From NCBI RefSeq assembly GCF_000189635.1, contig NW_002476199.1, positions 186,001 to 250,000 on the forward strand: a DNA stretch of 64,000 nucleotides, in the 5' to 3' direction. This document shows positions 1 through 64,000 of this stretch, piece by piece. The stretch is from Tetrahymena thermophila SB210. Taxonomy: Eukaryota > Ciliophora > Oligohymenophorea > Hymenostomatida > Tetrahymenidae. Both the position numbers and the translations under genes were made by a program. Position 1 is the first letter of the stretch, and each line of letters begins with the position of its first letter. The notes under the pieces are model-generated. The model made no database searches, had not been told where the DNA came from, and saw nothing but the letters and a program-made list of their open reading frames with translations.

Positions 1-2402
1 AGACTTAATGATATTTTACAGGCAAAAAATTAGCAAGTTGAATTAAATAAAAACTTAAACAATCAAAAAATTAATTTGCCAAATAAAGTACTTGAGAAAT
101 ATTTTGAGATTGGTTAAGGTTTTGGAGATATTGAGATAATAACTCATCAAACAAGGTAGGTATTTGGGGATTTTAATTATTTAGAAAATTAAACTAATTC
201 TTTTTCAATCGTTATTTTACAAAATCATCCACAAAATAATCAATTTTTGTTTTTAACTGGTGATTATAAATTAATTAATTTAATAAGCTTTTTTACTGGA
301 TAAGAAATTTTTTTTATAATTAATTAGATCTTCTACTATGGTTTGCATAGAGGATACTCATCTACTAACAATTAGCAAGGAAGGTTTTGAATAAGTATTT
401 ATCAAATACATTCAAGAGCAAATTACAGAAAAGATAGCATTCTTCTAACAGTTCTCGTTTTTTAAATACATACCTGGCTCACGAATTCTTAATTTTATAA
501 ATAGTGCAAAAAAAATGCGATATATCAATAAATAGATTATTTATTAAGAGGGAGATCCTGTAGATTTAATTTACTTTATATTACATGGCGAAGTTAGCAT
601 ATCAAAAATGTGTGATAAAAAAAGAATTAATGTAAACATTTTGGGGATGAATAATTTTTTTGGGATTGACGAAATATCTAACCAATCATCCCCATCTAGT
701 GTTAGAGAAATTAAAGTAATTAGTTCTTCAAATGACTTGAATGTACTAGCTTTTAATATTTAAGTAATTAATAAACTTTTTATAATCATTGTTTCTTTAA
801 TGAACTAAAATTTAAAATATTAAGAAATTTATGAAGTTCCTTCAAAGTTATAAGCAGCTTGATACCTTTATCGAAGAATGCAAAAAAAAGCTTTAAAATA
901 GGGATTTAATGGCAGAGAAAATTTTTAATACACAGAATATCATAGAAACAGAATTATCATCAAAAAAAAATATTGAATAACCATTTGTAAATAAATATCT
1001 TTATTGCTTTAACTAACAATAAATATTACAAATATATTAGGAATTGAAGGATAGTATGCTTCAAAAGTTGATGGTTCACAGAAAACATCAGTCGCAAAAG
1101 TTAGGAGCTGTAGAAGCAACTGATTAATCATAGCAAATACTTAAAAGTTAAGCTAATAAATTAGAGTAAATGGTAAATGCAAGAGAGTAGATTTTTAATA
1201 CACTAGATAGATAATAGCAAAAAGATAAGCAATACAAAAAGAATATATCAACGGATAACATTTTTTAATCTTAAGCAAATACGCCTCATAATAATTTCAC
1301 TTTGGAATAAAAGAAAATTAACTATATTTTCAATTAACAGAAAGATTTAATTTTCGATTAGACTTATTTTACTAGCTAAGAGAAAATTAATGGAAAAAAT
1401 AATAAATACATGCTAGAGTTAAAAAATGTTATAAATTCTTAAAGCTCAGAAAAGGAAAAGATTAAAAAATAATCTTCTACTTTTGATCCTGTTTAAAGTA
1501 AGAGTGCTCAACATATTAATATAGATTAGCTAGATAATTTATAATAGAGAACAACAAATAACTAATTTTCTTCATCAACTTAAATTTCTCAATAGACAAA
1601 ATTTTTATAAAAATACTTGTCTAAAAAAAGACTGCAGGATAAATTCCAAAACTTTGAACTTGAACTACAATAGAAGAATCCTCAACATTTGACAAGCTGT
1701 GAAGATTTAGTAAATTAGCGAGGATCAAGTAAAGACAAAAATGATTTAATATAATAAACTAGTAAAAAACAAATTGATAAATAATAAATCAGTAATTTGA
1801 GTGAAGCAAGTAAATCATCAGGCACTTTAAAAACCAGAAAGAAATAATTTAATTTTAACATTAGAAAATTTTTTGAGTAACCTTAATTAATAGATCATAA
1901 TTAAATCTAATAAATTAATAACTTTTAAGCTTTAAGTTTGAGTCATCAATAGTTTCCAAATGAATAGCCAGAAACTAAAAAGGATAAGGAATTTTCTTCT
2001 ATAATATTTGATTCTAACTATACATAATCAACAATGTAAACTCCAAAAGAAACTTCTGAAAAAGCTAAGGAATCTCTATAAAACTTATTAAAAAACAATT
2101 ATATAAAACAATAGCAAACTGAAAGAAACTAAAACAAATCATAAACAAACTTATAATTAATTCACAGAAGATCAATAAATAAAAGATAAAGTTCACAAGT
2201 CATATTTTCTCATTCTAGTTTTTAGCAAGAATCTAAAAATCCTAATCAAGTATCAAATATACAAAATAATTAAAAATCTAAAAGTATTATCATGCATCTA
2301 CCCAATATAGAATAAAAAAATTAATAAACACAACATAATCAACAACCCCATTAATCATAAACATTTCAATTTCTTCACACTTAGAGTTGTTTTTTGAAAT
2401 GA
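1..2402 (+). CDS. Protein with two cyclic-nucleotide-binding-type domains (5' end outside window)
   Basis: Partial gene, exons <1..155, 328..763 and 825..2402 (723 codons present, TGA stop). Removing the 172-nt and 61-nt GT/AG introns keeps the frame. The first junction joins the end of one cNMP-type domain (GFGDIEIITHQTR, then SSTMVCIEDTHLL), which has the FGD...R layout of a phosphate-binding cassette, with Asp where Glu is usual. A second such domain follows (FFKYIPGSRI, then QEGDPVDLIYFILHGEVSI). Its cassette (NNFFGIDEIS) has no matching Glu or Arg, so it probably does not bind nucleotide. After about residue 225 the protein is Q/N/S/K-rich with no recognisable domain. No kinase or channel segment is visible, so the role is open: a cAMP/cGMP sensor or scaffold is an inference. 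Without splicing, UGA codons interrupt the frame at 860 and 974. Confidence 0.8.
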
Positions 2403-2974
2403 TTTAATTTTTCTTTAATATTAGATAAAAAGATATTATATTTATAATAAATTATTTGTTAAATTTTATAGTGTTTTGCTATCAATCAATTAATTAATTA
2501 ATTATTTTTGATTATAAATGAAAAGCAACTAACTAGTTTTTCTTGCTTTAAATTTAATAAAATAATTTCTTAATTCATTTTGCACATTGTTAAAAAGCCT
2601 CAATAAAAAAAGTTAAATCATACAATACATAGTAAATAATTTACTAAAAACAACAAAATAAATAACAATAATAATCTTAAACTTTTGTTTATTCTAATAA
2701 AGAGTTTTTTTTTCTGAAATGATAAAATCTTACTTTAAGTTTGTTTATGAAAAGGTATTCTATTTTTATTTTAAATTTTTGTTAAAATGTTACATTTTGT
2801 AATCAAATGTTTATTTTTGAAAATAAAACACGATTTTTCTTGTTTAATATTTAAAAAATATTCAAAATTTTTCATTATTTTATTTTTTTTGAGTTTTAAA
2901 ATCCATTTTTACATTATGTTGAAAAAATATAAAAACATTACTTTTCAACTTTTCTTTATTATTATTAAATTTTA
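2403..2974. other. AT-rich spacer between convergent genes
   Basis: Convergent 3' ends of the cNMP-domain gene and the minus-strand gene. It holds A/T homopolymers and a short ATTA/AATT run near 2487-2505. No supportable gene was found; a short open stretch around 2787-2990 is pure low-complexity F/I/K codons. Confidence 0.6.
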
Positions 2975-3721
2975 TCAGCTAGTTTATTAATTTTTTTCAA
3001 GGTCAGCAAGATATTGGTTTCTTCTTATAACATAAGCTGCTTATAGGATTGAAAATCCTACTATTTATTATTGTAAATCTTCAAAAGGAAGGGTAAGGTC
3101 TAACCTAAGACCGACACTCTTTTATTCTCCAATAATGTAAGATTCATTTTACTTAAAAACAGATAAAAAGTTTTCATGGGTTTCTTTATCTACAAAATAG
3201 AATCTTTCTTTTCCTTTTAATTAAATTTCTGATTAAAATTAACTAATTGGATAAACCTTGTATTCAATCAAATCCATAGTAGCCTGATCTATCAAATTTT
3301 CTCCTGATTCTTTAACATATTAAGCGACTCTTTATGTATGAAACTCTTTTTATTTTTCCAAAAATTGCTTTAGCTTATAATATCTTGTTAAAAACCTATT
3401 ATCATCTAGATTTCCTACAATTAAAAAGCTCAATCCTGTACCTAAATCTCTTTATGTTGCTATAATGTTGTAATTTTAGTCTTTTAAATCAATTTTATCA
3501 TTTAAGTTCTCCAATTTAATATAATCTGCGTCTTATTTCAATCCTTTTATTGCATTAACATTAAGCTCATCTTTAAACTCCTACATTTCTAAAAATGCTT
3601 ATTACTACAATTTTCTTTCTTCTTGTAGCTTATAACAGTATCCAAACACACCTCCTGATATAATAGCATAAGGAATTATTTTTTTTTAATCCTTCAAAAA
3701 ATATTATAATAAATTCTTCAT
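2975..3721 (-). CDS. Small single-exon protein with N-terminal membrane anchor, unrecognised
   Basis: Single-exon gene of 248 residues, ATG at 3721-3719 and TGA at 2977-2975, open throughout under the ciliate code. Residues about 14-32 form a hydrophobic, glycine-containing segment (IIPYAIISGGVFGY) that reads as one membrane anchor or uncleaved signal anchor. A charged coiled-coil-like stretch follows (EERKLQQQAFLEMQEFKDE), and the rest is a compact region of normal complexity with few Q/N runs. The short hydrophobic N-terminus followed by a soluble domain would suit a mitochondrial or ER membrane protein, but this is inference and no family was recognised. It shares the 3722-4637 spacer head-to-head with the carboxypeptidase gene, so the two may share a promoter region. 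Confidence 0.8.
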
Positions 3722-4637
3722 GTTAGGCTAAAAGCTATTTTTTTACTATAAAAGTTAATATTCTTGTTTAATATTAATAAAGAAGCTTCTTAATTTTTAT
3801 AAATTTATGACTATAAAAAGATACACTTAAATCTTTAAACAAAAATATATTACAATCATCAAGCTTAAAGCTGATTAGTATCAAAAAATTATATTTTTCA
3901 AGAATAAAATTATTTATTTCACTATTAAAATAAAAAAATACATTAATGAGTTAATTTTAAATAATTATTTGACATAATCAATTGATTGCTTTATTTTTAA
4001 TTTAATTTTTACTATTTTATATTATTTTTATATAATTTTTAATAAAAAAAATGAAGAATTGTTTTAAACTGATTTATTCAATCTTAAAAAAAAATTTTAT
4101 TTTATTTTCTTTTACTAATTTACAAGATAATAATTTTAAAAACAATTTTGTTTAAAAGTAAACAAAACTATTTATTTCAATCTTAATAATTTAAAAATAT
4201 AATTTATTACAAAAAATTACTGCTATTTATTATTTAATTGCTTTTTTTATATCTTAAGTTATAGATTTAGTTTATTACAATATTTTAGACATAAAAAATG
4301 AATATTTAGTTTTTAATTGTAAATATTTTTTTAATATAATAAATTATTTAGCAAATTTGGCAACTTTACTGCTTGATTAGATTCAATGTAAAATAAAATT
4401 AAACAAACCCTTCTTTATCACAAATTTAGGAGAGGTAATTAATAATTTGGGTACGAATAGAATTAAGAAAGAGATGAATAATTAAATTAGTATTTGCAGA
4501 ATTTAATAACCATTAATGATTAATTATGTAAAATAATTACTTTTTTAAACATAATAAAATTTGAGGTACATAAATTAATTATTCAAATAATATTTATCTA
4601 TCTTTAAATAAGATTTAAAAGCAATATATTCTTTCTT
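3722..4637. other. Divergent AT-rich promoter region
   Basis: 916 bp between two head-to-head genes. It has extreme A/T content with long A and T runs. No coding signal was seen on either strand. It probably contains both promoters, but no specific element can be named. Confidence 0.5.
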
Positions 4638-7600
4638 ATGAAGAGAGAGATTGACAAGAATAAATAAAATGAAATAGCATTTTTAGATCAAGCAGAAGCA
4701 AGGGTTTCAAAATATAATCAAGATTTTCTTTAAAGAAACAAATAAGATCATTATTAATTTGTTAGGATGGAGTAACTTTTATTATAGACTTAGTAGAGTT
4801 AGTCTCCAGATATACCTACTATCTCCAGAACTGAAAATATGCCATCAGATAAGCAGAATAAGTAAAATAGTTCAAATAGTAAAAAAAATAGCAGAGCTGA
4901 ATAAAGAGATTCGCTAAGTAAAATATTTAAAATGAGGGAGAATTCTGACCCAAGTGGTGCATGCCATAGAAACGATAATAAATCTTTACCTAAATTAGTG
5001 TAAAATTAAGATGCTTTATAAAAGATAAATCACTAAATTTTACAAAGAACATATTTAAACTAAAAGAATGAATAAATTTTTTCTAAAAATCCTCTAGTAA
5101 ATTATACATTCAATCAAATAGAATTAAATAGCAATAGTCCTTTAAAAAGATCAGTTTATTAAAAGAGCAGCAATACATAATATAGGAATAGTATGGTCAA
5201 TTACTAAAGAGTTACACAAAACATTAATTACAAGCCCATTAATACAATAAATAACAGTGAGTTAGTTGATTAAACAGGTAAAAGCAAAGAAGATGAGTTG
5301 GAAAGTTTATTTAATGAGAATTTTACTTAGAACTGCTAAAAATTAGATAATTCTAGGTTGAAATAACAGGAAATAGAATCACTAAATTACTTGAAAAGAG
5401 CTAGCTTTAAGAAGCCTTAATTTAAGCTAAATATGAGTTATCAAAAAAGAGTTATGGAAAACAGATAAATTAATCAATAAAAAAACTAAAGCAATGATAC
5501 AAAATAAATGTCATCAGTACTTAACATTTAGCCCCTTCAGAATGCTTACAAGAACTTTGAAACTAATGGAGAAGACAGCTTAAGTAATACAAGTGAGATC
5601 TTAATAAGTAAAGTAGATTAGAGAAACAAAGATGAATTATATTAATTAATAAAAAAAAAATATTAAAATGCCTCATTTTAATAATATCTTCAATAATCAA
5701 ATCAAAATTATGAACCTAGTGAATAGGATATAAATTATTAATCTAACAATACAAAACTTAATTTTCGGACTTCTTCAAATTCAAGGTAAGGTACTAGTAA
5801 TAATCAAAATTATAAAGATAATTATTTACCCAAGAGATAGCCATTTAGCATCTAACCTAAAAAATTTAATGGGAAAGATACTTCTTATTTAGAGAATGAT
5901 ATAATTGGATCTAATTTGAATTAATTTGAAAGAAGTTTGTTGGCTGAGAAAGAGCAGTCTATACTTAAAAGAACTATTTTGGATTCTTAGCTAAACACTC
6001 CTCCTCCAGTTAATTAAAAGCAATAGTAGTTGAATATCTCTTCTCAAAATAAAAATGGAAAAATTATATTACATATAAACAAATCAAGCAATAAGATAGT
6101 AGGATCGATAACTCCTACAGAAAATCAAAGTCATCATAGCTTAGATTAAAACTCATAGAGTAAAATAAATTAAGTAGAAATTTCAAAAATGAATAATTGC
6201 TTAGATAATTTTAACACTAATGATATATCTATAAATGGAACAATTAAACTTAATAGAAAATTTAGTAGCTTAAATAATTTAGACTTTAATACAGATCAAA
6301 TGAATGATTTAGATGAAGGCGCAAGCCAATAAATAAGTACTGATGTGGCTTTAACTAATTCAGGAAAACTATCTTAGTCAACAGAAAAGCAAAAAGTAGC
6401 TAACATAAGATTAGAAAATCAATCAAAATTAGATGAAAATCAAGAGAACTTTACAAATGTCCTTAGTGAAAAAGCAGATAACTAATCTGTTTAAGAAAAT
6501 TCAAACTATGAACAACTTAATGAGTAAAAGCAGTCGATTGAGGCAATTCAGAGAGATGTTAAAGATAATCTTAACTTAGAAATAGATGAATAAGAGCTAA
6601 TCACTCAAGCTAGTTAAAACCATAAATAATTTTCTTCGCCAATAAAATCATTAACTCAGTAAACTCCTAGAGAAAAGAAGATTGTTTAGATTTAACTTGA
6701 AAGACTACATTTTTAAAGCCAATCAAGCTAAGATGCAAGTAAAAATGTATAAATAGGAGATTAAAGATAGTTCATTAGAACAAAAAGAAGCAATCAATCT
6801 TAGCTAACTGAGAGAAAAAACTCTAAATCTTAAAGTTATAACATTGCAAGCTAAAGTAATAAAATAAAATCATCAAACAACATCGATAATAGTTCAGATG
6901 GAAAATCAAGTAAGAGCCCATCTAAAAAACCAATAAAATAAAAAGCATTTAAATAACCTCCGGAAGTTAGCTCTAAGTGTTGGTCTGTTTTTAATTCAGA
7001 CACAAATGAATTCATATTTGGCAAGAGCCATAATTTTCAAGTTGAGATAGCTTCTTTGACTAAAATTATGACATGCTATGTCACAATTAAATTTTTAGAA
7101 GAAAATCAGCTAGATATTAAGAATGTTTTTATAGAGGTTAGCAAAGCTGCAACAAAAACTATAGGTACTACTGCTAATTTAGAAAAAGGTGATTTTGTTT
7201 CTACATATGAGTTACTTTATGGTTTGATGCTTCCAAGTGGAAACGATGCAGCTGTAGTACTTTCAGAAGGTGTAGGATATCTACTTTATTGCTAATAATC
7301 AAAACTTTCATTCACAAACGACAATACTTCAAGTGGAGTACCAGGAGATTAAAAAATTTACGTTAATTATAAATGCAAATCAGAAGCAGGTGGTTTGAAT
7401 TAGTGTATGAATATTTTTATAAAGGAAATGAATAAATAAGCTTAGAAAGTTGGCCTAGAGCGAACTAATTATGCTTGTGTACATGGCCTTTCTAACAAAT
7501 ATAATACAAGTACTGCAAAAGATGTTGGTTTGCTAAGTTGCATAGTAATGAAGCATCCTCTCATTTAAAAGGTAGTTAACACAAAAGAATACGAAACAGT

Positions 7601-7934
7601 CGATGTCCTAGACCAAGAAAAATCTAATTAAGATTAGTATGAGTGGGAAAATACAAACTAAATGCTTGAAAAAAAAGGATATGATGGAGTAAAAACTGGT
7701 GTCACTGAAACTGCAGGGCCTTGTCTTTCTTCAAGTTACAAATGTAAAAGGAATGGAAAATAAGTTGGGCTAATATGTGTGCTTCTTAATTGCAAATCTA
7801 TGGATCATAGATGGCCAGAAACTAAACAATTAATAAAGTGGGCACTTAAAAGTTACTTTCCAAAAGAAAAAAAATAAAGTGAAGCAGATGGGTCGAGCTC
7901 TTACTCTCCTTCTCCACCTCCAAAACAAAAATGA
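4638..7934 (+). CDS. D-alanyl-D-alanine carboxypeptidase-like (peptidase S11) protein with long low-complexity N-terminus
   Basis: Single exon, 1098 residues. The last ~320 residues carry the full penicillin-binding-protein active-site set of DacA-type serine DD-carboxypeptidases: SLTK (nucleophile Ser806, Lys809), the SGN triad (Ser867-Asn869) in LPSGNDAA, and KTG (Lys1019-Gly1021) in YDGVKTG. The family hallmark HGLSNKYNTSTAKDVG lies between the last two. In bacteria these enzymes remove the terminal D-Ala of peptidoglycan pentapeptides. The first ~780 residues are S/N/Q/K-rich with no recognisable domain. No signal peptide is seen, unlike the secreted bacterial enzymes, so the product may be cytoplasmic. 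Ciliates make no peptidoglycan; action on prey-bacterial wall fragments, or a new substrate, is inference. The codon pattern, with UAA/UAG Gln inside the catalytic domain, shows the domain is native to this genome now. An ancient bacterial origin is likely. Confidence 0.9.
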
Positions 7935-8333
7935 ATTGAAAAAATATTTTAAATAAAAAATGTGTACATATAAAAAAATAAGATATTTAAATTTATTTTT
8001 ATTTGTTATTTGTTACTAAAATAACTAACTAACTCACTCACTCACTTATTATATAATCAATTAAAATATAATTTCATCAATGTGTAAATATTTTAGTATA
8101 AATAAAACACTTTTAATTTTTGAAAAAGGAAAAAGAAAAAATTTGAAGAAGAGAATGAAAGTATTTTATAAAATATCTATTAAATTAAAGTGTGTATCTA
8201 TTAGAAATTTATTGAGCGTTTTAATGAAAAATTGATATTAATTTTCTGATAAAAAAAAGTAGAAGAAATATCAATAATTAATAAATCAAGAAAACAAAAG
8301 CAAAAATTAAAGTGAAAGAAAATTTAAGAAGAA
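7935..8333. other. Spacer with AACT/CACT tetranucleotide run
   Basis: AT-rich spacer between two plus-strand genes. At about 8021-8047 it contains a short imperfect run of AACT then CACT units. No gene was seen; the in-frame TGA at 8313-8315 sets the earliest possible start of the next gene. Confidence 0.5.
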
Positions 8334-10100
8334 ATGAAAGATGCAAGTAAACTTTTATCAACAAAAAGATAAAAATTTAGCAGAACGATTATCAATGAAA
8401 AGTTCTATTTGTAAATTTCTAATGAGTTAGAAAATGAACTTGTAAACAATGAAAATGAAAACTCAAACCACCCTGAATTTTTTGAGTATCCATTTTAAAT
8501 TGAAGTTTTAGAAAAAGAGGATGGAAGAGTAAAATTTAGATCTTTAGAATAATTGGTGAAGCTTATAAAGTACTTTAGGTTAGAATCAAATGTTTCATAG
8601 GATCTTATAAGAAACTATCTTGGATTAAAAGAAATGAAACCTGTTAATTTCGTGAAACATGATAATTTATTTAAATCATTAGATCTCATAATTTTATATA
8701 CTACTAAGTTAGTAGATAAATTCTTTTCTAATTACTATGCGGATGATTATAAAGAAATTTTGTTAAAAGAATACAAATTCAATAAAATTAAAAGATATTT
8801 TCATAAATCTATATTTTAAATATAATTTTTACCTTGTGATTTCTATGAAGTTGAGCAAAATTTGATATAATCAAAAACAGATTTGATAACAGATAAGTAA
8901 AAGCAAGATTTTTAGATTTGGAAGCAATTTTTGAAGGTAAAAGGAACAAGAGATATCAATGTTTTCTTAGAAAAGTTTAATTTGAAAGAAGAAACATATA
9001 CTGAAGCAGCATAAATTTAAGAATTTATTAATAAAACTACTAATAATTATTATATAGATAATAATAAAACTTGTCCTAAACCACTAAAAGGAAAACCTTA
9101 AAGAATTATTGTTGAAATGAGAGACATAGATGGAAAGATGAGATTGGCAACTAAAGATTCATATTACAAACATTTAAATTATTTGTTTAAGAATAGTTAT
9201 TCAAATAATAATTTAAATAACATGATAATATAGTGTTACAAGAATAAAATTATTACTCTCTAACCTTTGCTCTGCTTCTACATAGATATAAAAGATTTGT
9301 GTTAAAACATAAGCTACAAGTTGATAAAAGACCTAAAGCTATATAAAATTGAGTAATATCTTTAGAACAGAAAAGTTTATCACTTTGACATCAAAAATAA
9401 TAAAAAAGTTCCTCTAAATGTTAATAAAGGTATTTTCATTGGTGAAGTATTTACCCCTTATGTCGTAAATAAGGTATGCAATTAATTAAAGCAAATTATA
9501 TACAATTCATTTGTCAAGACCCTGAAAAAGCAAAAAATCTTATTACACAATTTAGAAATTTATAAATTTTAAGATGACTACTTAATAAAAGTATTTGATT
9601 CAGAGTAAGCTTTATACACATCCAAGAAGTTTGTTAATTATCTTTAAAAGTTTGAAGATCCTTCTTTATCAGAATAGATCCTTTAAGATATCAAATTTGA
9701 ATTATCGAAGGTTGGCTTTGAATATAATGAGTAAAAAGTAAGGGTCATTTATTAAAGGTAGAATATTAGAAAGTTATGGTCACTTAATGGTGAAGGAAAA
9801 TTGACTGACTGCGATAATTTCTAAATGTTTAAATAAAATATGCTATAGCATGATGAAATATAAGAAAATGTAACAGAATATAAGGAATTTATAAATGGTC
9901 TAATAAAAAAATATACAGAAAATTAAGATTTTTTATCATCCTATTCTGAATTGGAACTCTTTGCTATTTAAAAAATGATCCAAAGAACTCTTAAATTTTT
10001 TGATGAAGAGGATATCTTAAATTTAATAAAAAGTAATATTCTCAGCAGATTAAATCTAAAAAAATAGCAGGCTAATTATATTAGTTATAATTAATATTGA
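8334..10100 (+). CDS. Unrecognised 588-residue protein
   Basis: Single exon, 588 residues, first ATG after an in-frame TGA at 8313. The composition is that of a folded soluble protein (mixed K/E/L/F/Y, few Q/N runs) apart from a short N-rich patch (SYSNNNLNNM, around residue 295). No signal peptide or membrane segment is visible. A central block beginning QRIIVEMRDIDGK is well balanced and may be the core of a domain, but I do not recognise the family. It sits 400 bp downstream of the carboxypeptidase gene on the same strand and probably has its own promoter. It may be ciliate-specific; that is a guess from failure to recognise it. Confidence 0.75.
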
Positions 10101-11103
10101 ATTCTTATTCTAAAATATTAAAAATCTTATGATTTAAAATTTATTTGAATAATTTTATTATAATTAAATATATTTAAAAGTAAATATGTATTTCATTCAT
10201 TATTTAGGTATATTTATTTTTTTAACTAAGAACACTTTTATCTTTCTTTTTCATAATAAAACAAACAATCTCGTTAAATTTAATAGAAATTATTTTTATT
10301 TTTTAAATATTTTACATCAATTTACATAAAAAATGTATGCAAACAGTAGAGCTTTCTAGCATATTTTATTAAACCTTTAATTGAAATAAATATTCTAAAA
10401 TATTTAACTTATATTTCAATAAGATAATTTATTGATGATTTCTAAAAAATATATTCTTATTTTAAACTTTTAAAATTAATTATGTATTTATTAATTCAAA
10501 TACCTTTATCAATTTATTGTTGAAAATTAGTCTTAAATAATAAATAGAATATTTTTAAAAAATAAATATTTCTTAAGATTATAAATTTTCTATTTATTTA
10601 ACCACATTTCTTTCATCTTTTCGCGGGTAAAATTTACTTTGATAAATTTTTTTTAAATTAAAACTTATTCGTTTTAGTTATTGTTTAAAAATATCAATAA
10701 TCAGAAGGATTTATTTAAAATAAAGTAAATCTAAATTCAGAAAATGAATGAATCTTAGAAGATAAGAAAGAAAGATAGATAGATATCATTGAAGCTTGAT
10801 ACAAAAATCTAAGAAAAAGAATGAAAGCTAATCTTTTTAGCTAGCATTCAATAAATATCTAAGACAAAGCAATATTTTTGGTAAAATAATAGAATACAAT
10901 TTCAAAATTGTATTTTTTTGCGTAAAATTTATAAAATTTAAAGACATCATTAAATTTGTATGAAATAAATAATAATTAGTTAATTAATTAATTGTAAAGA
11001 AAGAAAAACTAAATATCTAATTAATCAATTTCTAATAATTAAATATAGATAACTAAGTATATAAAACATATTTAAAAAGTTCGCTTCAACACCATTTCCA
11101 ACT
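10101..11103. other. AT-rich spacer, about 1 kb
   Basis: No coding stretch on either strand. It contains A/T runs, a small GATA run near 10768-10783 and ATTA/TAAT runs near 10978-10992. It probably includes the promoter of the gene at 11104. Confidence 0.5.
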
Positions 11104-13366
11104 ATGTCTTATTCTAAATAATTTTCAGTTAACGAATTCTTTAAACTATCCCTTGAATAGTATTTATTAGTAAAATGCTCACTTGTAAAATTGGCTCTAG
11201 ATGAGGCTCAAAAAAATGAGTAAGCAATTTTTATTTAAGCTACATCATTAATCTATTCATAAATTCTCCATCATAAAATTTATTTATAAATTTTAAATTT
11301 TACTATATAGGGAAAAGAAGCAAATTATATTAGATTATATCAATGATTTCATAGGCTTTAGTAAACATGTTTTAGGAAAAAATTGTAAAAACCCGTAAAT
11401 TTTAATCGCTGAAATCTTAGAAAAATTATTGATAGTAGACATCTAATTATTGAGAAAGAAAGAAGATGAATTCCCTAGAGATATAATTAATAGATAATTT
11501 AAATTAAATCTTCTTTAATTTGAGAGAGTAATTAATTAATTAATTTATATACAAAGAATTAAATTCATTTTAAGATTTAAATTAGCAATTTTATTTTGAT
11601 TGATTATAATTTACTTAAAAAATAGATGGACTTGCACATTATCTAATTATTTACGCGCCTTTAGTGTTTAAAGCTCATGTATGAGTATTTAACAGTAGCT
11701 GAAAAGGTTCCTAAGGGATTTAACTATCGTGAAAAGTTCGATAGTGATTTAGTTAAGCATATTGATCAAATAAAAGTTTATATTAAAATGAATTTTAATA
11801 ATTCTAATGAAGGAGATGCTCATATTATTAAGATATTTAAAATTCTATTACTAAACTGTACTTGCATAGAGTTCTACACCTTTTTGCATAATTTTACTAT
11901 AAGATAAGACCTCAGTAAGGAAGTTAAAAAATTTGTTAGACAGGAATATGAAAATTTAAGACAAAAGTATTGTGAGAAATAAATTTAGTACCAAAATTAA
12001 AAGATGCTTCAATCGCTAAATGATGAACACTCAAAATCACAAGTATAAGTGCAAAATTAATTATTTAATAGCAACAATAATTCAAATCCTTCTTAATTAG
12101 TTTTTCTTGAGGGAAATTCTCAAGGTAGTGAAAATTTTTGCAATATCGGAGATGAGAATAAAAAAAACAATAATAATAATAACTAACGCCAGCGCAGGCA
12201 ATTTAATGCCATTTTTATTGGTAATAAAAGCAACAATCAAAATTAGCAATTATAGTAGGAATTGCTAAATGATAATAAGATTGTGCTATAAAATAAACTT
12301 TAATCAAAATCTTAATATTTTTCTTCAATGAATTGTGAAAATTCTGTCAATAGATTGATGGAAGAAGAAAATTCTGTCAATTAATCAATTCATTACTAAT
12401 CTGAAAACAAAAGTCTTATATAGAATGATAATAAAAATGGAGAGTACTAGAGTCGTGTGACTCACTCAGAAGAAAATACTTAGTTCAATTTAATTAATTT
12501 TAAAGGATTGATAAATAATATTAAGAGTTAGGATTAAGGTGATAAAATGACAGAACCAAACACTGAATGCAAATTAAATAAATAAAAATTTATTAGCGTT
12601 AACAACTCATTTTATTCAAAAATAAATCCAAATGAGAATTTTAAAGAAGAAAAGAAAGCATCATTAAATATTTAGTAATCATTAAGTGATGAGACAATCA
12701 AATAAAATGACTTACAATTGAAAAATTTAAATTCTGTTAATGATAGTAATAATAATACTTTCTTACAATATAATAATGAATCTGAAGATAACATTGAAAT
12801 TGCAAGAAGAGTCAGTTCTTCTAGCTGCTAAAATGGCTCTAAAATATCTAATTCTTCAAACTTGATAGGCTCTATTATCAACATTAATAATTAAAAAAAT
12901 ATACCTGCTAGCAACTAGCGTTAGCTATCGAAACCTATTTAGAGTGGTAGAACTATTTACCATGCTTAAAATAAAAAAATATAAAGAAATTCATAAATAA
13001 AAAGTAATAATCCTAGTTCAAAACTTCTAAGAAGTAGCTCCAAAAATAACACAATTGATAGTAACAGCAATAATTAAAATGACATTATCTCGAAAGCAGC
13101 CAAAATACTCATGTAAGAGCAGGATTAAAAGAAATCAGCTAAGCTAAAAGTGATGAGCAGAGAATCTAAAAAATATCAGTAAAGTGAGAGTTTCGGGTAA
13201 TCTGCTGCAAAAACATACAAAGCACCTTCTTCTCAGTAATATATTTTAATTATTTTTTTTTTTATATTAATAAGTATATTAATAAATAATAAAGGGAGAA
13301 CTTTTTAGAAGGATTCCAAAATATAAATAACAACAACAACACCACCCATCATTAGTACCAAAGTGA
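11104..13366 (+). CDS. Unrecognised protein, helical N-terminus and low-complexity C-terminus
   Basis: Exons 11104..11219, 11311..11527, 11626..13235 and 13309..13366 give 667 codons with TGA stop. The first donor is the canonical GTAAGC, and the last 73-nt intron is needed to reach a tidy end (SLVPK then TGA). Residues 1-215 look folded and mostly alpha-helical (EFFKLSLEQYLLVKCSL; LMYEYLTVAEKVPKGF; HIIKIFKILLLNCTCIEFY). This part could be a helical adaptor domain, but no family was recognised. From residue ~225 on the chain is rich in S/N/Q with basic patches near the C-terminus (KSAKLKVMSRESKK), typical of ciliate disordered tails. It converges on the VPS9 gene, 303 bp downstream. Confidence 0.75.
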
Positions 13367-13669
13367 AGACGAAAATTCATTACCCTTAAATTATATGTGG
13401 GGTCATAACTGAACTGAACTAAACAAACACAAAAATATATATCTTACTCAAATTAATATTTAATATAAATTTATTTTTCCCTCTCTAATTATCTATCTAT
13501 CTATCTACTTTATAAAAATTGTAGTATTTTATTTATCATATTAAAATTGGTTAGTAATTAATTTATTAGGTTATAGATTTTTCTTATTGATTTAAATATT
13601 TATTCTATCTTTTTGAATAGAGTTAAAATTATTTGTTCTTAAGCAACTTTCAAATTTATTTAGAGATTT
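13367..13669. other. Convergent spacer with ATCT microsatellite
   Basis: Short spacer between 3' ends. A run of about four ATCT units lies at 13490-13506. No gene was seen. Confidence 0.5.
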
Positions 13670-15144
13670 TCAAAAAAATGATAGCAATCCTTATTACTTG
13701 CTATTGTTTTAGCTTTATCTTGAATTATCTTCTTGTTATATTTTTTAAATTCCATTAGGGTTCGTCTTCGAAACAATAAATTTATTAACAAATTTTAAAT
13801 TTTTTTATAATTCTAATTAGCTGTCTAAGATGTGTTTATGAATTATATGGTATTCATTATAAAATTCTTGCAAATCCCCTAAAGTCATTTATTGGTATGG
13901 AAACGAAGCAAATTTTAGCTTATTTTACTCTAAAATCTTTAGCCTCTCATTAAAATCTTTCAATTAACTTTATAATTAAGAAACAGTTTTAAATATCTCT
14001 TGTTTTTTAATCTCTTCTTCTTCTTTATCTACAGCGTCTAAGAATTCAGCATATTTCTTATAATTTGCTTTGATTTACTCATTATACTGCTTTTCAGTAA
14101 TTTCTTTCAAGTCTGAAAATTAAAGATTTTCAATCAATTCCATAACACTTGAATAAAGCGTTAAATAATACTCTTCGCTTAAAAGATATTTATCACTCCT
14201 GAGCTCTCTTAAATATTTTAAAATTTAATAAGAAGACTATTATTTTATTTATAAATTTTACTAAATATATTAAATATTTGTAAGGGGTCTTGCTGGAAGA
14301 CTCTATATAACCAAATAAAGCATAACTGGTAGTAAATCATCTATTCCAGTTGGATTATTTTTAGATTAACTTGCTAAAGTACCTATTTATTAAAATCTCA
14401 TATTTGAATTAAAAACTACTAAATTTTTAGAAATTACTGCTCATAAGCTTGCATGCATTTACAATACAATTTATCTTATCTTTTGGTGTTTAGCATGCAT
14501 CTATATTTTAAATCTCTTGAAATAAAAAATTTTACTAAGCATATTTTAGACATTTTTAAGCTTACATTATTTGGCCTTTTAAAAGTTCTGATGGTTGACT
14601 ATAGCTTTATCAACTTGGAATTAAATTGGCTAGATAAAATCATATAATCTGCAATAAAATTCAATTTTTCTATCATATTTAACTCTGCATCCTTTTAACA
14701 ACCTAGATTATTTTATTTTTACTCAATAAAAAAAGAATTAATTAGCTAACTAAATAATAAATACTATGCATATAATGCTTTTGTCAAAATTCTCTCTATA
14801 ACTTCATAGTTCTCCTAAATAATCTAACTATCAGTTTCATCAAACAAACTTTGGAATTCTCTCTCTACTTATAATATTTTTTGCTATGTTTTCATGACTA
14901 TATCTCTTTCTTCCAAGTTTCCTAACTACATTTTTCTAATAAACCTTTTTAAAGAATCAAACTTAATTTCTTTCTGCGTTTTACGTTTTTGTAATAATCA
15001 AATTTCTTACTAAAATATGCTATTTTTCAAATTTAGAGATTCGGGTAGCCTAATCTTTTAAGTAAATGTTTATTTTCCTTTTATCTCATCACTTAATTGA
15101 GTTAAGTTGTTAGTAGCATCAAGTAAGGAAGTGTTTGTATCCAT
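13670..15144 (-). CDS. VPS9-domain protein, probable Rab5-family guanine nucleotide exchange factor
   Basis: Complement of exons 13670..14382, 14420..14513, 14566..14944 and 15011..15144; 440 codons (439 residues), TGA stop. The VPS9 signature appears only after splicing: TPKDKINCIVNACKLM (compare the PRDK...CI.N.CK motif), then GIDDLLPVMLYLVI with the catalytic-type Asp pair at residues 217-218, TNIQYI, and SEEYYLT, whose Tyr274/275 match the conserved active-site Tyr. VPS9 proteins load GTP on Rab5/Rab21 at early endosomes. The N-terminal ~150 residues are helical and the C-terminal third is coiled-coil-like (VDKEEEEIKKQ; LKDFNERLKILEQNKLK). Odd points: a 66-nt intron is needed to skip a UGA at 14992-14994, and one intron is only 37 nt. 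No zinc finger, ankyrin or Ras-association domain is seen. Confidence 0.85.
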
Positions 15145-16002
15145 CCTATTTTAGTTATTTTATATTGTTATTCTTTTTTACTTAATAAACAGGTTGTAAT
15201 TATTTATCAATTACTCTTGATTTCTTTATTAAAAAAATGTAATTATAAATTAAAAGATTCAATTAATATTTTTAAATTAAATTATGGACAAAAATCTATA
15301 AATTTTTTTAATCAAACTAATTTTACTTACATTAATTAATTAATTCATTGTAGAATTTAATTATTAAAAAAATTGTTTTTTCACTAAAAAAATCTAAATT
15401 TTTTTATTCAAATAATAAATAAAAATTATTTTTTTAATACAATTTTTAAAAATTTTAAATTAAAAATTTTTAGAGATAAAATTTAAGAAATAAAAGTATC
15501 AGAAAAATTTAATTTTTAAAAGATGAGAAAAAAAAATAGATACTTTATAAATAAATAAATAAAAAAAATATAGATGTTATGCTTTACACTATAAAAAAAG
15601 GAATAAAGATAATAGTTCAAACAAGCTTTTAGATAGAATTCATCCAATTTTTGATTAAATTTTATCTGATAATGAAATTATCTCAGATAATTTATTAAAG
15701 TTTTGATATCAAGCTGGCATGTCATATAGTTACTATGAAGCTTCACTCAAATAAATTATAAAAGAAATGAAAAACTATAGATAAATAGATCTTTTACATT
15801 TGAGAAAGTGATAAAAAAATTAATTAATTATTCCATATCCATATATAAGTAAATAAATAAATTGAATATTTGGCTGTATGCAAAAATAATAATTATTAAA
15901 ACTAATTAAGATAAAAAAAAGAGATATTTACTTTCTAAATAGTTAGCAAAATAGCAATATAATAATTTTAGCTTAATCAATTAAATATTTTATTTAGTTT
16001 GA
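15145..16002. other. Divergent spacer between VPS9 and Arf GEF genes, with unassigned open stretches
   Basis: 858 bp between two head-to-head starts. The left half is A/T runs without coding signal. On the plus strand 15587-15703 is open and protein-like (KLLDRIHPIFDQILSDNE), is interrupted by TGA at 15704-15706, and continues in the same frame to TGA at 15809-15811. These may be 5' exons of the Arf GEF whose splice sites I could not resolve, or remnants. Confidence 0.45.
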
Positions 16003-19000
16003 ATGCAAGAGAATATTTCTCGTTTCTAGATATACAAGCAATGCATGGTTGAGCTTTTACCAAAAGTTGGAAAGCTTATTCCAAAGAATAAAAAAAACCT
16101 AAAAATTGAGGCTGATAAAATATAAGGTATGCAATTAAATAAATGATAGAAGCTTTAAAGATATCTTATCTTATTTTAATAGAAAGCATTAAAACTCTGA
16201 ATGATTAAACATTTGAAAATGCCAATTCTACTATAAACTTTTTAAAAGATTTACTTGACTTGAAAGTGCCAAAAATTACAGAAATAGTGCTTTTTTACCT
16301 TGAAGTAATAAATTATTATTATTTTTAATTTTATAAAAATGGTATTATTTGTTAGCAAACTCTAAAAAATTTAGGAATTTAGTAGGATTCAGAATAATAA
16401 AAATATATTTAATATGAAAAAAAAAAACATAAATATAATTTATTCATTTATTTTATTTTAAAAGAACTTAATAGCAAATTAGCTTATAGATGGATATGCA
16501 AGTTATAGCACAAGCAAAACTTATGAAGATGAAATTTTATAGATGGTAATTGAATGTATTGGTATTAAAGAAGATAACATCCACTTATCAGTAGTTAAAA
16601 TTCTTCACACAATAGTAATCTCTCCTGTCTTCACTATTTATGGGTAATAATAAAAAATTTAGATTAAAATTCTATTTTATGTATTTTTGGATTTTTCAAC
16701 ATTCACAAAAAAGCTAAGTTAAAAAGTTCAAAGAAAAAAAAGATGAAATAAAATAGCGAATTTTTATTGCAAATACATTCAACATATTAGCAATTTTAGG
16801 TAGATAATTAAAAAATATTTTTAATTTTTATTCAAAAAGGGACAATTTAATGTATTTGACACAGGCTTTAATAAATATTTATAGTCGTAAGCATTTAAAA
16901 ATAATTAATTACATATGAAATAGAATTTTTTATATTTATATAATAGAGAATAATAATAGCAAAAGTGCAAGTTTACAAAATATCACTTTGGCTGCTCTTA
17001 AAAGTATAGTTAAAATAGTTTTTGATAGGATGGAGAAACTTACAGAAATAACGAATGAATAATAAGAAATATTTTTTTTTAAGAGATGCATTACATCGAA
17101 TAGAGCAGGAGAATTACTTTTTCAAGATAATTGCACTAGTGGCAATAATTTGAATTAAGAAAATAAGCAAAATTTTGAGTCACCTAAAAATTCATTCTAA
17201 AACCTTAATAGCATTCACTAAGCAAGACTTTCTCAGCATAGTAACAGATAGCAACAATCAGAAAATATGGAAGAAGAACAATTTGACCCAGCAAAAATAT
17301 TAAATTTAAACTAACAATCCTAAGATGATAACTCCTAAAACGTTTTAGATTAACTTTTGAACAATTAAATATAGTTTTACTGCCAATAAACTGTGACTAA
17401 CCTTGTTGATAATACAGTCATTTACTATGAAAAATAAAAATAAGTTGGAGAAGATAATCAGACAAATATGATACCTCTCTTGTGCGTACCTCCTATAAAT
17501 TAAGAAACAACTGAAAAATATACTTAAACTATTTAAGTGAGCATAGAAAATGAAAAGAACTAGGTTTCAGGCAAATACGGATGGTATATTCATTCAATAA
17601 TAATATGAGAATATGAAGTTATTAATTCTATTTTCTTTTTTGTTAATAGGTGCTTTATTTGTAGGAAAACAGCCAATTTTTATTGCAGAGAAACCAGAGT
17701 TGCTATTTGTTGTCCTGAGTGCAAATAAAAGCACATAAAATAGATTGAAGACATATTTTAAATGTAAAGCAACAAATTTTAGATTAAAAAGAACTAATAT
17801 TTAGATGATGGTATTGAGCTATTTAAGATATTATGCAATTTATCAAAAAGAGATGGAGCAAAGTAAATAAATAAATAAATAAAATTCAAATAATTTTTAC
17901 AGATTTTTATTAAACAAATTTTTAGCTTAAATAGCTAAATGAATCCATAGAGCTTAAGATCAAAGATCATTTCTTTAGAAATGCTAAAGGTTATTATAGA
18001 AAATACAGGAATTGTTTTTTTAAGCAACTTTTAGCAGCTGGTAAAGGAGTAATTAATTCATTCTGTGCTCCTCAATTCTATGTCTCAAGATTAAAAAGTT
18101 GTTTAGCTTTCCCTTTCTATCCTAGTTTACTTATTTATTGATTTCAGAGATAACTTAAAGAAAGAATTAGAAGTAATTAATTTAAAGATCGATTGATTAA
18201 TTTATTTATTTTTACAAATATTCTATTTAAATTTGAACAGATGTTTACTAAAGAAATACTTTTGAAGATGCTTGAAAGCAGTAATACTATCTATCATCAT
18301 AGATTTTATGTTTTATAAGTATTCAGTATTATTTTTAAGCTACCTAGAGTTATTTTAGAAATGTTTGCTAATTATGACTGTTAACTCAATTCAAAGAATA
18401 TTGCACAAAATATTGTTGAACAACTTGCTAAAATATCTCAAGGTAAATACTCCAAGGCAGAATACTCAACTCTCTTTTAACCTGGCTAAGAGTAAAATCT
18501 TAGGGAGACAGCACTTTAGTCCTTAGTAGAGATTGTTAAAAATCTTATTCCTTTTACACTTCTCTCTGAAGAGTACTCCTCAATCGGATCACCTTAAATT
18601 GGTAGGTAGGCTATAGATAATCATCATCCTCTTTATGGATCAGATAAGTAAATAGACAAAGCTAGCAAATCAGTAAGTAATATTGACGAAGAAGAACAAA
18701 AAAACACAACTTAAATAAGTAATTTAAAATAAAAAAATCGAGTTTTAATTTAAAAAATTCTTTTAAAAAGCTCAAGTTGAGTCTTTACCAAGAGAAATTC
18801 CTTTTAGCCCCTAAAAGAATGGATCCTCTCAAAATTTAGGAAATACTTCTTAGTTTAACAGTGTCGGTGGTGCTACTGGTGTTTCAGATAGTTCGCTAAA
18901 TCAAGATGTTTTCAATGAAGACACTGTCCAAGAATAGAGGAAGAGAAAAATTTAGATCTAAAAGTGTATTGAAAAGTTTAACTATAAAACTAAATAAGGA

Positions 19001-22000
19001 CTAAATTTTGCTTTTAATGAAAATATTATTGAAAAACCAGTTGATATCAATAAAAAGCCCTCTGAGAATGAAGCTGACGAAAAAGATTTAGCAATTTGGC
19101 AGAGATCTGTGTATTAATTGTCTGAATTATTATACTAATAAAGAGCATCAATTGACAGAGCATAGTTTGGATTATTTTTCGGTGATGAATGTAAATACAA
19201 CTAAGATGTATTTTAGCAGTTCCTATCATACTATGATATGTCTAATCAAAATATAGTCTCTTCTTTAAGAACACTTTTTAAAGTTATGTATCCTCCTAAT
19301 ACTTAAGAAGCTCTTGATAGAATATTGTAATAATTTGGAGAGAAGTATATCAAAGAAAATCCAAATGTCTACAGAAATGCAGGAGTTACTTACACTTTAT
19401 CTTATGCTATAATGATGCTTTAAACGAATCTCTATAATCCATAAATTAAGGAAAAAGAAAAACTAAATTTATAGAAATTTATTAATCTAGTTTCAAAGAT
19501 TGATGATGGAGATGATCTACCTATTGAATAAATTGAGTTTATATTCAACAGTGTTAAAGATCAACCTCTTGGCTTCCATGACTAAGAAGAATATCACATT
19601 AAATAAAAAGAAGCAATTAACTCAGATGCTGTTTTAAAAACAAAAAAATTTAAAGAAGAATAAGAGAAAATGTTAGCATAAGGAAAATAAATCATTCTAA
19701 ATGATAACAATGATGAAGATTCTTAAAAATTCATTAAAGTTCTCAATTCTAATTTTACTAAAGAGTTGCTTGACGTGATATGGAGTCCTTTATTTGCTAC
19801 CTTTTCACAAGGTCTTGAGCAAACAGAAGACAAAAACTTCATCATGAAATGTCTTGAGGGTATTAAATTTTGTATTATGCTTCTTGGGCGTTTCTAGCTA
19901 AACTTTTAATAAGAAACTTTTGTTTAGTGCCTTACTAAGAATACAGGACTCTTATAGGATAAACCTTTTTCAATAAAGAATATCCTTTCTATTTGTTGTA
20001 TGACTGAGATAGCATCTACCAGTGGAAATTGGCTTAGAGGATCTTGGAAGAGCGTGCTAGAGTGCTTATCAAAGATAGACTATTACTTTTAAGGTGATTT
20101 CACTATCAAAGAGTAAGCTTACTAGCAATAGTTGCAACAATTGGAAATAGAAAAGTCAAATTAAAAATTAATTTTTATCTCTCTTGAAAGTAAAAATGCA
20201 GCATTTGATTTTTTTTAATAATATTAATATCATTTTTTTAAAAATAGATGAAGCAATCGATAAAATATTTAGTTCAACTTCTAAATTTGACAGTGATTCA
20301 ATTTAAGATTTTATAGACTGCCTGTGTTAGACTTGCAAATAAGAAATAAATCAGCCTAAACCTAAAACTTTTAGTCTGTTGAGAATTTCAGAGGTAGCAG
20401 AGTTTAATATGGATAGAGTAAGGTATGAATGGAACAAAATTTGGCAAACTTTAAGTATTCTATTTTAGGAGGTAGGAACGAATCATAATTCTTATTGTGC
20501 TTAATTAGTCATAGATTAATTGAAATAGCTAAGTATGAAATTTTTAAAGAAAACTGAGCTGTCTCATTATAGCTTTTAGAAAATGTTCCTCCAACCTTTC
20601 TTGTACATTTTCGAAAATACTAATCGTAAAAATTTTCTTTTTGAAATTTCTTTTTTAATAATTAATAAAATAATATTTGTTTGTAAATAAAGCCGCCAAG
20701 TATGAAATATATGAGTTAGTCTTAAGATGCATAATAATGATAACAAGCATTAACTTTGATAACCTGAGATCTGGATGGAGTGTAATTATTTCAATAGTGA
20801 GACTCACTATTAACAAAAAGATAGATTCATTGATATTACTTGCTTCTTAGGTATTTCTTTCTTTTATTTATTCTTAATCAAATAAGTAAAATTAAATAAA
20901 ATAAAATGACATACATAGATCATAGATTAAATCTTCTTGAAAGACAGAACTCTTGAAAATTTATAAGAAGAAATTCCTTAAATAGTTGATATTTTATGCA
21001 AACTTATAAACTATAAAAATTAACAAATATGCTAGAGTAGCATTAGCTACTTAAACAAACTCATCGATTACCTAGTTTTGCATTCTAAAAGTGTCTAAAA
21101 TACATTTTCTCAATCTTAAAATCTAAGTGACTAGAAGAGTGATCTTAGAATATAATTTGAAGCCAAACAGTAAAGGGCTTAAGAATATGAAAAAATGCTA
21201 TAACGTAAGAATGTTTTTTTGTTTGTTTTTTTTAAATTTTTGCTAAATAAATACTAATTTATTCTAAATAGAACTTTTGATGCCATCTTTATTATGTTTA
21301 AGTAGAACTTTCGAAGAAAATAGACTTACAGTCTAAAGACAAAGAATAGAAGTGCTTTTTAAGTTAGTAGAGTCTTACAGCTATTTATTTACAGAAGAAT
21401 TTTGGCAGGAACTTTTCACATAGTTATTTATCCCATACTTTGAGCATTTAAGTAGCTTTTATGAAGATTAAATAAATAAATAGCAACAATAATTATAATA
21501 GCAATAACAATAGCAGTAATAACAATAATAATAACAATAATAATACTAAAATTAAAATTAATATTAATTCATTGTGCATCATATGAAAGATACTGTTTAA
21601 ATTTCTTACGACTCCTTGATAGAAATTTTCTACTAAAATTTCAATAAACTTTCGTCTTGCCTAAAGTATGTTCTTAATATATTGTAAAAGAGTATTACTC
21701 GTTATTAGAAGGTAGAATTTATTAAATTTTATTTTTTTATTTATTTATAAAAATTTAACTAATTTTAAGGTTACTTCTCAAATTGCTGCTGAATAAATGT
21801 AAAGCTTGCTGTTGAATGTTGGTGAATATTTAACAAATGAGCAGCTTGATCAAGTTCTTGACTTTTTAGGAGTTGTTTTTGAGTCTTCTTTTCCATAAGA
21901 GCTTCAGCAATTATATTAGTCAAATGACCACCTAAAAATGACATACGATCATGTTTTTACTAATAAATTAGTAAATAACATAAATTAAGTTGATATAAAA

Positions 22001-23906
22001 TTAACTTTAGAGCCTACAACGATTATGAATAAAATTGTTATATGGCTAATTTGTATAAATTGTGTCAAGGAATACTTTAGTAAGTTCTCTTTCAAATTCA
22101 CATATTAAGTAAATTTAAAATTATATTAAATCCTCAGTTTAAATTGTGTTTTTTATAAAAGTAACTTGAAAAAACTTAAGCTTATCTTTACAGTTCTTAT
22201 TAACTTGCAACTGATTTTAATAGCAAGATAGTGTTTAGATATACTCTCCTAAAAAATAGTAATAAAAATAGTTTTTAGCAATAATGATTTATTAAAATAT
22301 TTTTATTTTATAGAAATTTAAAATAATCAAGAATTAATTAACTTCCTTCAGCATTAAAGCGATTCTAGATCGGTTCTTCTTTTAATATGGTATGAAAATT
22401 ACTTAAGGGAAATATAAGAAAATAGGTAAACAGGATCATAAAATAAGAAATGCCTTAAACTATTTTTAGAGTATAGATTTTAATTTTTATAAGAATAAAT
22501 TAATTTAAATTAAATAAAATTTAATAGCAATGCAGTAATTATTATGAGTAAATTCGTTGAATATTCTAAAAGTGTTAGTGATGGGCAAGATCAGAGAAAA
22601 AAGATTCTAATTGAGTAATAAAATAAATAAAGGTATGATGATACCTCAATAGTAGAATTTGAAAAAATTATAAAAGATACAAATACTAAAGAAAAAAATG
22701 AATACATTTTACTTTTAAGAAATAATATTTCTTAAATTATATTACCTTGCATAAAAATAATTCAACCTATTGAAGTAATAATTTATAATTTTTAAATATT
22801 TTATGCTTAATTAATATTTATAAAAGTATTATGAATCTATAAATTCAATTTTGGATTTACTTATTGACTTGAACAGCTATAGTTTCTAAAGAAATCTCCT
22901 AACTATCACATGTAAAAGCTGTTAGTAATGCCAAAACTGTAAATCAAAAAACTCTGATAGCTTTGATATAGATCTTAAGATAATCATTAAGAATATACTA
23001 AATTATATTACCTAATTTATGCCAAAATAACCACCTTAATAATTTGCTGCTGAAACAAAACCTGAATAATAGAAACAATAAAATAATGAATAATTAGAAT
23101 AGAAATAACAAGAAGTAGCTCATAAAGATATTGACAGTTAGTTATTATAATAACAAGAAAACTAGCAGTTAAAAGAAGAAGTTGATGAGTAAAAGTAATA
23201 AAAGGAAATAGAAATTGTAGAATAAATTAAAGAATGCTAAAATACAGAATAAAGCAAAACTATTGTATCAGAAACAGAACAAAATAAAAATAATATAGAT
23301 TAAAGCTAAATTAAATTATAAGAAAAAGAAGAATAAACTGAAAGCTCTAATTCATAAGTTTAATAAATATAAACTGACCAACATGAAATTACTGAGGAAG
23401 ATCATTCTTCTGAAATTTTAGATTAATAAGATCAGTAATAGTCTCCATAAAATTAAAATGAGTAGGTTTTTATTAATTAAGTAAATGAAGAACAGACTTA
23501 AAATGCTAGCTCATAAGAATAGTAGATTCAAAATTAAAATTTGATATAAAGTGAAAAGCATGAAACTATTGAAGAAGATCATTTTTCAGAAATTATTGAT
23601 TCATAAGATTAGTAATAATCAACACCAAATTAAATATAGCAAATTAACATTAAAGAAGAAGAATAAAATTGTCAAATTGAAAAATAATAAAGTGAATAAT
23701 CATCTGAAGAATAAATATAATTTGAAGATGACGAATAAGAACAAGATTAAGCTGTCAAATCAGAATTAAAATAGTAAACTGAAAATATCATTGAGAGTTA
23801 AAATGATAATTAAATTCAAGAAGAAAAGCAAGATAACTTAGAAATGAATAAAAGTGATTCGAATGATGATTAAGTAATTATAGTTGAAAATGAAACTGTA
23901 AATTGA
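16003..23906 (+). CDS. Large BIG/Sec7-type Arf guanine nucleotide exchange factor, degenerate Sec7 active site
   Basis: Eighteen exons: 16003..16126, 16183..16304, 16465..16643, 16840..16886, 16947..17583, 17650..17862, 17926..18172, 18241..18718, 18771..20189, 20248..20625, 20693..20850, 20919..21204, 21272..21711, 21770..22108, 22138..22258, 22314..22470, 22528..22774, 22827..23906; 2223 residues. Order matches BIG1/Sec7p: DCB (LKIEADKI); a cysteine/histidine patch in the linker (CFICRKTANFYCRETR); HUS box (NYDCQLNSKNI, near residue 570); Sec7 domain, residues ~740-950 (QFGLFFGDECKYNQDVF; LSYAIMML); HDS1 (MDRVRYEWNKIW; KQLSMKFL; LRSGWSVI); then HDS2-4. Such proteins activate Arf at the trans-Golgi. 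The last ~300 residues are E/Q-rich. In Sec7 the LPGEAQ-type loop reads PPNTQEALDR, so the glutamic finger is Thr860. The start is provisional: ATG follows an in-frame TGA directly, and further 5' exons may exist. Intron 1 could be 23 nt instead of 56. Confidence 0.88.
21481..21564 (+). repeat. Polyglutamine-coding repeat inside the Arf GEF
   Basis: About 21 consecutive codons, all Gln but one Leu, are written with a mixture of CAA, CAG, TAA and TAG, then fade into alternating Gln with Asn/Tyr. The run lies in the HDS2/HDS3 region, where animal BIG proteins have a variable loop, so it is probably a tolerated expansion. Confidence 0.8.
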
Positions 23907-24582
23907 CTGATTGATTAACATAGCATTTTATGAAATAACTAACAACTAACTAACGAAATAAAAAAATAAATAACTTAATTTAATAAATAATATTTTTTAA
24001 ACTATTTAAAAATAATTTTAAGAGGAGTAAATTTTATTTTAAATAACTTATTTATTTTTTAACATTTTTTATAATAAAATAATTCAATAAAAAAACAATT
24101 TTATTTAAAAGCAATATTTTTAAATTAAGGTTTGATTATTTATTTGTTGCTATTTCCTTAATTATACTATCAATTTTAATAGGTTTTATTTAATATTTCT
24201 TTTTTAATCTTGTTTGATTAATTGATTAATATTGCTAAAAAATCATTTATTTTTATGAATTTAAAATACTTTTGTGTAATTATTTTATAAGTTATTAAAA
24301 ATAATATCTACCATAGATTTAAGTTTGTTCTAAATTTAAACTGTGCTTTTTGAAAAGCTGACTAACTGACAAAATAAATACATTTTAAAATTTTCTCTTT
24401 GCTAAATTAGAATTATTATGGTATTTTAAATTAATCAAAAATGTGTATAGCAGTAAATGAAGTTAGAGTGCTTGCCTTCCAAATCAAATCAAATTAAATC
24501 AAATTTAATTTAATTTTATCGTCGATTATCTTTTGAATACATAAAGAAATGACAATATATAGTTATATTATATTTCTTATTT
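23907..24582. other. Convergent AT-rich spacer
   Basis: Spacer between 3' ends. A short run built on AAATC/AAATT units at about 24480-24518 can partly pair with itself. No gene was seen; a tRNA-like stretch near 24450-24480 has no T-loop or closing stem. Confidence 0.5.
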
Positions 24583-25654
24583 TCAATTAATAAAAAAGGT
24601 AGCCTTTGTTATAATAATTTCTTTTTGTTTGTGTTTATCTAAATCAGATATTTTAGCTTGGATCAATTAAATATGATAATGACTCAGTATAACTATATTT
24701 TTCAATATTTAAGGAGCTCCTCCATAAAATTGATTAAAGTTTTATTATAAACTTATCAAAATTTTCATAGATAATCCACTTTATAAAGAATTATTGTGGA
24801 TTGAGAAGAAAGCGCATATTATTATTATTATTTCTTGAAAGGATTCTCCTATAGATCTATATTTATTAATAAACTTTCAATTTAATAAAAATTTAGATAT
24901 TCATTAAAATACTTTATTTATCCCATTTGATTTTAAACTAAGTTATTATAATAAGACTTTCTACATTTTTCTACTAATGCTCATTTTATTATAATTGAGA
25001 AGATTCTCAAATAATTATTAATAAAATTTCTGATTTTGAATACCAAACATTATTTCAAGTATTTCAGTATATTTATTGTTCTTGAGGATCAACTAGCATT
25101 TCCATCTAAGATTTTTTTGCTGGTAAAGTAGAATTAGCTTTATAAAATTTGTTGTTAAATTTGCTTTTTAACGTATTTTTTCAAAATTCTTATGATTTAT
25201 TAAATTTTGGTACTTCTATTAAAGTTAAGCTTGTTCCTATCAAAAATAATATAAAGCAATCTACTTATAATATAAAATGATCAAAAATTATTGATCGAAT
25301 ATAAAGATAATAGTAAAATCAAATTATAAATTAAAAACTACATCAATCTAGTATTATTTTTTATTTGAGAGTTACTTTTATTTATAAAATATAATATTAA
25401 TGTTTATTTAAGGTTATATCATACTAAGAAGTTTTAGCTAATTTCTTATGATAATTTGAATAAAAACACGAAAAATATTTGATTGATTTATACTACACCA
25501 ATTAATTTTTAGATTATAAAAAATAATTTAAATTACATTTTTCCTTATCAAATAAAATCAATGGGGAAAATTCAAATGCTAATTAAGGGCTTTGATAAGC
25601 TAAAATCAAACACATTTTGCTATTCGATTCTATTTTTCTAAAGAATCTAAACAT
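24583..25654 (-). CDS. Helical-repeat protein, possibly a divergent Mo25/CAB39-like protein (5' end uncertain)
   Basis: Complement of exons 24583..24873, 24913..25236 and 25376..25654; all exon lengths are multiples of 3, 297 residues, TGA stop. The chain is mainly hydrophobic helices of ARM/HEAT character. Two blocks resemble Mo25 as I recall the family: LILAYQSPQLAFEF (compare LLxGYESPEIAL) and FYQQLFENLLNYNKMSISRK followed by FINKYRS (compare the FF..Y..LL.S.NYVTKRQ ... M..YIS region). Spacing between the blocks is about 65 residues too long, so an intron may remain unspliced, or the resemblance may be chance. Mo25 is a scaffold that activates STE20/LKB1-type kinases. Mo25 would need ~110 more N-terminal residues; an open stretch on the same strand at 25850-26068 might supply them. 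The 39-nt intron at 24874-24912 is short and in frame apart from its two UGA codons. Confidence 0.45.
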
Positions 25655-26026
25655 TTTTATAATAATAATTATTATTATTATTGATACACCTCATCCATAT
25701 TTAAAATAGAAGAATTTTAAACTTAAAAGTATTTTCAAAAGATTTTAATAGACACAGCAAAAATATAACCAAAAAAGTAGAAAAAATTGTCTACTTCATT
25801 TTATATACTCATTATAATCACTTTACCTCTTCAAAAAATTAAAAACACGTCAGTATATTGATTTATTTAGATGAATAAAATATAATAAAGTTCTTTTATT
25901 ATTAAAGCGATCACATTTAAAAGCTTCCAGTTTTCTGATGTGCCTTATAATTTTTATAATAATAATTAATTTTCTAAATAGAGAAAAATCCCCCACAAAA
26001 AGTAATTCATTGTTTAAGAGTGATAA
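25655..26026. other. Region of uncertain coding content
   Basis: Contains an alternative start on the minus strand (ATG at 25698-25696, about 30 codons) and part of a minus-strand open stretch reaching 26068. Either may be an upstream exon of the gene at 24583-25654. No clean splice path was found. Confidence 0.35.
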
Positions 26027-26306
26027 ATGAGAAAGAAATCTACTTCTTTTGGAAATAAGAGAAAGCAAGTGAACTAAACAAGACAGTCTCGTAACCCAAC
26101 TTTCTCTATGGGAAAAAATGTAATATTCTTTTTATTATTTTATGTATTGTAAATTTATTGATCAATTAATTTTATTATCAAACTTAACTTTTATTATTGT
26201 TATTAAAATAAAGAAAGAAAAGCACTTTACTCTTGCTAGTGAATTAGAAGAATATGCTGAAATATGCCACATCAACAAGGCATTCCTCTATAAATTAGAT
26301 ATCTGA
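26027..26306 (+). CDS. Possible 61-residue basic protein, two exons
   Basis: Exons 26027..26119 and 26214..26306, 31 codons each, flank a 94-nt GT/AG intron in phase 0. The ATG is preceded by an in-frame TGA, and the TGA stop follows soon after the splice. The first half is very basic (MRKKSTSFGNKRKQ), the second acidic-amphipathic (LASELEEYAEICHINKAF). No family was recognised. The model overlaps a minus-strand open stretch, so at most one of the two readings is probably real here. The neat exon symmetry and normal composition of exon 2 favour this one slightly. No coding evidence beyond reading frame and splice signals. Confidence 0.4.
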
Positions 26307-27473
26307 TGGATAATCTATCTATTACTATAAAAACTCCATAAAACTTTATACTATATACTAAATTGATACTACTAATATAATATTTTACTTAATATAAAAT
26401 TTTTATATAATATGTATTAGCATATAATTATTCTTTCATGATATAAATAAACAATAATTAACTTTTTTCATAATATTACTTAATTTTTTCAGTCAATTTA
26501 AAATAAAATATTTGTTTTTTTTAATATTGCAAATACTTTATAAAAATAAATAGGAAATTATTTTATATAAATTAAATTAGTTAAAGAATTTTAAATTTGC
26601 TAAAAAAATATATTAGAATTTATTATAAAAAAGAATTAAAAAATTAAAATAAAATATTTTTAAATACATAATTTCACATTAAATATTTAAATATTTTAAA
26701 TCACTGTCTATTAACCGATGAAGCAATAGATATAATTTCTTAAATAATAATTATATTATTAATTTTTATCTATTTATTTTAGCATCCTTTAATAAAATTA
26801 TTTTTTAAGAAGGTATTTGATTATAAAATAAAAATACTTTTATTTTAGTTTTAAGAAAAATGAAATACTTTTTATTTTAATCTTTCTCATCTCAAATTAA
26901 TTAATTAATATCAGGAATTAATTGATTATGAATTTCGAAAATATATTTTTTAAAATAAAACAAAAAAATTTAGTTTTCATATTTTTTATTGAGAAAAAAT
27001 TAAGAAAATTTTATTGAAAGTTAAATGCAAGTTAACTTTTGTAATAAAAATTCACTTTTAAGATGGAAAGAGATTTTTGCTAAAATTATTGAATGTAATC
27101 TAGTTATCTCAAAAATATTGACAATTTTAGATGCTTATCAAACAGAGAAATTGATCCATATTAAACTCAAAAAATATCTTGCTTTTTATTGAATAAGCAG
27201 TGTGTTTGAATATTTACTTATTTAATTGATTATAATTTAAGGATTTGTTAAAGATATTTTTTCTTTAATTCTAAATTCTTAATTTTTATGATGGATTAAT
27301 CAATTTTTTCTTTTAATCTTATTTTTTGTTTAGAATAAAATCATTCATAGTACTTTTATTTGTTGGAATTTATAGTTTATTTTTAGTTTAAACGATATTG
27401 TTGCCAAAATAATATTAAAAAATAAAATTCTCAATTTTTAATTATTTCAAGTTAAAGTTTTAAAGAAAGAAAA
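26307..27473. other. Long AT-rich spacer
   Basis: About 1.2 kb with the most extreme A/T content of the window. No coding stretch or repeat of note was seen. It probably contains the promoter of the large gene at 27474. Confidence 0.55.
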
Positions 27474-30400
27474 ATGTATAGTTCAAGAAGCAGTCAAAAC
27501 AAGCAATGTAATTTGTTAATTTAGCTAAGATTTTTAGTAGGAGCATTAGAATATTTTTTGTGAGATAAATCATGAAGGTAGCTAACATTTTTATTTTTTT
27601 TAATTAGTGTTAAAACCAGATAAAGGAATCATATCTGTGCTAGAATAAATTAAATAGAATCCAAAATTCAAAAAGCTTTTAAATTTTTAACTGAATGCGC
27701 TTATTAGCTTTATAACACCTCCTAATCCTAAGTTTAGAGAGAATGCAATGTTTGTTATATAGGGTAATAATTATTTTATTCTTCATTTGATAAATAATTC
27801 AAAATTAAATCAAAATAATTAGAGTAGCTTCATATCAATATCATTTAGGCCTTGGAAAATCATTCTTCAGATGACTCAATCGTATTGGTAAAGTCGTTTT
27901 CAGCTATAAAAATTGGTTTCAATTTATTTTTAATGAAACAAATAAAAAGAATTCATGCCATGTTTTAGAAAAGTTAATTGGCTACGGCAACAATCGAAAT
28001 GAAGAAATAGTTTAGCTATTAGTTGAAGGAAACATAATGAAAGGAATTAATTCTACCCTTAATAATCCAGATTACATAAAATCTAAAGAAAGTATAAAGT
28101 AGCTGTTAAGCTTGATAAACATATTTATCGTAAATCCAGCTATTGCATTAAAATTTATTGAGTAAAATACTTTAGAGTCTTTAATGAATTGTTTGAGATC
28201 TAAAAACATTGAAGATGTTTCATAAATTTAAGGACTTGAAACATTGAATAACTTTCTCAACTACCCCAGTGTATTGCAAAAAGTAATTTAAAAATAAATA
28301 ATTCCTCAATTTTGTGAAACTCTTTATGACTGCGTACTTTCTACTCTCAGCGTATCATTAGGATTTAAGTAAAATTTTGAAATAGATTAAAAGCAGAACA
28401 CGAATAATTAATTGATTATTGTTTATTAAAATAAGGTTTATATAAAAAATAATTCAAACAAAAGAAGGCTTAGAGTATGTTAAATAATGCAATATAATAA
28501 AAACTATTGTGAGTATAATGTCTTGCCTTTCTGGTGATAAGAGCATTTCCAATTTAGGTTCTTATATTTTGAGTAGAATAATAAATGAAAATACAATTTA
28601 GAATGCCCTTAGAGATTTAAAATAACAGTCAGGTGATTTGATATTTCAATCTGCTTTGCTTTCTAATTTGGTTCTAGCTTCTGAACAAATGGAAGAACTT
28701 ATCGAAAAAGTAAATATTTATTTATTTATAATTCAAATTTAACTTAAAATTTCTCTAAAATAAAATAAAATAAATTAATTCACAAAAGGGAGATGTTTTG
28801 AAGGAAGTTTTAAATTTAGTTAAATAATTTAAGGATAATGTTTAGGAAGATAACGTCTGTGTGCTAAAAAATTGTTTTATCACTTTAGCAAGAATTGCAA
28901 ATTTAAATAGCAAATAAGCAAAAAATTTGGTTAATGAAGGTGGTATTGATATCTTGTCTGATTTTGTAGAAAATGACAACCCACAAGTCTTTATCTCAAT
29001 AATCGAAACATTTTAGCTTCTTTTAAATTCATATGATGGAGCATTTGATATAATCAAAAAAAAGGGTATTATAAAAACAATAATAGATTTTGCAGACACT
29101 GTTCACTCTGATAATGTTTTGGTAGGAAGAAGCATTTCTCAATTCCTTTCTATTATTGCAAATTAAAAGGAAGGAGCCAGCTATATAATTTAAAATAATG
29201 CAATTTTCTTACTAATTAAGATATTCAAGGCTTGTAAAAAATACAAAAATGTCATTGAAAATGTAAACAATTTTAATATTTAAATTATGTTTTTAATAAA
29301 TTAATTAATTGATTTTAAAAAGGTTACAAAGATATTAAGTTAGTTAGCTGAGGATAAAGCAAGCGTAAAATAATTAGGTCAAAAAAGTTTTATCTAAGAA
29401 ATAATTGAAGTAATTTTTATATGTTAATTGACGAAAGTTTATCCATTTATTGTAAATTAAAAGGTTTGTAATGATCATCCAGAGTGGAGAAAATCCTGCC
29501 AATATTCAATTTAATGCATATCTTTACTTGTTAACCACAATAAATAATTAGTAGATACCTTAAAAGATTTAGATATTGTTGAAACTATAATATCTATTGT
29601 CAATAAGAAAGCATATATGTTAATTCTTAGCAAAGAAAATTAACAAGATGATGAGAGTTATGAAGAACTAGAAGGTAATTTATTTATTAAAAAATTTTTG
29701 ATTGTTATTTTAACAAGTTTTTTATTTAAAGGAAACGTAGAATATGATCAATCTGATTTAGAAGAAATCTTTAAGATGAAAAAAGAGAACAAAGTAGTTG
29801 AGGAGAGTAATGAAAAGTTAGAATAGAAAATACTGAAAACAAGCAAAGATATTTTGTAGTTTGTTTTTACTATTGACGATATAATGAGTGTAAGTGAATA
29901 AATTGAAGGCCTTTACGAAGAACTAGTTTCTTAGAATGAACCTGACAGATAGTAAGAGTATAGCATTCTACTCGAAATGAGTATAATAAAACTAGGTTTA
30001 GGTATTAGTATTTTGCCTAGCGAAAGTTTAGAAATGGGAGTTCATTAAATTTGTTTGAAGATAAGCAAAACATTTATAAATGACTTAGAATAACTTCCAA
30101 ATAATCAATTTGAAAACGAAGAAATTCTTATTGCCATGAACTTATTTTATCTTTACACAAGCGAGCTCTTTGAAAATGATTAAACTCAATCTTAGTATAC
30201 ATCTTTGAGATTTATAGATTATTTTATTGAATTAAGTTCAAATATTCTGGGTAAATTTACTAAGAATCCTCTTCGTTAGCACTTGAAGTGTCTTTTGTAA
30301 ATTCTTAAGAGATCAAATCAAAACAAGCCTCAAGTTAAAATCATTCGCACATAGAATAGCAACAACAAATCAGGAAAATAATAAACTTTGCCAGCAGTTA

Positions 30401-33400
30401 CTTTGATAAAGAACATCCTAAACCTTATTAAAAAAAACATTGAAGATTTTGATTTATTAATTTTATCTTTGGACATACTTGTTTTGCTTACTTAGCTTAG
30501 CAAATAATTTTAACAGGAGGATTTAATAATAAACTTATTGATAGAAGAAGGTGCTTTCAAATTTATAATTTCTAATTTAGAGCTGTTTATAAATGCTGAA
30601 TTGGGAGTTAGATGTTTTTCATTTTTAGAAATAGCTTTAAAGCAGTAAGAGCAATTAGTAACTGAATCCCTAATTAAATTAAAAGCTTTACCTATCTTAA
30701 TGAATTACATAGTAAGTATGAATAATTCTCCACTCATTCGTTAAGCGGCTTAGGAAATTTTGTAGATTTTAAGCAATTATCAAGAGAGCGATTTCTAGAA
30801 AAATGAAGAATCTACTTCAATTTCAGCATTAAAATAAAAATCAAATAACCCATTCTAGGTCCATTCATCTCATTAGCAATAAAGCGAATTATATAGCATT
30901 ACTTAGATATAATAAAATTCAATTATTTAAAGTGAAGCCGGACTTTAAGAGGAAGATTTCAAACATTTGATTGCATCAATTGATCCTGAATAAAATATTT
31001 CAAATAAGAACTTTTCTCTTTAAAATTCAAGTACTTCTCTCGAATCTATCACAAATTATGTCCTCATTGATAGAAATTTAGAACAAATGATAGGATTTGA
31101 TATAATTATTGCAATAAATAATCTTATTGGATATATTATTATCCAAGACGAAAATGAATTGGCACTAACTGGAAACTTGTTTGTTTCTGAAAGACTGCTT
31201 GTTGGATCTTTATAAATCATCATTAGAATATTATAATCTTCAATTAACTAAAAAGAAAAAGCCCTTTATCAAATTACAGACTCTTTACTCATTTAAAAAA
31301 TACTTTCTTTGTTAAATTTAAAATAACACTCTGTTTTAATTGTTCTGTAAAATCAATTTAAAAAAATAATAATATCAAATTTGAGAGCTTATTTTTATTT
31401 ACAATAGGAATACAGCTATAGCTTTCGAAGAACTTTTGAAAGAAGAAATATTAAGAGAGGAAACACTGAATTTAGTAAATGAGCAAAAAATATGTGAATT
31501 ACTATTCACTCTTTTAGAAAAGATGAATTCCTTAGAAGAAAATGAAGTTTCCCAACAGCTTTATAGATTAATTTTTACGATGGTAAATTATTTTATTTTT
31601 AAATAAACATTAAAAACTTAAAAATAAAAATATTTTAAGGCATAAATTTCTCCTTAAAGCGCAAGCTAATTGAGCAACAAAGATTTTGTTAAGTCTATAT
31701 TGAGAAAAATTAAAGTATTAATGACAAGTGATACCACTAAAATACAAAGTTAGTTAAGTGAGAATTTAAAATGTTTTTTGACTCTTGCTGAATCTCAAAA
31801 AACATAAGAAATTATTTTAAATGAAAATGGTCTTGAGTGTCTTTATATGATTATCAAAAACTAAAACATAAGAATTTAAGAAGACAAGATAGAAGAATTA
31901 ATTTCAGATACTTGCAATGTTATAGTAAAGCTAAGTTCTTCCAAAATATTTGAATAATACTTGTCTAATGAGTTCTTTGTAATAATCATATAAGCCCTTG
32001 AAAAGAATGCAAATGCCAGTAAATAAGTTTGCTACTCTTACTTAATGGTTTTAAATAAAATGCTTGGCGCTAGTAAGAAATTCATACAGCAGTTAGCTTC
32101 TCTTAATGCAGATGATGTAATCTAAAATGTTCAAATAGAGCATTCTTCAGATAGATAAATTAAGCAGCTCTGTAACGATTTGCTTTAAAACTTCAAAACT
32201 GATAACACTATAGTATCAAACAAATAGATTGTCTCTTCTTTGAAAACTAACGATCCTGAGATAATAAAAAAGATTTCAAAACTATCAAATAGCTACAATG
32301 GGTTTATTCCTCAAGATAAAGCTTAAGTCCTAAAGCCAAATAAATAGCTTATTTAATAAATTATTGTATTCCTAAAGTTAAAAGACTTAGAAGTATTGAA
32401 AGCAACTCTGACTTTGATCACCTCTCTTTCATAAGAAGTATATTTAAAAAATAACAATTATTTTATTAAATTATTTTTCACAATAAATAAATAAGAGTAC
32501 AGAAACCAAAACTGAAATATTGGAGTCTGATATTCCCAATATCATTTTAAATGAAATCCTCATATAAAATAAATCTGATAAATCAATTATCCTGCTTTGT
32601 TTTGAAGCAATTAATGCAAATTTATAGCTTTTTAATCAAATTAATTAATTTAGCCATAAAATTTTAGACCCTGAAACAACAACTGAATTATTTAACATGC
32701 AAACTCATAAAGAATTAGCTAATCTAAAAAAAGTAAATTACATTTATTAATTTGCTAAATTTATTTTAAATCATATTAATTTTAGATATTTTCTAGTTCA
32801 CAACTTTACACTTTCTGCTTAGAGTTGATTGAAAATTAATCTGTTTAAATTTCTGAAAAAGTCCTAGAATTCTTATCATTAAGCGTGTAATGCTCACCAA
32901 CTAATATACTCATTTAAAACGAAAAATTTTTGTTGATTTTAGAAAATTTAGCTTAGAGAGTTTAAGAAAGCGATTTCTTTAATTTATATTCAAGCATTTG
33001 CCAAGTCCTAAGCAGTATTGTTAGAAATGAAGAATCTTTCGATTATATCATGAATTCAGAATTAATAAAAACAGTTTTCAAAAATGCAAGCTAGTAATCT
33101 CTGTAAGTACTTGAAAAAAATGAAAAAATACTTCAGAAAAGCTCTTTCCTTACATTCTTATACTACCACCTTGAACTCACAAGTCGCTTAACAGATAATG
33201 AGTTTGATAAAACTGTTTTAATTTAATTAAATGTTGTTGAAAATCTTATTAATTTAGTTAAAAAGCTACTTAATAGCTAACAAGAATTTGTAGACCCTTA
33301 CTCTCTAAAGGTAAAATATTTAATTTAGTTTTAATTTTAAACATGAATTATATCTTATAAAACAAGATTTTAAAGTAATTATTTGAGTGCATTAAGACAA

Positions 33401-36400
33401 TCTAAAAAGACAGATCAACAGCTAGAGTTGTCAGCAGCTTAAATGCAGAAAAAATATTTATATCATTTTGCTAAAAGATTAATAATCAAATTAAATCATT
33501 TAAAAATCTGCTAAGTTTAGCTAAAGTTCCTGAAAAGCCATCAATTAAAACTATCGAAGGAAGTTTATTAATACAAGATTAAGTTATAGAAAGTATCTCG
33601 CTCAGCATTCACGCTGTTACTAGCAATAAGTCTTAAATAGAAAGTCTTGAGCCATTCAAATCTAAATCTAATTTCAATAAACTTTTAAAATAGATTTTAA
33701 ATGAAAGATATGAGAGCGTTTTGGTAAGTGCTAAAATAGTGAACACTATTGAATCGTGCTTAAGATACTATAATAAGGAAATTATCAGTCAATTTATTGA
33801 TGAAGTAAAATAGTTTGAACCTTACATTTCTTCAATTAAAAAGATATACCCTAATATTTAATGCATTTAAACTTCCTGCAATAATATTGTATAAATAATT
33901 GGTGGTTCAGATCCAAGGGACTTAAAATATGTCTAAGAAAATAATAGAAGATTAACTATAGATTAAAAAAGGCTTTCAAGTAGCTCTACTAAATAAGAGG
34001 AAAATTCTCTATAAGATTCTTAAATTTTAGCTAATCTTCAAAAGTTTTAAGATTTAAAAAATATCACCGTTTCTGAAATTAGTCAGCTTTTGAAATAACT
34101 TGAAAATATTCCAATCAAATAAGCCTCTAAAGAAGAACCAGCTCTTCTCACAACTGTAATATTTTAAATAATATCTAAGAAATTAAAATTTTTACTTTTA
34201 ATAAACAAATAAATAGCTGCACTCATGTGTTCAGTCATTTTGCAAGGATATAGAAAAAGCATAGCAATTATAAAGTATTGGATTGGCAGAAACTCTTGTT
34301 GAGTACATTAAAAAGAGAGAAGAATACAAACTAGATATCATTTTATAAATCTTAAATTATATGTATTGCTATCCTAAGGTAGTTCAAAAATCAAAAGTTG
34401 TTGCTGCTTTTATCAATATTATTTAAAAATTTTTAAATACTTTGGTTAAAAATACTGAAATAAAAAACTTTTTCAAACAAGCAGAGGGATTAAAATATAG
34501 CGCAATTATCTTAAGCTATGCTGGACCTTTCCCTGCAGCTCTATAATTAATCCATTAAACTAACATAGTTGAGAACCTTTTAAGTATAATTCGTTAAACA
34601 TTTGAAGGAGAGTATATAGAATGTGCCATTTAATGTTTAGAAACATTAGCAAAAATATGCTCAAGCAAGTAAATATCCTAGTAATTCTTAGAAAAAGGAG
34701 GAAATTTAGTCATCGAAAATATTTTCTAAACTAAAGAAAATAATCACTCCCTCTTAATATCAGCTTGCTATGTCCTAGGAAAAGCAAGTTAAAACAGTGC
34801 TATTCAACCAAAGTTCTTTTATTTAGCTCCTTTGCTAATTGAAAAGATAAACTAATGCAAATAAAACCCATTGGTTTTCAGTAAAGCCTGTTTTGCAATT
34901 GCAAGTATGGTATTCAACAACGATAAACATTAGTCAGAGATTTTGAATAAAAATCCTTAATTCTTAAATTTATTGATAGAAGTATCTAGCTAGTTTATAT
35001 AAAGTGACAATGATTTAATTTCAAACGTCTGTATGTTGCTTAATTCTATTTGCTTTAAAAATAACGAAGCCAAAAAAATGGTAGGTACTACTAATACTAT
35101 TTAGCTTTTAGTGAATATTTCAAAATCAACTACTTTGAGTGACTCAACTATTTAACAATCTTTGAAAACTATTGGAAATTTATCTCTCCTTGAACAAAAC
35201 TCAGTGAAAATTGTTAAAGCTAAATTTATGGAATGCATTTCACAAATATTTAACAACAAAAGAGAGATAAATAAGGAATTAAGTACCTTCTCGCTAGAAA
35301 TATTGCAAAATATCTGTGCAGTAATTAAAAAAGTTGATGAAAGAGAAGATTGCTACAAGTTGCTAATTTAAGAAGGCTTTTTGCAATTAATCATCAAGTA
35401 AGTTATTTATTTATTATTTTGTTGAAGAATTATTTTAAAAATTATTTATTTATTTTTAAATTTAGCTGTATAAATATGCCAGAAGAAATTTCAAAAATAA
35501 TAATTGAAATTATTTGTTGTGTGATTCAATCTGATTCTATAAGTTAAGAATTTTGTAAGCTTGATGGAGTAAAAATTTCAATTCAAATACTTGAAGAAGG
35601 CAAGGTAGAAATGAATAGTCTTATTAATATTCTTAGAATATTGCAATATCTTACTTCTTTAACACAGAACTAAATTTTAGATGGAATTTTTAAAACCAAT
35701 CTGATTAGTATCCTTTTTAATAACATTATGAAAGTGAAAGATTCTAAATATATCTCAAAGGCTTTTAAAATAATCATTAATATGCTTTAAAATAAAAATA
35801 ATCTGAAATTAGTTAGTCAGGATAAAATTTTAGAGTCTTTCTTAAGTTCATTCGACCCCATTTCAATAGAGTAAAATTTATTTTTTGAATTTATTGATAT
35901 AATAGATTAATATTTGTTTATAAATTTTGTAGTGGTTCAGCTTTCAAGGATTACATCACTCTACTTGATAGTTTTTCATCAAACGATTAAGTCTTGTTAA
36001 TGATATGCAAAAAGTAAGTGCCTTAAATGATTGTTTCTCTATAAAATAAGTTAGAAAATATTGAAATTGTAGAATGTGCATTAAATTTCATTGAAAAATT
36101 AGCTCTAAATAAACTAACAACTCAAAGCTTAATCACTTCAAATACTTTACCATACTTGAATGAGGTTCTTAAAAAACTTCTTACTAAATAGCAAATATCT
36201 TAGAAGGTAAATAAATAAATATATCACCATAACTTACTATCAAAATAGATATTTATCTATTATTTTTTTTAATTAGGCACTAAGAATTCTAGAAATCATC
36301 TCTAGCTCTTCTGACCAAAATAAAGCCACCGTAGCAGAATCTTCGCTATAGCTTTTAGAGAGACTGTTGAAAGAAACTCAAAAAGCACCAGAAATTTTCA

Positions 36401-37007
36401 AAATGATATAGAATACTTAGAAAAATATTGAAAAAGGTGTATCCAACGCAACTAGACAGTCATTGATAACTGATGAATTAAAAGAATTTGTTTTCAAAGG
36501 ATCTATCGCTAAGCTGTATGATTGATTATAATAAAATTCAGTTGTTAAAATTATTAATTTATTTATTTTTATTAATAGTTATAAAGAGAATGGTACATCC
36601 AGTAAACTAAGAATATACGTTGCTAATGATTTAAAAGAAATAAACTGTAAAAAAGAAGGTAAGTAGACTGTAAAGTCTAAATGGAAAATGCCAATTAACA
36701 TGATTTAGCAAATAAAGTCAAATTATGAAACAGACCCTCAAGGATTTTCTAAGTCTCATTTTGCACTTTCATTTAGAAAAAGTATTTAATTTTTATTTTT
36801 ATTTTCTTATCATAATAAAAATTTTAACTCTATTTAGAACCTGAACCTGAAACTTGCTTCTCAATTATCGGACCTCCTTCTTCTGTAAGAAAATGTTTCT
36901 TTGTGCAATGTGGAAGTAAATTTGAGAAAGATAAATGGGTATAGTACTTGAATGATTTAATATTAGAATCACAAGAGCAATTTAAAAATATTAAAATAAA
37001 ATTCTGA
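27474..37007 (+). CDS. Giant armadillo/HEAT-type repeat protein with C-terminal PH-like domain
   Basis: Nineteen exons (27474..27507, 27608..27763, 27823..27887, 27950..28368, 28436..28709, 28789..29262, 29323..29674, 29732..31346, 31408..31582, 31640..32437, 32496..32732, 32786..33310, 33376..34155, 34217..35397, 35466..35870, 35933..36206, 36277..36515, 36579..36781, 36838..37007); 2791 residues. All introns are 53-100 nt and phases agree at every junction. Nearly the whole chain is repeated pairs or triplets of helices of armadillo type (QTKEGLEYVKQCNII; IMKGINSTLNN; NILNLIKKNIEDFD), often with loss-of-stop-tolerant Q at turns. The last ~120 residues differ: a beta-rich stretch (SSKLRIYVANDLKEI; CFSIIGPPSS) ending in an amphipathic helix with a single Trp (DKWVQYLNDLI), which is the layout of a PH domain. 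A membrane- or cytoskeleton-bound scaffold is inferred; no named orthologue was recognised. Confidence 0.85.
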
Positions 37008-37392
37008 ATTTATTTAAAAACACTTCTCAAATAATTATCAAATGGAAATAAAATGAATAATAACTGTATAAATTTTTTATTTTATATATGCCTAACCTAG
37101 CATCAATCATATTTAGTTAAAATTAATTATCTTTATTTCTTTAAATTAATTTTAGGTAATCTAAATTAATATTTAAAATTTAGTTAATATTTTGAGTTAA
37201 AATTTAATGATTAAAATATAACAAAATATATTTAACAATTAATACTTTGTAAAATATTCATTAAAATAAAATTTTGTAAATTGAAAGTAATCTGTCCAAA
37301 CAAATAAATTGATAATTCGATGGATATTAAAAATTTATAAAAAACTATTTAACTAAATTTAAGCTAACTTGATTTTTACTAAAGAAAATAAA
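37008..37392. other. AT-rich spacer
   Basis: 385 bp between two plus-strand genes. A/T runs only; no gene or repeat was seen. Confidence 0.55.
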
Positions 37393-39345
37393 ATGAAAAC
37401 CAGTTTAAATAGTAGGGAACCAGTAAAACAATCAAAATAGCAAATTTAAAGAACTTCTTAAGCATCTAATTTTTATCCTAATAGTATCAATAACAGTAAA
37501 TAAATTTCATATTCTACATCAATCAACTCTATAGTTAATGATGAAATTACTTAGAATAATATAGTGAGAGAAAAAAGCTTAATATATGAAAAACACAGGA
37601 CAAAAATGCAATAAGTAACTTATTTAAAATCTGAGAGCATAAATAAGCTTCATTAAAGCTTTTTAAAAATGCCATTTAGTGAGATAAGTGCAAATAAAAA
37701 AAGTAAGAGATCAAAAAGCCTTGTTAATAATTTAATGATGGAAAAAGTTGTAGGAGAGACTATAGAAGATGATATTAATGATTAAATTATAATAAACAAT
37801 TAAACATCTAAAAGAAATACAATTATTTTATAGAATAATTACCTTACATAATTAAAAGAAAAAAGAGATGCTCTAAATATGTAAACTTTTTTAAAAAATA
37901 AACCTAAAACATTGCTAAATTAAAATGCATAAAGTAATAACCAAAGATTCTCTTAAATATCCAAAAGCAAAAGAAGCTAATCAGTTAATGCAATAACTAA
38001 TAAAGATGTTTAAACAATAAATTAGATGACTAAGCCTTAAATTAATGCTATTATTTTAAAAAACCAAAAAGAAAACCAAGATGATATAATAGAATAAAAA
38101 TTATTGTAAAATCCAGCAAAGTAAGGAAATGTATTAGAAATATAAAGAGTTTACAAATAATAGAATAAAATTATTAATTCAGAAAATAAATAAAAGAGTT
38201 TAAATCAAATTGAAGATTCAGATGGTAGTTAAAATAATTCTATAGTTTTAGATGAACCTGTATCTAAAAAGCAGAAAATGGAAGAAATTAGAGAAAATTA
38301 TTATTACAACCTCAAGGATTTGCTTAAAATAGCTGATAAGGATTATTTGATATTAAAATCTAAGTAATTGTTTGAGTCTTCTTTTACCATCATGAAAAAG
38401 ACTGTAGAAGATTATGATCAAATCATTAGAGAGCTGAGAGGCAGAATATTTAGATTAAATAATGAAAATGCAGAATTAGAGACCACTAATGAGTGGTTGA
38501 AAAGACTCAACCATTAGCTAGATAAACAAAAACGAGAGATTAGTGAAAATTAGCAAATTCTTATGAGCTAACTGAAAGACTTGAAATCTTTTAAAGATAG
38601 CTACATTTTGATGTAAACGAAATTCTCAAATATAAATTTAGAGAAGTTTATAAATAACTATGAAATATTAGACAAAAAAGCATTTGAGTATTTAACTAAA
38701 TTAAATATTCTTGAAGATGAAAAATATTAACTTACAAGATGTAATAAAGAAGCTAAAGAGACAATTTAAATATTGGAAAAAGAAATCGAGCAGTTAAAGC
38801 TGAGCAAGGATAATCTAAAATAATTTTCTAGTTCTAGATATAAATTTGAAATAGATAATAATATTGAACTTTCAAATTAAAATATATGTGTATCATATTA
38901 AAAGTAAAATATTTAAGAATCAAATAAACGAAAAGATAGTTAAAATGAGGAACAGCATTACAAAAAGTAGTACAACTAGGTTTTTAATAGAATTTTATCT
39001 ATGTATAATAAAATACTGGATAAGCAGTCAATATTATATTTTGATGAATAAATTGTTAGGTGTAATTTAGATGATCCCTTAGACGTATTAAATTCAATAG
39101 AATAGATGATCTAGTTTAATGCGTTTTAAAACTATTAAAAAGAAATGAAAAACATTATAACAGCCTCGAACAAATTAATAAAGGCTTGCTATGACGAATC
39201 TTCAGCTGAAATATTCAATGAGCAAGGAAAGTTTGACTGCGAAGCTATTTACAACAAAGTTCTATCATATATCACAACTCTTAAACTAAACATTAAGTAG
39301 TTAAAAAATCAAGTTGCTTCATATTAATTGCTAATTAACAACTGA
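37393..39345 (+). CDS. Coiled-coil protein, unrecognised
   Basis: Single exon, 650 residues, TGA stop. Residues 1-295 are low complexity (S/N/K/Q-rich). Residues ~296-410 form a strong heptad pattern (KTVEDYDQIIRELRGRIF; LNNENAELETTNEWLKRL), and a second coil lies at ~440-480 (ETIQILEKEIEQLKLSKDN). The last ~110 residues are again ordered, with helices (SAEIFNEQGKFDCEAIYN; ISYITTLKLNIKQLKNQ type). The layout, disordered head then coil and a short ordered tail, is common in ciliate basal-body and cortical proteins, but nothing specific identifies it. It lies 385 bp downstream of the giant repeat protein on the same strand. Confidence 0.8.
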
Positions 39346-40534
39346 AAATTAAAATTTGTATTTTTGTATTAAAAACGATAATTTAATTAAAGTATTTTGG
39401 AAGAAAATTTAGATTAAATTATTAAATTTAATGTTACACATTTTTATAAAGTTAATGACTGTAACATATGCATTTTTAAATTTTTTGCTTATTTTTATTT
39501 TTAAATAATTGATTTTATATATGACGCAGTTAAGCAATTTAGGAATTTTAATTACAATAATATTTACTATTTAAAAGAAATAATCAATAACTCGAAAGAA
39601 ATATGTGTTTAAATATTATTTTAATGAGATACGAACTAAAAATTTTTCTTATCCACTAGATTGATTTTTTTTTTTTTTTTCAATGATAAAATTTAATTGT
39701 TATTTTTTTATTTTTAAGAACAAATATTTATTAAAAAAAGTTCTTTCTTGCTTAAAAACAATTAAAATTAATTTGAGAAGAAAAAGTGTTAAAAGTAAAT
39801 ATCAATTTTTTATCAATATCAAATTCAATCAATTTGTTAGTTAGTAAATAAATATTTTAACTTGAATTTTATTTGAAATTTATTGATAATTAAATCCAGC
39901 TTAAATCAAATTTATAAAAGAAACAAAATTATAATTGCTCTAATAAAATATTTATGCTCAAAATTTTTGTAAGAAAAATTAAAAAATAAGCATAAACAGA
40001 ATTAAAATTAAATCGGGTTTTGATAGAAGAATTGAGGTAAATTTTTTAATTCTTTTACATTTTACAAAAATTTTTAGTTAATTTAATCTATTAGAAAATG
40101 AATGAATAGAATATTAATTATGCGAGACAAATTGTTAGGCATTCATATATTTTTTACAAATTTTTTAATTAAGTTAAAATTTTTGAAATAAATGCTTAAT
40201 GAAACAGTAAATAGACTTTTGATTAGCCAGCTTAATAAATTTAAAGTATAATAATTGACTGTAAGTACGGATAAATATAAAATAAGAGATACCATTTATC
40301 TTTTGACTAATAAATCAGTGTATTGGAACACAGAAAATAATATCCATATACTTAACTTATTGCGATTTATATATTGATCTATAAAAATTATATATTTGAC
40401 CAATTAATTACAAACATTTTTGTAAAACAAAAAATAAAAAAATAATTAATAAATTATCTAAAAGATTCAAACAAGAAAATAGTCTGTCTGTCAATCATAG
40501 GGTTTTAGTTATATAAATTTAGGCATTTAAAGTT
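39346..40534. other. AT-rich spacer, about 1.2 kb
   Basis: No coding stretch was seen. A 15-nt T run is at about 39665-39680. It probably contains the promoter of the PAS-domain membrane protein. Confidence 0.55.
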
Positions 40535-43500
40535 ATGAAAAAATACTTTTAAGAGTTCATTAAAACAATATTAGAGATTATAGAGGATCAGCCTAATTAT
40601 TCAATATCAATCGGGATGTATGTTGCACTTATTGTATGGCATTTCTTTCAGATTAGAGGTTACGTTTATGTAGATGAAAAGAGGACTATAGAAAACGAAT
40701 ACTTAAAAGTGCTTTACAAAATAGACGTAAATAGCACTATGACTTACCTTTTATTCTTTAAGGAAAACTCTATTCTCACACTGATATTTTTTGCGTTTGT
40801 TACCTTTATCTCATTTTTTTATATCAGCTACTTAGTATTCATAACTGTTATGAAAATTAAATGGAAATTATGGATAGGCAAAAATAAGCAATTAATTTCA
40901 CATATAAATTAACTACTAAATACATTCTTTATATTCTTTTAATGGGTTTTCTTTATACCTTTTTTTGAGATGAACATTGGAGTTATGATGTGTGGAAGCC
41001 AAGGATTTTTAGTTGAGTATAGAGATAGCACTTAGTGTAATATGCCTTTAATAATTAGAATTGTAGGGTCTTTAGGGACGGTCCTCACATTTTGCACAAG
41101 CTTAATTTTAATTTTTTTTTACAGGAATTATGAGTTCAATGAAAGATTATTGCTAAAAAGGAGATTTCATCCGATTTTATTTTTGTAGCTAATATGCTAT
41201 TTTCTTATTGTTTTCTTTACGTATGCTGTAAGCGTTGCAACCTAAATTAAATTTACAATAATTTAAATTACAGTAGTAACTTTAATATATGACTTATTAA
41301 CAAATCTACCATTCAGAAATCCTAATATTATTATTTATTATGCAACAACGTCTGTTTTTTTTGAAGTTTTTTGTATCATATATACCATACTCTTATACAA
41401 CCCCTAATAGAGTGATAACGACATGCTCTATCAAATGGTTATAATTGGCTCTCTAGCATCTGCTTTTTCTCTTGTACTATGGTTTTACAAATATGAGAGC
41501 ATTATGAAGATAAGCTCACTAAATTTTGGAAGGTAAATTTTTTTTGATGATGTAATTTATCTTTTTTACATTAGATTTTGTTAAAATATGTTCAGATTCT
41601 GTTAATATGTTTTGATTAAATAACAAATTTCTAATGAATTAGTTTAATAATATATCTAATAGTTCAAAAAAATTTTGAATTTAGTAAGTAAACTCACTAA
41701 TGATTAATTTCATAAAGCAAAATTAAGTGGCATATTTACATTTTTAAATAAGGGCTTAAACACATAAAATTCTATTTAGATTAAATCTAGTGTTAAGCTT
41801 TAAGTAAAGCAAATTTCTTTTATATGAAATAAAAATAATAACAAAAAATACACTTTTTAAATAAAGTTTTCAAAAAAAAAAAAAGATTTATTGTCTTTTA
41901 ATGGTATTTTTTACTTTGGAATCTATTTTGATATCTTTAAATAAGATATTTATTTATTTATAACCAATTAAATTAATAATTTTTAGTGGTACTTAATTAA
42001 AAACCAAATTTATTGCAAACAAATTTTATGGTCATTTTTAATTAATTTTATTTTTATTTAGGACATACCATCATTTAGATTTTTACTTAGAAGAAATCTT
42101 TCGGTTAAGTTCTATATAATAGAGCGATACTAACGCAAAGTACAAATTATTAGAGATTGTTTCATATCATCAAATCAACTGTAACTTTAATAATTGTTAC
42201 TGTAAAACAATCGACCTCAAAAATAATAAAAACGCTGTTTAGCATGAGTGCATCATCCAACTTATCGACAGTATATTTTAGTGGAGTTTATAGTAAAAGA
42301 TCTTATTTAACAATAAAAAAGAAATAGAACATATCTCTTTAAAATACATTTCTTTTGTGGCTAAGTATTTAAAAAACCCAATTCAAGCTTACATGCTGTT
42401 AAAAACAATAGTAAATTAGAGAAAAGATAAGAGCATTTATTTTCAATCTATTTGTGAATTACTCGAATAAAGAATAGAGTAAATGATAGAGGAGAGAATT
42501 TAACGAGAATAACTAAGCGAGGATTCAAATCAGCTTCATTTGAGGAGGGATTTCTAGTAAATCGTATTTTAGCAAAATGCTTAAGAAACAATACTGCCTC
42601 AACTAAAGAGTTTTATTCAAAACAAAATAAACTTTTGGGAAAAATTAAAATCAGCTAAGTTAACAATAAATTAAATTTCTCTAGAAATGTAGTAACTAAG
42701 TTCATAATGCCATAACATAACTAGTACTATTTAGACAATACTTATGTTTGATAACAAAAAATACTCCTTCAGTTTGATGAATAGCTATTCTTTATTGAAG
42801 GTAATTTTTAATTATAAACTCAAATAAATGTGTTAAAACATTAAAAATATTCAATTTTTCTAACTTAATTAGAATCTAATTTACTCTAATTTGCTTAAAT
42901 TAAAAAGCTAAAATATAGAAATTTATAGTTTAATTTTATTATTTAAAGATAGTAGCTATTTACAAAGCTTATGTCAACAATTAAATAAGACAATCTATTT
43001 AGTATGAACTGAAAGCAGCAGATTTGGTAAAAAGAGAAGCTTGCAGTAATTCTGAGCTTATAACGAATTCTGATATTATCAAAGGTAATGTTGTAACCAT
43101 ACAAGCAAGTTTTCTGAAAGCAAAAGGGAAAATAATAAACAGTAATAAAGAGAAAATCACAAGCTTTTTTGGTTACAAATTAGAAGAAGAATAAAGAATT
43201 TAAAATCTAAATGATATTATTCCTTCATTTATTAACAAAATCCATCCACAATTGATGAACAATCTAATTATTAAGGGATATTCTCCATACATAAATTAAA
43301 ATTTGCATACTTACTCTATAAATAAATAAGGATTTATTTTCCCAATTAACTTAAAATTTGATTATATAAACACAATTAAGGATGACTTTGTGCTTAATGG
43401 ATGCATCCAAAAATATGATAACCTAAATGAATATATTCTTATAGATTCACTAGGATTTATTTAAGGTGTAACTGAATAAATCTACCACTAAATATTCGAT

Positions 43501-46500
43501 TTTGCCAAAAATATGAAAACAAACACACTAAAGCAAGTAAAATTGTTTGTTTAAATTTCAATAAATTTTAATAATATTTGAAATTAATAGTAAAATAACT
43601 CTGTATAAAAATTGAACCTTGAGCAAATAATTGATAAAATTAATATCTTTTATATCATGCCTTCCTTATTTCAATATATCTAGACGTAATCTTCCAATTA
43701 AATAAAATCTTTTCAATCTCTAAAAAGTGTTGATGATTTTTCTAAAAGCAACTTTAATTACGAAAATTAGCTCAATAACTAAAAGGCAATAATTACTCTG
43801 CCTATTAATTTATAAAAAATATCAAATTAATTAAATGAAAACAGAAAAAAGAATCAGCCTTAATCTATACCTGAAAGAGGAGACAAATTATTGAACCAGA
43901 GCTAACTTAATGATTTGTCTGGAGAACAAAATTTTTTCCACAAATATTAACTTTACTTTGAAAAGAACAGATAGGTATTTAAATAAAAATTAAAAGCAAT
44001 ATTTCATTAACTTTGTAATATAATCTAATAAATTGTTTTAAAAATAATAGTTTTGGAGTGACTAAAATAGCCTAAATAAATTAATTATACAATTTAATAT
44101 AATAGAAAAGCAGTTTACTTATATGGTTAATGATTTAGAATAAGTGAGCTAAAAATATTATGTCTTAGAAATAAACGATATTAGTTAGCTTGATATTTAA
44201 ATTCCAAAGCTTGAGGAATAGTCAACTTAGAGTAATAGCTTAACTCATAAATCATAAGCAATGGAAAATGAGATTGTTAGCTTGAAAATAAGAAATAGGG
44301 TAGAAAGTTTTATGTAAAATCCTTCTCAATTGTAAATACCCATTTTAACCAATAATAACTCCACTCCATTACTGAGTTTCACGAGAGGCTAAGAAGATTC
44401 TGACACTTTTAAAGGTGGTTATGACACTTTTCGTATAGATGAAATAGAAAGATCTTATTCAAAAAGACTTATAAAACCAGTAGTTGTAAATACAATGGAA
44501 TAGCATCATAATTAAGGAAATACAACAAATACTATCTTAGGAGGTATTTAGTAAATATATTTTAACTAAGATAAAAGTTTAGTCTCTGCATAAAAAAATG
44601 AATTTTCATTTGAATCAGAAAGCCACTAAAGCTCTATTAAAAAAGCAGAGATCGAGGAAAGATAGGGAATAGGCTCGTTTATAGCAAAGGACTTTAAAAA
44701 TTAAGAAAATCAAGCTTATTAATATGATGGAAACAATATTTCTTAGAGTGAGTTACAGATATAGATTATTAACTCTCTTCAGAGTCCCACTAATAGAGAT
44801 AAATACTTTACATTAAATAATTTAATTAGTCCTAAATCACCAAATGAAATATTGCTACCAACTTATTAGAAAGCAGAAGGAGATGATGCAAATAAAATAG
44901 TTACTTAAGTAGAAAATGATATTTATTCTTACAGAAATGGAAGATCATCATTTTCACAAATAGAAATACCGGAATCTCCTATAAAATTATATAAAAATTA
45001 ATCAAGTATTTTAAATATAAGTGATATTAATTTGATGGAATAAAACAGCATTAGAAAGTCGAGAAATAAATCTAGCAAAAGATAAACAATAACATTTAAC
45101 ATGACAGAATCTAGCAAATCTAATAAATAGTAAGAAACCTCTTTATTATGGAAAAGAGTTAGTTTAAACAAATAGGCAACTGTATTTAAGTTCAATTCAG
45201 GTGGTATAAATGAAATCCTTTAACATTAATTCTCAGAAGTTTCTAAAGACGACAAAACTTAAGTCTCAAATTAGAGAGTTTCTGATTTATTAAAATCTGA
45301 AGACTAAAAAGAAGATAATATAAACAATAAATATATAATTAAGAATTAACCATCTATAACAACACTTTCTTCTTTTACTAAATGTACCGACAATGATGTA
45401 ATTTAATCAATAGCATTCAAGAAAAATCCAAGAATTATCAATCTTTTAAACCTTGTATTAAGTAAAATTTTATTCGTTAATTAAATATTTTATTTATTAA
45501 ACATTTAACCAAAATTAAGTTGGTCGTTTTACAATTATTCTCTTTTTACTGCTCTCTGCATCTATTATTTTGATAGTAGATGCTTAGTAGCTTATTGATG
45601 ACTTTGGACTAATTCAGAAATTTAAGAGTAGCTACTAACTTTATATTCAAGAGTTTATAACAGGCTTAAATCTTTTTGGCATGAATGACGGATCAATATA
45701 TAGCTCTGAAATTACTTAAAAATACTAGTCAAGTTTATAGCAATAAATTTATCAATTTGGAGAAGATTTTTCTGATATGGCAAAGTAAAATTCAATACTG
45801 TATTCTCTTTATCTTTCAAACAGTAACTTATAACCTATTAACACAGTGATTTACAGTGGGCAGTAAAATTTAATTTCTTATAAAATAACTCAAATTAACT
45901 TTTTTTCTCATTAATATTAAAAAGGTAATTTAATTTTTAGGCTGCTGTATAACCTTTAGAGTTTGTTATGAAAACATTTAATGCTTTGCTCTCACTTGCA
46001 TTTTCTTCTGACCGCTCAAATATTGAAGGGCTTTTCTATTTAGTTGCTAATTCTCTATCTTCTCTTCAAACTTTTCAATCTTTAGAAGAATAATTTTCAG
46101 ACAGTTTCTATGATACTTATTCAAATTTAAGCGAGAGATATATTATTTGTGGAATTATTGTAGGATCTACTCTAATTTGCATATTTGTCATAACTTAATT
46201 CTTCTTATGCTAATTAGCTAGATACCAAGAAAAAATTATTTTTTTAGTTACTAAACTAGACCTAAATGACGTTTAATATGAAATCAGCAAGCTGTCTAAC
46301 TGTTACACTGCTTTGAATAAAGAAAATGATTAATGGCTATCAATAAATTTTAGCAATATAATGTTTTAATTTAACTATAAAAAAAATATTGAAGATATTT
46401 CACTTTCTTATAAAATACAAGAAAAAAACACAAAAGGTGATAAAAAGCAATCAAAAAAATAAAAACAAAATCAATAAATATAAAATTAAGGCAAGAATAA

Positions 46501-47413
46501 GTCAAATCTATAATTTTCTTCTACAATCTAGGGTTAGTCAGTTAGTACTGTAAAATTTTAGCTTTTGCTGACTGTTGTTCTTGTACTATGTTTAATATTG
46601 TTTACTGTAATTTTGACACTATCTTACAACAAAAGTTTAAAAATGAATCCAAGTATAACCTTGTAAAAAAAGACTACATAGCTTATCTATGCAACTAACA
46701 CAGCTTTGCTATTCACTGATTTGCTTTCTGTGAAATAGATGACTTAAAATTAATACTTTCCATAAATTCAAACTTCATAGTATATATCAGTTAGTTTGTA
46801 AAGCGTAAATGTAATTAGAAATTATATTAACTCATTTGTGACCTACACAGAGAATATAGGAAACTATGACTAAAATTTTTAGAGTGATTTAAATGATTAT
46901 TTTAGTTCTGATTTGTGCAATTTATATGACTCAAATTAATTCTGTACCGATACTGCAAATATAGATTATTAAATAAGGAGATCCTTTGTTTCTTCTGGTT
47001 TGTCAGGACTTTTCTCAAGATATAATTAATATTTTGGGAATATAATAAGTGCATTAACAAATCAAAATAGTTCCCAAGCTAAATCTGAGATATACAACTT
47101 CATGAATAGTTATGATTATGAAATACTTATTTTACAAGGATTTTAGCTTCCTATGCTGTCTTTAAAAGACTTTTTAGACTTAATTAACTAAAATATCATC
47201 AATACAGCTAATTCTTTGAAAAATACTGAAATTATATACTATATTATATTCTGCTCTATTTTTTTGGTTATGCTTTTAGCAATAGATAGCAAAGTAAGAT
47301 AGCAAATAATAGAATAAGTCTCTAAACTAAATTTCTCTCTAACATTTATTCCAATTCATAAGCAGCATGAAGAAGTAATGATACAGATGCTCAAATAAAT
47401 TAATAATTCTTGA
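40535..47413 (+). CDS. Polytopic membrane protein with PAS-like sensor domain
   Basis: Exons 40535..41532, 42062..42800, 42949..43536, 43591..43974, 44051..45461, 45520..45862 and 45925..47413; 1983 residues. Exon 1 encodes several membrane spans (ILTLIFFAFVTFISFFYI; VLTFCTSLILIFFYRNY; MVIIGSLASAFSLVLWFY). Exon 2 is cytosolic with a Cys/His cluster (CNFNNCYCKT). Exon 3 contains a PAS-like fold: ASFLKAKGKIINSNKEK, ITSFFGYKLEEE, IIPSFINKIHP, then a GFIFPINLKFDYI strand and DSLGFIQGVTEQI. A ~470-residue low-complexity linker follows. The C-terminal part has four more membrane segments (TIILFLLLSASIIILIV; YIICGIIVGSTLICIFVI; LLLTVVLVLCLILFTVIL; YYIIFCSIFLVMLLAI). I recall an expanded ciliate family with this membrane-PAS-membrane layout and no assigned ligand. 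Intron 1 (529 nt) is unusually long. Confidence 0.85.
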
Positions 47414-47456
47414 TAATATAAAAATTTTATTCTTTTTATAAAAATTATATTAATAA

Positions 47457-47790
47457 AAATTCTTTTGAAAAATTTAAAATGTGTAAATATTTAATAAAAT
47501 GGACTTGTTTTGTATTTATAAGAAGTTATTTAACAAGAGATCTGCTTGAAACAAAATCTTTTGAATTAATAAGCAAAAAAAATTTTTTTGAAAAGGTGTT
47601 GTAAATTAAGAGAGATTAAAAATAAATTACTAAATTGTATTCAAGGATTTACAATGAGAATGATAATTATGATAAATTAAATACCTACTACTTTAAGATT
47701 TGAAAAAAGAAAACCATAATTATAACAAATAAACATAAATTATTTATTTATTTATTTTAGAATGTACATATTTATTTAAATATCTTTTAA
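47457..47790 (+). repeat. 334-bp direct tandem repeat, copy 1
   Basis: Starts at AAATTCTTTTGAAAAATTTA and ends just before the same sequence recurs at 47791. The two copies are nearly identical over their full length apart from scattered changes, so the duplication is recent relative to spacer divergence. It lies in the spacer after the PAS-domain gene. Confidence 0.9.
47479..47703 (+). CDS. Possible 74-residue ORF within repeat copy 1 (broken in copy 2)
   Basis: ATG to TGA, 74 residues in the ciliate code, with a balanced composition (MCKYLIKWTCFVFIRSYL; RDLLETKSFELISKKNF) rather than pure low complexity. In copy 2 (ATG at 47813) a one-base loss about 48 codons in shifts the frame, and several earlier differences change the amino acid. 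That pattern is what a noncoding duplicate, or one intact and one decayed gene, would show. No family was recognised and no splice signals are needed. Confidence 0.3.
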
Positions 47791-48138
47791 AAATTCTTTT
47801 GAAAAATTTAAAATGTGTAAATATTTAATAAAATGGACTTGTTTTGTATTTATAAGAAGTTATTTAACAAGAGATCTGCTTGAAACAAAATCTTTTGAAT
47901 TAATAAGCATAAAAAATTTTTTTGAAAAGGTGATGTTAATTAAGAGAGATTAAAAATAATTATTAAATTGTATTCAAGGATTTACAATGAAAATGATAAT
48001 TATGATAAATTTAATATCTACTACTTTAAGATTTGAAAAAAGAAAACCATAATTATAACAAATAAACATAAATTATTTATTTATCTATCTATCTATTTAT
48101 TTATTTTAGAATGTACATATTTATTTAAATATCTTTTG
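47791..48138 (+). repeat. 334-bp direct tandem repeat, copy 2
   Basis: Copy 2 differs from copy 1 by point changes, a 1-nt loss near 47955, and an insertion of TCTA/TTTA microsatellite units near 48081-48100. Beyond 48138 the similarity stops. Confidence 0.88.
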
Positions 48139-48316
48139 AAACAATCAAAAAAATCTGTATGTATTTAAAAATTTTTTTGTTGTAGTAATATAAAATTTAT
48201 CAAAATTATGAAAATATTAACAAGTGACAACTAATAATATACAAAAAAGAGAAGTATTTTTAGTTCATAATTTAGTAGCATAAACTGAATATAAATAATT
48301 ACTTTCTTTGTTTTGA

Positions 48317-50797
48317 ATGTTGGAAATTAATTAATAAAAAGATATTAAATTTCAAAACATTGAGAAAAAGAGGAAAATAAATAAGTAAATATTTAGAAAA
48401 GGAAGCGTTAAATATAATAGGAAAATAGCACTTTTAATAGGATTTCTTACTAGTATACTTCTGCTGTTACATCAGAAGAGTTCAATAAAATTTAAGCCTT
48501 ATAAATATAATTTGAAAATAAATAGGAAGCTAAAATGCAGATTTAAAAGACATAAGAAATAATACATAATATAAATTTGTATGACGAAAGAGATCAATAT
48601 GTAATATAGATATAATTTAATGAAGAAGGTTCAAGAGAAGAGTAAAAGCCAGAAAGAATAAGTCATTATTTAATTCAGGGAATAGACTTTATAACAGATA
48701 ATTAAAATTTAAAAATTTAACTCAATAAAAATGAGCTTAAAGAAATAAATCCTTATATTTTACTTCAAAAGCTGATTGATAAAATATATCATATGAGCGC
48801 ACTCTTTAAATAGTAAAAGGATTTCTTTAGGTACTCACCTATAGTCAAAAATGTCAGCTTTAACTGGATTTATATTGATTTAGAATTGTAATTTTTTGAG
48901 AAACCTTCTTCTCAGCATTAAATTTAGATATAAGAAACATTTAAGGCAAGGTAATATATTAATGACATTTAAGATTGTTTATTTGAATTTTTTAAAGTTA
49001 AAATGATTATTTTCATCAAGAACTAAAAGTTACAAAAGGATTTTTTTGCTAAAATGTTTTTTAATTAAAAAAAGACTCTCAAATATACTTTATACAGACT
49101 TATTGAAAGAAATTAATTTAAAAATTTCAGATGAAAGCTCATTTTATTAAGTACAAATTATCAAAGTAATTAATTAATTTTTATTAAATTTTATAAACAA
49201 ATTCATTTAGAAAATAACAGATAAAGAATAACAAAAGTATAGTCCAGAAATGCTAGAAGATAATTTTTTCATGAATCAAGTTTATAGTATGAATGAACCT
49301 ATAGTTCATCAGCTAGAACTACTTTGTTTAATACTCTACTTAATCAATTACGATATCAATAAAAACAAATAATATTACATGGAAGATTACTTTGATTTTT
49401 TACTTTTTAGTAAACGTATCAAGCATTTACCATAAAATAGATCAGTGTGTTTGTATATTACAAGAGTGGTTTAAACCTACTAAAATGACTACTTTTAAGA
49501 AATAGCAACTAATCCTTTCATAATATATAAAAGTATGCCTTTTTCGCTAACGTTTTATATTTAAGACTGTATAGAATGTTAAACAATTTCAAAAAAAATA
49601 AGTGAATATGTAAGTATTTCTCATTAAATGCAATTATAGAATATAGACCCTGAGTAGATTAAATAAAAAAAAGAAATTTATGAAAACTAAATTTCAGATT
49701 TAAAATAAAAAGTTTAATAGCATACAAGAGTGATAAACTTGCAGATAAATGTCATTTAAGACATTTTCTAAAACTAATATTAATACAATGATAAGATTTG
49801 TTAATATATGTATACATATTTAAAGACTCTTCAGACATTATATTCTCGATTTTTTACTTAACTAGAAAATATTCTTAACCCTACTAAGAATTAAACCTTG
49901 AAAATATTTGAACCCTTTGAATCTAATTTTATTGGTACTATCTTCAACAGATAGAGTCATTCCATATAAATTCGAGTTATTTTAACTGATTAAGATAAAT
50001 TAGATATTTTTTATAAGAATTTAAAAAGCTATACCTGTTAAATTTAGAAATTGTTAAGGTAGGTATATTTTATGAATCTTATAGGAAAAGATCCAAATGA
50101 TCTTGAGAGTCTTAATGTAAATTAGCCATAATTTAATTTCGATCTAAATGATGATATGATAAATTAGCAGATTGCTTTTGAAATAAAAAGATATGGATTA
50201 TTATTTAGCATTGTAGTTAAACCAAAATTTATAAATTAATCAAAAATTCTATTTTGTGACATTTTATTTAAGTAAGCTCTTGATTCTAATAATACTTAAA
50301 TTTTTAAAGAAAATAAAGATATACGCTTTTAAGATCTAATTAAACTTATGTTTAAATCAGTTTACAGCTTTGAAATTGATTAGATGCCTATTTAAAATCA
50401 AATTAAACATATGACAAATTATTATGATCTAATTTGTTAATTTCTTAAAAACTAAGATGATGAGCTTTATATTTAAATTATTAAAAGTCTTGAAGAATTA
50501 GATAAAAATAATATATTTACTGACTTTTCTAAAAAAGATCTTGATATTAAAAATATAGAAGGTAAAGGATTTTAATAACCTAAATACTTGTTTGAAATTA
50601 AATCTTTTTACGAGATGATCAATTACTAAAGGTTTTTTACATTTTCCATTAAAATATACTTTGGTAAATGTATTCAAAATAAACTTTTCATATTGATGGA
50701 AATAAAACCTAACGAAGTTGAAGTAAAATAAATCTAAGTAGCTGATATTTAATAGCATATAAAATATTTTATGAATAAATACACCATATTTTAGTGA
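48317..50797 (+). CDS. Unrecognised 755-residue protein
   Basis: Exons 48317..48384, 48429..48950, 49075..49165 and 49211..50797; 756 codons, TGA stop. The ATG directly follows an in-frame TGA. The second intron (124 nt, donor GTAATA) is supported because downstream sense resumes in another frame (LSNILYTDLLKEINLK). The protein is mostly of normal complexity, with helices and beta-like stretches (YLIQGIDFITD; FNWIYIDLELQFFE; YGLLFSIVVKPKFI; FTFSIKIYFGKCIQ) and no signal peptide or membrane span. The C-terminal third alternates strand and helix and could be a ligand-binding or regulatory fold. I do not recognise the family. It lies just after the tandem duplication, which may contain its promoter. 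Confidence 0.75.
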
Positions 50798-51864
50798 TGT
50801 CTTTCTACACTTTTCTCAGCTAAAAAAACAAACTAACAAACAAACAAACTATTAATCACGTCATAATTATTAATAAAATCTTTCAATTATTTATATTAAT
50901 TTATTTTAATTCATATTGTGTAAGGTCTTAATTCCTTTCTAAAATGATAACTATCCATCCATCCATCCTTCCATCCGTTCATCAATCCATCTATACTTTT
51001 CATTCATTTTTTAATTATATTGTAAATAAAATTTAATTTTTTATAAGAAAGAAACTGAATAATAAATTATATTTAAATGATAATTTATTTATTTAATAAT
51101 TAATATAAAGTTATGTTTTTTATATTATATTTTTATTTGATATTAAGGAAAAATCCATATAAAATTTATATATACTTTTTAATTTGGAAAATAAATTTAA
51201 TAAATATTAATTTATCTGCTATTAAACAGTTTCTTTTTAAATAATTTATTATTTACTATAAAATAATTATATGAAGCTTTAAGATAAGAGTAGCTTGATA
51301 CTCTTATATTGATATATACGAATACTTTTAAAATAGAATATCGAAGTTAGATATCTCCTAAAATTAACTAATATGAATCAGAAAAAATTTAAATAAATTA
51401 CTGTCTACTCTCATATTTTAAAAATCTAATATCGAAATTCTATATAAAAAAATCGTATTTACAGGCACGATTTCAGTTGAAAAATATGGTTAAATTATGT
51501 TTATTTATTTGATCTGCCTTTGAGATACTAATAGATAGATAAATAGATTACTTACTTTTTATTTGAAATTATAATCGTTTTAACTTATATTTAGTTATTT
51601 ATTTTTATGAATGCCTTTAATACAAAATTCCAAATTATTTTAAAAGCTATTTGTTTTGCTTTCTCAAACAAATCCTAATGTAATCAAAGAAAATAATTTA
51701 AACATTAACAACAAATAAAACGAAATTAATTAAATTATTTATTATAAGAATTACTTAAAACAAATAAACACTTTAAGGAGATTATTATAACTTCTACTTA
51801 TAATATTATCATAGAATAAAATTTGCTATAAATTTTCATTTTATCTGAAATTAATCTAAAAATA
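50798..51864. other. AT-rich spacer with ATCC microsatellite
   Basis: About 1.07 kb. An ATCC-rich microsatellite (imperfect, about 10 units) lies at 50951-50993, and an AAAC/AAACT run at about 50822-50849. No gene was seen on either strand. Confidence 0.6.
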
Positions 51865-54670
51865 ATGAGCCTTTAACCAACTATGGGTAGTAATGAACTA
51901 GATTAGCTCTAAAAAGGTAGCGAAACTAGTGATAACTTAAATATATAAGCCTACACTAATATGAATAACGATTCAATAAAGATTAATAAAACACAATTTT
52001 TTATGAATAACGAAACATAAAATTCCAAAATAGATGATATGGAGCAAGTTAATTAAAAGTTTTAGTTGCCTTTTGAAATTTGTTTGCATTCAATCTAATA
52101 AAATATCATATTTCCTAATATTGAGCGCATGAAAGAAAGTAACTTGTTTGTATATTATTATTATTTAACATTTATTCTATTTTACACATTTAATAAAATT
52201 TATAAAAGTATTAAAATAGGTAAAATAAAATTATTCAAACTATTTGTTTGAGTAATTTGCTTAGCTTTACTTGAGCAAACTATTGTAGATTATTAAAACA
52301 TAACTTCATTAAAAAGAATATGAAAGTGCAATTGAACTATTGATATTTTTAGATGATCTAACACAACCTCACAATTATGGATAATTTCATCACATAAGAA
52401 TTACTTGCTTACTATTTATAGGACACTATTTTCGTAGTGTTGGAGATGATCACAGCGCATTTCAAGTCGTCGAGTAGGCTTTAAGTATTTCTAATTAGCA
52501 TGGGTCGCCCTTCTTAAAAGGTTTAACTTATCTTAACATAGGTTCTTTACTTTCTAAATTAAACGAGTAAATAAATAACATAAAATTGGCAAAAGATTTT
52601 TTACATCAAGATTTAATATAAAATTTTAAAAGAATAATAAATACACTATCTACTTAAATAAAAAAATAACAATATTAATTTTTTTTTTTTTAGTAATGAA
52701 TAAGCAATAAAATTTTTCAAACAGTCTATTTTAGCATTCAGTGAATCTAATGAAAAATTAGCTAATTAAATAACAGACGGATAAACTAGAAAAAAGTCAT
52801 AATCCTTCTTGTATTCTCATTAAAATTAAAGTTTGGCCTTGCACAACTTAGGCATTGAATATGAAAAAAACGACGATTTAGAAATGGCATTTTTGTCCTA
52901 CTTTAATTCATATATGAATGCTAGAGATCACTTAGGATCTCATCACAATTTAACAAAGAATTTTTTATCTTTCCTAAAGAATTTTGTTAAGGTATTATAA
53001 AAAGTAAAATATTAAAATACATAAATATATTTTATTTAAATTAGAAACTGAATTGGCAAGTTCAGAATATAGAAAATCTGTTTGAAGATCCAAACTCTTA
53101 TCTAAATATAATAAGAAAACAAAAAAAAATTAACAACCCTTATTTTGAAACATTCAATTTTTAGCACATGCAAAATATTTCAAAGAGTAAATTTATTAAA
53201 TTATTTATTTATTTATATATTTGATTAGTTATATTTTTTTATATTAATTTTTATTAAAAACTAGATTTTATTGAGCGTCTAGGAAATTGTTAATCTAAAT
53301 CTGAAAAATAATCATCATTGAATATGTCCATAAATAAAAATAACTTTGCATAAAACTTAAATTCAACATCATAACTTTAAAGCCTAAGGCACAAAGAAAA
53401 CAGTTCGATTTTGAATTAAAGTTAGTCTTCTAAATCTAAGACTATACAAAATTTTGAAGATAGCATTAAAAGAGAGGAATATCATTCTATTTTACTGGCA
53501 ACTGAAGAATTTGAGTCTAAGATAACACGTATTTAAAATTTTATATATCAAATAAAAATATATATATATTAATTAAATTTATTGTTATAGCCATGATTTG
53601 TTAATCGATGACAGTAGAAAGTAATAAAGCAGATAAGTCTTTCAAAAATAATGATAGTTAATTTTAAGACCTTGATAGAATTCCTACTTCATAATCAGAA
53701 GAGTAAAACCACAAGCTTAGTAGATCTGAATATCTTAAATTTTTGTAAGAGGAATAGGCAAAAGCTAAAAATAATACCTAAAATATCTAATAAACAACGG
53801 AAGAAAAAAAAATGGTACTAAAAATGCCTCTTAATATGGAAAAAGTTAAATAGCATAATGATGAAAATATGTCTACTAGTTAAAGGCAAGTTAATCTAGG
53901 AGGTAGCAAGTCTTTTATAAGTAGTGTTAACTTCGACACAAATGCATCGAATTTACTGACATCTAAGAGATCACATTATGCAAAAAATTAGTAAAGACCC
54001 TTCTCAGCTGTATCAAATACAACTAAACATAATTCTATCAAGAGCTTCTAATACAATAATAGTGATGCCACTGAAAGGGAATTTAACCAAACGGGTATGT
54101 TAAATACAAATTTTTCTCATTAAAACGATAGATCTCAAATAACAGATAAATCAATGAGAAAATCAAGTCATATTAAGCCTCGTTTAGGTTTAAATAATAA
54201 CAATCAGGTTATTTCTTAAATTTCTTTCACTAAATACTTGGAGCAGTTTGATGATAAATCATTTTACAAAAGCTACTAAATTCATTAATCTTAATTAAGA
54301 TAAATGAAATAAAAAGAATTTCAAGTAAAAGACAGAAATTCTCAACAATTTCATATTAAAAATTCATTTTTTGTCTCTTAATAGCAGAAGAAAGTAATTA
54401 ATTTTATATTTAAAATCTAAGATATTTTTATTTATTTAAACATTTACTTAAATAAAGAGCCAATTAGATAGAACAACAAGTTTTAATTAAGCTAATACTA
54501 CAAGCAATGCTGAATCAAAATCATTTGTTGTTAATAGATCTATTTAAAAATAACAAAATTAAGGCAATTTATCAAGAAGCTCAATGCTTAAAAGCTAAAT
54601 TATGCTTAAAAAAGAAAATAGTAAAGAAACAAGCAGTTAAGCAAAGAATATTGAATAGTCTTGCAAGTGA
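51865..54670 (+). CDS. TPR-domain protein with low-complexity tail (paralogue of the gene at 58628)
   Basis: Exons 51865..52138, 52209..52566, 52694..52991, 53045..53186, 53265..53528, 53591..54393 and 54458..54670; 783 residues. Residues ~92-310 form tetratricopeptide-like helix pairs: KEYESAIELLIFLDD; FRSVGDDHSAFQVVEQALSI; GLTYLNIGSLLSKLND then NEQAIKFFKQSILAF; LALHNLGIEYEKNDDLEMAF. TPR arrays are protein-binding scaffolds. After residue ~360 the chain is S/N/K/Q-rich. The TPR region aligns end to end with the gene at 58628-63684, including three introns at the same codon and phase (after 52138 phase 1, after 52566 phase 2, after 52991 phase 0). The 127-nt second intron is required to keep the TPR register. 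The partner is unknown. Confidence 0.85.
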
Positions 54671-54983
54671 ACTCTAAAATATTAAATTTATATTCTTAAT
54701 CTATTTTTATATGTTTGCTTAAAAATAAATATAATTTCTATCAGTTTTTATTAATCTTATTAAAAATATTTAATTTTTTGATTCCATCTAAACAAAATAA
54801 TGGATATTGATTGAATTATAATTATTTAGCTGTTGGCGATAACCATCGAACAATCAATCTATCAATCAATCATTTGATATTTATTTAATAAACACAACAA
54901 AAATTTAATAAAATTTTATCAAATTAATTTTAATTATATCTGAAAAATTTAGCAATTAAAGTTCTTAATTTCAAGGTTAATAC
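54671..54983. other. AT-rich spacer
   Basis: 313 bp between same-strand genes, with an ATCA/ATCT run near 54846-54872. No gene was seen. Confidence 0.55.
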
Positions 54984-57649
54984 ATGAACGAGTAATAAAA
55001 ATCATAGCAATTTAGCTAAATTAAAGATTTCAGCTAATCCTAATTTGAAAAAGATGTAGTTTTATCATTTATTTAATTTAAAGTATCCAGCCTAAATTAT
55101 TTCTTTTTTAGTTATTCTAGAAGACCTATACTAATATGCCATGGAAATCATATAGAATGTATAACAATGTTGAAAAAGAAAATAATTTTTTATATAAAAA
55201 GATAGTTGATATATCTGCTAAAGATGTTTAAAATGAAAGTAATTTTTTTATTTTTATCTTAAAATATTAATTTAATGTTAAATTTGCTACTTGTAATTTA
55301 TAAAATTATTTCATAAATACTATATAGTTACTTTAAAGGAGTAAAAATATGAGTTAAAGTAGAACAATTAACTACTGGTTAGAGTCAAGAAGAGGTAGCA
55401 AAATTCTGCTAAAATAACAGAAGAAAATAGAAGAATGTTTATGAAGCTCTACACTTAAAAACCTCATATCAATTCTCATCAATAATAGTAGGATTATCAG
55501 TAAAAAAAGCAAATAATTAAAAGATTGACTAGATTCCCTTTATCAAACTCAAAGTGTATTAATAATCCTCAAGGCAGTTAAGAGAGCATAAAGATATAAT
55601 AAAGCCTTTTACCAGGAAACAAGTCATTTGTTTACCAAGATACTAAATATGAGGAAATCGTAAATGAAATTAATTAAGAAGAGTTTTAAGGAATGAGAGA
55701 TTCACTTAGAGACGGAAGTTATAAACTGATTAACTTTGCTACAAAAGATCATAATATAATAGCTTAAAGAGTATTTTTTTAAAATATATTAGCATTTCTA
55801 GTTTATCTAAACTTTTTATAAAATATATAAAAAGCCTAGCTCCAGTTGTATGAAGAAAAGTTCCTAAAAAAATATTCCAACAGCTTAAAAGCAACATTTA
55901 AACATACAACAAATATAAAACCTAATTAAGAATCACATTAATACTGACCTCAATACTGAAAATATTCCTCCTAAACCTAAAATAGTTTAAAAACGAGCAT
56001 AAAGTGCTATGAGAACAACTAGATATAAACAATCCGAAAATTAAATGTTATTTGTGCCTACTTTTAAGTAACATCCAAGCATAAATAATGACATTTAGCA
56101 ATCAAAAATAAATGAATGTCATACAACAACAAGGTAGAGAAGTGATAGTCTGAGATAAAGAAAACTGTCTTTGCCTGATACACAGTAGTTACAATAATTT
56201 TAACTAAAAGAGAAGGATGAAGAGGAAGAAGAAGAGGACCTTTGCTATGACTAACAAAAGGAGTTTCGTTAAATTGCATAGTAATATGAACAAATAAAAT
56301 ATGAAAAGGCTAAAAGTAAAGAATAAATATAAAAATAAATACCTTAAACAAAGTATTAAAAAGGTGACTCTCTAAATTATTCCTAATCTAATATAAATTC
56401 AATACATTATTTATAGTCTATTGAATAGCGTAACTGTACCTAGCCAGAATAATCTACATTAACAATAAATTAAATTTTGAAGCAATAAAATTCTTACTAA
56501 AAAAACCATTCTATTTCTGCTTCCAAATATAATTGCAAAGATTTTGTAAAATTTTTTATTTTATTTTTAACTTTAATTCTAAATTTAATTTTCTTTTAAA
56601 AAATCTAGTCTGCAAATATAGAAGGTAATTCTTAAGTCAGTGGTTCTATTTAGGTAAAAAACTTTTTTGAAGATGAAAAAGGAATAAGCAAACAAAAATA
56701 TTATTACAGAAATGAGTTAAAGCATACTGAGTAATCTCCTGGATTACACAACAGCTAAGATATAATTGATATCTACAGATAATCAAAAACATAGCCTATA
56801 TATTAAAGCAATAGTAGCTCAGTAAATTATTCTTATGCCTAAAATAAAAACTTTGAAAAAAGCATTGAACAAATTTCTAATAAAAACAAAAATTAATAAA
56901 TTTACTTAGAACAATTAGAAAACCAAGATAATGAAATAAATTAAAATGATATTTATTCAGACATTTCTACAATCAAAACAAAAAAATTCGACTTGATAAA
57001 TCAAAGAATGATGTAAATTGTTTAGTAGAAAAAGTAAAGCTAATAATAGTAATAATTCACTACTATTGATAACAAGAGAAGAAACTATGAACAAGATTTT
57101 GAGTAAAGCCCTACAATTAGAAAAAACAAAGTAGGAATATATTATTTAAATTCAACTAATAAAAATCAGGAAAGTGCAGAAAAAAGTGCAAGAAAAAGCT
57201 ATTAATAAAAAATTTTAAATGGAAAAGACTTGGATTAACATGAGAGTTTTTCATTTAATTAAGCTAATTTAAGTAAACTCAATAAATAAGAATAAGCTGA
57301 AAGGAAAAAAGATAGCTAATAAGTATCTTTTAGGAAAAAAAGCATTGTTTCAAATAGTTTGAATAACAATTCAATTGATAATGGCATAAACTTTTTAAAA
57401 ATGAATGTCTGTTAGAATAAGACTAATTAGCATCTAAATTAAGAAGAAGTTACCTATTAACAAATTTATGACTTACCAATGAGTAAAAGAGTTACAGAAT
57501 AAGAATAACATTAAATTAAAACAAATTTACCTTTATCTATAAATTAAAACTAAGATGAAAAGTCTACAATTAATCATTCTAAAAATCCTCCTTCTTACGT
57601 TTTACCTGAGCTTAGCTAAAAAAAAGATAAAACTAAAAAAAACTTTTGA
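54984..57649 (+). CDS. Low-complexity protein, unrecognised
   Basis: Exons 54984..55055, 55112..55238, 55328..55770, 55835..56545 and 56609..57649; 797 residues, TGA stop. Residues ~25-160 are the most ordered part: TYTNMPWKSYRMYNNVEK, then a helical stretch (KYELKQNNQLLVRVKK; ITEENRRMFMKLY) that may be a short coiled coil. The remainder is Q/N/S/K-rich with an acidic run (EKDEEEEEDL, ~residue 345) and repeated short basic and S-rich patches. Intron 3 (64 nt) was placed because the downstream sense frame begins CCT AGC TCC. No membrane span or enzyme motif is visible. It sits between the two TPR paralogues on the same strand, and a role with them is only a guess from position. Confidence 0.72.
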
Positions 57650-58627
57650 AATTTAATTATAAATAAAAATTATAAAATATCTTATTTCAATTTTTAATAA
57701 ATGGTTTTATTTATAATCACCAAAAAATAAATAACGTATCTATTTTAGTAATTAATTAATGTATTTTTTATTAAAGCTAATATATTATCTATTGCTAAAG
57801 CTTAATTTCTAAAATAATAACAAAAAATACTACCTATTATTTATAAACATTATGAGTCTTTTCTAGTATTTAATGGTAAAATTTAAAAGAAACAAATATC
57901 AAATTTAAAATTAATTTTTATTTAAGGAAAAAATCTTTCTTTTTTTCTGCTTTATTTTACTAATAAACAATTACTTAAAAAATAACGAACAAAAGTAGGA
58001 CTATTTTATAAATATATTTAATAATAGAACTTAAAAGAATAATTATCAAATCAAAAATTAATTAAATTGATTTATATTTTTATTTAAAATTAAATTTTGT
58101 TTAGCCTGATATTAATTTATAAAATCAATAGTTATTGAAAGTAAGTTATCTATTTACAAGTATTTAATTAAATAATTTAAAGAAATAATTATGATATCAT
58201 CTAAATTAATTTATGTTTTTTATTCAAACTTTGCAGCTACTATTTTTTTTAGATTGATACTACATAGAAAGACAAAAATAATTTAAAATAATTTTAGCAG
58301 TTAAACTGCTTATTTTTTAAAAGGTTAAAAAATATTTTACTATTTTTTAATGATTTAATATAAAAAAACTACTATTTTATGATAAATCTATTATTACTTC
58401 TTACATTTTTATGTTTAATTAAAATCTTAATTATAAGATTTAATTTATCAATTAATTAATTAATTATCAATATTTAAATAAAACTGAAAAATATAAATCA
58501 AGTCTTCTTTGAATTATAATTACTTAATAATTAGCAAAATATATCATATCATATCAATTTAGCTAGCTGTAATTAATCTTATTATTATAATAGCAAGCCA
58601 TTGTAACTAAGCTGATTTATAGATAAA
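57650..58627. other. AT-rich spacer, about 1 kb
   Basis: A/T runs with an AATT/ATTA palindromic run near 58447-58471 and two ATCAT units near 58544. No coding stretch was seen. Confidence 0.55.
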
Positions 58628-61600
58628 ATGTCTGAGCACATCGAAGAATTTTCTTCAGATTTTGAATAGTATGGAGTAGAAGAGGATCATGTAAAAGAAA
58701 AGCAGTAAATATTTTTTATTTGCATTTATAATATCAAAAAGCCAGTAAAAGTAATATGCTTAGAAATGCATCTACTTTTTTAATAAAATTAGTAATATAG
58801 TGCTTGAAAAGGCCACCAAAGAAGAGGATTATTAAAATTTAATAGATTAAATATTATAGTAAGTATAAAGTTCTTAAGATAATATAGAGAAATGCTTAAA
58901 AGACTTAAAAAAATGTAAATTATTACAATTTCTTTAATGTTTTTGTAGTAGAAATTTAACATTTTTATGGCTTTTTAATTTAATTTTGGATTATTTAAAT
59001 CAAAACAACAGGCTTAGATGAGTATTTCAATCATCATAATTAGAAGAATTTCGCATAATATTTCAGAAAATGCTTGAAGTAGTTGATTGAAGTAGCAATT
59101 TCGTTTTTGAATCAAGAAAAGCTAGATATGAGTCTCATTATTTTAAATGAATGTGATATATTAGTATAAACTTTTAGTGGGTTTCCAGACATGTAAATTT
59201 TAACTTACAACAACTTGAGTTGCTATTTTCGTAAGTGTAAAGACTAGAAAAGAGCCTTAAAACTACTAGAAAAAGCTGAAAATGTGTATGGCAAAAATTA
59301 GACAACAACGAATATGGGAATAACATTTTTAAATAAAAGCGCAATTCTTAGTGAAATGGGAAGGTAATATTTTTCTATTAATTTGTTAATTAATTATTGA
59401 TAAGTTTTTGTATGATAGGCACTAAGAAGCTATTAAATGTGCAAAGGCATCAGTGAAAGAGCTTAAAAATTAATTTGAAAAAGTCTTCGAGCAAAAGAAA
59501 TCACACCAAGAAAAATATTTAAATATGAAGAACTTTAAAAATTCAATGCTATCAAACTCAATGGGAGATAATAGTAAATTAGAAGAAGATTTTTACTAAA
59601 GAGAAGAACAAACAAAATAGATAAATTTGGAATTCTAAGATATTGCCACAGAATTAGGAATTGCATATCATAATTTGGCAACTGAAGAATAATATTTTAA
59701 GCTTTTTGATAGAAGTATTAAGAATTTTTTTAATGCATACACGATTGTCAAAGAATATTTAGGAGATAATCATCCATTGACAACTTAATTTTACTAATCT
59801 TTTTAAGTTGTGAACAAAGTAAATTTTAGCTTATTTACAAAACTTAAAATTAATATTTATTTTAGAAATATTAGTTGCATATTAGCAATTCAAATAACAT
59901 GGATTAAGGAAAGTAAAAGAAATTTCATAATAAGATAAATGAAAGTCCTGAATATTATTCTAAAGATCTTAATTCCATATAAAATAATTATAATAATAAT
60001 GAATTAGCTGCAATTAATACATAAAATTCTATTGAAGAATTTAATGCAGAAGAATAAAAAGAACAAAAACAGAGCTTTAAAAATAATGACATTTAGCTGC
60101 AAAGGAAAAATATTGTTCCATAAGAAGAAGTGAAGAATAGAAAAATGTTAAAAAAATAGCTTGAAGGAACTGTGATTGACTATAAATAACAAATGAAGGC
60201 GATTAACTTGAATATATATAATCTGCTCTATAGTGATGAAGAGGGAGAAGAAGGTTAAAATGAAATGTATATACCTAACACTCAAGCCAGAATAGAATTA
60301 TATAAAAATAAATATTAATAATAACCTCCTCAAAGTTTAAAAAATTAATCAAGTATTTCTCAAAAAAAGCCTCAAATATACAATTAGATGTATTTTGATA
60401 ATCTTAAAGAAATGCACTAGTTTAAGATTAAGCAATAAAAAACTCTTGAAAATTAAGAGCAAAATAATAATAAAAACATTAAATATTCGAAAGCTTCAGA
60501 TTTAATTGAAAATATAATGGAATCACCTAAAAGCTCAGAGAAGAAAATAAATATTTTTGAGATAGATCAAATGTTGATAAGGAGAAATAAAAGTAACTAA
60601 AATTAAAGATAAAAAGGTGGCTCAGATCTTTATTTTGGCTAAACACAACACAAGTCTGGGTAAGATTCTAAGGAGCAATAAGCAGTAGATATAAATCATC
60701 CTGCATTCTTTTTAGCTAAAAAAATGTAAGGAAAGTATACAAAGCAAAGCACTATAAGACCTATGACAGCTTAAGAAATATTAGATTCACCACCTTAAAA
60801 GAAAGAAGTTGGTGGAAGAAAGTATAAAGTTAACCCTAAATTGTTAATTCCAGATACAGTAATCGAAGCAACGAATAGGTACTAAGATTACTTGTAAAGA
60901 GAAAAATAATAAAATTAAAAGAAGAGTTTCGTAATAAAATCTACAAGCACAAAAAATCTAAAATAAGCTGACAAGGAAAAGCATGAAAAAATGTTTAACT
61001 TAGAGGGCATTAACAGTCACTAAGAAAATCCAAAATTTGACAAGAATAAAGTAAATACTCTATATAACGGCTAAGGTTAAAAAGTTTTAACTTAAGGGAA
61101 ACACAATTCAAGTGAAAAAAGTATTAGCAAAAATGGCTAAGAAATTGACAATAATAATTTTAAATAAAAATTAGAACAAATGAAATAAAAAATTGTTTTA
61201 AGTTAACAAGAAAATGAAAGATTAAAAAATCAAAATAAAAAGTGGAACTTCGAAACAATAAAAGACGATCAAACAAACTTAGAAAAAAACAATTAAAAAA
61301 GCTAACTAAGCTAGCAAAAAAGAGGTGAATCTGCTTATTATGTAAATAAAATACCTTCGAAATCCTAAGAAAGGAGGATTCATTCACAGTCTGGAAACAT
61401 AGAAGCTGCTACTTAAATCCCAGCTGAGTATCAAATTGTTTCTCCTTACATGAATAGCGCTGTAAGAGCTAAGAGCAGCTTAGTTTCAGCTATTCAAAAA
61501 GGTAGAATGTGTTGTGTATTTGATGAAAATACTTATAATTTAATTATTGCTTTTTAAGATATTCAATCAGGATAAGGAGTTGAAATGGAAGATTAATGCA

Positions 61601-63684
61601 GATTTTATATAAATTTATCAAACTTAAGAGAAATCTTTTCTAAGGAAGATGATTCTAAGTATTAGACTCATTAAGAGTCTAAAAAGTATTATTATTAAGA
61701 TCCTCAAGAATTAAATGAAGTAAAGCTACAAATGTTGAGATATAACTTAGAAACTTTATTCAAAAAATTTAAACCTCTTCTAAGTATTGATATTGAGAAG
61801 AAATGTCTTGTAGTAGAACAAAATTTTTCTGGATATAGTGTATAAATTTAGACACCTTTGCACCCAAAAGGAATAGTTACAAAATTAAATTTTTATTCCG
61901 CTAATTCAAGCAATTTTACACTTCCATCATCTAAAAATAGCTCTGAAAGCTAAAAGAATTTGAAAAATATGCTTGTAGTCGAGTATCCTGCTGAAGAATT
62001 GTTTCTTTAAAAGGAAAATAAAAAATTAGAAGAAATGGAAGAAAATTTTGTAATATTATAAAAATTTGTGTATATATCTCTAGGTAATAAATAAGGAATG
62101 CTAGCTACATTACTAAATACGAATACTTAGTAGTTGTAATTTAATTTTAAATCTATTGATTAACTAGTAGACGTCTCTCACTATGTAGTTGTAGAGCCCA
62201 TTATTCAAGACTATGGCCCGTATTTTGAATCTGAGGACACTTAAATAGCCTTAAGTATACTCTGTGAAAATTTAGTTTCTATGTGGAAATACGATGGCAA
62301 AAATCTCACTTATGATAAAAAAGGTAAGTTTTTTTTAATTTATTTTTTGTTCAAAATTAAATATAAAATAATTATTTAATAATAAATAGATAAATGGAGT
62401 CTAAAAAATGAAATAGAAATACCAGACTAGGGAAAAAAACAATTATAGTACTAAATAATTCAATAGCCTTCAAATGACTTTAGTATAATATAGAAAAAAG
62501 AAGCTTGGATAGAAATTTATGAGGATGATAATCTAGATTATTAGATAAATAAAAAAGAATTACTTGACAAGATTGATGAAAGTCATGAAAGTGAAGATGA
62601 GTCTAAATAAGAAAAAATGCCCTTCAATAAACATCATTAAAAACCTATTTAATCTTCATTTTCTCATAATGAAAAAGCAAATCATTCTAATCTGCCAAGT
62701 AAAAAGTTCCAAGTTGTAAATAAATATGAGGAAGAAGATTTTGAATTAGAATACGAAGATGGAAAAAATCAAAAATTAGATAAAAGCCCAACTCATACTT
62801 AAAGCTAAGAAATTCAATCAAAAAATTCAAGTAGAATTCCTTCAAAGCATGAATCAAGCTAGGATGTAAATGAAAATTAATCTAATGCATTTCAAAAATA
62901 GTAAAAAATAGAATAAAGGTAAAGAAGCATAGATGATTAAAATAAAGTAGAAAAAGAAAACATTTAAATGTCTTAAAAAAATTCATAAAAAGAAAAAGAA
63001 GACAATTCTAAAATTTAGCAACAAAACAACATCCCTCAACACTAATAATTAGATTTAGAATAGAAAAATCAATAATAGAGATAAAATTCTTTTTTAAATG
63101 AAACTAATGGGGGAGAAAGCTCCAAAAATACAAGATAAAAAAATCTCTCAAACTAATTTGCTAGACCTCAGTCATCAAAAAAACAAATGGATATAAGAAA
63201 TAATCTATCTAAAGGAAGTCCTCAAAATAATCTAGAAGATTAAAATATCCTTAATTTTGATACTAATAAGTAAATTATTTTAACCAATGACTTGTAAAAT
63301 TAAGAAGAATAATAAGATGATGATGACGAACAAGAAATATATCAATAAGATTAAATAAATAACAAAGAAAGAAAAAGTAGTGTTATTTAGAAAACCAATG
63401 ATTAAAGTAAAAACTAAGATCATAAGAATAATTAAAAAAATAACGTTAATAATGATTATGAGTAAAGAGATAGTGCAATAAGCGAATTTAAATAACAAGG
63501 AGAAAATTGTAACAAAAAAGCTCAGAACAGAGAAAGACCTGATGCGACCTACTCAAAGTCAAGAAACAACTCTTTAAAAATTCAATAAGAATAAATGAAA
63601 AATAACTATTCATTAAATATTTCCTAAGAAAAAGAAGGAGATGTAGAATATATCGATATCAATGATACATAACAAATAGAATGA
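58628..63684 (+). CDS. Large TPR-domain protein with second ordered domain (paralogue of the gene at 51865)
   Basis: Exons 58628..58690, 58752..58914, 59012..59363, 59419..59818, 59866..62323 and 62390..63684; 1576 residues. Residues ~76-325 are TPR-like helix pairs: EKLDMSLIILNECDI; YFRKCKDQKRALKLLEKA; FLNKSAILSEMGR then HQEAIKCAKASVKEL; IAYHNLATEEQYFKL; EYLGDNHPLTTQFYQS. A long K/Q/N-rich linker leads to a second ordered region (~residues 845-1190: SAIQKGRMCCVFDENTYNL; CRFYINLSNLREIF; KFVYISLGNKQGML; DVSHYVVVEPIIQDYG) with beta-rich character that I do not recognise. The last ~380 residues are disordered. Intron positions in the TPR region match the paralogue at 51865. The first intron (58691-58751) is the least certain join; other donors upstream are possible. 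Role: probably a scaffold. Confidence 0.85.
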
Positions 63685-64000
63685 ATGAAATGAATGAGTT
63701 TTAATTTATTTAATTCGAAATCAATACAATTAGTCTCCTAATTTTTTGAGAATATTTGTTAACATGTAAATTTCATAAAGAATTTGTTATCTAATAAATT
63801 AATCTCCAGTAAGCTAAATAAATTATTTTTAAATGAGTTTTTTTTTCCTATTTGTGTATGTATGTATTTACTATATTGAGAGAAGTATTAAAATGTTATT
63901 TCTTTATTCAAAATTTATCAGTATATTTTCATAAAAAACTACATGAAAAAATAAATGGTATTTTCTAAAATTCTTAATTTATAGCCAATGATAATTTTAT
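63685..64000. other. AT-rich 3' flank to window end
   Basis: A/T runs after the TPR gene, with a GAATGAAT/GAAATGAATGA run at the start. No gene was seen before the window ends. Confidence 0.5.

Follow-up and report, generated by a model that had tools for sequence, protein, structure and literature searches.

An apparently cytosolic Peptidase_S11 protein of Tetrahymena thermophila is encoded by one of at least twelve paralogous genes with planctomycete affinity

The window is a 64,000-nucleotide stretch of the Tetrahymena thermophila SB210 genome (contig NW_002476199.1, positions 186,001 to 250,000), and the gene studied here is a single open frame without introns that was translated with code 6 (Table 1). 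The same frame is open upstream to position 4386, which would give a protein of 1182 aa. The G+C content of 4386–4637 is only 17.9%, whereas the head has 25–26% and the domain 32%, and the start was therefore taken as the ATG at 4638. The gene contains 82 reassigned TAA/TAG codons, which make up 70 of the 99 glutamine codons in the head and 12 of the 17 in the domain and tail (9 + 3). Elsewhere in the window, an ORF at 18272–20251 (+) encodes a Sec7 domain (1e-40), and nine other large raw ORFs have no Pfam match at 0.01.

Table 1. Features of the Peptidase_S11 gene in window coordinates.
Feature	Position	Strand	Description
Gene, 1098-residue protein	4638..7934	+	code 6 translation, ends at TGA; Peptidase_S11 C-terminal
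Head, low-complexity, Q/N/S/K-rich	4638..6962	+	residues 1–775 (~775); no Pfam match
Peptidase_S11 catalytic domain	6963..7865	+	residues 776–1076; AlphaFold2 pLDDT 92.8, pTM 0.92
SxxK motif SLTK	7053..7064	+	residues 806–809; predicted acyl-forming Ser and Lys
SxN motif SGN	7236..7244	+	residues 867–869; as SGND from 867
Variable loop past SGND helix	7299..7394	+	residues ~888–919; lower-confidence part of model
KTG motif	7692..7700	+	residues 1019–1021; only KTG of the protein
Arg1058	7809..7811	+	presumed counterpart of PBP5 Arg248, assigned by alignment position
C-terminal tail, short, low complexity	7866..7931	+	residues 1077–1098

Pfam Peptidase_S11 matches the last third of the protein with an E-value of 3.3e-38 and a score of 131.9 bits (cut-off 27.6), and it is the sole Pfam family above its cut-off. 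Family S11 comprises the DD-carboxypeptidases and low-molecular-mass penicillin-binding proteins, which are acylated on an active-site serine with release of the C-terminal residue of the substrate. An earlier note, made from the sequence without database searches, had proposed a bacterial-type DD-carboxypeptidase domain with intact SxxK, SGN and KTG motifs; the Pfam score bears out the assignment, and Ser806, residues 867–869 and residues 1019–1021 are all in place in the table 6 translation. The AlphaFold2 domain model superposes on the Streptomyces K15 DD-transpeptidase with 1.4 Å over 253 residues and on Escherichia coli PBP5 with 1.7 Å over 242 residues. Forty-three bacterial S11 rows were included in the AlphaFold2 alignment, and the fold match is thus not independent of the sequence match. 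The earlier note had named a failure to superpose on a PBP5 fold as refuting its reading; in overall fold and in the order of the three motifs, the domain matches. Arginine occupies the Arg1058 column in all 12 ciliate rows, all 24 planctomycete-type rows and 28 of 45 other bacterial rows. PBP5 Arg248 binds the carboxylates of inhibitors and penicillins (PMC4979060). Profile, motifs and model together predict that the gene encodes a catalytically competent Peptidase_S11 enzyme, a serine hydrolase that works by acyl transfer.

The protein departs from its characterized relatives outside the catalytic core. K15 (PDB 1skf, 1es5) is 28–30% identical to the window domain in structural alignments and is a bacterial, exported enzyme; its solved chain has no long head, whereas the window protein has one. 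PBP5 is periplasmic and membrane-tethered and has a second domain. The NCBIfam model for DacA (PBP5; PDB 1nzo) matches the window protein at 62.4 bits, far below its cut-off of 694, and all seven of the NCBIfam equivalog models listed fall below cut-off. The second C-terminal β domain of the PBP5 type, which we take to be Pfam PF07943, has no match at E ≤ 1, and only a 22-residue tail follows the S11 domain. The export signal of PBP5-type DacA, DacC and DacD is likewise lacking in the window protein, which has no hydrophobic N-terminus. Eukaryotes possess a mitochondrial PBP-like protein, LACTB, which has the serine β-lactamase/PBP fold and belongs to family S12. The Pfam family of LACTB, presumably PF00144, is absent from the three Pfam matches of the window protein at E ≤ 1, and Beta-lactamase2 (class A β-lactamase) reaches 14.6 bits, under its cut-off of 22.

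The domain is preceded by a long low-complexity head, as had been described before, that ends where the domain begins near residue 776. None of the three Pfam matches at E ≤ 1 lies in the head. It consists of 12.8% Q, 13.3% N and 12.3% S and has no W, and FoldIndex values are below zero for 14 of 16 50-residue windows starting before residue 776. The head is predicted, from composition alone, to be disordered. Compared with the upstream and tail segments of the paralogues described below, it has no recognisable similarity (best E 1.3); the best likeness among the segments of the other paralogues is between the tails of L011 and L018 (E 0.007). The window protein has no signal-like stretch in its first 35 residues, where the best 12-residue hydropathy mean is 0.41; three planctomycete homologues reach 2.46, 2.97 and 2.49. 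These values, which are hydropathy means rather than the output of a dedicated predictor, uphold the absence of a signal peptide claimed earlier. At six of the 12 loci (the window gene, L009, L012, L016, L018 and L019) no candidate start has a signal-peptide-like stretch (at most 1.07); at the other six (L010, L011, L013, L014, L015 and L017) the first exon is provisional. L010 and L015 each have one fairly hydrophobic candidate start (1.9 and 2.19), and additional upstream exons are possible at the remaining loci. By its N-terminus the window protein is apparently cytosolic.

The window gene is one member of a family, which goes beyond what the earlier note described. In the 101-Mb, 445-contig genome the Peptidase_S11 profile has 24 matches that resolve to at least 12 loci on 12 contigs, and a protein query recovers the same 12. 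Each of the 11 paralogues lies on a contig of its own, 55 to 1869 kb long. Exon joining was needed at seven of them, which have modelled introns inside the domain, and the intron patterns differ between paralogues. All 12 domains share S-x-T-K, SGND, NTN, KTG-x-T, AG, CL and the downstream Arg, and identity to the window domain is 35–43% in the nine of 11 paralogues compared. Constant motifs at this level of divergence suggest selection for catalysis on substrates whose C-terminal carboxylate is free. Among the 12 domains, the loop past the SGND helix is highly variable. Long low-complexity inserts occupy this loop in L011 and L018 (G000:C91 and C160), which retain intact catalytic motifs and pair in the tree with 98 SH-aLRT. 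L015 (G000:C291) has 17 extra residues just before the GT motif that are absent from the other 11 domains and may represent a short intron translated in frame.

The chance that the frame is bacterial contamination or fortuitous is negligible: this reading is refuted by the 82 reassigned codons, the presence of 11 paralogues on other contigs and the introns in seven of their domains. The earlier note had also read the TAA/TAG codons as a sign of long residence in this genome. The direction of that argument stands, while the codons are weak evidence by themselves; long residence is better backed by 12 paralogues on 12 contigs with 35–43% identity and different intron patterns.

The origin of the domain was examined with an alignment of the ciliate sequences that was scanned against one genome per species from 84,980 prokaryotic species. 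Among the best 80 of the 512 stretches that were confirmed, the first three listed come from Planctomycetota. Two of them have the lowest E-values (1e-44 and 5e-42), and the third (L021, 5e-34) is close to the next bacterium in the same 80, an Oxalobacteraceae locus at 4e-32. An HMM built from the 12 ciliate domains scored 123 distinct domains, with the planctomycete type at 189.0–262.1 and all others at or below 180.8, and the gap at the border (189.0 versus 180.8) is small. In trees of 81 and 135 rows the 12 ciliate domains form one clade and the planctomycete type another, and the two clades are sisters with support of 95/95 in the careful tree and 95 SH-aLRT in the larger one; in the careful tree the bootstrap was not settled and at least eight of the 12 ciliate rows deviate in composition. 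W782, P866 and W1003 are shared by the ciliate family and the planctomycete subtype. Plain identity does not single out the planctomycetes, which are 35, 32 and 37% identical to the window domain compared with 29–37% for 40 others. Planctomycete S11 domains outside the subtype (L126, L127 and L131) fall elsewhere in the tree.

Phylum-wide sampling covered Planctomycetota and the phyla of G340 (Prevotella locus L096) and G342 (locus L059). In Planctomycetota 20 of 294 genomes matched, 10 with the close type (including the centre, G003) and 10 with distant S11 domains; 33 of 43 genomes matched in the family of G003 (Aeoliella). The phylum of G340 had matches in 64 of 296 genomes with a best piece of 98.6 bits, and that of G342 in 191 of 200 with a best piece of 83.2 bits. 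Close-type planctomycete genes matched as one piece of 191.0–247.9 bits or as two pieces of about 84–144 bits. When the two pieces are added, the weakest close-type gene (G162) reaches 199 bits, the best match in the phylum of G340 reaches 152 bits and the best one listed in that of G342 reaches 164 bits.

Among the sequences compared, the nearest relatives outside this genome are bacterial S11 enzymes and not another eukaryotic serine-hydrolase family, which agrees with the bacterial character proposed at the outset. The trees place the ciliate family as sister to one planctomycete S11 subtype within this set, in which the eukaryotic sequences come from this genome only; the true sister may therefore lie in some other eukaryote. 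The same trees point to a single origin of the 12 copies. Transfer from bacterium to ciliate is the direction suggested by the wide distribution of S11 in bacteria. A viral origin was considered and rejected: a scan of viral contigs gave five loci with 24–26% identity to the query, and the three of them included in the first tree (L101, L102 and L104) fall among the other bacteria. These five loci (L100–L104, IMG/VR contigs) are S11 domains on contigs classed as viral.

The architecture of the planctomycete-type proteins was examined in three of them. L020, L021 and L022 are proteins of about 700 residues with a hydrophobic N-terminus, Beta-lactamase2 and PG_binding_1 ahead of the S11 domain, and the first three of these elements are all absent from the window protein. 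The type also includes a member without the fusion, L122, whose frame of 349 residues carries an S11 domain. In an exon-by-exon search of the ciliate genome PG_binding_1 matches once (1.5e-6), in a 72-aa open frame at G000:C199:721719–721877 (-).

The reading that best fits these observations, and which is judged likely apart from its prey-substrate step, is a laterally acquired and amplified family of catalytically competent DD-carboxypeptidase type that was relocated to the cytosol. An ancestor of this ciliate would have received the catalytic domain, without signal peptide and wall-binding domain, from a bacterium within or close to Planctomycetota. The gene would then have been amplified and the copies given different disordered heads or tails, which could place or regulate each of them. 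By the usual chemistry of the family, Lys809 and the SxN serine would activate Ser806, which would attack the peptide bond preceding a C-terminal D-Ala or Gly while Arg1058 and the KTG strand hold the substrate carboxylate. Loss of the last residue would leave a covalent acyl-enzyme, from which water would free the shortened peptide.

Stem peptides of prey muropeptides that reach the cytosol would be the most likely substrates. This is the weakest step of the proposal and is put forward tentatively, at somewhat below an even chance. The ciliate genome was searched exon by exon for Peptidase_S66 and NLPC_P60 with 0 matches to either, while 6 and 9 of the 14 control genomes, respectively, were positive. 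No fuller muropeptide pathway is thus visible from these two tests, and the absence of S66 and NlpC/P60 counts against the prey-substrate reading. Three alternatives differ from the cytosolic DD-carboxypeptidase reading mainly in place or substrate, and their probabilities overlap with it. The same two null results favor an endogenous substrate, with the enzymes processing the C-termini of peptides or side chains that end in Gly or small residues and the heads serving as targeting elements. The 12 paralogues retain their catalytic and carboxylate-binding residues and the window head is unlike the other heads, both of which fit this idea. Glycine is achiral and may be accepted by a DD-peptidase, but known S11 enzymes prefer D-Ala before the cut bond. 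The reading is considered fairly unlikely. In its sharpest version the family would supply the missing tubulin deglycylase: the enzymes would act off peptidoglycan as cytosolic C-terminal exopeptidases on Gly-ended side chains, each directed by its head to a microtubule array. The deglycylases are termed 'unidentified' in a 2024 paper (PMC11244163); as an account of the whole family this version is a long shot.

Location separates the second alternative, in which a phagosomal digestive enzyme reaches the food vacuole by an unusual route and trims there the walls of bacteria taken up as food. DD-carboxypeptidases shorten stem peptides but leave the wall closed, and the window protein has a long polar head and no signal-like N-terminus, all of which count against a digestive role. 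In favor of it, expression of lysosomal proteases and GH18 in T. thermophila is higher on a bacterial diet, in a study whose main text does not contain 'D-Ala' (PMC7232342). Digestion in the phagosome is judged unlikely. The third alternative is a sensor or binding protein whose S11 site captures muropeptides or β-lactams covalently rather than turning them over. β-Lactam acyl-enzyme complexes of S11 domains are among the PDB matches of the domain model, so S11 domains do form such adducts, and the heads would be suited to signalling. Against it, all 12 domains retain the motif residues as well as the Arg that binds the carboxylate; a sensor is considered very unlikely.

The S11 kind of enzyme is known, and these genes are probably named already by automatic annotation; T. 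thermophila genes presumably carry 'D-alanyl-D-alanine carboxypeptidase family protein' names. What is unusual is a eukaryotic multigene expansion that combines complete active sites with heads predicted to be disordered, that has apparently lost export and that is allied to planctomycetes. Literature searches, some of which are weak as proof of absence, returned no study of ciliate S11 proteins. A study of the parasite Ichthyophthirius describes the loss of seven protease families and does not name S11 among them, which does not imply that S11 is present there (PMC3341644). Two other reports describe a sixfold higher number of carboxypeptidase genes, of unspecified family, in the ciliate Uronychia (PMC8670190) and carboxypeptidase activity as fast-evolving near germline centromeres of T. 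thermophila (PMC10868616); these may or may not include S11 genes.

An organism without peptidoglycan maintains at least 12 relatives of penicillin's targets with intact active sites through deep divergence. Either a bacterivorous protist handles wall peptides intracellularly, or the fold of a classic antibiotic target has taken on a new eukaryotic role. β-Lactams are often added to ciliate cultures and would inhibit host proteins if these enzymes bind penicillin.

On the bacterial side, Planctomycetota were once thought to be wall-less, and L020, L021 and L022 each combine two PBP-fold enzymes in one chain (class A β-lactamase-like and S11) with a peptidoglycan-binding domain. The S11 fusion gene of L022 (Aeoliella straminimaris, 68–5410) lies between a DUF1611 gene and genes for a zinc carboxypeptidase (M14) and an LD-carboxypeptidase (S66), an arrangement that is possibly a muropeptide-degrading cluster.
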